64,000 nt of DNA, from NCBI GenBank assembly GCA_018902385.1, contig JABSSW010000070.1, forward strand, positions 62,001-126,000, in the 5' to 3' direction. This stretch comes from Physcia stellaris. Lineage: Eukaryota > Ascomycota > Lecanoromycetes > Caliciales > Physciaceae. Of the stretch, positions 1 to 64,000 are shown piece after piece (the first letter of the stretch is position 1; every line of letters starts with the position of its first letter). The notes beneath the pieces are model-generated. The model had not been told where the DNA came from. It did not search any database and saw only the letters and a program-made list of their open reading frames with translations. The position numbers were made by a program, and so were the translations under genes.

Positions 1-2150
1 TTCAAACATTGACGACATTATTTGAAAAACGCTCAACATGAAATTTTCGTTTTCACGAATCATTATAATTTGAAAAAATTCATGAAAACGACGAGATTTT
101 CGTCGCGTCAAATTCGATGAACTCAAAAATTGTTTAAATACAATTTTCGCATTGATTATCGTTAAAGCAAAAAAAATTCAACGAATGCATTATTTCGACG
201 ATCAAATTTAATGCAAAAAAAGAATGACGTGTTCGAAAAAAATCGTCGAATTTTGCATCGTTTTCAAAAGTTTTTGCAATTACGAAATAATAATATAAAA
301 ATCATGTTTATAGTATGCAAATCTCAAAAAAAAACTGAACGATCAAAATTTTTTGAAATTCATGCAAAATCAATAACGAATCAACAAAAAATTGATTAAC
401 GTACATTAATGATTGACGAAATATACGTTATTGAACGTTTCGACGAATTGATCGCAATACGTAACGTCATGATTTCAAAACAAATTTACGACGAGAAAAT
501 TGCAAAGTTTTTCGTCGATTTGATTTTTCAAATGTTGTTTCAAAATTCATTCGTCGTCTCGTTTCGAAAAAAATTAATTATTTTCAACGAAAACGACGAA
601 CGTTGAATCGACGAAAATGACGTTTTTCGTTTTGAAAAAAATTGTATGTATCAAAACGAATTCGATTCGATGTATTGCAACGTTGTCACGATGATTTTTT
701 TGCAAATCATTTCGAAATTGACAAAATTTTGAAATTATTTCGTCGCAAATATTATTGATTTGATCGAAATTATGATTTTGACATGTTCGTTGACATGTTC
801 GAATTCGTTAAAAAATATTGCGAGAATTGCGTTATTTGCAAACGAAACAAAACATCAAAATACAAATCATATGAAAAGTTTCAATTTCTTTTTGTATTTC
901 AATATCGATGAGTTGATTTTACAATGAATTTCGTGACAAAATTATCAACAAACAAAAATTGAAATGATGTCAAATACGACAACATTCTCGTCGTCGTCGA
1001 TCGTTTTACGAAAATGATTCATTATATTCTCGTCACGAAAACAATCAAAATCAAAAATCTGACGAAAATGTTTATACAAAAAATAATTCGATATCACGAT
1101 TTTTTTAATTTTATCATCATTGATCGTGAATCGCTGTTCACGTTCGAATATTATTATTTTTTGTGTTACGCATTGAAAATAAAGAAAAAAACGTTCACAA
1201 CGTTTCATTTTCAAATTGATGAACAAACGAAACGACAAAATAGTATCATGAAACAATATTTTCGAACATATGTCAATTTCGCTCAAAATAATTGAATTTT
1301 TTTATTTTTCATGATCGAATTCGTTTACAATAATGCGAATCACGTTTCAATAAACATGTCATCGTTCAAAATCAATTTGAATTATAATCTTCGTATGATT
1401 TTTGAAAAAAATTCTGATTCACGATCGCGTGTTTCAACGACATTGAATCAATCAAAAAAATTACGTCAATTGATTATTGTATTCAAAAACGAGTTAATGA
1501 ATGTTCAACGAAATCAAACACGTTTCAAAAACAAACGAAACATTGCTAAAACGTACAATAGAAACGATATAATTTGATTAAATGTCAAAAATATAAAAAC
1601 GAAACGAAACAACAAATTGAAACATCGATTTTTCGAATCATTTAAAATTTTCGACACGCATAATTTCAACGTTTACAAATTGACGTTATTTGATCAACGA
1701 CACATACACGATGTATTTCACGTCTTTTTGCTCGAAAAAAACAATTCAAAAAAGAAAAAAAATTCAATAATTTTTGTCACGTTTTCTTTTGATTATATTG
1801 ACGTGAAAAATCAAGATTCGATGTATTAAATACGTGAAATTGTTGATAATGTTGATTTCGAAACGAGCAAAATTTTCAATCGATTTGAATGATTAGAAAA
1901 TTTTTATTATTTAATAGATTGAAAAGATTACGAAAAATACAATCGCATATGAAAATTTTATGAAAAAATAACACATTTGAAAAAAAAATTTCGTCAATTT
2001 CACGATGAAAATTTTAACAAATCAGACGATCGAAAAATTACATTAACGTCGAAATCGAAAAATTTTATTTTCAAATCAAGAATTTTCAAATCGAAAAAAA
2101 AATCAAATCGTTTTCGCAAAAAACAATGACGAATATCAAATTCAAATACA
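1..2150 (+). mobile_element. Decayed Ty3/Gypsy (chromovirus) pol remnant
   Basis: Remnant of a chromodomain-type LTR retrotransposon, reading on the + strand. Read through stops, one frame path shows an RNase H tail at about 46-215 (like the family's HNL..F..TTK..SRRQ..W..Y.F.I.YR), then the integrase zinc finger at about 685-860 (H..D..F..H, RRKYY, CxxC). The integrase core follows at about 985-1300 (VVVDRFTKM, IIDRESLFTFEYYYFLCYAL, FHFQIDEQTKRQN), then the AEFAYN-like segment at about 1305-1560, an HDVFHVFLLE segment at about 1700-1735 and a chromodomain at about 1830-1985. Almost every in-frame stop is TGA at a position where the family has Trp (118, 756, 909, 1293, 1920, 1950). Gln codons (CAA) survive. 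Reverse transcriptase, protease and gag lie beyond the left edge. The element is non-functional. Confidence 0.88.
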
Positions 2151-4390
2151 ATGTTTACGAATTTTTTTGTCAAATTTTATTTTTCAATCAAATTTTCATC
2201 GTCGTCGAATTATTATCGTCGAAATCAATCAATTTATAATTACAATCATTTGATCAAATTTCGATCAATTGTTTGCAAAAATTCATTCAACGCATTTGCA
2301 AAAATCATTGAATCAACACATAATCGCGAAAATGTTTTCGTTTTTTTCGATTTTCGTTGAAAATATTTATCATTTGATTATTTTTCATTGTTTCAACAAA
2401 TCACGCATTTTTTTGTTTTGTTTTTTTTCATTGAGTTTTTCAAATTTTAATGAAACGTAAACAAGAAACAAAAAATTTTCTTTTCGTTTTCGTATCAAAT
2501 TTCGCGAAACATTTCGTCTTTCTATATCGATTATGCATTTTTTTGTTCTATTTTCTTTCATTGAATTTTTCAGATTTTGACGAGACATTGACAACAAACG
2601 AAAAATCATTTATTCAAACATACAAACAATCGTCGTCGTCATCGTCGCAACAACGAAATTAATTTTCATTCGAAAATTATTTCGATTATATAAAATATTT
2701 TTAGATTTTCAATTTTCAATTTTTTTTTTCATCGTCATTTTCGAAATCGCTTTCGAAAACAAATTTCTTGAAAATGTTATCAAACGACGACATCATCAAC
2801 GAATGATGTTTGAAAAAATCGATCGTCGATTTGTGAACGTCAAACATGTGAATTTCATGAAATTTCGATCTCGTTGAAAAAAAATAATGTAACGATGCAA
2901 ATCAGAATCGAATAAACGATTTGCAAAAATTCAAATCAAAATCGAGAAATCGATTGCTCGACATTGATGTTCAGATTTTAATGAGCAAATTTCGATATAT
3001 TCGTCGAACGATGTAATCAAAAAAATTGCATAAATTTTGATTTGAAAATTTTGAAAATCAAAAATGAATTATGTATTAGCGATATGCGATAATCGTTGAA
3101 AATCTCGATAGAAAATCGTCAAATACATAATAAATCACGAATTTTGTTTTGAATGAAACAACGATTCGTTTGAATATCAAAAACATGCAATTTTAATTCT
3201 AGTCAATTGATGCAAATAAATCAATCTTTTGAAAGAAAAAGTTTTACAATTCGTTCATATTCATTCGTCGACAATAAATAAAGAAAAACGATGTTTGTAC
3301 AAATTGATTTTTAAAAAACAATGAAAATCGTGACGATTGTCATTGAATTCATTGACGTAATCGATGATTTGTTTATCATGAAACGTATTGATAATTTGCA
3401 CGTTAATAAAATATTTGTTTTTTTTTATCGAAAAAAACGTCATCGTAATAATGAAACTTTTCGAACAAAAATATAATTGTTTTATCAATTATGCATCAAT
3501 CATCACGTCATTTAAACGATGTTTCGATATTTTCAATTCATTGTTTTGCAATTTCGCGAATTTCATTGTTTTCGTTTGATTATTTGATGTGATTTTTTTG
3601 CATGTTCGATTCGAAAATTTCAACGATAATTCGTTTGATGATTTTATGTACAATATTTTTGTCAATTTCAGTTCAATGAGCGATCGTTTGCAAATTATTG
3701 TTATTGTCGTAAATTTCAAATCGTTTAAAAATAATAAAAATTTGACGTTTCACGAATATTTGTTGTTGATAATTATCGTTTTGAAAAACGAATTGATATT
3801 GCAAACGTTTCATCAAACGATCGAATATAAAAAAATTGATACGAATTTTTTGTCGAAATAATTTCGAACGATGTTTGAAAAATTCGAAAATCATATCAAA
3901 ATTCACAAAATTTTGAATATCGATCGTGAAATCATGAAATTTCGCAATTGATCGATATGTTTTATGACGTTCAATATTTTTTTCGTGTATTCATCATTCG
4001 TCGAATTTTCGAACGACGAAAAACTCGACGAATTCAAATTTTTTACAAATTTGTTGATCAAATCGACGAAAAAATTCGTAATCAACAAAATTTGAACGTT
4101 CAATTTCAAATCAATTTTAATCATGTTGTGCAAAAAAAAAAAATGATTAACAGACGATCAACAACAACAACGAAAATCAATGCAACATCAAAAATTTCTC
4201 ATTATATCAATTCAAAAATAATAAAATTTGATTTCGAAACGTTTCGCTCGTTACATATGTGTAAAACTTCTTTTCAAACGAAACGTCGAAACGTTTCGAT
4301 CTCGAAACGTTTCGAAAATGTAACGAGCAAAAACAACACGTTGTGATTGTTTCTAATGAAACACATCGTTTCAAAATCATGTGCGCATCG
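2151..4390. repeat. AT-rich mutated block, probable LTR and second element remnant
   Basis: This stretch continues the transposon block with the same composition: long A and T runs, frequent CpA and CpG, and almost no CpC, CpT, GpG or ApG. Nothing in it can be identified as a protein domain. It probably holds the 3' LTR of the Gypsy element and part of another mutated copy, but I found no pair of long terminal repeats by eye. Open frames here (for example 3589-3861 and 3948-4346) are low-complexity by-products of the base composition, so no genes are called. The right boundary is gradual over about 4340-4560, where CT and CC dinucleotides return. Confidence 0.7.
4235..4328. repeat. Triple 12-bp palindrome with 11-bp inverted repeat
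   Basis: The perfect palindrome CGAAACGTTTCG occurs three times, at 4235-4246, 4287-4298 and 4303-4314. Overlapping the first copy, GCTCGTTACAT (4246-4256) is the exact reverse complement of ATGTAACGAGC (4318-4328). The whole segment could therefore fold as a stem of 11 bp with the palindromes in and next to it. It lies near the right edge of the AT-rich block. Function is unknown; it could be a terminal feature of a mobile element. Confidence 0.6.
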
Positions 4391-4568
4391 CAATCATCGT
4401 TTTCTCTTTTTTCATTTTTCTAGAATAAATTCAAAGCATAGCTATTTTAGACTTTCATTTTCAACTTTCAGTCATCATCGATATCTTCATAATTTACACA
4501 ATTTCATCTTTCATCGTATCTCTACAGCATCAACTACAATAATTCACATTATCAAGAAAAGACGTCTA

Positions 4569-4645
4569 CCCGTCCTCGGCACAACGGATACGAATACGAT
4601 ATGAAGATAACATCATTCTTCGAATTCCGTCCCGAGTCGGGTAAG
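4569..4645. repeat. Dispersed repeat, copy A
   Basis: A sequence of about 75 bp starting CCCGTCCTCGGCA, with GATATGAAGA in the middle and ending TTCCGTCCCGAGTCGGGTAAG. It matches copy B (5012-5085) along its length and the distal part of copy C (59591-59669). It has no coding potential. It may be the end of a short non-autonomous element or a solo LTR. Confidence 0.6.
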
Positions 4646-6413
4646 TGCTGGCCGATTCCAGGTCGTGGGAGATTATATATTTATGTGGATTTGGTTATAC
4701 AGGAGATAGTGATAAATAGGGATTGCGTGCTGAGATTGAGGTCTATAGGATTCTGTAGGGAATGATCTATGCGTAATTTTAAAGGGGACACCAGATCGTG
4801 GATATCGCTACTGTGGGATGTTGCAGTGGAAGATAGCATCGGGCCCGTCAATTCCAGAAAAACAAGCATGTCTATACTAGATGACTTTTATCATGAAGTC
4901 TTTTTCTCAAAATTCAGCTGTCGCTATCCCCATAGTCATGATGCGATTCTGCCTTCCACCGCACCACCACAGTTCCAATGGTTCGTAAATGATGACAAGG
5001 AAAGACGCGGCCCCGTCCCCGGCAAAGAGCATATGAATACAATATGAATGAAGCACCGTCTTCGGATTCCGTCCCGGGTCGGGTAAGCTTGATCCGCCAT
5101 GAACTTGCCTGTACAGCTCTATCCCGCGGAGGCAGTAATAGTACCGAGATTTTCCAGATCTATACGATGACGCAGGGCGTGATCGATGCCTATCTCCGTG
5201 GTGGCACCAGTTGCTTTCGGTGAATTGCAGAGGAGGAGATCAGTATCTGGACTGTAGTTCATTACGAACCCATTCTATCACGCTATTGTTTTCGAAGCTC
5301 GGATCAAGATACCAACGAATTAACCTAGCCTTTAACATTCTCACCGAAAATTAGAACGTATATTCCACAAAAAGGGCTGGGAAATAAGCAATTCCACGAA
5401 CTGTTCACCCCTCCGTTCAGGAACTAAAATCAGTCATCTTCAATTTTTTATCGCGGAGCGACGGTTTTCCATCAACCTTACGGTTTGTTGAATAGAGTGT
5501 CTTCTGCAAAACCAAAGTTACCTCACGAACTCGAATTTACAGATATTCCATGTGTTCGTGTGTGTGTGCAGACGGAACCATGCAGCTGACGATTTCCGCC
5601 CGGCGTCGTACCGGGAACGACATCCCGCTGCCATCGACGCGGGTGGCGACAGATCGTAACATATTTTGGGTAAAGCAGGACGCAACGACTTTGAGAAGAG
5701 AAATGGAGCCGGTACTGGACAATTTTTCTGGAGCGCAAATATCAAATGATTGATGGATTGGACTCTCTGGAATAGCGTATGAGGTCGAGTGAGAATTTCG
5801 AGAATACTCATATCAACGGACCCAAACGAGGTCTTTTTTTTCAGCGGAGAGGTCTGGTTACTCTGGACTTGGCTACACGGATCTCGTTCCCACGATTGCA
5901 TTCTTTCCGTCGCAAATTGGATCTATGCAAGGGGGATTAATATATTTCCAGTCGCACAGATGTACCGTATATGCCCCCTGATGCAGAAACCGAAGCGGAG
6001 GGGTGAATTGGGACTTTGTGAAGCTGCTGATGAATGTCCAGTATCCTTCCAAAAAAGAAGGCTGACGTTCTTCTGATTGGAGGTATAGTCTGACTCCTTC
6101 TTCATGGGCTTTAAAGTGACTCTGAAATAGCTCTTATAATTCGGAGCCAAGGACTATATGTTAAGCGAAGGGAGGTCAGAAAGTGGTGTGCCAGATCGTC
6201 GGTGAATGATCCTCGATGCCGACTGTCAGGGCTCCTTTTGCAAGAGGCGATGTAGTGAACAACATAAATTCACCTCCAACTCTCCACTTCAGCGACAACT
6301 CACCACAATCGCATTGTAAGACGCCATGTAGTAAACAGCACAACTCATCCATTACCCACCTCGAAGACAACTCAGCTCCATCGCAGCAAGTCATTCCCTC
6401 AATTCCTCAAGAT
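4646..6413. other. Intergenic, no gene recognised
   Basis: Normal-composition DNA between the AT-rich block and the first gene, containing repeat copy B. Short open frames (for example 4769-5047 +, 5518-5901 -, 5789-6076 +) show no domain, no usable splice context and no recognisable protein. An in-frame ATG at 6216 could extend the following gene upstream by 66 low-complexity codons. Confidence 0.5.
5012..5085. repeat. Dispersed repeat, copy B
   Basis: Direct repeat of copy A, lying 443 bp downstream in the same orientation. It starts CCCGTCCCCGGCA, has ATATGAATG in the middle and ends TTCCGTCCCGGGTCGGGTAAG. Copies A and B bracket about 370 bp of non-coding sequence, so together they could be the ends of one small element. 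Confidence 0.6.
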
Positions 6414-7367
6414 ATGCCTCGCTCGATCACCCTTGCAGAGAGGCATCCAGAACTCTTTGCACAAGATCAGTACATCGATCCCAGAAGCCAGAAGCGGTTG
6501 ATACCCATGGAAGTGTTATGTCTCGGATACATGCGAACCGGCACAGCGTGTAAGTCCAGAACGCCTGAATCGTTGAACCTGTAAAGAACAGAAATTTCTA
6601 ACTCTCTTGTTCGGCACGACTTAGCGATGCAAAGCGCCTTCAACATCCTCGGCATCCCTTGCAGCCATTCATTCTCGCTCTTCTACCACATCCGCGACTG
6701 CGCCATGTGGAACCAAGCTTTTGATGCCAAATACGCCGGCAAGGGCAAACCTTTCACACGGTGCGAATGGGACCAGCTCCTCGCCGCGTACGGTGCAGTG
6801 ACGGATGTACCGGCGCTTGCGTTCTGGGAGGACCTCGTGAGCGCATACCCGGAAGCGAAAGTGGTCCTAATGGAGCGGGATGTCGACCAATGGTTCAAGA
6901 GCTTCGAAGAGGTTGTTATCAAGCCTATTTGGAGCAAATGGGGCAACTGGATCGCGTCGAGGGAGCCAAGGTTTGTGGGTCCGCTCAGAGATGTCCATCT
7001 GCGATGGGTGAAATATTGGATGGGAGTGCACTCAGCGGAGGAGATGCGTAGTTTGGCGAAGAATAAATATCGGGAGCATTATGCTTCGGTCAGAAAGACG
7101 GTACCTAAGGAGAGATTGCTGGAGTATAGGCTGGGAAGTGGTTGGGAGCCTTTGTGTACCTTCCTTGGGAAAGAGGTACCGGATGTCGAATTCCCAAAGG
7201 TGAATGAGACAGCTTCCATGCAGGAAAAAATGGCCATTATTGCCCGACGGGGGGTGAAGAATCTACTAAAAAGGGCTTTGCTTTTTACTCGGGCCAGCAA
7301 GGACAGCTCTCGCTCTGATATGGCTTGGGCCGCCAGTAAGAGCATCTGCCTTGACGGTGAAGCTTAA
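6414..7367 (+). CDS. Sulfotransferase-like P-loop protein
   Basis: Two exons, 6414-6549 and 6625-7367, give 292 aa. The intron (6550-6624, GTAAGT..TTAG) splits the nucleotide-binding loop, which reads LGYMRTGTASMQSAF after splicing (about residues 37-51). This matches the glycine-rich 5'-phosphosulfate loop of a large fungal family annotated as sulfotransferase or P-loop NTPase. Also typical are VVLMERDVDQWFKSF and W..F...VP...FP.VN near the C-terminus. I chose the ATG at 6414 because the protein then begins close to the family core; the in-frame ATG at 6216 would add a Ser/Pro/Asn-rich tail. The substrate cannot be inferred, and members of this family rarely have a demonstrated activity. No membrane segment is obvious. 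Confidence 0.82.
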
Positions 7368-8267
7368 GTATCATTAATAGATTTTAGAAACTTTGGAAAT
7401 GCATACAATCGAGGGCACTGTTTTCTTTTCCAGATGAATTACTAATCCCCGGGCACGATATGTCAAAGAATTGCTTCGATGATACTGCATAATAGCCACG
7501 TCTAGCCATTTGTCCGCTGATCATGTATGTTTTGTTGCAATACAACGAGGTCCCAACGTCGTAGCGGCCACGGTTTGCGTTTTGCTAGGATTTCAAGGAT
7601 GTAAGAGTCAGCCCCAGGGGTTTGGGTCGACGCTGATATTAATTCCATCAGTCCTAGTTCAGGCGCGACTGTCTCAGAAAGTATATAAGCGTCTGGTGAA
7701 AAAGGTTCAAGGGCGAACGCACAGGTTGATGTCGTTCTCGATAGAAGGATACCTTATGTCGTTAATGAAACTGTAAATAAGATTACAGGAGCAGGAGGCC
7801 TTGATCCAGAATTTTTGAACGACCTACTTTGAGCTTACACTTCGGCTACTTCCAAAAATGTTGCTGAAGGAGCCCCCAGTTACTTATTCCCCTGCGCCTT
7901 GAGTTAATTCGGATGAGTATTTGGCTATTTAGGTGCGAGGGGGGAGGAGATTGGGGGCAACAGGATAGAGGTTGGATCTGGGTTGTGGTCGATTGGTCTT
8001 TGTGGATGTAGAGTTTTCGATGAGAGTTGAAGATGGAGTCAAGCGCTTGCATGGAGGTGGGAAAGGAGAGCGCCTTGAAAGAAGGAAAACATGCTGCGAT
8101 AGTGAGTAAAGCCATCCGCGTACGCGAGTTTCAGCTAGTTGCGCCGTTCATGAAACGTCGAAACGGGCAGGACAGAAATACTTACCTTGTTCTACGGGCT
8201 AGTTCGAGAGGTCCTGCTTGAATATTATCGGTGAGCTGAGAAAAATCCAATCGATTCGAATTCCATC
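7368..8267. other. Intergenic, convergent gene ends
   Basis: This 900-bp gap lies between the 3' ends of the sulfotransferase-like gene (+) and the PLP decarboxylase gene (-). Small open frames at 7510-7776 (+) and 7846-8115 (-) resemble no known protein. I see no structural RNA or repeat. Confidence 0.5.
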
Positions 8268-10024
8268 TCACCTCAAACTCAAGCCTTCCTTCACAACATC
8301 CTCTATCAATCTCTCTAACGTCGTCCATGCCGTACCCAAATGCACCACCGCCCGGAAAAACAACCCCTTGTCGCCAGGCGCATAATCAATCATAAAGCCT
8401 CTGCCCACCAATCTCCTCGCAATCTCCTTCGTACGCCAGCTATTCCTCTCCTTACTCTCTGCCACCACCGCCTCGCCGCCGAAGTAAAAACACACCTGCA
8501 GACACGGCGGAGGATTTTCGCTCACGAGGGTTAGGTTGGGGTTTGCCTCGATTGCAGTAGCGAGGTAAGCAGCGGTGTCGAAGCCGTTGTCGATCTGCTC
8601 TTCGTAGCCCGCGCTGCCGTAGTAGATCCATCCGAGGGCGAGTTTGAGGGAGTCTCCTTTGCGGCCGCATTGCAGCGTCAAGTCGCCCAGGTCCCATACT
8701 TCTTCCTCGGGAGGGGCTGGGGCATGAATTTGAGATTGAGCACTGCTGCCCATGGGAATATCGGAGACCCCACTACTGGCATCCTCGGTGTCGCTGTGGA
8801 AGAGATATCCCGCCGGCAGTGTGTTCGCGCGCCAGAACTTGCTCATATCCGCCCCGAGTAAGAAGGAGCATGTGACAGGGACTCCAATCATCTTGTGCGG
8901 GTTCACCGTCAGACTATCCGCAAACTCGGAGCCGCGCATTTTGTATTTCTGCGTCGACGAGAATATCGCTGGGCCACCCCACGAGGCATCGACGTGGTAC
9001 CAGAGTTTCTCCTGCTTACACACGGCTGCGATGTCGGCGAGAGGATCGTAAGTGCCAAGGACTGTCGTTCCTGCTGTCGCGTTCACGAAGAAGGGAGTCA
9101 ATCCCTCTTCGCGTGCTCGACGGATGAGTCTGGTAAGCTCGGAGACGTCCATTCGGCCTTGTCTGTCCACTGCGAAGGACCAAGCGGCGGAGCTTCCTAG
9201 GCCGCAGATCTGAGCCGCTTTCTCGAAAGAATAGTGCCCATGGGCGCTGGTGAAGAGAACAAGCCGTTTTCCGGCGTAGCCATTGATCTTTATTTCAGGA
9301 AATAATGTGTTGCGAGCTACCACAAGGGAGGTAAGGTTTGAGGCCGAGCCACCAGGTTGAGTTGTGCCTCCCGCTTGGGGACCCGTCAGACCGAAGAGGG
9401 AAGCAAACGTGCGGGCGGTTGTCTTCTCGATGATAGTCAGGGCAGGGGATACTTGGTAGACGTGAAGCTGGGAGCGCGAGTTAGGAAGCATTTACTTTGG
9501 CGATCTCAATGTTCGGGGGTAGGGGCAGGGAGCGAGCCGATTTACATTCGAGTTCAATACGGCGAGAACTAGCTCCGACACGACGCCTACAGGGTTGGTC
9601 GATTTATAGAGTTTGTGTAGGAAGCCTTGGTCCCAGGGGTTTACACTGTATTTGAGTATACGTTCCAATATATGCAGAAGCCCATCTTTCCCTTGTCCTA
9701 CATTGGGTAGCTGGAAGTTTAGAAGTTTCACCAGGTCATCTGGTGGGTGATATTCCACAAGGGCTGTCGAAACATCTGATTTGGAAGTGGAAATCTTTTC
9801 AGGAGAGGAACCATTCTCGGCGCCATCGAGGAAGGGACGAAGTAGAGATTTGACTGCTGTCAATAACTGACCATGATTAAACGATTAGATTGATACTCAA
9901 GAGAATACTGATCTAGTCAAGGTATGGAGTAGAAAGAGACCTAGCGACCTACATCATCCAGCTCATCTGCCGGAGCTGACCTCGGATGGGTTTCCGTACT
10001 GGATCCATTCGTGTAGATAGCCAT
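8268..10024 (-). CDS. Group II PLP-dependent decarboxylase
   Basis: Three exons (10024-9953, 9866-9546, 9467-8268) joined by introns 9867-9952 and 9468-9545 give 530 aa. This is a fold-type I pyridoxal-phosphate enzyme of the glutamate / aromatic amino acid / cysteine-sulfinate decarboxylase group. Visible motifs are the substrate-side segment VYQVSPALTIIEK, the phosphate-binding GGTTQPGGSASN, HVDASWGG with the aspartate contacting the cofactor ring, and NPHKMIG with the Schiff-base lysine at about residue 323. The length fits the family (480-560 aa). The product amine is uncertain: fungal members of this branch are usually annotated as glutamate, cysteine-sulfinate or 2,4-diaminobutyrate decarboxylase, and the sequence alone does not decide. 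No targeting signal is evident, so it is probably cytosolic. Confidence 0.9.
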
Positions 10025-10837
10025 GACGGATCACCATAGAGGAGCAGCGGCTTCTTTAGAGGTCCATTGAATTTGACAGTCTCTCACTGTCTTGTCAGTG
10101 AATGGATCTGCAACAGCGATGGTGTAGTCGAGCAGGAGACTCTACAGCAAGCCGGACAGCGACGTTTAGCTTCATCACGTCATATGCGAAGATAACTCGC
10201 GATGATAATTAGCGCCGCTTGTCGCCTGCGACTGCAGTACAGTAGAGGATTGGACGTCTGCAAGCACACATATTCGTACCTTTGCATGATAGGGATTCGT
10301 ACTACGCATGTCTACCCGGACGGTTCCGCTTGACTGAGGATAACGAGGAGAAGTGCGCGTACTTACACATCATTTAATCACTCACGACAAGACCCTTGAG
10401 ACCCTTTATAAGAAAGTGAACGAGCTCTGAATGGTTGATGAATGGCACGCAGAAAAAGAAGGAAAGCTCGCAGGGCAGCCTCAAACGCAACCTTGCTAGT
10501 GGCTTTCTTTTGAACACGCAGGCGAATCATACTGTCATTCGATGGAATGATTAATATTAAATAGTAGAGTGGTACGGATATTGTTTACTCATCTATTACT
10601 CTTCTTGAAGACAGATGCATGCCTAACTTTGATAGGACAATGGCATACCTATTATTGATTCTGAGCTTGCCGACGAGGATTTCCTCCCAGCCTCCAATTA
10701 TAACTTTTCTATATCGACGCCCAACAATGCAACCATTTTTCGCGCACGCCAAATGCTATCCGTTGACGGTGACTCCGGCGCTGAATGCCCTCCCTGTATA
10801 TTACAATAACACCTCGTCTGATACGTGTGATATCCTG
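10025..10837. other. Intergenic, upstream of the decarboxylase
   Basis: About 0.8 kb between the decarboxylase start and the 3' end of the GTPase gene, both on the minus strand. An open frame at 10619-11152 (+) overlaps the GTPase C-terminal exon in antisense and looks like a shadow. No other feature is recognised. Confidence 0.5.
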
Positions 10838-11768
10838 CTAGCAACACCCACCCACAGCCCCCCTTGTCCCACCTCCAGATCTAGTATCATTCAACCCCAA
10901 CCGAACACCTCCGGTCCCTCCACTTCTGTTGCCACCAGCGCCGCCTGGTCCTTTGACCCCGCTTCGCCGATCGTTCAGGTCGTATTTCCCTTTTTCAATA
11001 TTCCGATATATATTCTCCGCAACCTCGAGGAAAGCAGCTTCAACGCCAGCGCCAGACTTGGCGGATGTTTCGACGTATCGCAGAACGTTGTTTCGCCGAC
11101 ACCATTCCTGCGCTTCGGCCGTGGAAACAGCGCGTTTGTTCGGCTTCTCTAGACCTTTTGCTTCACCTTGCCCCGATTCCGGTGCGTGGCCGTTCGAAGT
11201 GGTGGCGTCATCTGTGCAGAGATCTCTTTTATTGCCTACTAGCACAACCACTATGCCTTCCTCCGCGAGTTGCCGTAGGTCTTGCAGCCACGACGTGACG
11301 CTGTCGAAGGTGCCTCTTCTCGTGATATCGAAGACCAGTAGCGCACCGCTGGCGCCACGGAAGTATGAACGCGTTATGGATTTGTAGGTTTCTTGACCGG
11401 CGGTGTCCCAAAGTGAAAGTTTCATGCGTTTCTGTGGTGAAGCATGATCGGAGGAGGATGATTGGGGAGGGCCAACGTTGACGATGCGGGAGCCAAATTC
11501 GACGCCGATCGTTACGTCGTGTTGAGGCACGAAGCGGCCTTCGCAGAGGCGGATTGTGAGCTATAGCAATGGGCGGATGTCAGCATCTTGAAATCACGAC
11601 TAGGAAGCTGATGTCAGACTCAAGATATGCAGGTGTGATGATTGTGATGTGGTGTCTCTGGACTCCTTGGGACAGGGGAATGGTGATGGCTTTACGTACA
11701 CTACTCTTCCCAGTGCCACTATCGCCGATACAGACGAGCTTCGCGATGTAGTCCCACGGCTGAGCCAT
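10838..11768 (-). CDS. Rab-family GTPase, Ypt4/Rab4-like
   Basis: Two exons, 11768-11700 and 11560-10838, with intron 11561-11699, give 263 aa. All small-GTPase motifs are present: G1 GDSGTGKSS (residues 15-23, interrupted by the intron just after it), the switch I threonine in HDVTIGVEF, G3 WDTAGQE, G4 NKRD and G5 ETSAKSG. The C-terminus has a Gly/Arg-rich hypervariable tail ending GGCC, the double-cysteine geranylgeranylation signal for membrane attachment. IVNVGPP plus an insert before the WDTAGQE strand resembles S. pombe Ypt4 and the Rab4/Rab2/Rab14 group, so a role in endosomal or Golgi vesicle transport is likely. The tail and the insert make it longer than a typical Rab (200-220 aa). 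Confidence 0.88.
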
Positions 11769-12313
11769 GACGAGAATATTCAAATTTCGAGGAGGCAAGC
11801 AAGAGTGTTGAAGAGCGGCTCTCGGTTTGATGACGGAATGCCTTGTTTGATGGTTGAGCTAGGGGAAGAAAGAATTTGGTGGAGGTAGAAACATCTGACG
11901 GGGCGATCTGACATCAAGCTCATGACTTAGAAAATCTTAGTATGATTCTGACCAACAGTGAGCTCTGAACACCTCTGAACCTTGTGGCGTTGAATTGAGT
12001 TTGTGAGGCGGATTTAGAGACGGAGATAAAGCTGGCAGAGCTTAGGTAAGCAGGCGAGGGAGGGTCTGCGAGGAAAATGGCTGGCGGCCATCGACAGCTC
12101 AGACGCGTCAACCACAGCATGCATATGGAGGCACAAGGGATTTTGGAAGGGCACACGGAGTTCCATAGTTTTATGCCGTCTCATCATCACTCTATTAAGC
12201 TATTGAGTCTCAATTCTGTGCATGCAAGCTTTTCAAAATCGCCGTCCCAAACCATCCGAATATCACAAAGAACCACCTTTGGTACCCTCAGCACCAGCCC
12301 ATGATCACTCAAG
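11769..12313. other. Intergenic, no gene recognised
   Basis: About 0.5 kb separating two minus-strand genes. It contains the 5' leader of the GTPase gene and the 3' end of the small secreted protein gene. No additional coding or repeat feature is visible. Confidence 0.5.
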
Positions 12314-12865
12314 TCAACGCTTGATCTCAGGTGTTACGTTCACTTGAGAGATGTCCGTCTCACACTGTTGTCCTCCATACCTCGCCCTGCAATTGACTGC
12401 ACCATAAATGGTCGCGACTGGTGTAATGTTCTTGCTGAGCCGGCTGTTAGCTGTGCTGTCCAATAATGATGTAGAAATGAAAAGATCTTACCCGCTGCAT
12501 CGGAATTTATGGTTCACTTTCAGGTACTTGCCGTCAAAAATATACTTCACAGTTGCATCATTGCAAGGGTGGTGGTGATGAGGGTCGGCCATGGTCCCTC
12601 CAGCACCAGCTTCCAACTGTCGGCTACACGACGTCGACGTGTTGGTGTTTGGGTCGTCAAAGCGGAATGACAGATGGCTAGAGTTGAAGATGGCGGGAGT
12701 GCCAGGTTGGACGGGACCAGGTGCGGCGTCAAAGGTGGAGAAGCCGCTAATGGCCCATTGCTGGCTAATGCATGAAGCAGTTGAGCTGTCCTTTGTGGTG
12801 AGAGGATGGGCTAGGACAATCGGTAGTGCAGCTGCAAGGGGGAGGAGAAGCGTGGAGAAATGCAT
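12314..12865 (-). CDS. Small secreted cysteine-rich protein
   Basis: Exons 12865-12492 and 12443-12314, with a 48-nt intron (12444-12491), give 167 aa. Ignoring the intron would truncate the protein at a TAA lying in the donor site. The N-terminus is a clear signal peptide (MHFSTLLLPLAAALPIVLA). The mature part has six cysteines, enough for three disulfides, four possible N-glycosylation sites (NSS, NTS, NIT, NVT) and a PHHHHP segment. The layout (W.I..F..F.A.PGPV, then ISF-like strands with D.N and paired cysteines) resembles AA1-like / small secreted host-interaction proteins of ascomycetes, but the match is by pattern only. It could be an effector, allergen-type or cell-surface protein; no enzymatic motif is seen. 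Its promoter carries a TATA box and tandem repeats. Confidence 0.78.
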
Positions 12866-12930
12866 GATGATTGTTGACCAAGGAGTTTGTAATTAGAGAT
12901 TTCTTGATCGAGTGATTCAAGGGAGACCAG

Positions 12931-12985
12931 AAGGAATTGGCTGAAGGAATTGGCTGAAGGAATTGGCTGAAGGAATTGGTGAAGG
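12931..12985. repeat. 14-bp tandem repeat, four units
   Basis: AAGGAATTGGCTGA is repeated three times head to tail, followed by a shortened fourth unit. It lies 65 to 120 bp upstream of the start codon of the small secreted protein gene, between its TATA box and the ATG, so it falls in the likely 5' UTR or core promoter. Confidence 0.85.
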
Positions 12986-13026
12986 AGTGGTTAAGAGAAT
13001 ACCTGGAGGAACTGGCTGGGGAAGGG

Positions 13027-13034
13027 TTTATATA
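13027..13034 (-). promoter_or_regulatory. TATA box of the small secreted protein gene
   Basis: TATATAAA on the minus strand, about 160 bp upstream of the start codon at 12865. The spacing would give a 5' leader of roughly 130 nt containing the 14-bp tandem repeat. Confidence 0.6.
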
Positions 13035-13047
13035 GTAGAGATTGGCG

Positions 13048-13232
13048 GAGACTAGTGCTAGGAAAAGGAATAGAAATGTGAAGACATACGTTACCTACCC
13101 ATTCATCCCACACATCATATTCTTTTGAGCATCACACAGCAGAGACTAGTGGTACGAAAAGGAACAGAAGTGTGAAGAGCCACGTTACCTCCCATTGAGC
13201 CACGCATTCCGCTCTTTTGAGCAGCACACAGC
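13048..13232. repeat. Diverged 90-bp tandem duplication
   Basis: Two adjacent copies, about 13048-13140 and 13142-13232. Both begin GAGACTAGTG, continue with GAAAAGGAA.AGAA.TGTGAAGA and CGTTACCT, and end CTTTTGAGCA.CACACAGC. They differ at roughly one base in five. They lie just upstream of the TATA box of the small secreted protein gene, so they may be duplicated promoter sequence. Confidence 0.75.
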
Positions 13233-13675
13233 CTAGTGATGGCACAGTCGACGATGTTTGACATCATAGAAGTCCATATCCGGTCGGTGTCGCCTTTCGC
13301 AATACGACCGAATGCTAAATCGGGATCGATTAAGGCACGATTTCGTCTTGGCGCATCTGCTTTTCTCGATGCGCATGATACGCGTGCAAATTCTCCGAAG
13401 CGCATAAGATCTTGCGCGGCTGACCGCAACACGAGATTCCACAGACGGCTCACGGCACACCGCCTGAGTTCGGACGAATGATGGCCCCCAATGGGTGTCT
13501 GGTATATTGCTGTAAGTACAACGCAGGGCTCTCGAAGCGGACTTCGAAGCGGGGATATCGATCTTGCTGCCCCAAAAATCAACACCTGGAATATAGCCCA
13601 TGTCTAAATCTGTCCGGTCATTACAATGAAAGCGCTCGGTTGGATAAATCCACCTCTTCTATCGCTGCTGTACAC
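13233..13675. other. Intergenic, no gene recognised
   Basis: About 440 bp between the duplicated promoter segment and the 3' end of the sugar transporter gene. Overlapping open frames occur on both strands (13115-13601), but none resembles a protein and no splice pattern links them. Confidence 0.45.
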
Positions 13676-16068
13676 TTATTCATCATCTTGGTCTAAGCGC
13701 TTGTAGTTGCCAGCTTGCCCATTGGCACCTTTGCTGTCACCTCGACTTCTGTTAGCTAGTCGTGATATCCAACCACCGATACCTTCGGAACGGCTTTCTT
13801 CCTCGGCTGCCTGAGACTTTCCGTTCTCTGCAGATCCGTTGGGAGGGTTGATGTCAAGCCCGGGAATGGCGTTGTCCGCGCCGAGGTGTCCAAAGCCACC
13901 ACCGCCTCGTCGAATATCAAGCGATGGTACAGGCGATCGGGCACTCATGAGCGAATCTACTTCGGCTTCCTGTGCTGGCGTCGGCATGGCGGTTGTAGCG
14001 TCACCGAAAAGCTGGTCCATGTCTTCCAAGCGAACATTGGCCGTTTCCGGGTATAAGAAATATACTAGACAATATCAGCAATAACTTCCCCAAGGGTTCT
14101 ATTCCAAGGACTTACCAAGAATGAAGCTGACAGCACAGAAGAAGGCATGTACAAGATAAAGGCGCCATTTGATCCATTCCTGCAAGATAGGCGTCAATTC
14201 ACCCACAAGCCAATTACAAGCCCAGTTGGCCGCTGTACTAAGACTTGCGCCCTTGGCCCGGATGCTCAGTGGTAGAATTTCCGGCGGGTATAACCATGGT
14301 ATAGGACCCCAGGACGCTCCAAATGCTGCATTGTATATCATAACGAAAAGAACGGTCAGTTGCGGGGTATATCGGATGTCAATGAAGATGAAGTATGATA
14401 TCGCAGATAGTGATATTATCATCGCAACGGCGCCGGATAGCAGTATCATCCTTCGACCCCATTTGTCCACCAGGTACCAGGGAGGTATTGTCGATAGTAG
14501 ATAGGTGATGCCGTTGATGCCTGTCATAAGAATGGCGTTTCGTCCGACCCAGCCGGCTGACTCAAATACCAGTGGTGCATAGTAGGATATGACGTTGATG
14601 CCGTTCAGTTGAGCTAGTGCTTGGGCTGACATGGCGATAAAGAGCCGTTTGTAATATTTTCGAAACATCTCGTAGTATGTTCTCTCGCCTTCTTGACGCT
14701 GTAGTAGAACGTTCATCTTGATCTCTCGATATTCCTGCCTAGCCTTCTCGTTGTGAATATCACCACCTCCGTAGAGGTTAGCAATAACAACGATACCTTC
14801 CTCGTCGTGATCATTGTCAAGGAGCCATCTAAAGCTACTTTTCAGTAAGTGATAGGAAAATGATGCAAGCGACTAACCTTGGAGACTCGCATATGATTAG
14901 ACTACCTAGGCCGAGGAGAGCCCCCATAAAACACTGCAAGAGTAGAGGTACGCGCCATGAATAATCGCTCTCGATGTAACTGCAAAAGTAGTCTACCCAC
15001 ACGCTGGCCGCGTAACCGCTGATGTTACCCGTGAATTCGATACAAGCAAGCTTCCCTCGATTGTGAGGCGGGGAAATTTCAGACTGGTATACGGGCACAA
15101 TGGTTGACAAGGCACCGACGCCGAGACCGGCGATGATACGGCCTAGTATCATCATGGGCATCCCGTTCGCAAAGGTTTGGAGAGCACCTCCAACGAAGAA
15201 GATTATAGACCCATACAAGATAGTCCGCCGTCGACCTATCATGTCACCTATTCTGCCCACGCTTAAAGATGCTATCAGAGCCCCTATTTCGAGAATGGCT
15301 ACCATGGTTCCAATTTCGGCCCGATTAGGCTGGTTGAAGTAGTCCTTGAAGTGAGGTCCCCTAAGATCAATTAGCATTCAGCATATACTGACACCAATCC
15401 ACGTTTGAAGACCTACGTTATTATGCCCGACATCACTCCTTGGTCGTATCCAAACAAGAACACTCCCAGAGAGACAAAGACACTGGTGAAGTACCTAGAG
15501 CTGTTCAGTCCTTGCGATATCTATGGTTTTACCAGGTGAGACCCTACAAAAGTGGCTTTCCCGTCAAGCCATGGGAGAGGCTTCTCTGTCGATTGCCCGT
15601 CATAATGGTAGCAATGATCTTCTCAACCCGGCCAATCTGCCGTGGTCCAGGGTCGGGGATATGGATAGCCTCTTTGTCAATCCCTTGCTTGGTGTTCCTC
15701 CTGTGTAGATGGTCTTGCGGGGCGTATCGAACTTGCTTATGGTGCAGGCCTCCACCTCTCGCCCTTGCCGAACCTCCTAGAGCTCCACCGTCGGCCGACT
15801 CCCGTAGCTTGATCTGTAGCGGATCCTCCTCGTCGGCAAGCTGTTCGGCGAGGTCTCCAGTATCACTCCAAAGGGAAAACTCCGAGCCTGCAGAGTCGAC
15901 GGAGCGTCGGCCCCAGTGTTTCTCGTCGGTGGACTCTATCAGCGGAGCCGAGTGATCGTCTCTTTGTTGTGCTGGCGAGGTCAGGGCACGAAGGGGGATA
16001 GAGACAGAGGAGAGAGGGTTTGAGGAAGGAATGATGGCGGTGGTGAGGGGCTGACTGTAGCAGCCCAA
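13676..16068 (-). CDS. MFS sugar transporter with long N-terminal tail
   Basis: Five exons: about 16068-15548, 15494-15417, 15360-14878, 14828-14116 and 14064-13676, giving at least 725 aa. The cytosolic N-terminal tail carries SDTGDLAEQLADEEDPL. The first membrane helix is GVFLFGYDQGVMSG. Sugar-porter signatures GRIGDMIGRRRT, YQSEISPP.NRGKL and PETANVRLEDMD are visible, with about 12 hydrophobic segments. Long N- and C-terminal tails are typical of one fungal sugar-porter branch. The first intron (15495-15547) is short, and its acceptor TCTAG restores GLTGKPLLYFTSVF. The start codon is unresolved: an in-frame TAG lies upstream of 16068 with no ATG between, so a further 5' exon or a sequence error is implied. 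The sugar is not predictable. Plasma membrane location is likely. Confidence 0.85.
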
Positions 16069-18682
16069 GCGGTGGGAAAAACTATGTTGTATTTCCTATC
16101 CTGGCCTAAATTCTACACGTGTGTGTGGAATGTCAGGGTCGACAGATCGTGTGAGGTGGTCACGGCAGAGCGGGTCTGAAGGGTTCATGCATTGAAAGTG
16201 AGCTAGAAACAAATTGGCGTAAAGATAGGTAGTCGGTGGGAACATAAGATTCTGCAGGATATCGACACGGGGAATCAGACTCTCGGAGGCATCGAATCAC
16301 TTGGGCGCTTTTGGAGACGTTTTCGGTTTTGCTGGCGGAGACCTTCGTGGACAGGGTTTAGGGGTTCAGCTGCATGCACCTGTCCCAGAAGGGCTGAGCA
16401 CGCCGGCCCGAGGTTCCGCCGCCTGCGTTTTCCCTTGGCTTGGACCCTTCCACTCAGCACCGAATGACTTATGCTGATGACAATATCAGCGTTCTCGATG
16501 ACCATGTGGCTTTTGCCATCTGTGCAAGGCTCTGCTCTAAGCTCATATGCCATGTGCAGTAATATCCATTAGTCAAATCCAGAACTATTCTCTGCACGTC
16601 GACCATGACTCGATGTATGCTATGTACCCCATACACCCCACACCTGTTAAAACGACGTACCTTTTTCCTAAGACCCGACCGTGCCGAGCGTGCTTACCCG
16701 AACACCTGCTGTTACGAGGATGGTATACCATGGTACATGAGGAGGGGTTGCTCTGGATTTTCCATGGTGGCCCGAACATTGCTCTGCATTGCTACATCCC
16801 ATTGGGTGATCACCGCCGCCCTGCGTCTCGCGTCCTTCAATAGAAAGAAAAGAACAAAAAGATCGCCATCAGCCGAGTTTGTAAGCAGATGTCAAAAATT
16901 TGCAAACCAGCACCACGTCCTCCATGTTGTTGAGATTCACGAGCGTATGATGAGACTGACATGATGCGTATCCACTTTCTCAGGTCTTGATTCGATTCTT
17001 CATAGTCGTCAAGTCTATTTCAGTGTTTCAAGGTCGGGTAGCCGTAGCATGCAAGACGCATATTTCACTCCCTGGCTTGATACTGTAGACTACTGGAAGA
17101 GATGTCCAACTCGAAAGTAGACTACCACTTACCCGATCTCGGAGGTAAGACAACGAGAAAACTGTGCGGAAGCCTATCAGCAGTATTGTTTCGCCTTGCA
17201 CGTCGACCCGTTGTGGGATGAACGAATCATTGTAGCTTTTCCTCCAGGCAGTTATTGGCGAACGGCCATGTGACTGCGCTGCATTATGGAATCCGGGGTT
17301 GACCCCACTCAAGTGGAGAATTACTGTACTCCTGTCTTTTCCGCGGCTCAAGTGGGATCCTTGATCTCGCAAAGACCGCTACCTCTCAGCGCTCTGATTG
17401 AGAGAGATCATTGGAAGAATCATGGCGAGGCAAACAGACAAAGAGGGAGTAGTCGAAACGTCAATGACGTTCGAATTGCCATGAGACGGCAAGCGTGGTT
17501 CGCTTCATCGATTGACATTGTCTATTGAGTTGCAGCCTCTATGTGAGTTGTATCATTGGGTACGTACGGTACAGCTTGGCTCTTTCAAGGCCCAAGATCT
17601 AGATAATAGACACATGTCAGCCTTGCTTAGAGAAGACACATCAGCGGTGGAACAAAGCAGATGATGGCATGCATTAGAGTGATCCGACCACGTGGACAGA
17701 CTCCGACAGGTGAACATCAACTTTCACAGCGACGGCTCATTCATAGCCAAGGATTGCAACCGACTGCCTCTGACAATTCATAGTCTCATTATGAATGATG
17801 ATCCCACATTTTCATATCGTATGTGAGAATGTTGATAATGATCTGATTCGGTGAAGTCTTGCAGTGCCAGTCAGGAAAGGCAAGTGATCAACACGTCGTC
17901 GGGTCGTGACGATGACTTCAAACAAGAAGTGAAATTCCATATACTACGAGTATTGTGGGGGATCCAAAAATAAATGGGATCGCCGTCTAAATCTTGTGCC
18001 GCGCTGGATCATTTCAGATTTGCTGTGGCTGGTGTTTGACTTGAGAGGAACTGTAATTTCCCAAAGCGCCCCGAGGATCCAAAATCTGCCAGTCACGCCC
18101 ACTTGCATGCATATCCAGATTCGACAACAATCTCGAGTCCATTGTTGACATCGCCGTCGCGATCCACGTTCAACATCTTGACATTGGAAGAAGGCAACCC
18201 GAATCAACAACAATCCCAAATCGATTTGTGCGCTGGAGTTTGCTCTGCCGATCTCCATTAGTGCTTCCTTGGCACGGCTAGGAACACTTCAGCACAATTT
18301 CTTGGAAGAGCTGCCAATTCGCCATCTGTGTTGCACACGACCAGGCTCGCCGTGCTGACGGCCGTGCGGGGAATACAATCTTCTACCATCTTCACTTCCT
18401 GTGCATCTACTGACCGCAACGGTTCAATTTATAAATCTCTGCCCGCGGATGGGGAAGCGGTGACAGCGAGATTACTGGGACAAGACATTCGTTACTATCT
18501 ACCATGGGTTCCACCCAGTTTGGGAACTTCCATGTCTGTCTCACCGGTTTCCAAGAGCAAACGAAGGCGCGCTAAATTGCTGCTTCTAGGATTTCTGTCG
18601 CGACTCCACGCTCCCAGTCTGCAATGTACGTCACCTTCCCAGCGAGACAAGGTCTCGGATGGGCGAGACATGGATAGAGACA
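16069..18682. other. Large intergenic region, divergent promoters
   Basis: About 2.6 kb between divergently transcribed genes (sugar transporter - and CHS7-like +). It should contain the missing 5' exon of the transporter near 16069-16200. Open frames (16275-16553 -, 16547-16843 +, 17028-17372 -, 17944-18258 -, 18328-18687 +) are unrelated to anything I recognise. No tRNA, repeat array or transposon domain was seen. Confidence 0.5.
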
Positions 18683-18688
18683 TATAAA
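18683..18688 (+). promoter_or_regulatory. TATA box of the CHS7-like gene
   Basis: TATAAA 55 bp upstream of the ATG at 18743, in ACATATAAAGG. It supports 18743 (context ACAAAATGG) as the intended start of the following gene. Confidence 0.55.
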
Positions 18689-18742
18689 GGCTGACGCAGC
18701 AACAGCTTTTCCCACAATCAAGAGCAGTACAAGGAGAACAAA

Positions 18743-19751
18743 ATGGTTTCGGAGGCTGCAGGCTCAATGGCATCCCCTTAAGCAACGGACGCCATCTCGA
18801 GAATCTGGGTATGCGCGCAAACACCAATTTGGTGGGGAACATTTCTGACCCCATTAGGTTCAATAATCCTCTGCGGCCTTGCCATACTGGTGACTCTTGG
18901 CTTGATCTGGAGGTCGGAACGAAAACAAGCAGCGGTCGGCAGAAGGTTAGCAAGTATCACAACGGTCAAGAGGTTGCATGGCTAAGACATCGGATACAGA
19001 GAATTCCAGCTATTCCTTTTAGGGTATATAATCGTTGAGATATGCGAGATCTTTACCGTAGGAGGCTTTCCATTGAATGAGAACGTCCGACTGGTATGCC
19101 GTACTCGAGCTCAGCGCTTACGATAGCTTTTGCTCACCTGGTCCTAGGGCTTCACTGCAGTCCATCTTGGCGCCATTGTTGCAACACTATGGGTGCTCCT
19201 CTTGAACGGCATAGTGGGATATCAACTTCTCGACGACGGCACACCGCTTTCCCTAGGCTTAATACTTCTTTCTGGCATCGCTCTCTTCATTGGGACGGGT
19301 TACATCGCGCTCGACACCGCTTTCAAATGGACCGGACACTTTGATTCGAGCTTAGGCGGAAATAATCGGAACATTGGTCTCTATGTGTTGTATCAACTGG
19401 CACCGCTGGTTTTCCTTTTTGGCTTCTTCATTCTCGAAGGCGTTTTGGTGCTCAAAGTGCTGGGGGAGAGGAAACCCATGCGTTAGTATCTCTGATCTAC
19501 TCTTCGGATGCAACCGACTGACGGAGTCTGTAGTATATCTTTTCGCGGCAGCCCTGCTCTTCGCAATTGGCCAAATCTTTCAATATGTTGTCAGCACCCA
19601 CATCTGCAGCGGAACCGACGGAAAAATCAACGGGGCACTGTTCGAAACCCTATTCACGCTGCTCTCAGTTGTCATGATCTGGGTGTTCTGGTCGAGTATA
19701 ACCGAGGACGACTGGCCCGTGCCGGTATCTGGAGGCGGTAGCTACACATAG
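18743..19751 (+). CDS. CHS7-like chitin synthase export chaperone
   Basis: Multi-pass membrane protein of the Chs7 family, which brings class III/IV chitin synthases out of the ER. Exons end or begin at 18945, 19000-19093, 19148-19481 and 19534-19751. The joined reading gives GRREFQLFLLGYIIVEICEIF, then FTAVHLGAIVATLWVLLLNG, VGYQLLDDGTPLSL, AIGQIFQYVVSTHIC and WVFWSSITEDDW, all family hallmarks, with about seven hydrophobic segments. Introns are 18946-18999, 19094-19147 and 19482-19533. Oddity: the ATG at 18743 starts a frame that meets TAA at 18779-18781. The same frame then continues through the first membrane helix, so either a 5' exon is missing or the copy is disrupted. It is shorter than standard Chs7 (about 330 aa). 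Confidence 0.8.
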
Positions 19752-20387
19752 TCACTTTCATACTCTCCTTACATAATATTGCATGTCATTTCACGGTTGA
19801 TGTAACTTTAGCGCGTGGGCACGGTTGTATATTTAGTCGTGTTTGGTTGTATAGAAGGGGGCCAGTTAGAGGGAGATAATTTGCTCCTACTGGCACTGAG
19901 TGGTGGTCATCTACCCTGACATTGGCTGGAACCGAAAATGAAAACCGAGGTATAAACTGAGGATGAAGGAGAGCTCACAGCTCATGCACACAAGAAGGAT
20001 GTAATATACGAGATATGGCCTCCTGATAAATAATACCAACATCATAAACATCACTCTACCCATATTTCCAGAGCCAGTTGTTCTTGATTGTTCGGTCACA
20101 TCGTTATTGATTAACGCCTCAAATCTTCCAACAATCTGTCAATTGGTGATTGTTTCGAAGCCGAGACCGAGCTAATCTTCTTTACCTGAAACTCTACAGA
20201 GAATCTCTGGCCCTGAAGATTGAAGCCATATCACGGATTGAACCCTAGGATTATATTATTACTAAGAATTGAACCCTAATAATTCGCAGATTCGACTCCT
20301 TGCATTCCTCTCGAAATCATACCAGCTGGCAGCAAACAGGCTCCCTCCCAGCAACTTCACTCCACGTCTTGGAAGTCCTCAAAGTCC
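19752..20387. other. Intergenic, no gene recognised
   Basis: About 0.6 kb between two plus-strand genes, AT-leaning. Only a short antisense frame (19911-20099) is present, without recognisable content. Confidence 0.5.
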
Positions 20388-22023
20388 ATGGCCATGGCAG
20401 ACTCAGACGAGGAATACATCCAAGATGGCTCAGATGAAGAGGTCTCCAGACAGCCAATTACCCGTGGAGTCAAACCAGTGAAAGCCGGCCCAGATCTGAG
20501 TAAAAAATGGGAGGTAGCTCGGCCTTGGGACGATGTCAGGGAAGATGCAAGTGGAGCCATCGCTGTGGATGATATGCTCGAAGCCGAGAAAAGGAAGAGG
20601 TGAGAAACATCTACAATGGTAGGATTTATATTCGATTTTCTGTCCTTGTCTGTATCACGAGTGAGGATACGAAGTTTTCCTTGAAGCTTTCTCCTTTATA
20701 TATACATATCTATGAGCTCCTACAGATGATTCCCCAGAGCTGAGCAGTAGCCCTCTCCTCTCCGTTCCTAAGAACATGTCCCGCAAGCTAACCTCTCATT
20801 CCACTATTAGAAAACTCAAAGACACAACTCCTCTCCAGCGCGGGATAATCCGACACCTGATCCTCATTATCGACTGCTCCACCGCAATGCTCGAAACCGA
20901 CATGCGGCCCACCCGCTACCTCCTCACCCTGCGCTACGCCCAGGACTTCGTCCGCGAATTCTTCGAGCAAAACCCCATCTCCCAGCTGGGCATCCTCGGC
21001 ATGCGCGACGGCCTGGCACAACGCATCTCCGACACCAGCGGCAACCCCTCCGAGCACATCTCGCGCCTGCAGTCCATCCGAGAACAAGAACCAAAGGGGC
21101 AAGCGAGTCTGCAAAACGCTCTGGACATGAGCCGCGGGGCGCTATTCCATGCGCCGACCCATACAACAAGGGAGGTGCTACTGCTGTACGGCAGTCTGCT
21201 GACTAGCGATCCGGGGGATATCCACGTGACGATCAACGCACTGGCCAAAGATCGGATTACGTGCACAGTAATCGGGTTAGCAGCCCAGATCGCCATCTGC
21301 AGGACCCTCGTCCAGCGGACCAACCCCACGATGTCGCCAGCAGAGTCCTACACCGTCGCGCTGGACGACATCCACTACCGCGAACTGATCATGCGCGCCA
21401 CCACCCCGCCACCAACTGCCTCTTCGACCAGCACCGTGGGCGCGAACGGCGAGGCGCAGAAATCAGAGACAGGAGGTAGTACGCTCCTCAGCATGGGCTT
21501 CCCCAGCCGACTCACCTCGCGCCTGCCCACGCTCTGCGCATGCCACAGTAAGCCCACCGCAGGGGGCTACCTGTGCAGCCGGTGCAGCGCCAAAGTGTGC
21601 GCGCTGCCCTCGAAATGTCCCTCCTGCGGCCTGACGCTCATCCTCTCCACGCACCTCGCCCGCTCGTACCACCACCTCTTCCCGCTGCGCAACTGGAAGG
21701 AAGTCTCCTGGCGCCGCGCCGCGGAACTCCACGCTCAAACCGCGTGCTTCTCGTGTCTGGCGCCCTTCCCGCCGGCGGCGGTGGGGGCGGTGGTGGGAAA
21801 GGGAGATAAAGCGCGGGACAAGCGGAAAGAAAATGGGCTGAGTGAGAGCGGCCGGTACGAGTGCGCGACTTGCCATAGCTGCTTCTGCATCGATTGCGAT
21901 CTCTTCTGCCACGACGTCGTGCATAATTGCCCGGGATGCCAGAGCCGGGAGGCGGATTTGGTGATGGGGGCGGAGGGGGCGGATGGTGGGGGTGATGGAT
22001 GCAGGGGCGGATGGAGGGGGTGA
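20388..22023 (+). CDS. ssl1: TFIIH core subunit p44 / Ssl1
   Basis: Two exons, 20388-20599 and 20811-22023, give 474 aa. This is the p44 subunit of the TFIIH core, which stimulates the XPD/Rad3 helicase in transcription initiation and nucleotide excision repair. The acidic N-terminus (DSDEEY) leads to KKWEVARPWDDVREDASG. The splice joins EAEKRKR to KLKDTTPLQRGIIRHLILIIDCS, the start of the von Willebrand A-type domain (about residues 72-265). The C-terminal half has clustered cysteines: CHSKPTAGGYLCSRCSAKVC..PSKCPSCG for one zinc finger, then C..C...YECATCHSCFCIDCDLFCHDVVHNCPGC for the C4C4 RING-like finger. An upstream in-frame methionine pair (MAMADS) gives two nearly equivalent starts. The C-terminal tail is Gly-rich and longer than in yeast. 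Confidence 0.93.
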
Positions 22024-22800
22024 GTACAAATGCGCGGGGAAACGGAAGGGGAGAATTGGCTGGCTAGCTAGCTGGAGTTCTTGGGATGGTTATAGCATGG
22101 GTTATAGTGCAGCCGCGCAAGGATGCGTCCTGTGTATCCTTTTTGGGAGGCATGGATAGGGGGTTAGGGGGATTCTCATCGGGTATCTGCATCGCGTCTT
22201 CAGGACCCTCGATGCCAGAAAAGGGGAGTGAGTACGACCTCTGCGCCGCTTCCTGTTGTTTGGTATAGTATCGAAAGAAAAGAGTGGGTTAAGAACGGTA
22301 CTATATAGGGTAGCTTGGTCCCTTACTGTATTCTCAGGAGAGGCGAGACAGAGAAAGAGGGGGGTATAATTCTTGCACTATACGACGAATATATATAAAG
22401 TACGCTACAGGGAGGGTTGAGACGCTGCAGAATGGATCTAGAACAATTCATCTACAATCTTGTAGTCTTGAGAATTGGGTACTAACGAGGATTCCATTTC
22501 CAAAGAACATTGAATGTGGGATATGGAGTAGACAAACAACTTGAATCTACAGTTCTTGATCGAACGGTCTGCGGGTATTTAATTGATTGCATTTCAAGAT
22601 CTGGCCTCAATCATCCACAAGTACATAGTACGGAGACACAGACCCCTACCTGAGAGAGAGAAAAAGCAGATCGGAAGCACGATTCTTCACGTAGTAATAC
22701 ACACTTTCCCCCCTTCCTTACCTGCCTTCCTCCCTCCTCTTTTCCTCCTCGCCTCCCCGCCCTACGCCAGAGCAGTTCGCCTCAACCTGAACGAACACTC
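22024..22800. other. Convergent 3' region
   Basis: About 0.8 kb between the 3' ends of the p44 (+) and PMT4 (-) genes. A pyrimidine-rich stretch lies at about 22706-22765. No coding feature is recognised. Confidence 0.5.
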
Positions 22801-25252
22801 CTAGTCCGCGATCCTCCACTTCTCAAACCACTTCAAGTGTCTCCACTGCTGATTACTCCCCTGCATCCCAAACACGACGGCCCTAAACAGCCAAAAAAGG
22901 CCCACAACGCCGATATACAGCACCCCATAAACCGCCCACTCCACCCCCTTCGCCCTCCTCGCCAGCGGCCTCGTCACCCAATCAACCACGAAGCCCATAA
23001 CCAAGATCGCAAAGTACAGCGCCGGGTAATAATGATGCACATAGGTAACGCGGGCCATAGCGACAAAGGGTAGATAATGCAACACCCAGCCCGCCAAGGG
23101 GTAAAGGCCCGCATAATGGATATGCTCCACCTCAGCCCACTTGAGGGGCTCGTAGCCGCGCTGCCAGCGGACGGCGTACCAGGCCACGAGGCCCGAGAAG
23201 GCGAAGAGGGAGAGCGTGGAGCCCCAGTAGACGAGCGGGTTGCCGAGCAGGAAGTACTTCACGATGTGGTCGTCCCAGCCGCACATGCGCAGGCCGACGT
23301 GCAGGAGGGGCCATTGCCAGAACTGCGAGGCCAGGTCGTCTTGCTTGTCTGGGTCTGGGACGAGGGCGTTGTTCGAGGTCATCATTGCGACGTTTAGGTG
23401 CATGAAGTCGCGTAGGAAGGGGGAGCGGTAGGAGTGCGCGTTTGCTGCGGGCACTGAACATAGGCAGAGTCAGTGCGGTTCTTTAAAGTTGTATAAGGGA
23501 ATTGGAAGGCAGAAAGGAAGGTAAAGGACTTACGGCGTTCATTCCAGTGCGACTCTACGTTCCAGTGGGTGTAGACGTCGCGGGGCTTGTTCTCTTTCAC
23601 GCATGTGACTTCAATTTGCTTGAAGCCCCATTGGGGCAGATTGACGTTGCCCGCACGGAGATAGCAGCCCAGAGATGTGTGTCGAAGACGGAACGCCGTG
23701 GTCAATGTTCGGATTTTAGATCGATCTCTCGATGCGGTGTCGCTGATTACTTCCACGGTCCAGTGGTCCTTCTCGTCACCGACTGTCGTATTGCCATAGG
23801 ACGAGACTTCGTAGTCACCTTTCGTGACTGGAGCGCTCACTGCATGAGAATGTAGGTTGCGGCCGGTTTGCGAATGGATCAGGCGAAGCACGTCTTTGTC
23901 CGCGACGAAGGATATTGGAGCCTCGGGGTCATATAGTGGGAGGCTGCGATTAGGATAGAAGAACCAATCGTTGTTGGCGTCTTTGTGGTGATAGCAGGTA
24001 ACTTGTTGTTGTTGGGATCCTTCGGGGTATGTCTGGACGTGCGAATGCAGCAGACCACCACCGTAGCCCATGTTTTTCAGCGTGGCGCGGGATCCATATG
24101 CAATCTCTAGGGGACTGTCTTTGCCAACTTCCGTTCCCCTTAGGTTGGCTTGGAAAAGGGAGCTCATTTGCGCATCCCCGGTCCACTGTTCTCCAGTACC
24201 AGGAAATGTATGTAGAACGAGAACATATAGACCAGCATAGGAATCACGATAAGCCCAACGACTCGAGCAGCCAAATGCGAAGCAAGTTCGACTTTTGGCA
24301 TGTCCAGATCCCCAAATTTGTTCCACAGATCCTCAATGGTGTAGAGTCCTACTAAGGCGGTACAGAAGAGCCCAACCCATTTAACACTGCACACACATCC
24401 GATGTTGATGCCACAGAGGAGAAGCCACAGGAACCACTCAGGCGTGAAGCTTTGTTTCCGAAGCGAATGGAATCGTGCCCAGCAAAGGGTGGTAGTGAAA
24501 GTGAAGAAGAGAAGCATGGAGTCTAGCAGGATAAATCGTGAAATGGTAGCATATGAGTTTTCGAAAAGCACCATCAAGGTAACCAGCCACACAGCAGGTC
24601 TTCGAAGATTGAGCTCCCTGGCTGTATAATATGCAACAGGTACGCAGAGGGCTCCGAATGTTGAATTGAAAAGGCGCATGAAGGTATAATTGAGCTCTGC
24701 GGGATAGGTTTCGCCAGACTTGAATTCGAAAGATCCATTGTATCCGGCCATGTAACCTGAAAGACCCACGAGCATCTTGCCCAACGGAGGGTGTACATCA
24801 AAGTAGAATTCTCTCTTCAGATAATGGGATCCAAATTTCCCAAAGCTATGTAGCATTCGTATGTCAGCATGGGTTCTTTTGCTGCGGACGATGCAAGCTA
24901 GACAGCTCGTGATGGAACTCACTGGGCTTCATCCCAGGTCACAATATTTGACAATCCGATCTTGTACATTCGTGTAAAAAAGCCAGTATGGTAAAGACGA
25001 GGGGGGCTATTAGAAACTCGTATTCGTCGAGTATTTGTAGTGATGAGGTTTCGGGCTAGAAGGATGTGATCAGTATAGTAGAAGACCTGGAGCCAAGTAG
25101 CGAGGTACCTTCTTCGCCTTCTTCGTATCTTCTGATTCCGATGGTTTCGTTGTGCTGCCGTTGGCGCCCTCTTGAGCAGGAACATTTCTTCTCCTCAGAT
25201 CATAGCCACTCTGCTCGGCGCCAGTAGTCTGGCCATTGCGTATATCGGCCAT
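22801..25252 (-). CDS. pmt4: Dolichyl-phosphate-mannose protein mannosyltransferase, PMT4 type (frameshifted)
   Basis: ER multi-pass enzyme that transfers mannose from dolichyl phosphate to Ser/Thr. Exons are 25252-25109, 25055-24923, 24845-23534 and 23453-22801, about 767 aa, the usual PMT4 length. Visible are LDEYEFLIAPL, DEAHFGKFGSHYLKREF (the catalytic DE pair in the first lumenal loop), FDVHPPLGKMLVGLSG, the MIR repeats (LHSHVQTYPEGSQQQQVTCY, LHSHAVSAPVTKGDYEVS, HWTVEV) and the C-terminal membrane domain with YVHHYYPALYFA. Oddity: conserved sequence needs one extra base at two homopolymers. One is 24976-24981 (six A on +; ILAF must join FTRMYKIG). The other is 24176-24179 (four C on +; ENSGPG must join DAQMSSLFQ). 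As written, translation stops early, from either assembly error or a real lesion. Confidence 0.9.
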
Positions 25253-25850
25253 TGTGAATAGATGTAGAGCTTAAAACAGCGGCCAAGGGTTTCTGAAGGG
25301 TACTATGGGAGGGATGGGCTTTGCGCGAAAGCAAGGGGACCGTTGGGCTCAGCTGAGGCTGGCCAGGGAAAAGAGTGTCTAGAATTGAAACCGAAGACCA
25401 CTAGGGGATCATGAGTGAGAGAAGGAAGGAAGCGCACACATTCGATCTCGACGAGACCCAAGAGCTGTGGTTGAGGCCTCCTGTTGCAGATGAGCCAAAC
25501 GTGTCGTTCAAGAAACTTTAATCACTCCGCCGCAGCATACCTATGCCAAGACTGATTGGCACTAAGGCCCCCGGTTTGGCGCTAAATTACCTTATGGCCG
25601 CCTTTCCCCCTTTTCCCTGATATGATGTTGAGGGTCGTGAGGCATTTGGCAGTGGACTAGATCTGAGCATTTACTTCGCCCATCGTCCCGGAAATGAGCC
25701 GTTGATGGTTATGAGAAGCATGTTGGTGAATCGCATCTCCATCACTACACTATGGAACTACTACTAGAGTACTCCGTACGTCCCTGAAAACATGTACATC
25801 GTAGCCCGAGTCAAGGTCATCTCAGCAAACCCCCTTTCCCCAAACTGGAC
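25253..25850. other. Intergenic, promoter of PMT4
   Basis: About 0.6 kb between the PMT4 start and the 3' end of the NmrA-like gene, both minus strand. It contains GAGTACTCCGTAC, a half of the TACTCCGTACGGAGTA-type palindrome. No gene is seen. Confidence 0.45.
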
Positions 25851-27249
25851 CTACGTAACCTTGGTATCGAACCATGGCCCATTCGCCTCAACGAAGCTCT
25901 CCCACGTAGTCGGTTTCTCCTCAAGCTGCTCTAGCGTCCACTGCAAGTCCTCCGCGCCAGTTGGCCCATAGTATTTCACCTCCTCCATAAATCCGTTGAC
26001 TTCTCTCAGGGCTTCAGCAACGGCTGGCGGCATACCGTCGCCTGGGGACTCATTGTGGACGTATTTGACTTCTCTCCCGGCGGCTTTGCTGAGTGCAGGT
26101 ACGAGGGAGGAGGACGGGTAGTAGGTCGTCGCGCAGGTCAGGCGCTTGTGGTGGTATCTGGCTGGGTCCAGCAGGGCTGGAGCAACGAAGAGGCCGGTAT
26201 CCCCTATATCGATGAGGGGAAGGGGTGTGGTTGCCGGCCAGCCCAGTTTGAGTTGGTAGGTACCGTCTTCTGCCTGCATACGGTCAGCAGTTGGTTCGCG
26301 CGAAACTTCACTTGTATCAAAACAAAGAAGGACGCGCGATAGCAATTATTAGCCACTTACGATTGAAGGGGCGAACATAGTCTTGAAATTCTGCATGTAC
26401 ATCCCGGCCATATAGAAGACACTCTTGATAGGTAGATCACGAATATATATCTCGACTTCGGCCTTGCTATCGAAATGATATACCTTGGTGAGTCTGCCGT
26501 TTGTGATTTTACTGATGTGAGGGAGGGACGACCAGATCAGCAGCGAGGCTCCAGCAGCAACTGCGGCGTCTGCCATGGCTTTTCCCTGCCTAATCTCGAC
26601 CTCAGCCGAGCCTTTCTCCCAGACTAGGCACGATGTATTAGCTGCTTTCTGTCACCAGCAACACAGATCCAATAATGACGAGTAGCTGAGAACGATGCTG
26701 AACTGCCCAACAGATGGGTCAAGGACTCTGCCACACACAAAAATGACGAAAAATCGCGCGTTCTCCGGACTGTACCAAACATCTCTACAAAACTTCGCCT
26801 AAGCGAAGAAGGAAAATAGAAGAATGGCGCCACTTACAATTGGTGACCGCAAAGACGGCATAGGAACCTGCGACAGCATCCACAAGGGATGATGGATCAT
26901 CCATATCAGCCTAGAGTACCGGCGATTAGCGAGAGTTTCAGAACCTTCTATAGAAAGAAGCATAATATCTATGCATGATCAAAGTCCGCGCAGAAACCCT
27001 CCATTCAAATACAAAGAGGCAACGTATGATCGGCCCATAGACAAGTGTGAACAGACTGAAGAGCAGAGCACCTACCTTGACGAGCTCAACTCCTTTCTCT
27101 TTCAATGCAACAGCCGCTGGCTTGGAAACATCGCGAGTGATACCACGGAGGCGATAAGTCTTGGAAAGCTCTGGATGCTGAAGGACATAGTCGACAACGG
27201 AGCCTCCTTGGAGACCAGTCGCACCAAACACAGTAAGTAGCTTGCTCAT
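25851..27249 (-). CDS. NmrA-like NAD(P)-binding protein
   Basis: Four exons (27249-27076, 26910-26838, 26623-26361, 26273-25851) give 310 aa. The N-terminus carries the dinucleotide-binding loop VFGATGLQGGSVV (residues 7-19) of the atypical short-chain dehydrogenase NmrA/HSCARG family. It is followed by ITRD, KGVELVKADMDDPSSL, the TNFWEK segment and IWSSLPHISKITNG. These proteins bind NAD(P) as redox sensors and often lack oxidoreductase activity. The A. nidulans prototype represses the GATA factor AreA, but most paralogs have other or unknown roles. There is no catalytic YxxxK in the expected place. All introns have canonical ends and restore the frame. Cytosolic or nuclear. Confidence 0.88.
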
Positions 27250-27909
27250 TATGTCTTACGTGTTGTGAGAAAGTGATGTGAGAGGTCTGTCCTCCATCCC
27301 TCTCTTATATTTTGGAAGAAGTCTGGGCAGATCATGTTGTGCATCAGTGATTGATAATCACTGACAGCTACGTTCATTGATCTCGATTCGGGGCTTCCAA
27401 ATACATCGGACGAACAGAAATATGTCCCGCCTCCGAACGACCACTTCCAGTATGGGCCCTCGTTCCATTGTGCGTACTCGTTCTCAGGACGGTAGCGGAA
27501 ACATGCTGCTTCCGAGATTACTCTGTACGGAGTATGCGTGTCCGAGATGGTGAAAGCGTGTGCTGAGTCATGTGGTTCACTTCGGGGTCCTTTAGCGGTG
27601 AATCATCCGCTCTCCGCATATGGCAGGGCTGGGCACAGCTTGGCACATCTGACTCGACCCTCAACTGCCAGGCAGAACAGCTCTCATCACGCGATTCCTT
27701 CTGCTACCCAAGTGTTGCTAACTTCCACTCCTTCTATATCACACGACATATTTAACAGATAATTTCAGGACACAGCTGCCTCCAAATGATCACGAGATAA
27801 CAGTAGCCGCCTAATCCCACTGAGCACCGCCTTATCGCACCCCCACTGCTCCAGCTTGTTCCGCCACCTAAGTCTACACTCGGTGCTTGAAGCATTCCGG
27901 CCAGGAAGC
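27250..27909. other. Divergent promoter region
   Basis: About 0.66 kb between the starts of the NmrA-like gene (-) and the choline-transporter-like gene (+). A CTGTACGGAGTATG segment at about 27522-27535 carries the same short palindrome half seen at 25769. No gene is recognised. Confidence 0.45.
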
Positions 27910-30331
27910 ATGTTCTCCGAATGTATGTATCTGACTCAATCTTCGCCGCTACAGCTGTAGAGACCCCAAACAGGCCAAAAGGGCGTCAACAGTGGACGGG
28001 TGGAGCTAATCAAGATCTATAGATGCAAGTCGTTTTCTGGCTCAATCTCAGTCAAGAATAGGATTCGGTCAACCAGAAGAATCAACAAGGCACCCCCTCA
28101 GCCGGCACCGTGCCTCCGATCAGGCGTCTTCACGTTTCCCCGCATCGAGATCTTACCTTCAGCGACCCTCCCTGGGCAATCCTTATCGCCAGAGTGCCTC
28201 CCAATTTTCTCAATTTCCTTTTGCTTCCCGGAGTCAGGCACCAAACGCCCCTCTCTTCTACAGTGCAACGGACGAGTTTAGAGAGGAAGATGATGAGGAA
28301 GAACATGAGCGGGAAGTGGCGGACTTCTACGCTTTGCAGCGTTCAAGGAGGCAATTTGGTGGGAGTAGACTCGAGGAGTCATCAGAAGCAGAAGAGGAAG
28401 CAAGCGGAATTTCTGGTCTAGCGGAGAGCGGAGACGGTCGAGATATCGACGATCCAGGGCGTAGCCGGCCAGGTGGGATCAGGAGCTCATGGAGAGGAGA
28501 TGCAAGTACGAAAGGAAAGCGCAAGAATACATCATCAGAGGCCAAAGATGTGCACAGACTGGTCCGTACGGACAGCGAAGGCAGCAGTAGGAGCAAAGGG
28601 AACATGGTTGATATCGGCCTCGAGAGCACCACCCAGGGAAGCCAACATGGTGATGAACCTCCAGACGACTTAGCGATTGAAATCCCTCCAGACGACGATC
28701 CACCGTCGATACAGCAGTTTCGGAAACCTCCCAAAGCAGCACTCGAGCCATTGTCACCTTTCATGCCACAAGAGACTACTCATCACGACCTACAAGGCCG
28801 TCCACATCCGCCAGATTCCGACTCATCGTCTGCTCCTCCAACAATAGCCCTAGTCGCGGAAGATCCACCACGGCATGATCAGTTTTGGGGCTCACTGTAT
28901 CTCATCTCCGTGGCTGCACTATTTGCCAGCTTCTTTCTTGTCTATCTTCACACTTATACCCCCTCAAGCAAACGACCACTAGGAGATACAGTTTACACCA
29001 CGGTTCATGCTTCATACCACCTCCTCGCAATCGACACACTGGTGGCCGTGGTTGTTTCTTTACTCTGGCTAGCAGCTCTGCGATCATATGTTCGACCACT
29101 TGTGTACGCCATGCTCGTAGCCGTCCCAGTAATCCTCTTCTCCTTCGCACTCTATCCATTTATATCCAGCTTCCGAGGACGAATGCACGGCACGAGTACT
29201 CAGGACGTAGCAATGCGGTGGTTCTCCTTCGTCCCCGGCATCATGTCCGTGGTTTGGACTCTAAGCGTGTACCGCGGCCGCCACTCCTTCGAGAAAGCAA
29301 TCGGAATTCTTGAATTCGCGTGCAAAATACTCGCAGCAAATCCCGGTCTTTTAGCCGTCGGCTTCGCGACCCTCACAGCCGTCGTAAGCTGGACCTGGAT
29401 CTGGATGGCGATGTTCAGCCGCGTTTTTCTCGGCGGCCATCTCTCAGGCGCCAGAAATTTCTTCATCATTGACACTAGCACCTGGTTCCTGGGCATTTTC
29501 TTTGTTCTCGTTTACCTCTGGACGTTGGCCGTAGGCGCTGGCATCCAACGCGCAACAACGGCCGCAACAGTTTCGCAATGGTATTTTCATCGCCTCTCGG
29601 TCCCAGCGCCCACATCCCGCCAAGTCATCCTCGCCGCCCTCTCCCATGCGACCACCACTTCCTTCGGCACAATCTGCCTCTCCACTCTCCTCGCTCTCAT
29701 CGTTCGCCTCCCCTTCCTCGTTCTCCCGCGCCGACTTCTCGCCTTTTTCACTCTGTGTGCCTACCCACTCATCCCCGTCTCCGTTCAAACGCTTACGAAT
29801 CCACTCACGCTCACCTATTCGGCAATCCACTCTCAATCTCTTAGTGCATCAAGTCACGCCGTTTCCCGCCTCGAAATCCTGTCTCCCACCAAGGAGCCTA
29901 ATAGCAATACCCGCGCTTTCTCTCGACGCCCCACGCACCACCCTAGCAATAATCTATTACCATACAACCTATCCCTCCTCCTTCTCCGCGCGACCCGGCT
30001 TATTACCTCCCTAGCTCTCGGTTTCGGAGCGTGGGTGAACACAGCTCGTCTATTGACTCTGCAGAATGCAGCTGGACAGACGGTGAGGGGAAGTTTGTAT
30101 GCTTATGTGGTAGGGTTAATAGCGGCGGCGATTGGATGGGGAGTGTTGGGGAGTGTGGATGGAGTGTTGACAGGGGTGGTGGATGCGGCGGTTGTCTGTT
30201 GGGGCAGTGAAATGCAGGGACGAAGTGGGGCAAGGGGAGAGGGGAGGTATTGCAGAGAGGCGGGGTGGCTGTTTGGTGGGGAGGGGGAGAGGGGAGATGA
30301 GGAAGCGGAGGGATTTCTGGGGAGAAGGTAG
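27910..30331 (+). CDS. Choline-transporter-like (CTL/PNS1 family) membrane protein
   Basis: Two exons, a 13-nt first exon (27910-27922, MFSE plus one base) and 28023-30331, give 773 aa. I placed the tiny exon because the long second exon lacks an ATG and is open upstream to about 28010. Splicing GAAT to ATGCAAG yields MFSEYASRFLAQSQSR. The first ~285 residues are hydrophilic, Ser/Pro/acidic-rich and probably disordered and cytosolic. From about residue 290 come roughly ten membrane helices. The C-terminal signature SLYAYVVGLIAAAIGWGVLGSVDGVL, VVCWGSEM and GRYCREAGWLF is diagnostic for the CTL family. Yeast Pns1 has no proven transport function, so the substrate is open. Plasma or organelle membrane. 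Confidence 0.9.
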
Positions 30332-30668
30332 CTGGATATTGAAGGCGTAGACGAGGAAGTGGAAGAAAAAGGTGGAGAATGCTGCGTTTAGCGTGCATGG
30401 TGTTTGGGATTCCGTAGTAAGGTATGAGCTCCCGCTAAGCTTGGATATAGTCACAATGTGTTATAAACCTTTTCACGATCCTTTTAGAAGCGCCACCATA
30501 AAGCATGGTATATCGTTTCTCTTCCCTGATCCTACTGTATCTCCATGCCAAGGGTTCATTTAACGCCGGCTTATTGCCGAAGGACTGAGCATACAGTATC
30601 ATCCCCCGCATGAAGCATCTTGTACTTTGCAAGTCATCACAATTCATTCCGGACTATTTGACTATGAT

Positions 30669-33600
30669 ATGCTCCGAGCAGCACAAAGCTTAAGGAAATC
30701 CTACATCTTCCCACGTTGCTGCAATCACAAGCAGTACCCATTTGAGTCACACCTCTTGACCATCAATTACTCAAATCAGCAGAGAAGCCTTCTACATTTG
30801 ACCACGAAGAGGCTCTCATTCGGCATTGAGCCTACTTTCAGACGCCTAAGTCCGTCCATACCTCGAGCTTTGTTCTCTTCAGATCGCCGTTCGAAATACC
30901 GATCTTTAAGCACAATGGCTGCAATTGATCGGGACGTATTGCCGGATACGTATGGGCATGCACGGGCAGACAAAATGCCATATTATGCTAAAGACTCACA
31001 GCGTAAAACCGATCAACTACGATCTTTCACTGTACGATTTAGAGCTTGGAGGTGCTTTCACGTTCCAAGGAACCGTCAAAATCCAGATCAACATCAAATC
31101 TCCCATCAAGCAGATTCTTCTCAATGCCTATCAGCTGAAAGTAAACAGTGCTGAGATCAAAGGCGGTAGTATCGAATCACAGAAAGCTCACGAGATTCTC
31201 TACATCGAGCAATCCCAACGGGTGTCTCTTGAATTTGCTGAAGGAATCCCTGCCAGCGATGGTGCGATTCTCGAATTGCAGTACAGTGGTGTCATGAACA
31301 ACGATATGGCTGGCTTCTATAGATCCAAGTACAAGCCTGCGGTTAGCCCAGCAGTGTCAGTTCCAAAAGTGGGTGATTTCCATTTCATGTTCAGCACCCA
31401 ATTTGAATCTTGTGATGCCAGAAGGGCTTTTCCTTGCTTCGATGAGCCGAATCTCAAAGCAAGCTTCGACGTAAGCATTGAGATCCCTGAGGACCAAATT
31501 GCTCTGAGCAACATGCCAGAGAAAACGGTAGGACCAGGCAAAGACGGGCGTAAGGTGGTCTCCTTTGAGCGAACACCCATAATGAGCACTTATTTACTTG
31601 CATGGGCATTCGGAGACTTTGAGTACGTCGAGGATTTTACGAAGAGGAAATACAATGGCAAACAATTACCTGTCCGCGTTTACACGACGAGGGGACTGAA
31701 AGAGCAAGGTCGATTCGCTCTTGAGAATGCCCACCAGGTGGTGGACTACTTCTCGGAGATATTTCACATTGACTATCCTCTGCCGAAGGCCGATTTATTG
31801 GCAGTACATGAGTTCTCACATGGCGCCATGGAGAATTGGGGCCTAGTGACATACCGAACTACCGCAGTTCTTTTCGACGAGAAGCATTCGGATACAAAGT
31901 ACAAAGTACGAGTAGCCTACGTTGTTGCTCATGAGCTTGCCCATCAATGGTTTGGCAATTTAGTCACGATGGACTGGTGGAGCGAGCTATGGCTAAATGA
32001 GGGCTTTGCGACTTGGGTTGGATGGTTAGCAGTGGATCATTTGCATCCAGACTACATGGTATGGACTCAATTCGTAACAGAGGCTGTTCAAACCGCCCAG
32101 CAGCTCGATTCTCTCCGAGCTTCTCACCCCATTGAGGTCCCTGTCAAAGATGCTCTGGAGATCGATCAAATATTTGATGCAATCAGCTATCTGAAGGGTA
32201 GCTCGGTGATTCGGATGTTAAGCAATCATCTTTCTGTCGAGACATTCTTGTCTGGCGTTTCAGACTACCTGAAAGCGCATGCATATGGAAACGCTACAAC
32301 CAACGATCTATGGGCCGCTTTGAGCAAAGCTTCCGGCAAAGATGTGAACACCTTCATGGACCCATGGATTAGGAAGATTGGATTTCCTGTACTTACCGTT
32401 GCTGAAGAGCCAGGACAAATCGGCGTTCGTCAGTCGCGATTCTTGACGACAGGCGATGTCAAACCAGAAGAAGATGAAACTCGATGGTGGATACCACTTG
32501 GACTTAAAACTGATCCTCAAGATCGGGGAGCATCTCCCAGAGCTCTGACTGAAAAGCAAGAAACCCTTCGTGATATCGACGAGACATTCTACAAGCTCAA
32601 TAGCGACCAGAACGGCTTTTATCGGACCAATTATCCTCCAGAAAGGCTTGCGAAACTTGGTGCTTCCAGGGATAAATTAAGTAACGAAGATAAGATAGGA
32701 TTAGTCGCTGACGCTGCTGCTCTCGCCGTGTCTGGAGAAGCAACTACGGCCGGATTGTTGACATTCGTGGAGAATTTCAAAGATGAAACGAGTTATGCGT
32801 AAGTATTACGCACCGCTTACCCAGCTTCAGAAACTGATATAGACGGCTCTGAATCGCTGACAGAAGAATAGGGTCTGGTCGCAATTGATCGCCTCCTTGA
32901 CGAAAATCCGGTCCATCTTCGCTGAAAACGAAAAGATATCAGAAGGTTTAAAGACATTCACACTGCGCCTAGTCGAAGCAGCCACAGAAAAAATCGGCTG
33001 GGAATTCAAACCAGACGAGGACTTCCTAGTCGGCCAGCTGCGGGCTTTACTCATCGGCACAGCCGGTCTAGCAGGCCATCAAGCGTACGTCCTCTTTCCC
33101 CCTAACACCCTCAACACCTGCCATCTCAACTAACAATCCTCTCTCCCGAAACAGCACCATCACCGAAGCCCAACGCCGCTTCCAAGCCTCCTTTTCCTCC
33201 TCCACAGCAATCCACCCCTCCCTCCGCCTCCCAATCTACCGCATCGCCATCACCCACGGCGGCGCCGAAGCCTACACCCTCCTCAAAACCTCATACACGC
33301 ACACAACCTCCATCGACGGCAAAGAAATCATCCTGCAATCCCTCGGCCGCGTCCAATCCCCCTCGCTCGCGCACGACTTCCTCAATTTCCAGTTCGGCGC
33401 CCACGTCGCGGTCCAGGACGCGCACACCGGCTCCGTCGCCCTGGCTGCGAATCCGGCCACGAGGGACGAGGTGTGGGAGTACGTGAAGACGCATTGGGAG
33501 GCGATTTATGCGAAGCTGGGCGCCAATATGGTGGTGCTGGATCGGTATGTTAAGAGTTCGCTGAGTGGGTTTGCGAGGCGGGAGAAGGAGGAAGATATTA

Positions 33601-33743
33601 GACTGTTTTTTGAGGGGAGGGATACGAAGGGGTTTGATCGTGGGGTGGTGCAGGTTTGTGATACTGTTAGGGGCAATGCGGGGTATAGGGAGAGGGATGA
33701 GAGGTTGGTGGAGGAGTGGTTGGGGGCGCATGGGTATGTTTGA
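30669..33743 (+). CDS. M1-family zinc aminopeptidase (Aap1/Ape2-like)
   Basis: Exons run from the start to 30949, then 31002-32798, 32872-33084 and 33155-33743. From the ATG at 30915 the protein is 877 aa (MAAIDRDVLPDTVKPINYDLSLY); from the in-frame ATG at 30669 it is 959 aa. Numbering from 30915, the substrate-binding GAMEN begins at residue 286, the zinc site is HELAH (H322, H326) and the third ligand is E345 in NEGFA, the exact M1 spacing. The C-terminal ERAP1-like helical domain follows. The protein trims N-terminal residues from peptides, as yeast Aap1/Ape2 do. The 82-residue extension is basic and rich in Ser, Leu and Arg, like a mitochondrial presequence or the long N-terminus of yeast Ape2. 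Both starts are plausible. Confidence 0.94.
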
Positions 33744-34169
33744 GGGGGTTGTGGGTGTGTAGATACTAGGGGAAGGGAGGTGGTGGTGGACGATGAGGGC
33801 TTAGGGGGAGGAGGATGATGAGGGTTATTTAGCGTTGAGGAGCTTTGAAATGCTATTGAATACAGAATAAGCGAGCTGCGTGTAAGCCATACCTCCACTC
33901 TCCGTTGTACAGTCTGTATACAATTTTACGGCCCGAATCCAGCCGTTGGATGTTCCCCAGCGTCGAAGCCGTAATATCTATACACCTCCAGAGCGCAAAT
34001 TTCACTGCACGTACCCACGCCAACCTTCCTCGACACACCTCAGCGCTCCAAACCCACTCACCCACCTCCTTCGCCCCATGCCACCCTCACCCCATCCTCA
34101 GCCATCCCCTCCCCTCAACGATATCTCGAACCCACTTCTGCCCTCCTCCCTTGCGCTTTTTAAGGGTAT
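33744..34169. other. Convergent 3' region
   Basis: About 0.4 kb between the aminopeptidase (+) and the small membrane protein gene (-). Open frames here (33853-34065 -, 33905-34180 +) have no recognisable content. Confidence 0.45.
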
Positions 34170-34804
34170 TCACAGCCTAACATAAACATCCAAACACCCA
34201 ACCCTCCACTCCCTCGCCCCAAGCCAGCTGCGCACCCACTCAAGCCCCAATCCCGTCCACTCCCTCCCCTCCCCCTGCCCGCCCGCACCACCCAAAACCC
34301 TCCTCTTAACCTCCCCGACCGCCGCGCCCGCCAGCGCTATCGCAGTCTCATTCACCGCGTTGACGATAAACTCGCCCATGTTTGTTTTCCCTCCTGCTTC
34401 GAAATCTGATGAGGGGGTGGAGGAATTGGGGGATGGGGAAGGGGAAATGGGGGAAGAAACGTGGCGCGGCTCGAACCAGCCCGCGGGGGAGGTGGAGAAG
34501 GGGAAGAAGCAGTGGTCTGCCCAGTGGCAGGAGGAGAGGAAGAGGATGGCGAGGAGGATGGAGCAGTAGATGCAGGGCCGGTTGAGGGTGTAGGTTAGGA
34601 GGAAGAAGGAGAGGATGAAGCTGGGAGCGGGTTAGCTGGCTGAAGGGGAAAAATGACGGGTGAGAGGGAGGAGCGGACATTGGAGAGGCGTTCGTGGGGA
34701 TGAAGAGGAGGGGGAGCCAGCTGGGAGATTGGGAGTTAGTGGCTGTTTTTGTTTTGGATTGAGGAGGGAGTGGTTAGAGGGACTTACCTGCGGAGACAGA
34801 ACAT
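34170..34804 (-). CDS. Small hydrophobic membrane protein, unknown function
   Basis: Two exons, 34804-34788 (17 nt) and 34620-34170, with intron 34621-34787 (GTAAGT..CCCAG), give 155 aa. The spliced start MFCLRSFILSFFLLTYTLNRPC runs into YCSILLAILFLSSCHWADHCFF, so residues 5-45 form one or two membrane helices rich in Cys and Trp/His. The middle (about 50-80) is Ser/Pro-rich. It is followed by a helical segment (MGEFIVNAVNETAIALAGAAVGEVKRRV) and a Trp-rich C-terminus. I do not recognise the family. The sense reading is much more protein-like than the competing frames on either strand, and both splice sites are canonical. It may be a conserved fungal orphan. Confidence 0.62.
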
Positions 34805-35899
34805 GGCTGCTGATGCTGATACGTGAGGATGAGTGGGCTGATCAGGCTATTGCATCGTCTTTGATGAGACAGATTTTGTGCGCTTGTGATCAATGCCTTG
34901 GCTGGCTCAACGAGGAGAGAAAGTGTCGTCAGAGAGGACTCTGTGGCAGTGAACAGGGACTCGTGTAATAATGATTACTGAGGTGAAGGAAAAGAGTGAA
35001 CGCTTAGGTAAGAGTTGGTGGTAGGGGATTGCAGCACGCTTAAGGCAGGTTATCTCCGAGACGGCGCTTATCCAAGAAGCGAATAGTCGCTTGGCATTAT
35101 CAGAGGGTACCCCCCATCTAATAATGCGTCGTCTCTAGCGAGTCAAAATAGGGAACCTTGAAGCATGCTGAGCTGGCTGATGAGGGATGATGGCAGAATG
35201 ACTTAAGTACTCTCAAAATTTCCGTATCTGGGACGCCTGCTGTCATTCATCGAGGGGAAACCTCGGTTCGGATGTCAATGCAGGTCGGGAATAGTGCCCA
35301 GAAACTTATTATTTTAGCTTCAGTCAAGCGAAGCATTAAAAAGCGTCACAATTCTTTTTCAGATAAATCGCCTACAGAGATCTGTCAATGCCGCTCCGAG
35401 TTTATGGTGTTTGCGACTTTTAAAGTACCCTGAGCTTTGTGATCTCCGCCAAGCAGCTTGAACCGATGATCGACGAATGAGGTGCAGGAAGCACGCGGAA
35501 CATTTATTGATCTGCCCTGGATGTGTAATTTATATTCGGATGGGTGCTTGTAGATTCTGCAGCTTCCAACCTTCTTAGTAGGCTCTAAACACTCAAACAT
35601 CGACCCTGCCCGATTGCACATTCAGCATTTGCCAACAACAAGGCCCGTTGTACGATGGAGAAAATGCAAACATAGATCATTGTGCAAAAATGTCTTAAAA
35701 TGGTGCTCGGTAGATTTGCCGATCTCATTCTCGCGTATCTTTTAATCAAGACCCAAAGAGGCAAAGCGTCGATCGGCTTGTCATCAATATTTCAAGACGG
35801 GACAAGATGGACAAATCTCCTATTCCCTCCCAGATCCTCTCCTAGACTCTTTTCGATCAAATCACTCCGCTGCTTGGTAGAGATTTTGGACTTCGAAGG
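34805..35899. other. Divergent promoter region
   Basis: About 1.1 kb between the small membrane protein gene (-) and the decapping scaffold gene (+). Open frames 34660-34968 (+), 35385-35621 (-) and 35682-36152 (+, overlapping the next gene in another frame) show no known domain. No repeat or RNA gene is seen. Confidence 0.5.
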
Positions 35900-38800
35900 A
35901 TGGCACAAAGTGGTGGGGATCCTGCTGCAAACCTGCAAGAACTCTTTGCGAGCCTGCGGCCAAGCGCTGTCACCGGCAACTCTGCCCGTAAAAGCGACAA
36001 CCTTGCGCACAGCTCAGCTCAAAGCTCTGCACGACCTTCTTTCACCTTCAATCAACCTTATCCCCACCGGAACTTTTCTCAATCTTCTCATACTACAATG
36101 GCACGAGTCAATTCACCTTCGGTGCATCATTCAAGCCCTGGCGACCATGTAGCCGATGTGCGCACTTCACATACCAGTGGTGATACATCCAAGGACGAAA
36201 GAACTGCCAATCTTTTGAATCTCCTCAAATTTAATAATCCTGCCTCCTCACCTCAACCTCAGTCACAGCCGACACCGCCTCCTTCTACGGCCTCACGCCA
36301 AATTCACGGAAATGCTACTGGTCCCCTAAGCGCACACAGTATTCACGGACGAGGTATTTCTGCATCGGACCTTGTCGCATCCTTCATGGGGAGTAAACCA
36401 TCGGCGCCTGCATCCCGTGAGACAACCCCGGCCCCGGCTTCGGCTTCTGCGAACCATCAGGACCTCCTGCTGTCGTTGCTCAACCGTCCAGGTGTTCCTC
36501 AGCCTACCGCCGCCAAAGAAAATGTGGCCCCAAGGTCAACAATTGAAGAAGCTAACATCAGCAACGTGGCACAAAATCTAGCCAACACCACATTAGAGGA
36601 ACAGCCTCGTGCCAGCTCAGTAAAGAGAGACACACCCCAAGCAGCTCGTCATGAGTCGCCCATTCGCGTCTTTGGAAGCAACTCAGAGCAAGCATCTCCC
36701 TTCGAGCCCCAGCATATGCCGAAAGCCGAACTTATACCCAAAAAGGACTCGATTTTCACTTATGTCAACCCTTTCGAGCAATTAGCTGCCTCATCCCCGC
36801 GACATATTCAACCCAAAACAACAAAGAGTGATGGTCACAAGCGGAAGAGCAAGGAACCTTCACCTGGCTCTGTACACGGCAACTCAAGGAGAAAAATAAC
36901 ACCCGCCGCTGAAGAGGTTCTTCAAAGCATTGAGTCACCTGCTCCAGGTCCCCTAGATGATGGACGTACTCGGGTGGAAGCCCTCATTGGCATTGGAGCA
37001 CCTACGCAAAACACCGAAACGGTCGCCGAGGCTTTGAATCAAGTCAGTGGCAAGGTAGATCGTGAAGTTGAAAATGCTCTAGCTGAAGCTGAGGCCAGGG
37101 CCGACGAAATGGAAAGGCAGGCTGACATCAAAAAGGAAGAGTTCGAGCGTGCTCAGGAAGAAACAATAGAAGCTATGGTGGAGAACGCTCATGAAACTGC
37201 TGTCGAAGTCAAGCAAGAGCTCGATAAGGCAGAGAATGAGGGATTGCTTGAAGAGACCTTGACAGCTCCAGTAGCTGAGTTGGTCAAAGACATCATCGAT
37301 GATGCCGCTCAAGGAGAAGTACCTGATGACTGGGAGAGTGCTGACGCAGTCGAATCACGTACCAAGAGCGACCCCGAACAGCCTATCAAAGTTTATCAAT
37401 TTCCTATGAAACCATTCGTTGCAGTCACAGTCACTCCAGCCAATCCCCCAGACCTGGATATCCGGCCCGATTCTGTACTTGACATTGCTCGGTTGAAAAA
37501 AGAATTCGACCAGATAGATCGAACCTTGGCGACAGCTACAACCGAGTTTATCGTATATTCTATCGTAAAACCAGGCGGAGTCAGAATCATTCGCCAAGAC
37601 GACGGCGCAGACCAACATATCTTCAGCGGTACGAAAGATCGGATCTTCAACCTCAGTATCTCCGTGGCCCATGGTAATAGCCCACTTCACGGAATTCAGA
37701 ACATTATTGCCACGGGTGTTAGCGGTTCGGTGTACTGGGCTACAGTTGCAAGAGCTGATGGCATGCCCTTTGAAGGGGCCTACATGGAGAAGAAAGGGCT
37801 CATTATACCACCTTCTGCATCTCAGACCGAGAGCACGTCGAACGGTAAGCTCAAGACTCGTGCCAAAAAGAGCAGCCGCCATCCGGAATTCTTTGCCATC
37901 GGTCGAGGAAAGTTAATCTACATCATCTTTCCCTTCCATGCCCTTTCATCTAAATTCGCTGAAGAATCTGTACTGGACACAGATGGCTACTTCCAAGATC
38001 GTACGCTCAAAATTAGTACTGGGAAGGCTGGCAAGGATTTTACCTTTAGCGAGGACGACACCGCAATCTTAACGTTGGACAAAGCTGGTAGGCTTCGGTT
38101 CTGGGATATCACAGAGCTGATCGACGAGAGCAACGCTACTGCGTCAAGACTTGCGCCAATAGACATTAAGACCCCTCTACATGGTCTTACAACCACACAT
38201 CCTTCGCAAAAGTCATGGCCAACCTCCGTCTTGTTGGTTGATAAGATCAAAGCGTACCAGAAAGGCATAGCCCAACGGTATATTATTGTCGGTATGAAAC
38301 AGAATCATTCATTGCAGTTGTGGGATTTGGGTCTCGGCAAAACTGTACAAGAGTTACATCTTCCCCATGGGAAGGAGGACGATCCGTGTTGCAGCATCGC
38401 GTATCATCCACCGTCCGGCATCATCGTCATTGGTCACCCGACACGGAACTCACTATACTTTGTTCATCTGTCCGCTCCTAAATATACCATACCCAGCATG
38501 TCGCAGGCTCAATATCTGAAAAAGGTTTTCTCTAATGATCCATCTTTCCCCAAAACTGAGACCACAGCGATCATGAGTGGCCTTCGAGAATACTCTTTTG
38601 CCAGCAAAGGCCAAATCCGAAGTGTTGATCTAGTCCCCGCTGCTGGCGATCCGACAAAGACACTAGATGATGATGACGATCCGACGCTCTTCGAGCTGTA
38701 CATTACACATTCAAGAGGCGTCACATGCCTCAACATTAAGAAACAAGATCTTGGTTGGTCCAAGGATAGTAAAGTTGTTGAGCCGGTGGATGCTGAGCAG

Positions 38801-40674
38801 ATTGGGGAGATCACGGTCAAAGATCTTTCGCCCCTCGCATCAGGTCCTGTGGGTGACTGGAAGCAATCTAACGGTGACAGTACACCATTCCAGCAGGCTT
38901 CTGCCACACCAAAATTTTCCAAGCCGAGAAGCGACGTATCTAAGAGTGCTCCTTCGTCAAGCATCAAAAATGCAGGCAAACATCCAGAAACGCACCAGAC
39001 ACCTCGCCCATCATCCGCTGTCGCAGAGCATTCAGCCCAAGATACAGCGGCATCCGAAAAGACTGATAAGAAGAAAAAGAAAAAGCGTGGTACTCCAAAT
39101 GAAGACTCGTCGAACATTCCTGATATCCAAGAACCAACTGCTACCATAGATGAACCGGCCCCCAATACGGTTGAGGAGATTTCTCCTTCGAAAACGGCTC
39201 ATCATACTCTACGGAGCGCCTCCCACGATGAGCCAAAAGTTGACAAATCTCAACCAGGTGCAGATGGCGACTCTATCAACCTTGGTATATCGGGTGACTT
39301 CTTAGATAAAGAACTCAAGAAAATCGAGACTGGTGTGTCGAAGGAGTTCCACAAGGTCCTGAGCCGAGAATTGGAGAATCTCTATCGTCGTATTGATGAT
39401 GACAAAAGAGTGCAGGATGCCGCTGGTTCCGCGAAACAGGATGCAATGTTGCGTCTCGTCTCGAGTACCTTGACTGGGAATGTGGATAAGGCCCTTGCTC
39501 GGATCATTGAAGCAAACATCCGGCAGTCGGTTATACCAGCTGTGGCAGATATATTGGCCTCCAGCCTTGACCAAAGACTTCCTGAGGCTCTAGGACAGCA
39601 ACTACATAGCGCTGTCCCGGCAGTTCTCAAAGTAGCTCTGACCGAAGCCATTGGGCGCTCCATGCAATCACCTGAGGTCCTTCGCACGTTGTCTGATCAA
39701 GTCACCAGTAGATTAACAGGGCATGTAGAGAAGGAGTTCTTAGCCGTGCTGCACAACAGTATCTCGCCAGCCTTCAAGGCTTTGGCGCTTAATGTAGCTC
39801 ACAAGTCAAGCACCGAAACTGAGGGCCGCATCCGCGAACAGCTACGTTTGGCGGAGGTCCAGCAGCGAAAGGACAACGCCAAGATCGATGAGCTCACTCA
39901 GCTGGTTCGTGGCCTCTCGGAAACTGTTCATACAATGGCGGCAGCACAGTCGGAGTTTCAGCAGGAAATTCTGAAATTACAGTCACAAGCAGCACAAGAA
40001 CGGCAGGCCAACTCTATTAGAGAGACATCGATGCATCATCGAGAGACGTCGCACAGCTCGGCTGGGACGGCTAACAACTCCGTGACTCCTGAGCAGGCAG
40101 AACTCAATGCCATCAGTGCGATGATGTCTGATCGCCGTTACGAGGAGGCCGTGATTCAGGTCAGTCGTAACTAAAGGTCCTTGGTCAATCTTTGCTAATC
40201 ATTCTGGCAGTGGCTCCAATCTAATGAAAAGGACTCCATCTTCGATAACTACCTTGCTCGCCTTAACCCCGGTTTCATTCAACACCTCTCTCCTCTCATC
40301 ACGCTTTCAGTGGGGGCTGCGGTCACGAACACACTCGACAGCAGTGTTTTAGAACGTTTAGCATGGCTAGAGATCGTCTTCGCGAACATCGACCCTCGAG
40401 TAAGTCGTGCTCCCCCTTTCGTCCTTGTCGTTCTCATGCATGAACCCTTGCATCCCATCAGTACTGTAGAAGGCTGACTTGTCGCTACGAGTAGGATCCC
40501 GAGATTCGCGAAGTCGCCCCTCGCATTATTCCAGTCCTCGGCCAACGTCTCGAAAGCCAGTACATGCGTATTGCCGAAGCCAATCCACGAGATCTATCAC
40601 TGCGTCGCATCCCGCCACTGGCTAGAAGTGCACGGGAGCTTGTCGCTGTTGCCGAACAGTATCCTGAACGATGA
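35900..40674 (+). CDS. EDC4/Ge-1 (Pdc1)-like mRNA decapping scaffold
   Basis: Three exons (35900-40159, 40211-40399, 40495-40674) give 1542 aa. The N-terminal ~480 residues are disordered, with short linear motifs (NLLNLLKF, SASDLVASFMG, QDLLLSLLNRPG) of the kind that bind decapping partners, then an acidic coiled coil at about 395-450. A WD40 domain starts near residue 500 (FVAVTVTPANPPDLDI) and includes LRFWDITELI and LQLWDLGLGKTVQEL. A basic run (KKKKKKR) sits near 1056. The C-terminal helical domain holds LNAISAMMSDRRYEEAVIQ-WLQSNEKDSIFDNYLARLNPGF, the most conserved part of Ge-1/EDC4. The last two introns lie inside this domain. The family links Dcp1/Dcp2 and edge proteins in P-bodies; S. 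pombe Pdc1 is the counterpart. Cytoplasmic. Confidence 0.88.
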
Positions 40675-42986
40675 GTACGTGACTTGCATACTATGTCTCA
40701 CGCGGAAGTCCAGCACCGCTGTATATCCATCGCCTCCGGATCTTGCCATCATTGGTGCCCCTGGAAGGAGGGTCGTCATCATAGCTCTGCGACAAGTTAT
40801 GGTAACAATGTGAGCTTTGCAGAAGCCACCGCTCGGGAATCGTCACCATATTGAATGGACATGGTTCAGACTCTCCAGCCGGCGGTAAAGGGGCTTTTCA
40901 ACAGTGAAGCCATGACGTCTGATAGTGCAGCCATTTCGATTGCTTTTCTTCCTCTTTTCTTCTCTTTTTGCGATGTGAATATTTCATGGTACAGACACCT
41001 TCAGCATGTCCTGACTTTTTCTGATGGCTTGAGCGAGCATGACCAAGGCATGGCGTTGCTGTTATAAGGTGGAGCGGGAGAGGAGGTGCATCATAAGTGG
41101 GCTCTGGTCATGCCGGTGGGATTCTGCCCACACGAGCCATCATAGCGAATCTGCGACCTTTTTCGAGGAAGTTTGGTGCTTCTTATAAGCATCACCCCTG
41201 TAATTAGCTTCTGCTTTTTCAACCGACTTGACAAACAACAAAGTGTTTGAAAGTTCTTCCGGTCAGCCTTCAACACTGCGAGTACTAAAATTTCTCTTCG
41301 AAGAGCACCTCTTTTATCGAATCGTTCAGCGTGCATCGACACATTGAATTGACAGTTTGTTTCCAGCTTCGTTGGCCGTACGGGGTAAAACAAGGTACAA
41401 CTAGGTACGAGTATGAGAACGTACAACCCTAGAGACCGCCAACCTCGTCTAGGGTTGCGTATGCTCTTGGCACACACAATTCGATTCGAAATCTACAGAA
41501 AGTACGGAGCAGTCTCTAGCGGAGCAATCGAGTGATGCTTATTTCCCAGATGATCGTTATTATCGTTGAAGCTAAGCAAATTTTCCAGATCCGCCCGCGT
41601 GGCCATAGGGTCATAGACTTCCATCAACAGTTTAGGATTGGCGGAGAAGGGGCCAAGATAAGCCCTCCCTCATTGTTTTTTTTTGACCACCCAATATGAC
41701 AGCTTATTGTGCCCGGAGCGGGGCAGAGGGAATGCGGCTCTGGACAGGGCTCTGCATCCAAATAAGGTCATCTTGCATCCTAAGTGCGCTGCAGGCTCAT
41801 ACTGGCGAACCCATAGAGTCGTACTAATTGGCGGCAGGAGGCATCCACCTCGGGTAAGGTCTTGCAGGGATGCTCCATCCCGAGTTCGGCCGGCCTTCAT
41901 ACCACCTCGCTATATAAACTACCCGGCCCAGCACATCTTGGGAAGTTGGGATGATCTGGTCCGCCTGGCGCAAGGGACTACTGGCGTTGGTGGTGCGAAG
42001 CGATGGCTCGAGCTATCGCACCCCGCTGTAGTCCCACACTACGGCGCAATTGAGCAATTCGAGGTGATCTGCTAAAGGAGGAGCGGAGGAGGGCCCACTG
42101 GCCCAGCCTTTCAAGACCATCGACATCGATGCATCGCGGTGCAACATGAGCGGTCGTACAGCATTGATCGTGGGGTTCGGTTGAGCAGCATCGGTGCATG
42201 AATCAGCAGACTCGAGGCAGCAAATGAGAGGCAGTGTCGTTACCGTGTATGCGGCAGCTCACAGTTATTGTCAAGTCGAATATTGTTGAGTAGGCGCACC
42301 ATACTTTGGAGGACGACTGTTGAAGGTCACAATACCAAGGACGCATCAACGTTTCACCCGGCTTGTCCATGGTCCGGGGGATGGGTGAGGCCCAAGCACC
42401 CAGTGAAGCACTACTAGCTGCTGTGCGCATATCTACTGTAGCTACTGGTAGAAACATATCGCATGCAAAGTCACGAGTGAAAGGGAAAACGCGGAGGAGG
42501 AAATATATCGCCGAGAGTTTTGGATACATGAGACGATACGCTAAAAATCCGAAATGCAAGTGATGTGATTGGTTGGCGGGATGCTTATCTCTATCAAACC
42601 GTTTCCTTTTGCGAACATTTTACAGCACAGCACCGCAAACACGATGCACTCTGCACAACATCCTCAGACCTTTCCTTAGCTTCAATATCCACAGCTCGCT
42701 GCTGGAATTAACTTCCGCTTGCCAGTTCATTAGTGCAGTCATCCAGACTCGTTTGCCACCGTGGGGTTCGCTTCACCAAATATTCAGGAGCCCGACCTTC
42801 CCCCTTCTTCCTTCTTCCCCCTCAACCTTCTCACAACACCAACATCTACCCTCCCTGCAATTGATACTTCGAATACCAGGTGAGAAGAAAAGATCGTGGA
42901 GACTTTCAGCCCAATAACCAGCAAGACTTCCTCTTGAAATCACCACCGCTTCTGAAACAACATACTTGACGGCGGCCGCCCGTGAA
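40675..42986. other. Large intergenic region upstream of glutamate synthase
   Basis: About 2.3 kb between two plus-strand genes. Several short open frames exist on both strands (for example 41091-41477 -, 41683-42075 +, 42203-42559 -, 42573-42917 +), but none resembles a protein. A pyrimidine-rich stretch at about 42798-42845 lies in the likely promoter or 5' leader of the glutamate synthase gene. No tRNA or transposon domain was found by eye. Confidence 0.5.
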
Positions 42987-45900
42987 ATGGGTTTCGTGGC
43001 GGAGGAAATTTATGGACCAAAAATAGAAGAAGAACAATCAACCCAGGTATACGAGTACGAGAACACGCCAGAGAACCGGTCATGGGCCGGGGCTCTGCCC
43101 GTCAAGCAGGGTCTTTACGACCCGGACTTGGAGAAGGATGCATGCGGCGTCGGCTTTGCTGCGTGAGTAGTACCAGAAATGGATTGGCAAGGATGACGCT
43201 GACAATGCGACAGCCACATCAAGGGCAAGGCAAGCCACAAGATCATTAGCGATGGTGAGCCCATGCAAGTACACCCATCACCGGGACTCCTTGCTGACGG
43301 TGTATTCCAGCGAAAAATCTCCTCTGTAACATGACCCACCGAGGGGCGGTGGGATCAGATGCACGAGACGGAGACGGTGCTGGTGTCATGACCTCTATTC
43401 CTCACAGATTCTTCATCAAGAATTTCGCGCGCGAAACCGGGCTTACATTGCCTCCGCAAGGCCAGTACGCGGCAGGGAATCTATTCTTCAAGCCAGAGAC
43501 CGAGACACTGAAGGAATCCACAAACATCTTCGAAGAGATAGCCGAATCATTGGGGTTGAGAGTCCTCGGATGGCGTGAGGTCCCGCGGGACTCGAGTCTA
43601 TTAGGCCCGGCAGCACTCTCTCGAGAGCCATTGATCCTCCAACCTTTTGTCGTCCTCAAATCTGCTTATGGCCAAGGCAGTGCGCCAGAACTCACAGATC
43701 CTGAGAAATTCGACGAGAAACAATTCGAGCGTCAGCTTTACGTTCTGCGCAAGCGTGCAACCCATACCATCGGCCTTCACAACTGGTTCTATTTATGCTC
43801 GCTCAGTAACAAGAACATAGTATACAAGGGTCAACTATCCCCGGTTCAGGTCTATGAATACTACCATGATCTTGTTTCAGTAGACTACGAGGGGCACTTT
43901 GCACTGGTGCACTCTCGGTTCTCTACAAACACATTTCCTAGTTGGGATCGAGCTCAGCCGCTTCGATGGGCTGCTCACAACGGTATATTCAATGCCCTCA
44001 TCATATTCTGGATCACACAGACTGACATTTTTAAGGTGAAATCAATACCCTCCGCGGAAATAAAAATTGGATGCGTGCCCGGGAAGGGGTTATGCACTCC
44101 GACTTCTTCAAGGAAGAACTTGATCAGCTGTATCCGATTGTCGAAGACGGTGGATCGGATTCTGCAGCTTTTGACAACGTCCTTGAACTTCTTGTCATCA
44201 ACGGTGTCCTGTCATTGCCAGAAGCCATCATGCTCATGGTACCCGAGGCATGGCAAGACAATGTCGCCATGGACCCAGCGAAGGCAGCTTTCTACGAGTA
44301 CGCTGCTTGTTTGATGGAGCCGTGGGATGGCCCAGCACTGTTCACTTTCTCAGACGGGAGGTATTGCGGCGCCAATCTCGATCGAAACGGTCTACGACCG
44401 TGCCGTTACTATGTTACGGACGATGACCGGATAGTGTGTGCTTCGGAAGTAGGTACTATTATGATTGACCCGGAAAAGATCGTGCAAAAGGGACGATTGC
44501 AGCCTGGCAAGATGCTTTTGGTTGACACTGTCGCTGGTCGTATAGTAGATGACGCCGAGTTGAAGCACAGCGTGTCGAGCCGCCAAAACTTCAGATCATG
44601 GATTCAGAAAGAGCTTATCACATTACCTGCAATCTACTCGCAGCTAGAAGAGCAAGGCACTGATCTCAGCCATAAGCTGAATGACATTGGTGTGCAAGAA
44701 GATCCCATGCTCAAAGCATTTGGATACTCTTTCGAGCAGGTCAGCCTGCTCTTAGGCCCTATGGCTGCAGATTCGAAAGAGGCTCTGGGCTCGATGGGTA
44801 ATGATGCTCCTTTGGCGTGTCTTGCACAGCAGCCACGTTTGCTCTATGAGTATTTCAGACAGCTATTCGCCCAAGTCACTAACCCCCCTATCGATCCAAT
44901 TCGAGAAGCGATCGTCATGTCGCTGGAGTGTTATGTCGGTCCGCAAGGTAACCTCTTAGAGATGGACGCTTCCCAATGTCACCGTCTGTTACTGCCCTCC
45001 CCTGTACTATCCCTTGAAGAATTCTGTGCACTGAAGAGCATCACATCACTCCATCGAGAATGGACTGTAAAGACCATCGATATCACGTTCCCCAAGAAGG
45101 AAGGTATCCAGGGCTACATGGATGCCATGGACCGTATTTGCGGTGAAGTGACCGAGGGCATCCACAATAAGGATCGAGTGCTGATTTTGTCCGATCGCAA
45201 CACTTGCGCCGATCGAGTACCAGTCTCCGCCCTCCTCGCGACTGGCATGGTGCATCACCATATGGTTCGTAACAAGTGGAGATCACAGGCTGCATTGGTC
45301 GTTGAGACTGCCGAAGCTCGTGAAGTCCACCATATGTGTGTGCTGCTTGGATACGGTGTTGACGCCATCTGCCCATACCTGGCTCTAGAGTGCATTCTCA
45401 AGATGAACCGCGAGAAGCTGATTAGGAAGAAAATTTCAGATGATAAGATCATTGAGAACTACAAGTATTCATGTGATGGAGGCGTTTTGAAGGTCATGAG
45501 TAAGATGGGTATCTCTACTCTTCAAAGCTACAAGGGCGCGCAAATCTTCGAAGCTCTCGGTGTCGACGATACTGTCGTCGATCGTTGCTTCACAGGCACA
45601 GCAACGCGCATCAAGGGGATGACTTTCGAGCTCATTGCTCAAGACGCATTTGCCTTCCACGAAAAAGGATTCCCTACACGCGACATCCACAACATTCCAG
45701 GTCTTGCCGAGTCTGGCGAATATCATTGGAGAGATGGAGGAGAGCCCCACATAAATGATCCTACCAGCATTGCGAATATTCAAGATGCAGTCCGAACCAA
45801 GAATGACAAGTCTTATGAGGCATACTCAATGTCTGAATACGAGCAGATCAAGAATTGCACGCTTCGGGGCATGCTCGACTTTAGCTTCGATGAGCGAATA

Positions 45901-48900
45901 TCTGTTCCTATCGATCAAGTAGAGCCTTGGACTGAGATTGTGCGGCGATTCGTTACTGGTGCTATGTCCTACGGGTCGATTTCAATGGAGTCTCACTCTA
46001 CATTGGCTGTGGCCATGAACCGACTAGGCGGCAAATCGAACACTGGAGAAGGTGGTGAAGACCCTGAGCGAAGTTTGCCTATGGACAATGGTGATACTAT
46101 GCGGTCTGCTATCAAGCAAATCGCTTCCGGACGATTCGGTGTCACTTCCAACTACCTCGCGGACTCCGATGAACTTCAAATCAAGATGGCGCAGGGTGCT
46201 AAGCCTGGCGAAGGCGGTGAGCTACCAGGTCATAAAGTCTCTGGACCCATTGCTCGAACCCGACATTCGACTCCTGGCGTCGGTCTTATATCACCTCCTC
46301 CCCACCACGACATCTACTCGATCGAAGATCTGAAACAATTGATCTACGACTTGAAATGCTCAAATCCTCGAGCACGTGTCTCAGTCAAACTTGTCTCTGA
46401 GACTGGTGTTGGTATCGTCGCATCCGGTGTTGCCAAGGCTAAAGCCGACCATATCTTGATTTCTGGCCACGATGGCGGAACAGGTGCCTCTCGATGGACT
46501 GGCATCAAATATGCCGGTCTGCCATGGGAGCTTGGTCTGGCTGAGACACATCAGACTTTGGTTCTCAACGATCTTCGAGGACGAGTCATCGTTCAGACGG
46601 ACGGTCAGCTTCGAACAGGTCGCGATGTGGCTATTGCTTGTCTACTGGGTGCCGAGGAGTGGGGATTTGCTACCACGCCACTGATTGCTATGGGATGTAT
46701 CATGATGAGTAAGTCAAGTCCCTTCCTGCACACTTGAGGTATCACGTGTCTCAATGTTGTATACAAATCTGCGCGACTGGTGGCAAATCCCAGATTGCAG
46801 TCACCTCACGATATATATTTCGGATGGATGATTCTGCTGTCATCTTTAAATACAACATACTGACTCTGATTAGGAAAATGCCATCTGAACACTTGTCCTG
46901 TCGGAATCGCAACACAGGATCCAGAGCTGCGGAAGAAGTTCCTGGGCACGCCCGAACATGTGATCAACTTCTTCTACTATATCGCGAACGAGCTCCGTGC
47001 AATCATGGCTAAGCTCGGCTTCCGCACTATCAACGAGATGGTGGGTCATTCGGAAGTGCTTCACATGCGCGATGATCTTCGAACACCGAAGACCGAGAAT
47101 GTTGACCTTGGACTCATACTTACACCTGCCCACCATCTGCGGCCTGGGGTTGCAACTTATAACGTCCGAAAGCAAGATCATAAATTGCACGTCAGACTTG
47201 ACAATAAGCTCATTGCGGAGTCGGAGCAGGCACTTGAGAAAGGTTTGCCCTGTCGCATTGAGTGCGACATTGTCAATACTGATCGAGCAATGGGTGCGAC
47301 GCTGTCCTATCAAATCAGCAGGAGATACGGCGAAGCAGGCCTACCTCAGGATACAATCCACGCAAATATCAAGGGATCGGCTGGCCAGTCTTTTGGTGCT
47401 TTCCTAGCTCCTGGTGTGACACTGGAACTGGAAGGAGACTCGAACGATTATGTTGGCAAGGGTCTGTCTGGCGGGCGCCTGATCATCTACCCACCCCGAG
47501 CTGCCGTTTTCAAGGCCGAAGAAAATGTCTTGATCGGCAACGTCTGTTTGTACGGTGCTACCATGGGGACCTGCTATTTCCGCGGGGCAGCTGCTGAGCG
47601 ATTCGCCGTCCGCAACTCAGGAGCTACGGCTGTTGTGGAAGGCGTTGGAGATCATGGCTGTGAATACATGACAGGCGGTCGCATCCTTGTGCTTGGTGGC
47701 ACGGGCCGGAATTTTGCAGCTGGTATGTCCGGGGGTATCGCATATGTTCTTGACATGAACCAAGATTTTCACTCAAAGGTCAACATGGAGATGGTTGAGG
47801 TCTCTGCTATCGAAGATCCTCAGGAGATTGCCTTTGTTCGAGGCTTGATCGAGGACCATCACCATTATACGGGCTCTGAGCTTGCTGCTCGTGTACTTTT
47901 GGACTTCAACCGTGCCTTGCCACGATTCGTGAAAGTGCTTCCTACGGACTACAAACGGGTCATGGCAGAGGAAGCTGCAAAAGCCGAGGCTGCAAAGAAA
48001 GCAGAGTATCCGTTGCCGATCCTTCCGGGCAATGCGGTCAGGAGTCTCCATGAAGAGTCAAAAAAGAAAGAGCATGATCGCGAAGCGCACCAAAAGAAGA
48101 AGGACATGCTCGACATCGAGGAAAGCGTTACTGATGGGAAGGCAGAGAAGAAGAAATCAGCCTTGATCCTAGACAAGACCAAGGGCTTTATGAAATATCA
48201 GCGACGCGCTGAGAAGTATAGGAAGCCCGAGACGAGAACGCGTGATTGGAACGAGCTTTCAACGAGACTTGATGAGGACGGGCTGAAATATCAGGCTGCT
48301 CGTTGCATGGACTGTGGTGTTCCTTTCTGCCAATCAGACACTGGCTGTCCAATCTCTAACATCATTCCTAAATGGAATGAGCTCGTCTTCGGGAATCAGT
48401 GGCGTGATGCTTTGAATCGACTGTTAATGACGAATAACTTTCCCGAGTTCACTGGCCGTGTCTGCCCTGCACCATGCGAAGGCGCTTGCGTACTCGGCAT
48501 CAACGAAGATCCCGTTGGTATCAAGTCGATCGAGTGCGCAATCATTGATCGAGGTTTTGACATGGGCTGGATGATCCCCAACCCACCGGAGAATCGAACA
48601 AGCAAGACCGTTGCGGTCATTGGTTCAGGCCCGGCAGGACTTGCGACAGCAGACCAGCTCAACAGAGCTGGCCACACAGTAACGGTTTACGAAAGGTCTG
48701 ACAGAATTGGAGGTCTACTCATGTACGGCATTCCAAATATGAAGCTCGACAAAACCATCGTACAGCGTCGTGTCGACTTCATGGCCGATGAAGGTGTCCG
48801 TTTTGTCACCGGCGTTGAGGTAGGCCCTGATAGCGATGTTTCCCTACAGTCACTTCGCGAGGAGAACAACGCCGTAGTGATTGCTACTGGGGCTACAGTT

Positions 48901-49772
48901 GCTCGAGATCTCAAGATACCCAACCGTGAGCTCGATGGGATTCACTTCGCTATGCAATTCTTACATCGGAACACTAAGTCACTGCTCGACTCAAAACTTT
49001 CAGATGGAGAATACATCTCTGCTAAGGACAAAGACGTCATTGTCATTGGGGGTGGTGATACCGGCAATGACTGCATTGGCACTTCAGTCCGCCACGGCGC
49101 CAAATCTGTCACGAATTTCGAGCTTCTCCCTCAGCCACCGCCAGAGCGTGCTCGTGACAATCCGTGGCCCCAATGGCCTCGCATCTACCGTGTCGATTAC
49201 GGACACACTGAGGTCAAAACCCACATGGGGAAAGATCCTCGCGAATACTGCGTCATGTCCGAGGAATTCGTTGGCGACGACGACGGTCATGTCTCGGGTA
49301 TCAACATCCACCGGGTTGAGTGGACGAAGAGCGTAACGGGAGGCTGGGACATGAAGAAGGTTGAAGGGAGCGAGCAGTTCTTCCCGGCTCAGCTAGTCCT
49401 CCTCTCAATGGGTTTCTTGGGACCTGACGATCGCATGCTTGGGACGGATATCGAGAAAGACGCCCGCAAGAATATCAAGACTCCTCCTGGCAAATACAAT
49501 ACTAATCTGGGTGGTGTCTTCGCTGCCGGTGATTGCCGTCGTGGACAATCACTCATAGTCTGGTAGGCTATCTAACATTCCCAAAGTACGACCCAATGCT
49601 AATTTTATGTAGGGGCATCAACGAAGGTCGTCAAGCAGCTCGCGATGTTGACACCTATCTTATGGGTGTCGGCACGCAGCTTCCCAAGACCGGCGGCATC
49701 GTCCAGCGTGCCCCGTACGAGATCATCGGCAATCACGAGAAGATGAAGCAGCAGGCAGTCGGAGCCGCCTAG
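42987..49772 (+). CDS. Glutamate synthase (NADH-type GOGAT)
   Basis: Six exons (42987-43162, 43214-43254, 43311-43982, 44036-46708, 46874-49562, 49613-49772) give 2136 aa. Single-chain fungal GOGAT makes two glutamates from glutamine and 2-oxoglutarate. A propeptide of 52 residues precedes the catalytic Cys53 (KDA-CGVGF) of the class II amidotransferase domain. Next come the central domain, the FMN-binding synthase domain ([37 protein letters not shown]), the 3Fe-4S cysteines CIMMRKCHLNTC and the GXGXG C-domain. The small-subunit-like part has [19 protein letters not shown], the FAD loop [19 protein letters not shown] and the nucleotide loop [10 protein letters not shown]. Exon joins restore [19 protein letters not shown] and MRKCHLNTC. 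It works with glutamine synthetase in ammonium assimilation. Confidence 0.96.
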
Positions 49773-50353
49773 AAGTCTCCTCCGAGTCTTGACGATTCCC
49801 ATGTACTGTATACTTGACGATATTCCTGCGCATATACATGGAGCGTTTACGGCATGGCAATGAAGTGGGTTTCTTGTACGATGATGACGATTGAAAAGTT
49901 CTGATCATTGAGATACCATCATAGCCATTCGCTTTCTATTTGGGCGGTTGCGTACTGCGATTAGATAACGGCGATATCCTTTCTGCATTCCTTTTCATAG
50001 AAAGTTGCATTTGCGGCGGGTTTTGCTCGGGATCTAGTCTTTTTGATCATCGGCTTGCTGTTGGCTAGATGCCTTCTGATACAGTTGAATACTATCAGAT
50101 TCAAACAATCGGTGATGGATGACGATGTTGCTTGGAAGACGTGACCAAATCAATGTCTCTAAGAGTTCTCGTACGAGTAGACTCGATCGACTATTTGACT
50201 TGGTCTGTGCTGGCATTGTCCTAGCCATGTACACACCTCGACTCACCCCGAACACTAAATAAAGTAAACAAGACCGTAGCATGAAAATCTGCCATCCAGC
50301 ATCAGCCAGCGGGATCTTGTAGATACAGTCCTAAACATATCCAAATCCACACC
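49773..50353. other. Intergenic, no gene recognised
   Basis: About 0.6 kb between two plus-strand genes, containing the GOGAT 3' UTR and the promoter of the WD40 gene. No further feature is seen. Confidence 0.5.
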
Positions 50354-51857
50354 ATGTCCGCATCCAACGACCCCGATCATTTTTTCCAAACCAGGTATAA
50401 ATATCCCCTTCCCGTAATCCACATCTACCGACTAACATCTCCTCAGCTCATCACTTGCGGAAACTGATCGAAAAGCCCGCAAAGCCCCAAACACTCACGG
50501 CGACCCTATCCGTCTCTCCTCCAAAATCCTCGCAGTCATCGCCGACCCCACATTCAATGGCGCAGTCTACCTGGCCGAAAGCGCTGGGACGGCGAGAAGA
50601 GTCGTGCTTGATGTAGGTGAGGACTTCACTCTCACGCCCTTTTCACCCGGAGTGCACGACAGACTGCATTGGCAATGCTGATTGTGGTCGTATGGGTAGA
50701 CAGGTGCGAAGAATGAGGTTTTCCGCTCCCCCGCCTCCACTGCCCCTCTCACCTCCCTCGCGCTCTCGCCTCCTTCCGCAGCAAAGCCAAGGGTGTTATA
50801 CGCAGCGTCATGGGACAAAAGCATTCACTCGTGGGATCTAGCGACGCGGGCGCCTGCGCGGCGGTTTGTGGGCGGGCACACAGATTTCGTAAAATGCATC
50901 GTCACAACCCGTCTACGCGGAAAAGAGCTTCTACTCTCAGGCGGAGCTGATGCGGCGGTCGTGGTATGGGATCTTGAGACTGGAAATAAGGTGCAGGTGC
51001 TGAAGAGCGGGCATAGTAGAGGGATTTTGGACATGGTGCTTGATCCCGAGAGTCCTGCTTTTCTGCTCTCAACACCTGTAGGGGAGGAAGAAGAGATTCC
51101 TAGGTCGGACGAGGGGCATAGAGAAAGGGGAGAATTGCAAGAGCAGAAGCAGGCAGGGGCGGAGATACGCGTCTTTACTGCCTCCTCCGATCGTACAATT
51201 CGTCGTTTCGCTCTCACCTTCTCCTCCCCAGCTTCGACTAACACAGCCAACCCCTTCAAGAACACCCTCCCATATCTTACAGAAACGCAGCCGGAAGACC
51301 CCATCATAGCGCACGAAACCTCCATCAACGCCCTCCACTTCCCCTCCTTCTCCGACGAAAGCGACCTCTGGACCGCCTCTGCGGACGGAACAGCAAAATG
51401 CCTCTCCCGCTCCCAGTCCTGGGAATCCGACACCGAGCTCCCGCACGGTGACTACGTGCGCGCTGTCGTAGTTGACGATATCGGCGGATGGGTCATCACG
51501 GCAGGGCGAAGCGAGGAGGTCAAGGTGTGGGATAAAGCTACGGGGAAGATACATCATACTTACAGTGGGCATTTCGACGAGGTTACGGGATTAGTTCTGA
51601 TGGAGAAGAGGGCAGAGATCGTTAGTGTGGCAATTGATGGAACTGTTAGGAGGTGGAGTTTGAAGAAGGAGGACCTAGCTGCTGCGAGAAGTAAAGCGGC
51701 GGAGGAAGCGGAGAAGAGGGAGAGGGGGGAGGATATTGTCGATGATAACCAGGGAGATGGGGAGGCTGGAAGTGGAAAGACGGCTCAGGAGGCTAAGGAG
51801 GGCTTGTTGACAGAGGAAGAGGAGCGGGAGTTGGCTGAGTTGATGGAGGATGATTGA
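50354..51857 (+). CDS. WD40-repeat protein, unknown role
   Basis: Three exons (50354-50394, 50447-50616, 50704-51857) give 454 aa. The start MSASNDPDHFFQT is spliced to SSLAETDRKARKAP, then the repeats begin. WD-type units are visible as VLYAASWDKSIHSWDLATR, LLLSGGADAAVVVWDLETG, VFTASSDRTIRRFAL, LWTASADGTAKCL, WVITAGRSEEVKVWDKATG and IVSVAIDGTVRRWSL, at least six blades and probably a seven-blade propeller. The C-terminal ~60 residues are acidic and lysine-rich and form a likely coiled coil (EEAEKRERGED..EEERELAELMEDD). No accessory domain identifies the complex it serves, so I give no function. Scaffold proteins of this plain WD40 type are common in the nucleus and cytosol. Confidence 0.82.
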
Positions 51858-52652
51858 GCGATACCCATCCTCGCAACAAGAGCTCCCATTTGCCCAGCCG
51901 TCGCCGTCCAGGGAACTTGGATTCCCAGCATCGACACCAGCGTTCCTCAAGTCCCTTCTCTAACTTATCGAGACATTGCTTCACTAACAGAACAGAAAAA
52001 CCAGAACGAGGACAGATCATCACCTAGACATAGCTGTGGAGCTGCCTTCCAACCTCCAATTCGGTAACCAATCTGAGTCAACGGCAATAGTGAGTGAGGA
52101 CGTCGACCATACTAAATTCAGAACAGGCTTTCATCGGGCTCCCCTTGGCGAAGAGTGCAACAGAAGAGGGATTTTACGCTGAAAACAATAAGTGCAAATC
52201 ACCAAACTACAACTCCTCTAGCTCTAATTTCATCAAATTCGTGCTTCTCTCAAGCGCTGGATGCATCTCCTACGGCGATCTTATCGATTGCAATCCAGTG
52301 GGACATTGCGAAGGGCAAACATGGTCATCATTGAAATAGATGCAGGTCTCGGGTAGATGCCTTGGTCTCCTCATACTTTAGTTCAAGTGTGCAGGAAACT
52401 GCCGCTGTGTTTGGCCCCCGTCCAAGTGTATTGGCATGTCTGGTAACGGGGACAAAGACCATGACTCAGGTGGGTCATCCTCTTCTGTCTATATTTTCTC
52501 ACGGTCGCCTGATCTCGTCCTTTCGCACCTTCATACTTGAATACAAAACCTTGAGTGTCTACTACGAGGTATTTTGGAAACCTTGATTATTCCAGCTGAA
52601 GATTACATTCAGTTGCCACGAGCTCTTCAGCTGAAGAGCGCAGCAAGACATC
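51858..52652. other. Intergenic, no gene recognised
   Basis: About 0.8 kb between the WD40 gene and the RING gene, both plus strand. Open frames at 52094-52339 and 52362-52586 (+) are short and unrecognised. I see no repeat or RNA. Confidence 0.45.
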
Positions 52653-54025
52653 ATGATAAATCCAACCATCGCGTGGGACCCCACTACTCTTTTCGGCATT
52701 GACATGTCGCGCTCAAAATGTTGTGGCAAGGCCACAATGAAGGGTTTACGATGCACAAGGGACATTTCTTTGGCTAAACAACAAGAAATCAAGCGACTGC
52801 TCCAGAAACTCAGTAGCCATCAACCTAACGTCGCGATGATCGACACCTGGCTCGACAGGCTGGCTCATTGTTTGCTGTGCGAACCTATGCATCAGGACCA
52901 GGCTGAGAACCTTGTTGATCAATGGGAAAAAAATTTTGACGCCTTGATTGCTAGGACACGGAGGCAATATGGGAATTATGGCTGGGACTGGGCGATGGAT
53001 AGGACGAGATCGCAGAATCGAGAATTAGAAATCGAGATGAACCGAAGTACACAAGCCAGAACACGGTATCGGCAACCACAAAATACTGGCCCTCAGGCAG
53101 CGACTAGACGCTCTGCCACAGCAGCAGAGGCCACCCGTGCACGCGATCGCCAGATTCCTGATCTGGTCATCAGACAACCTGTTTCGGGCCCCGCAGATGG
53201 CACAGAAGTTGCGCGCGATGAGGGGATCGTCAACAGTGTAAGAGAAGAGCTGGCACTACAGGTCAAGTTCGAAGAAGCAGGAATCCAGGCAACAGCCACC
53301 GTGAATCATGATTCTCCAGCATCTCCGGCCGCCAATCGCATCGAAGACACGCTGGGCAATCCCATTATCCATCGACCCGAGATGGTCAATATTCCAGCGT
53401 CGGACAATGATGCCAGTGCCAACAACAATCGACTCGAGGCGGACAATATTCTACAAGAGGCTCCAGCGCCGGATACTACACCTAACCTATCAGGCGAGTG
53501 CCCGATATGCCTAGACAGTATAATCGATCGTGGCTATCTCGTATGCTGCCAAGCGTATTGCGGTCGGTATTTCCATCGTCGTTGTTTGCGACGCTATGTT
53601 CGGCGATCGGGAGATACGAGGTGTCCATGGTGGTTGGTCCTTCACCGTCCCTTTTTAAACACCGGATGATACTAATATCAAGTAGTCGTGTAATCTGGAT
53701 TGAGGAGGAAGATGAGGAGACGCCGATGGTCGAAGAGGGGGATGCAGTCGATATCCCACTAGCTGCGCCCATGGTCGAAGAAAGGGATGCAGTCGATATC
53801 CCACCAGCTGCGCCCATGGTCAAAGCGGTCAAGCTAATTTTCAATCTCGTGAAGGCAATCGCGAGGAACGCTGTCGATTCCCTCCATCCTCTTGACATCG
53901 AGCCACAGCTTCCATGGAGAGAATTTCTATCTATGGTGGCACAAGCATCCCTATTGTATATTCTTTTTGCGCTCTTTATCTTTTCTTATTTCTTGCTGAC
54001 TCCAATCAATCACAATTCCACCTAG
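52653..54025 (+). CDS. RING-type zinc finger protein with C-terminal membrane anchor
   Basis: Two exons, 52653-53629 and 53686-54025, give 438 aa. The splice is inside the RING finger: CPICLDSI..YLVCCQAYCGRYFHRRCLRRYV..TRCPW plus CR, so only the spliced form has the last cysteine pair (CPWC). The finger is at about residues 284-326 and is a probable E3 ubiquitin ligase module. The N-terminus carries SKCCGKATMKGLRC, a small Cys motif seen in some fungal proteins. The middle (about 110-280) is polar and disordered. After the finger there is an exact-phase tandem repeat (MVEEGDAVDIPLAAP / MVEERDAVDIPPAAP) and a C-terminal hydrophobic segment (SLLYILFALFIFSYFLL), suggesting a tail-anchored ligase. 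A second ATG at 52704 is possible. Target unknown. Confidence 0.72.
53728..53817 (+). repeat. 45-bp in-frame tandem repeat in the RING gene
   Basis: Two adjacent units of 45 bp starting ATGGTCGAAGA, with GATGCAGTCGATATCCCA in both, encode a repeated acidic MVEE.DAVDIP.AAP peptide between the RING finger and the membrane anchor. A third partial start (ATGGTCAAAG) follows. Confidence 0.8.
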
Positions 54026-56330
54026 CGCACTCTCTGCGACTTTGACTGCTTCTTCTAGGATTATCTGGGGGTTTGGGTTAGGATGATAAATAGCTGGATA
54101 ACTCAGAAGCGCGTTGGATGATTGAAAGTCTTCTTGGATACTATCTCGAAAATGAGAGACACATATTAATGAGGATTAGAATCAGCCAATCGTGCTATAA
54201 TGGGTATGAAACCTATTTCCACATCCTCGCCAAACCCCTTTCTGAATTGCGGAAGTCGAAATGGTGCTTGCCGTTATCATCCTCAACCCACATATATCAC
54301 CGCCCCAGTGATCGACTTTGCTGCCGAGTCACCGTTCCGTCTCTCTTCAGTACGAGTACTAGTACAGCTAGCAACGATCAGAACACCAGATCTCAACCAC
54401 AAGTACAAGGTCAATCTTACAGCTGCAACTGTCCCTGCATTCAAAGAGTCGAGTCCCCTCCATGACCACCGAGAATGGCCCCACAATTTAATGTTCTACA
54501 TTGATCAACAGGTTCTAATACTTAGACGAAAGGTGACTTCAATGATGAAAGAGCATCACTTCTTGCTCTCAATTTTACTCAATTCTGTATCAGTGTTTAA
54601 CCACCTGCCTGTTCAGATTCTCTGATTCTGCGATATTAATAAATTACTAGAGGGGGGTTTGTGGTTGTCGGGTTTGTGGTAGATGGGATAACGATTTATG
54701 AATAGGACTTGAATTGGGAAGCGGTAGGATGGGAGATGGATACTTGCACTGCTACGAAGCATACAGGAAAGAGGTGCGGATGTGGAGTTCAAAACCTTGT
54801 TTGGGGGTGGGGGGACCACTATATATCTCTATGTCTATCTTACACCAATCACGGGCCCCAAACAGAAATACCCCCCCCCTCCCCCAGACCCGAAAAAACA
54901 GACTTCTCGGGCCTCTATATATGAAGTTGAGAGCCATTCGATTTCTAGAGGTTTGGTCGAGAGTCTTCGACCCTCGATATAGAGTTTATATCGCGCTAAC
55001 ACACGGACCACCGTCGCAGTATGTTGATCCGAAAACGATCTCTTTCACCTCGCATTCTCACCCCAACGAAATATGGGTGGTGAAGGATCAGGCTTTATGG
55101 TTAGATAGTAGTCGCTAGCCCCTTGAAGCCCCCCGCTTCCACCCCTCTGATCGGGTTAGTTTCCTTTTCCTTTTCCTTTTCCTTTCGCTCAATTCTTTTC
55201 GCGTTGGTAGACCAGGATCGGATGTACTTTCCCATTAGTAGCAAGGAGAGCAAGGAAGCACGAGCCAACTCACAACCCCGTGTCTTCCATTGACTTCCGC
55301 CTTTGGATCTTCCCTTTTTCGTCCAACACATTACAGAGCTCAACGACTCATCCACAAGAACGAGAGCGAGTTGTCGTTCACTCCCTCATTCCTTCATTTT
55401 CTCTTTCTCGATGAAATAGTAAATCGTCGTATCGCTCCAGCTATCCGATTCTATGCACCCGTACCCTCTATGCACGCATACCGCGAGTATATCTCCTTGC
55501 AGGACTTGATATTGCGATGGAATTTCAGGACGCGGATGAGAAAAGGGACGAGGAAGAGGGAAGATGATAAAGGTGGTAAAGGAATAGGGTATGCAAACTG
55601 GAGCGATCCAAGCTTTCAATGGCCCTTAACCCCCCTCCCTGCCCCATAAGCTAAGAAAGACGAACTCATACGACTTCCCGCTCCCTCTCTAGTGGATCAA
55701 AAACGTGCGGAGATAGATTACGTTCTGCAGTCTCGAATTCTTCACTGAGGATAAGTAAAAAAAAGGGCGAGGGGAAAACATGAGGGTGGGAGGTTTTGAG
55801 TTTTGAGAGGATGTATGGTGATTACAGTAGGGACTTGAATGTCTTGATTGGGTTGATAAGTAGGGGTGGTTTTGAGGAGATGGGGAGATGAGGAGCTGGT
55901 ATGAGGGGGGTGGGAGGGTTTGTATGGTTTTTGAGGAAGCGATGAAGGATGAGGGGAGGAGGAGAGGAGAGGAGAAAGAAAAGAAAGAAAAGAAAAAAGA
56001 AGAGAAGACAGGAGAAAAGGAAAGTGGCAGAGTAGAGAGTCGAAAGGAAAGGTCGGGAGGGACTTTGGAGATTCAGGTAGAAAGGAGATATCGATCACCT
56101 CCACGCAATCTCAACCGGCTAACTTGTGCGCTCCGTCGTGCCATCCATCCAGTCCCTCGAAGGATGCGCCACTTGATATCCATGACTCGCAGTAGGCGAT
56201 TCCATGACCCAGGGAAGGCCGTCAACGGCATACATAGTCATAACACCCAGGTAACCTCCATCACCTCAGAACGCCCCGGCGCCCCCCACCAAAGCCACCA
56301 TCGACCTAGATCCACTCTTCAGAACTTCGT
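54026..56330. other. Large intergenic region with simple-sequence tracts
   Basis: About 2.3 kb between convergent genes (RING +, glutaminase-like -). It holds a G-run at 54803-54814 facing a C-run at 54871-54884, a (TTTTCC)n tract at 55160-55185 and a 58-nt pure purine tract at 55951-56008. Open frames such as 54714-55118 (+), 55290-55649 (+) and 55888-56487 (+) look like composition artefacts. No gene is called. Confidence 0.5.
55951..56008. repeat. Pure polypurine tract
   Basis: 58 consecutive purines on the + strand, G-rich at the left and A-rich at the right. It is a low-complexity tract with potential for triplex DNA, downstream of the glutaminase-like gene. Confidence 0.85.
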
Positions 56331-58536
56331 TCAACCCCCATCAAACCCTCGTATCCGAACCCGCCTCCCCCTAAAAAGCCCCGCGCCCTCCATAGCCAAC
56401 TCCGCAAAATGCCCCCCACAACCGGCCTCGCACGCCACCCGAGCGTCCGCCCCGCCCTCTCGCCCGCCACATAAAACTGATCACTAAACGGCACCTGATT
56501 CGCGCCACTGCTGATATACGCGTGCACATCATCGATAAACATATCCCTGGTCGCATTCCCCGTCCCGGACCCGCCGCCGCGGCGAACTGCATCCAGTCGG
56601 TTTTGCCCCAGGGGACTCTGCTGTCCAGCGGCACGCCGGCGGCCGCGCGGCGGGTGGGGTAGTACGCGGCTTGCATGTCGAGGGCGGCTTGGGGGAAGGT
56701 GCGCAGGCGGAGGAGGGCGTCGGGGTAGAGGTTGAAGGCGGTGGTGTAGGTGTTTGCGTTGCCGGGGTAGTTGAGGGTGAAGTGGGTTTTTGCGGGATCG
56801 GTGGCTAGGCCTTGGGTGTAGAGCGTGTTGGCGTAGTTTTTGCCGATGGTGCTGTAGCGCGGTTCGTTGAAGAGGGTGCCGTAGGCGTTGAGGGCGATGG
56901 CGGCTTTGATGGCGAGGTTGGTTTGGTTGGCTGTTGCGCCGGTGCCGTCGTCCGTGGAGAGCTGGGAGGGCATGTTGATGCCGTTTGTCACGAGGTAGTC
57001 GGCGTAGCCGCGGAGAAGGGTGTGGTACCGGTTTGCGAAGGTGTTGTTGCGAGATGCAAGAGTGTAGGCGTAGGTGAGGATGAGGAGGTTGCCGCATTCT
57101 TCTACGGGTTGGGCTTCTGCGGCTTGGTTGTCGTGGCCGATGGCATTGGGGTAAGAGGTGCCGATGTCGTGGATGGCGTAGGGTTGCTTCCAGCGGCCGG
57201 TGGAGAGGTATTGCATTACCGGTTCGAGGAGAAGGCGGATGTACTCTGGGTTCATGACGTAGAACAGGGGGAATGCCGGGTATATCACGTCGACTGGGAT
57301 ACGAATTAGTCTTCTAAACTTGATCCACAATGATCGAAGTGTCTTACTAGTATTGACATTTCCGTCGCTCGATACTTCTTTCATAAAGGCCATGACATTC
57401 CTCGTGTCAAGGGTGTCTGCTGGAATAGTAAGATCAGTAGCCCCGTAGGCTTGGCGAACGCTCAGAGCGAGAATATCAGAGTAGTTGGTACCCCCTAATG
57501 CTGAAGACCTAGTCTCTAATTGTGTGTCGAAAGCGAGAGACTCCCGGTTCGCATCTGTGTAATCCTCAAGGAAGTGGCATACTGCACAGACGTTGGCCGC
57601 GGTGGTGCCTCTGTAGTACCCAGCCCTTGCATTTCCTAGGTAATTGACGGCTTGTCGGCGTTCATATCCAATAGCGAATGTGACTGAACTGGTTGAAGAT
57701 ATTCTGCCAAGATCGTGAGAGAGGGCTGAAACGTCGCCTGGTGCCCATGGAGGATTGGTACCCAGTAGACGGCCGTTTGTGAAGAATTCATTGCGAATGT
57801 CATTGATACGACCCGATGAGCTTGTCAACTTGGACGTGTTGGAGGGGTTTGAAGCTAGAGTCACAGTACCCCACAGTGCTTGCTCTTGAGGATTTTGTGC
57901 ATATGTCGCAGCGCCTGCAACCGACATCTGCCATATGAGCGTTTCATTCGTGTTATATAGATGATGTCTGGTATTTCCACTCTGCCCGGTCCAAGTCTCA
58001 TCAAGATCGAGATAGACTTGGACGCTTACACTGGCAGCACTGAATGCGGAGACTGTAAGATAGCTGTATGGTAAGGACTGGCGGAGATAGTTACGGGGCG
58101 AAACGGGAGAGAGGAAATCAAGCCTTAGAGTTGTAGATCCAGCCGTCAAGGTGAAGATGGTATGAGTAGCCGTGTACTCTGCACTTACGACCGTAGCTGG
58201 CTGAACACCTCTGGGTGGGGATGGTACACCGAGCAAGCTGTAGGTATTTCCGCCCACCCGTGCAAAAATAGCAGTCCCTAGGTTCTGGCCATTCCAAAAT
58301 TGCGGTACTGCCGTCGGTAAGAAATCGACTACATTTCCTGGTAGCCATACTAGATCACATCAGCATAGAGAAAGCCACGAGGGATCCAATGCTAACGAAC
58401 CAGACAGGTATGGGTTCCGGACCGCGATTGGGTATGAAGGAGGCAAGAGGGGGATGTGCGTAACTGCAGTGGCAATTCCTACAAACATAGGAACAAGTAG
58501 CCGCAAGAATACCCAAAGCACCGATGTGTTACGCAT
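56331..58536 (-). CDS. Secreted glutaminase A-like enzyme (DUF5127/DUF4965/DUF1793), frameshifted
   Basis: Exons are 58536-58401, 58349-57348 and 57293 to about 56331. The start MRNTSVLWVFLRLLVPMFVGIATAV is a signal peptide, followed by NPYLS-VWLPGN across the first intron, PQFWNGQNLGTAIFARV, and SAFSAASVSVQVYLDLDETWTG. The second join gives GNVNT-IDVIYPAFPLFYVMNPE. Then come HDIGTSYPNAIGH and VEECGNLLILTYAY of the C-terminal six-hairpin domain and WGKTDWMQF. The architecture matches A. oryzae glutaminase GtaA and related secreted proteins of about 690 aa. Oddity: conserved sequence needs one extra base at 56570-56572 (to reach SGTGNATRDMFIDDVHAYI) and again at 56412-56417 (to reach RPVVGGHFAEL). 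As written the C-terminus is scrambled. The true stop is then near 56331. Confidence 0.85.
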
Positions 58537-61058
58537 TTTGGAGGGTTTGCAGGTCAATATAGAGTATGGGGGATAAGTAGTACCGTCTAATGAAAAGGGT
58601 AAGGACTGTGGGTTGCTACAGAAAGGAATGTAGTTGCATAAAGCAAAGATTCAGAAATGACTGACTAGGAAATCAAAAGAGTGGAAGTTCCTGTAGTTGA
58701 ACATCTACACATTGGCCAATGGTAATGACTAGATATAAGTATCTGATAGCACGTTAAGGAAAGGGGTAGACTACACGAGACACAGCCTAGAAGCCTAGCA
58801 TGCAAAGCAGAGCAAAGCAGCCGGAAAGCTGCACCATTAGGGGATCCTACATCTGATAGGAACACTTTGGGCTACCTATGTAGTTTCAGACCTGTCACCG
58901 AGAATGCCCTTTCAGATCGTCTGTGGCGATTGGTCGAACCCCTCATTGTGCTCTTATGTTCTTGAATCGAGGGGAGAGCGGGGAAGAACCTTTAATTTGA
59001 GCCTCTATGCGATGCGAATAGGGACATCAAATAGCATGGTTCGTGAGCAGGATATTGCAGGCCTTCAGATGCGAGATTGCTCGGTAAACCTTGCATTCTA
59101 CCGTCCCGTGCCTTCTCAAGCCACTTATGGAGCCGGCTTCTAGGTGTTTGAGGTGCTTGTTTCAAGGTTTGCGGGGTATGCAGTAGGTCTAAACATAGCT
59201 GGATGGACCGTGCGATGAGACGGACGCGCTCCAATGGATAGAAGTATCGCCCCGAGTTTTAGTGTGGTCCTGACCGACGTTTATCTGGAACTCTGCAAGC
59301 TTTGTTAGTCCATCGTGATTCCTGAAGAGTGAAAAGTAGCATTGAAGCTTCAACAAGGGATTTGACCAGCCTGAAGAAGATTCTGTTTCGAACGCTGTGA
59401 AGCCCCCTGGGCTGGCGTAAACGAGTTCAAAACACCATGGGTGAGGCTATGGGCTACATATATAAATGCAAATGAAGCTCCGAAAACGAAACACCATCTT
59501 GGCTGCTTGAAATTCAAGTGTCCCATGCTCTGGTGTGGTGCTATCGTGGCTTCCAGGCATCGCCACCGATACACTCAATTTAATAAATGAAGCATATGAA
59601 GGCATAAAGACCGTATGAAAATGATATGAAGAAGACAACATCATCTTCTGCTTCCGCCCCAGGTCGGGTCAAATTCGTGGATCTGTCGCTGTATCCTGAA
59701 AAACAATAACACTTAGTACCAGACCATGGGATCGACACCTTTGTTACAGTGATCAGTATTCTTCATCACCAAGCCTAAGTTTTCTGCAAAAGACTCCAAG
59801 AGACCATGCTGCAGGACTCTTCTTTATGCGATAGAATAAAAACCTCTATCTGATCCGTCTTCACGTCATGCGATATTGATAGGTATTCCGTTTACCTGAC
59901 TCAGATGCAGAACTCAACCCCTCGATCTCTGCAAAGAAGGTAGAAAAAATGGAAGACGAAAAGGACTCCGAGGCACAGTTGCCGCGCCACAAATCTTCCC
60001 ACGCCAAAATGCCAAACCAAGAAGATCAGCTTTCGTCACGGCACCCAACATACCTCGACCCCATCCACCCACCTCAGCCTTGAGCACCATCCATCTCTTA
60101 CCCTCTTAACAGCTCCACTCCCTACAACACCGCCGCAATCCCCCAATCCTACCACCCCCACAAAATCCTTCTTAGTTCATGTCGGAAACCGAGGACCCGA
60201 GCATATCCCCGCCAAAGCCCGATGTCTCCGGGGATCTTACCTCCGTCCGGAATCCCAGGCAATCGCTGCACCCGGATCGGGAATGATCGTCGACGGGATG
60301 GGGCTTCTTTGGTGGACCCGTGACTAGAGAATTTGTAAGTTCTGATTGAGCTGGGGGCTGGATGTTGGTGGAGCCAGGTGCCTGGACCTTGGAAGAAGTC
60401 AGGTCCTGATGAGTGCGAGGGGCGGATTTTTCTTTTAGTTTATTCCTGGGATTGAGGAGGCGGGTGAGTAGGGACGTGGGTGACACAGGGGAATGGAACG
60501 AGGGATGCCAGGTATGTGGATGAGGCGGGGGTTCGAGGCAGGGACTTTTGCATCGATGCGTATATGCATGCACGTACGATCGGTGTGGAGATCGGGGGAT
60601 TGCATCATCTGACTTTTGTGCATGGGTAGTACTTGACACTAAGCATGGTAGATGCAGGATCTTACTTGGTCGCACGTGAGCGTCATGGGTATTCCAGATA
60701 TGGTAGTATCAGGATTCAGGTGCAGCGGTCGTGTTGCACGAGCACAAATACAGTCAGCATGGATCTATGCAGGCAGCCATGTGTATTTTTAGAGTAGATG
60801 ATTTTTTGATGCAGTTTCATAGGACATAGACCATTCTTGGACAATGCATAACGCGTAAATACAATAGGAGAGTAGCTTCTAAAGATATAACCACAAAAAG
60901 GTAAGCCCATAAAGAAAGTAAGAAGGTAAGAAAAGCCATAGATCCGAGACCCAACCCTGAATACACCAGGACAAAAGAGCCTCCAAAGTACATGTAAAGA
61001 TCCACAGTAGTCATACAGCGCCACCATCAAACCTGTTGATTACATCTGTTGTCATCCC
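58537..61058. other. Large intergenic region containing dispersed repeat copy C
   Basis: About 2.5 kb between two minus-strand secreted-enzyme genes. It carries repeat copy C at 59591-59669. The longest unexplained open frame is 60172-60675 (-), 167 codons, Pro/Ser/His-rich, without an ATG and with a possible splice donor at its start. I do not call it a gene. Nothing else is recognised. Confidence 0.5.
59591..59669. repeat. Dispersed repeat, copy C
   Basis: Third copy of the repeat at 4569-4645 and 5012-5085. It shares AGCATATGAA, GATATGAAGA, CATCATCTTC and TTCCGCCCCAGGTCGGGT. The copy is the most diverged of the three and lies 54 kb away in intergenic DNA, in the same orientation. Confidence 0.5.
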
Positions 61059-62943
61059 TTACAGTCCGGAGTCAATCTGTTCAACAACATTGTGACCGCT
61101 GTACGCAGCCCAGTCACGGCAAGTCTGGGCAACTGTCGAGGGAATAACTCTCTGCTTGATCTTGTCGACCTGCTCCATGGTATTGATGTACAGGCCTGCG
61201 CTGACGTGCCAAGCAATGTGACAGTGAAGAGGCCATACACCCGGGTTGTCGGTATTGTACTGGATGACCAAGTAAGCCGGCACGATAGCTCCATTGACAA
61301 CAGCTGCAGGTTGCAGTATCTGAACATCTCGTCGCTGGGTATTCTGGATATGAGTAATGGAACCATCCCACTCGCCAGTACCCTCAGCGAGGATGTTGAA
61401 ATTGTGGCCGTGGAGATGCATGGGATGAGCGGCGGGGATCTCGTTCTTCATGATGATGCGGACGGAGTTGTTGTTGCCGAAGTTGTAGACGTTCCATTGG
61501 GGATCATCCGGATAGGAGACATTGCCGAGGTTAGCCAGGAGCAGTATTGGGTGGTCGTAGTTGCCGCGGAAAGACACGCCGTTCATCTTCCACAGCACGT
61601 TACCGCTAGCATTGGCACCGATTGTGATGTCGATGGTTTCGGTGGTAGCGGGCTTGCTGGTGGCTGGGAAGGGGAAGAAAGGCGTGGTCTTGTCGAGAGG
61701 GTCGTTGCCACAGTGGGAATCATCATAGGGTTTTGCGACTGTTTGAGGAGGCTTGCTGGTATCCGCTTTATTGTAGAAGATAGCTGCGACTGCGGATGGT
61801 TGATTGGCGGTGGCGCACGTAGGCGAGAGATCGGAACGCATCCAGACCGCGGAGGTGGCCGGAAGATTTGCCTTGACCAGGACGTCGGTACGCTGACCAA
61901 TACCGAGAGTGACAACATCAGTGTCATATGGTCTCACAGGGACGAAATCATTGGCTATGACGGTCATCGTGTGGTTGTCGATGCGGAAGCGTTGAATTCC
62001 TTCAGATCCGGGGTTAATCAGCCTGAGACGGTGGGTCTTGCCCTGGGTGAATTTGAATTTGGAGATACCGGCGTTGGGGGTGCAAGTCACTCCAGCAGGT
62101 GCTTTCGAGCAATCATAGTCCATCTTGCCGTTGATCAAGTTGTTGTCAGAAAATGGAGGAGGGGACGGTGGTAGGCCAACGACTTTCTCGACGATGTCGA
62201 AATACTCGGCATGATACCAATCCGAGAGCATGACTGGGCCAATGTCTATATCGTATGCTCTGTTCTTTGGTCCGTAGATGATCATGGGTCCGGCAAGACC
62301 ACCAGCATATTGAGCGCTGTAATGAGAGTGATACCAAGAAGTTCCGTAGAGATCAGCCTTGAATGTGTAGGTCATGGATTTTCCAGGAGCGATTGGGCAT
62401 TGTTGAACGGAGGGAACGCCATCGTACCATGGGGTTGCACGTTGAAGAATACCATGCCAATGTAAAGCGGTACCTTCCTCTGGGCCCGTGATCTTGTTAT
62501 TGACTGTAATTTGGAAGGTGTCGCCCCAGTTGGCTTCTAATTTGGGGGCGGGGAATTGGTTGTTGATCAAAAGAACACTCTTGTTGACTCCGTCCGGCGC
62601 CAAGAACCCTCGTGTGATGGTTAAGTCATATCTCCTGATTACACCTGTGGTAGGCGACTGCTCGTATGGATTCGTCGTGGCAGCACTTCGGTCACCCCAG
62701 GGAAAACCTTGCGGCAGGGGGTTGCTTGTGAGGAAATCCGGTAGCTGCGGAGCATTCAATGTACCCAAAAGGGATTGACCTACACATTTCACGAGCATAA
62801 TCAGTATAACAGGGCTTGCTACATGGAATAGATACGGCTGCTAATGTGAGAGAAAAGGAGCGCATACCATTAGTTGCAGTCTGGGGCAACGCTGTGATCA
62901 GTGTCGCCGCCTTGGCTATCGAGGCAACAAGGGCTCCAGCCAT
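61059..62943 (-). CDS. Ascomycete laccase (multicopper oxidase)
   Basis: Two exons, 62943-62868 and 62779-61059, with intron 62780-62867, give 598 aa. Laccases oxidise phenols and reduce oxygen to water. All four copper motifs are present: HWHG from residue 132, HSH at 176-178, HPMHLHGH at 477-484 and HCHIAWH at 544-550. The three cupredoxin domains are in the usual order. The protein ends exactly in DSGL, the C-terminal plug motif of ascomycete laccases, where processing after a DSG(L/I/V) signal activates some enzymes. The N-terminal segment MAGALVASIAKAATLITALP is a probable signal peptide. A TATA box lies 175 bp upstream. Likely substrates are plant phenolics, melanin precursors or host defence compounds. 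A long open frame antisense to it (61092-62174) is a shadow. Confidence 0.95.
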
Positions 62944-64000
62944 TTCTTCAGCCGACTTTAATGTCCAATATCAGACAGTAGTGTAAGAGGGAAAGTTCGT
63001 CGAATGAAAGGAGAAGGCGATGAAAAAGAAAGACTTCGCCAAGGGCGATATTACCTATTCAGTGACGGTAGAACTTGAACGATACAGAGGCCAGAAAGAA
63101 GGACACTGGGATGGGCCTTTATATAGATGATCTCAGACAACCCAAGAGCTTGAGACCCCCAACATTGAAGAACGAAATTACATCCATCCTCTACTCACTC
63201 CAAGAGGCACAACGATGGAGAATGTTAGTGTCGGAATGATAAAATTCTACTTAGACATCGTATTCCGACTAGCAAATTCCGACCAAGGGAAGTCGAGCCC
63301 GACCGACCCATTGACTACAAGCTGAGAACATAGTTCGGCAACCTAGTTGTCTTAGCTAGTTGGGGGCTTTCGTCTGGACTGTCTCCATTCGACAAGGTCC
63401 CGCAGCTTCGGGTGTGAAGGAATAAATACGAGACTAATGAGCATGTGCGGCGCATGGAGGCTCGCTCAGCCCTAGAGTAATTGTTGGCATTGGGATAAAA
63501 TGCAGTGGTGGCGTGGGAACTCTCTTGAATGGATATTGATATTCCTCAGAAAGATCTAAGGGGGCCCTCTCGTGATTCCTGATCCTCCCTCCTATTTCTG
63601 ACGTGAGCATCTAATGACGACTGCGAGGTCCTCTTATCACCAGGGAGCCATAGACTCAAGGTGGGGCTGTATAATGGACAACTTCGGTTAAGGGACCTTA
63701 CGTTCTTCCATCATATCTGGCGGTCCACGAAACTAAGCCATACAATACAGGGTAACGCGGGATAAAATAATTGACGAAGGTGCCAGGCCAAATACATGTT
63801 GACTACAATGGCCTGGACTCCGGCCACGTGGTACACGGACCACAGACATGGACTAGAGAGGTAGAGATCAGGGTGTACCACCTGGTGCCACTGTGGTGGA
63901 TCCTTGGCCTGCATATACGGCGCTTAGCCTAGAATTAGCAAGGAAGATGATGACTCGCCTTGGGGGCGTCGGAAGGTTTCAGGGGTAATTGTACCTATGT
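62944..64000. other. Laccase promoter region to window end
   Basis: About 1.06 kb upstream of the laccase start, with no gene recognised. The only open frame of note, 63711-63914 (-), is short and unsupported. The window ends inside intergenic DNA. Confidence 0.5.
63118..63125 (-). promoter_or_regulatory. TATA box of the laccase gene
   Basis: TATATAAA on the minus strand, about 175 bp upstream of the laccase ATG at 62943. The spacing fits a leader of about 145 nt. Confidence 0.6.

Follow-up and report, generated by a model that had tools for sequence, protein, structure and literature searches.

A decayed retrotransposon at the left end of the window

The window analyzed here is a 64,000-nucleotide stretch of the Physcia stellaris genome. 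A Ty3/Gypsy-type element occupies its left end (1–4346) with a 3′ part that is decayed and contains neither CC nor GG; on both strands together, 77 of 1152 cytosines followed by another base precede a pyrimidine (CpY). An integrase C-terminal remnant with a Tf2-1-like SH3 domain was recognized at 1578–1826 on the plus strand (PF24626; 40.4 bits, cut-off 30). A weaker integrase-core-like remnant (rve, PF00665) at 963–1292, also on the plus strand, is an open piece without read-through that falls under the Pfam cut-off (E = 0.12). Three copies of positions 1000–2000 were found at 89%. The element extends past the left window edge; locus L001, which begins about 500 bases upstream, contains no CC or GG.

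Homology to a sequence elsewhere in the genome (C49:175004–175950; 92%) breaks off at position 4346. The repeat end itself (4234–4346) has a separate match at C70:163714–163825 (86%) and includes a near-palindrome of 30 bases (4286–4315). A decayed block had been predicted at 1–4390. Such a block is present, but the repeat and the strong depletion stop at 4346, and the block continues leftward. Mutation fades in the flank from 4347 to 4568 (CC 0, CT 21, CA 31, CG 14). The lack of CC among the 21 CpY sites of this flank has a probability of 0.0006 given its base composition, and the earliest CC or GG is at 4569. Decay therefore dies out within about 220 bp of the repeat end. This is the single edge examined, and it is where confinement to duplicated DNA was seen, the other genomic loci having been picked by similarity to transposon sequence. 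From 4569 to 64000 the sequence is ordinary, with normal GC content, and served as an internal control (CpY/CpN of 0.48 for 4569–5068 and 0.51 for 5000–64000). A dispersed 90-bp repeat (4560–4645) also has normal GC content, and an Rfam search of the window gave no match.

CpC and CpT are depleted in the block

The original prediction was that CpC and CpT are scarce in two short segments of the block, that GpG is equally rare so that both strands are affected, and that TpA is uncommon relative to ApT. Recounts on both strands agreed with each of these statements. Positions 1–180 contain CA 22, CG 24, CT 4 and CC 0, with 42 ApT and 14 TpA (21 and 7 per strand), and positions 3541–3660 contain CA 17, CG 14, CT 0 and CC 0. 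Over 1–4390, CC and GG are both zero, with CT 78, CA 540 and CG 550; the corresponding odds ratios are 0.00 for CC, 0.18 for CT, 1.26 for CA and 3.54 for CG, with 0.38 for TA. As TpA/ApT is 0.38 and (CpA+TpG)/(ApC+GpT) is 1.36, both standard indices of repeat-induced point mutation (RIP) read the block as not mutated. The remainder of the window (5000–64000) contains CA 8079, CC 7554, CG 6668 and CT 7709, without CpC/CpT depletion. Thus, CpC/CpT depletion in genes as well, which had been named as grounds for refutation, is not seen in the window.

We examined 73 loci of the genome selected by transposon similarity, some of them overlapping. No decayed transposon copy that we examined lacked the CpY-depletion signature, which was also carried by all 56 AT-rich loci, several of them overlapping each other. 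Classical CpA-type RIP was defined by a preference for CpA, TpA/ApT ≥ 0.89 and (CpA+TpG)/(ApC+GpT) ≤ 1.03. None of the 56 AT-rich loci passes either index, as anticipated by the claim that such blocks would be overlooked with standard indices. RIPCAL is described as defining a CpC index (PMC2621366), so the signal would be visible to a user requesting it.

The base following C determines which sites are mutated

Alignment with less mutated Gypsy copies and sorting of changes by the following base, as had been proposed, yielded a predominance of CpY. Our main pair was an intact Gypsy copy (L013) and a decayed copy (the C55 copy). C-to-T change from the former to the latter occurred at 434 of 436 CpC, 449 of 460 CpT, 26 of 445 CpA and none of 404 CpG sites, such that 883 of 896 CpY sites (98.5%) were changed. 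There were 909 C-to-T changes in 3,444 aligned sites, compared with changes at 2 of 1,699 A/T sites and no transversions of C or G, which indicates hypermutation rather than slow decay. C:G to T:A transitions that affect both strands, with few other changes, are one hallmark of RIP in the wide sense. Classical CpA-type RIP is rejected on the near-sparing of CpA and on the index results, and drift in base composition on the normal composition of the remaining window and of the intact copies. Methylation without mutation, as in MIP of Ascobolus, is contrary to the mutated state of these repeats.

The same context was found in 22 aligned segments, which derive from at least 18 insertions. Comparison of intact with decayed sequence gave C-to-T change at 6313/6446 CC, 5909/6702 CT, 500/6502 CA and 220/6008 CG sites, and all 22 segments point one way, with CpY over CpA and CpG. 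These data support the predicted replacement of CpA by CpC and CpT as targets on both strands, and the comparisons together establish the direction of change, its context, its near-saturation and its speed relative to ordinary mutation. Segment L072 (52.7 bits) was excluded from this set and included in the analysis of the preceding base; the base 5′ of C has little effect, whereas the base 3′ of C is decisive. CpA was changed more often than CpG in the 22 segments (7.7% versus 3.7%), reaching 18.5% in L059, and the rare CpA changes fall mainly in CpApY. Weak activity on CpA, or a second enzyme, is therefore possible.

Partially mutated copies form a dose series. An intermediate-stage copy of a second element family (L073) was changed at 361/467 CC, 190/429 CT, 14/452 CA and 10/447 CG sites. 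The proportions of CC and CT changed rise from 77% and 44% in this copy to 96% and 78% in L050 and to 99.5% and 98% in the C55 copy. CpC was mutated about twice as fast as CpT, a ratio that is uninformative in those segments that are most saturated (1.00 in L070, 0.76 in L071). A test for processivity in six partial copies showed no clustering of neighbouring unmutated CpT sites (lag-1 correlation of −0.09 to 0.04; permutation p ≥ 0.19). Strand bias goes in either direction (L051, L057).

Two intact copies that differ by 5% (L014 and L015) served as a control pair. Their 134 transitions (CA 31, CC 42, CG 24, CT 37) include 79 at CpY against 50% expected (P = 0.047), at most a slight lean that is far from the decayed pattern. 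Both of these copies keep open frames while sharing 95% identity, and intact L013 persists alongside a copy that is decayed and otherwise almost identical. The process is thus either inefficient at times or not permanently active.

Decayed reading frames acquire TGA stops

Relative to open frames of at least 250 codons in the intact copy, decayed copies had gained 470 stops, of which 384 were TGG to TGA and 35 came from CAA or CAG; the prediction had been that Trp codons become TGA and Gln CAA codons stay intact. Reverse-transcriptase matches of the genome contained 250 TGA, 33 TAA and 3 TAG in the 150 scored from 527 candidates, 10 of the 150 being free of stops. Similar counts for DDE_1 (44 TGA and 3 TAA in 10 matches) and DDE_3 (47 TGA, 6 TAA and 2 TAG in 23 matches) suggest that the same mutation process operated on two DNA-transposon families. 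A genome search with PF00665 recovered six places only, presumably because decayed integrases fall under the threshold. Stops arise mainly from Trp codons, so decayed frames remain long, and annotation may list them as genes with abundant Lys, Ile, Phe and Asn but no Pro or Gly. In independent metagenome assemblies, 27 of 30 homologues (29 ENA proteins and 1 JGI protein) of one decayed ORF lacked both Pro and Gly.

The genome encodes two RID-class methyltransferases and DIM-2

The search for RID- and DIM-2-type methyltransferases that had been called for identified two RID-class genes, L009 and L011, one of them the ordinary RIDa and the other RIDb, and DIM-2 (L010; 608 bits to solved DIM2 chains). 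The methyltransferase domains of L009 and L011 are open throughout, with introns inferred, and hence the RID/Masc1-class gene expected of a RIP-proficient genome is present. In a tree of 82 rows (79 chosen from 232 returned proteins, and three from this genome), RIDa was placed among ordinary Lecanoromycete RIDs and RIDb in a clade with a Heterodermia orthologue (SH-aLRT 100). RIDb has the C5-methyltransferase fold, the PPCQ and E(Q/E)T motifs and the position with RID proteins that mark the RID/Masc1 subfamily. The Heterodermia orthologue has a DNMT1/MET1/CMT-like fold. The RIDb catalytic loop reads SPPCQSFSPAQ. At its last position, H is found in 86% of 63 RID-class rows from outside the RIDb clade, which were compared with 12 rows of that clade, three basal clade rows being omitted. 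RIDb, the second RID-class methyltransferase, is thus divergent in sequence, and the changes in its catalytic loop are specific to its clade. Co-occurring with CpY mutation in this one genome, it is the prime suspect for setting the CpY context.

Origin of the CpY signature

The most likely explanation of the block is destruction of a repeat by a RIP-like mutator that follows a new rule, a pyrimidine after the target C. Such a mutator would convert C to T on either strand wherever the next base is a pyrimidine, acting on CpC at about twice the rate of CpT; C before A would seldom be altered, for the most part in CpApY, and CpG would be almost exempt. The completed process would leave DNA without CC, CT, GG and AG. 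Like RIP, it may take place in the sexual cycle, and the agent would be a RID-class cytosine methyltransferase, most likely RIDb. We put at about even the chances of a more specific proposal, that RIDb of the Physciaceae (Physcia, with the orthologue in Heterodermia) is an old RID paralogue turned dedicated pyrimidine-reading mutator that drives repeats to this end state.

RIDa, the ordinary RID, or DIM-2 in a RIP role could instead impose the CpY rule, with RIDb as a bystander. Both are in the genome with open methyltransferase domains; according to a review, DIM-2 methylation in Neurospora has a CpT preference (PMC13297926), and DIM-2 is reported to serve a second RIP pathway there (PMC12543289). 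However, RIDa groups with ordinary Lecanoromycete RIDs, and a CpT preference by itself leaves the lead of CpC over CpT unexplained. Moreover, the lichen Cladonia rangiformis is described as having RID and DIM-2 homologues and most of its TE-derived sequence at 10–20% GC (PMC12542154), below the lowest value among our decayed loci (about 0.24), so a lichen with these homologues seems to lose other C residues too. We therefore regard this alternative as possible but rather unlikely.

In many genomes methylated cytosines are converted to T, and if heterochromatin were methylated at CpY, slow spontaneous deamination of the 5-methylcytosine would need no dedicated mutator. DIM-2 methylation, reported not to be limited to CpG (PMC13297926), fits such a process. 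It is nevertheless improbable given 909 C-to-T changes among 3,444 aligned sites compared with changes at 2 of 1,699 A/T sites, and given 98.5% change at CpY (883/896) against 0/404 at CpG in that same copy. C-to-T change on both strands would also suit a free APOBEC-type DNA cytosine deaminase. APOBEC enzymes read the base preceding C, which matters little here, and this origin is very improbable; an APOBEC_N search of the genome gave no match, but neither did control genomes, so that this negative does not establish absence. Finally, the published assembly of P. stellaris combines Nanopore and Illumina data as a hybrid (PMC7513301), and systematic C-to-T miscalls in modified repeats might be suspected. 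The matching decay in 27 of 30 metagenome proteins, the incompletely mutated copies in which CpC leads CpT, and the unmutated transposon copies within the same assembly make an artefact of sequencing or assembly scarcely credible.

Relation to known RIP systems

RIP is usually detected through loss of CpA, and a survey of 1,239 fungi describes a CpA preference as shared by RIP-like defences (PMC12543289). The P. stellaris repeats cleanly follow the opposite rule, almost to saturation, and heavily mutated genomes can escape indices based on TpA and CpA. If RIDb is a dedicated mutator, RIP would have a second channel, orthogonal to the first, and standard indices would take its products for unmutated. 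Purified RID is reported to have no detectable activity (PMC13297926), which has made the residues that set the target base hard to study. A natural RID-class pair in one genome offers a way to ask which residues these are, and decayed copies with few other changes are a ready mutagenesis record.

No CpC/CpT-specific case was found in the literature searched, to which Clutterbuck 2011, the main context survey, did not belong; papers that contain both RIP and CpC exist (for example PMC3017866, PMC4014442, PMC4522978 and PMC2973834). The RID-dependent RIP of Neurospora crassa resembles the present process in producing C-to-T change on both strands of repeats and in the presence of a RID-class gene with DIM-2. 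It differs in target order, given as CpA>CpT>CpG>CpC (PMC5496416) versus CpC>CpT>>CpA>CpG here, and in its stops, which here are mostly TGA from Trp rather than TAA or TAG. In Monilinia, CpC sites also change, by CpC-to-TpT double changes, although the main pattern expected there is the classical CpA to TpA (PMC8959702). Botrytis, Sclerotinia and Magnaporthe share the CpT target and a RID/Masc1-class gene (Amselem et al. 2015, PMC4352252). In these fungi CpT is paired with CpA and the relevant passages of that study report no CpC signature, whereas in P. stellaris CpC is the foremost target and CpA nearly escapes. The same study describes RIP-like mutation of CpG type in Microbotryum, in Tuber (with CpA) and weakly in rusts. 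These cases are alike in having a non-CpA context, but the CpG targeted there is untouched in our best copy (0/404).

Composition of the block and its edge

The block at positions 1-4390 corresponds to the 3' portion of a Ty3/Gypsy-type element, with a Tf2-1-like SH3 domain at 1578-1826 (Pfam match above cut-off) and a suggestive Pfam match only to an integrase core at 963-1292. Its GC content is 0.266, and a dinucleotide count found CC and GG both absent over 4.4 kb; CpT, CpA, CpG and TpA occurred at 0.18, 1.26, 3.54 and 0.38 of expectation, respectively. The hand counts of dinucleotides in the original prediction were correct on recount, as was its claim that the standard RIP indices miss the block, which is scored as having no RIP (TpA/ApT 0.38, (CpA+TpG)/(ApC+GpT) 1.36). 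The four CpN dinucleotides were even in the remainder of the window (CA 8079, CC 7554, CG 6668 and CT 7709 at 5000-64000), and GC was 0.51 outside the block compared to 0.265 inside.

Homology to other copies ends at 4346 (C49, 92% over 3400-4346; C70:163714, 86% over 4234-4346). The ratio of CpY to CpN was 77/1152 inside the repeat, 21/66 at 4347-4568 (CC 0, CT 21) and 108/226 at 4569-5068. The flank at 4347-4568 looks like the product of a low dose, with CpT partly retained and CpC lost; at this one edge, its state is as expected if a process directed at repeats had spread outward. A dispersed, GC-normal repeat of ~90 bp occurs at 4560-4645 and 4999-5090, with copies ending in GGGTCGGGTAAG or GAGTCGGGTAAG, and at 12 or more further places in the genome (74-82% identity). 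Rfam gave no match for this repeat, which may be below the length needed for targeting. A ~94 bp unit is present in two tandem copies, 80% alike, at 13048-13232.

Direction and context of mutation

A search of the genome (43.97 Mb, 147 contigs), in which the window lies at C70:62001-126000, matched at least 56 pieces of related DNA. Each C on both strands was classed by its following base in L013, a Gypsy copy on C52 whose GC is normal and whose frames are open, and decayed copies were compared with it. Across 22 segments, C-to-T changes were found at 6313/6446 CC, 5909/6702 CT, 500/6502 CA and 220/6008 CG sites. In the best pair, L013 and the decayed copy on C55, 3,444 sites were aligned; only 2 of 1,699 A/T sites were altered and C/G transversions were absent, such that 909 C-to-T changes stand against two A/T changes from ordinary mutation. 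These changes affected 434/436 CC, 449/460 CT, 26/445 CA and 0/404 CG sites, and 883 of the 909 fell at CpY. The claim that C-to-T change occurs at CpC and CpT rather than CpA was therefore borne out against a less mutated Gypsy copy (883/896 CpY sites, 26/445 CpA sites). CpApY held 21 of the 26 CpA hits (21/187 versus 5/258 elsewhere, P = 5e-5).

A second family captured an intermediate state: L073 compared with L014 showed changes at 361/467 CC, 190/429 CT, 14/452 CA and 10/447 CG sites, with 41 of 1,660 A/T sites altered. CpC is mutated ahead of CpT: in partial copies L050-L057 and L063 its rate exceeded that of CpT by a factor of ~1.7 to 2.4. The base 5' of the target C had little effect. 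We conclude that a fast mutator acts on both strands of transposon copies and follows a 3'-pyrimidine rule.

Two copies showed further peculiarities. Decay of L073 (C95:25093-28551) was uneven (CC plus GG per 500 bp of 2, 3, 14, 2, 3 and 16), as if the mutator skipped tracts. L059 (C25:16850-20326) had the top share of altered CpA among compared segments over 1 kb (82/444), mostly at CpApY (51/187 versus 31/257); this excess may reflect several rounds of mutation or an additional, weak activity.

As a control we compared L014 and L015, which are GC-normal with long open frames and differ at 176 of 3,475 sites. Their 134 transitions were distributed as CA 31, CC 42, CG 24 and CT 37; 79 were at CpY versus 50% expected from composition (P = 0.047). 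This lean is slight at most and far from the 883/909 of the C55 copy, and the pattern is not produced by ordinary divergence in this genome, although it is possible that this pair was touched lightly by the same process. Since L014 and L015 have kept their open frames at 95% identity, either the process is leaky or their insertion postdates the last round. Open-frame, GC-normal transposon copies on C5 (L014), C12 (L015), C52 (L013) and C39 (L016) coexist with many decayed ones.

Extent in the genome and elsewhere

GC was below 0.40 in 56 of 73 loci, which were picked by transposon similarity, overlap in part and are thus not a random sample. All 56 had CC below 0.5 and CT below 0.75 of expectation, and none passed either classical index (highest TpA/ApT 0.51, lowest CpA index 1.22). 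Stops were present in 140 of 150 scored reverse transcriptase (RT) matches (527 candidates; 10 stop-free), comprising 250 TGA, 33 TAA and 3 TAG. The corresponding counts were 44, 3 and 0 in 10 DDE_1 matches, and 47, 6 and 2 in 23 DDE_3 matches. As TGG to TGA is an opposite-strand CpC change and CpA mutation would give TAG or TAA, these spectra extend the rule beyond the 73 loci. The published P. stellaris assembly has 46.57 Mb in 184 scaffolds with a GC content of 43.32% (PMC7513301); set against the GC contents outside and inside the block, this value suggests that the affected share of the genome could be roughly 30%. The available text of that paper, searched for RIP, repeat and transpos, contained no Physcia RIP or transposon analysis.

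The open ORF of decayed element L032 encodes 344 aa with no Pro or Gly, neither of which is encodable when CC and GG are absent from the DNA. Public metagenomes yielded 30 homologues, 27 of which had neither residue; since a query without Pro and Gly biases what is recovered, this result indicates occurrence elsewhere, not frequency.

Comparison with known systems

The published N. crassa target order is CpA>CpT>CpG>CpC, and in Trichoderma reesei CpA is about equal to CpG and CpT is above CpC, one sign being missing in the text (PMC5496416). CpT is targeted alongside CpA in Botrytis, Sclerotinia and Magnaporthe, and CpG in Microbotryum, in Tuber (with CpA) and weakly in rusts (PMC4352252). Anisogramma shows CpA and CpT (PMC10998396), and 5mC in Pyricularia MAGGY favours CpA over CpC and CpT (PMC7979813). 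A shared CpA preference was reported by a pattern-agnostic survey that covered 1,239 fungi; Lecanoromycetes were among the classes with enriched k-mers but absent from the 130 species with strong recent signatures (PMC12543289). No CpC/CpT-specific process was found in the parts of the literature searched, a coverage that excluded Clutterbuck 2011, where a hint of one could exist.

Candidate methyltransferases

C5-methyltransferases read the bases around their target via a recognition domain and catalytic loop, and hence a 3'-base rule fits such an enzyme. The suggested search for RID/Dim-2-type genes identified three C5-methyltransferase genes: DIM-2 (L010; best solved relatives DIM2 chains 9bap and 9baq, 608 bits), an ordinary RID (RIDa; L011/L012) and a divergent second RID-class enzyme (RIDb; L009). 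The methyltransferase domain is open in RIDa (one inferred intron, motif LEQT) and RIDb (two inferred introns, motif MEET). The spliced RID protein matched a Physcia stellaris protein (P0121) at 100% identity across 299 compared residues, making this lichen fungus (Physciaceae) the most probable source of the genome. In an 82-row tree built by a quick method without bootstrap, RIDa grouped with ordinary RIDs of Lecanoromycetes, and RIDb belonged to a distinct 15-row clade (SH-aLRT 100) whose sole named member besides it was from Heterodermia. Twelve positions distinguished 12 rows of this clade from 63 RID-class rows outside it, and two of these positions map to the catalytic loop or its immediate vicinity: 306 (G to P) and 302 (H to Q). 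At 302 the outside rows vary, with H in 86% and K in some Eurotiomycetes. The Heterodermia orthologue was modelled (mean pLDDT 88) as a C5-methyltransferase with an N-terminal beta domain, and its nearest solved structures include MET1, DNMT1, ZMET2 and DIM-2.

Because RIDb is unusual and open, and its only named clade relative is from another Physciaceae lichen, it is our best guess for the agent of CpY mutation, with an even chance of being correct. By analogy with RIP, the mutator would act before meiosis.

A short second RID in several lichens of the Teloschistales (P0047, P0063, P0068, P0189, P0204 and P0225) formed its own clade outside that of RIDb; for some carriers a long RID of the same organism was also in the tree. 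The target context of this short RID is of interest.
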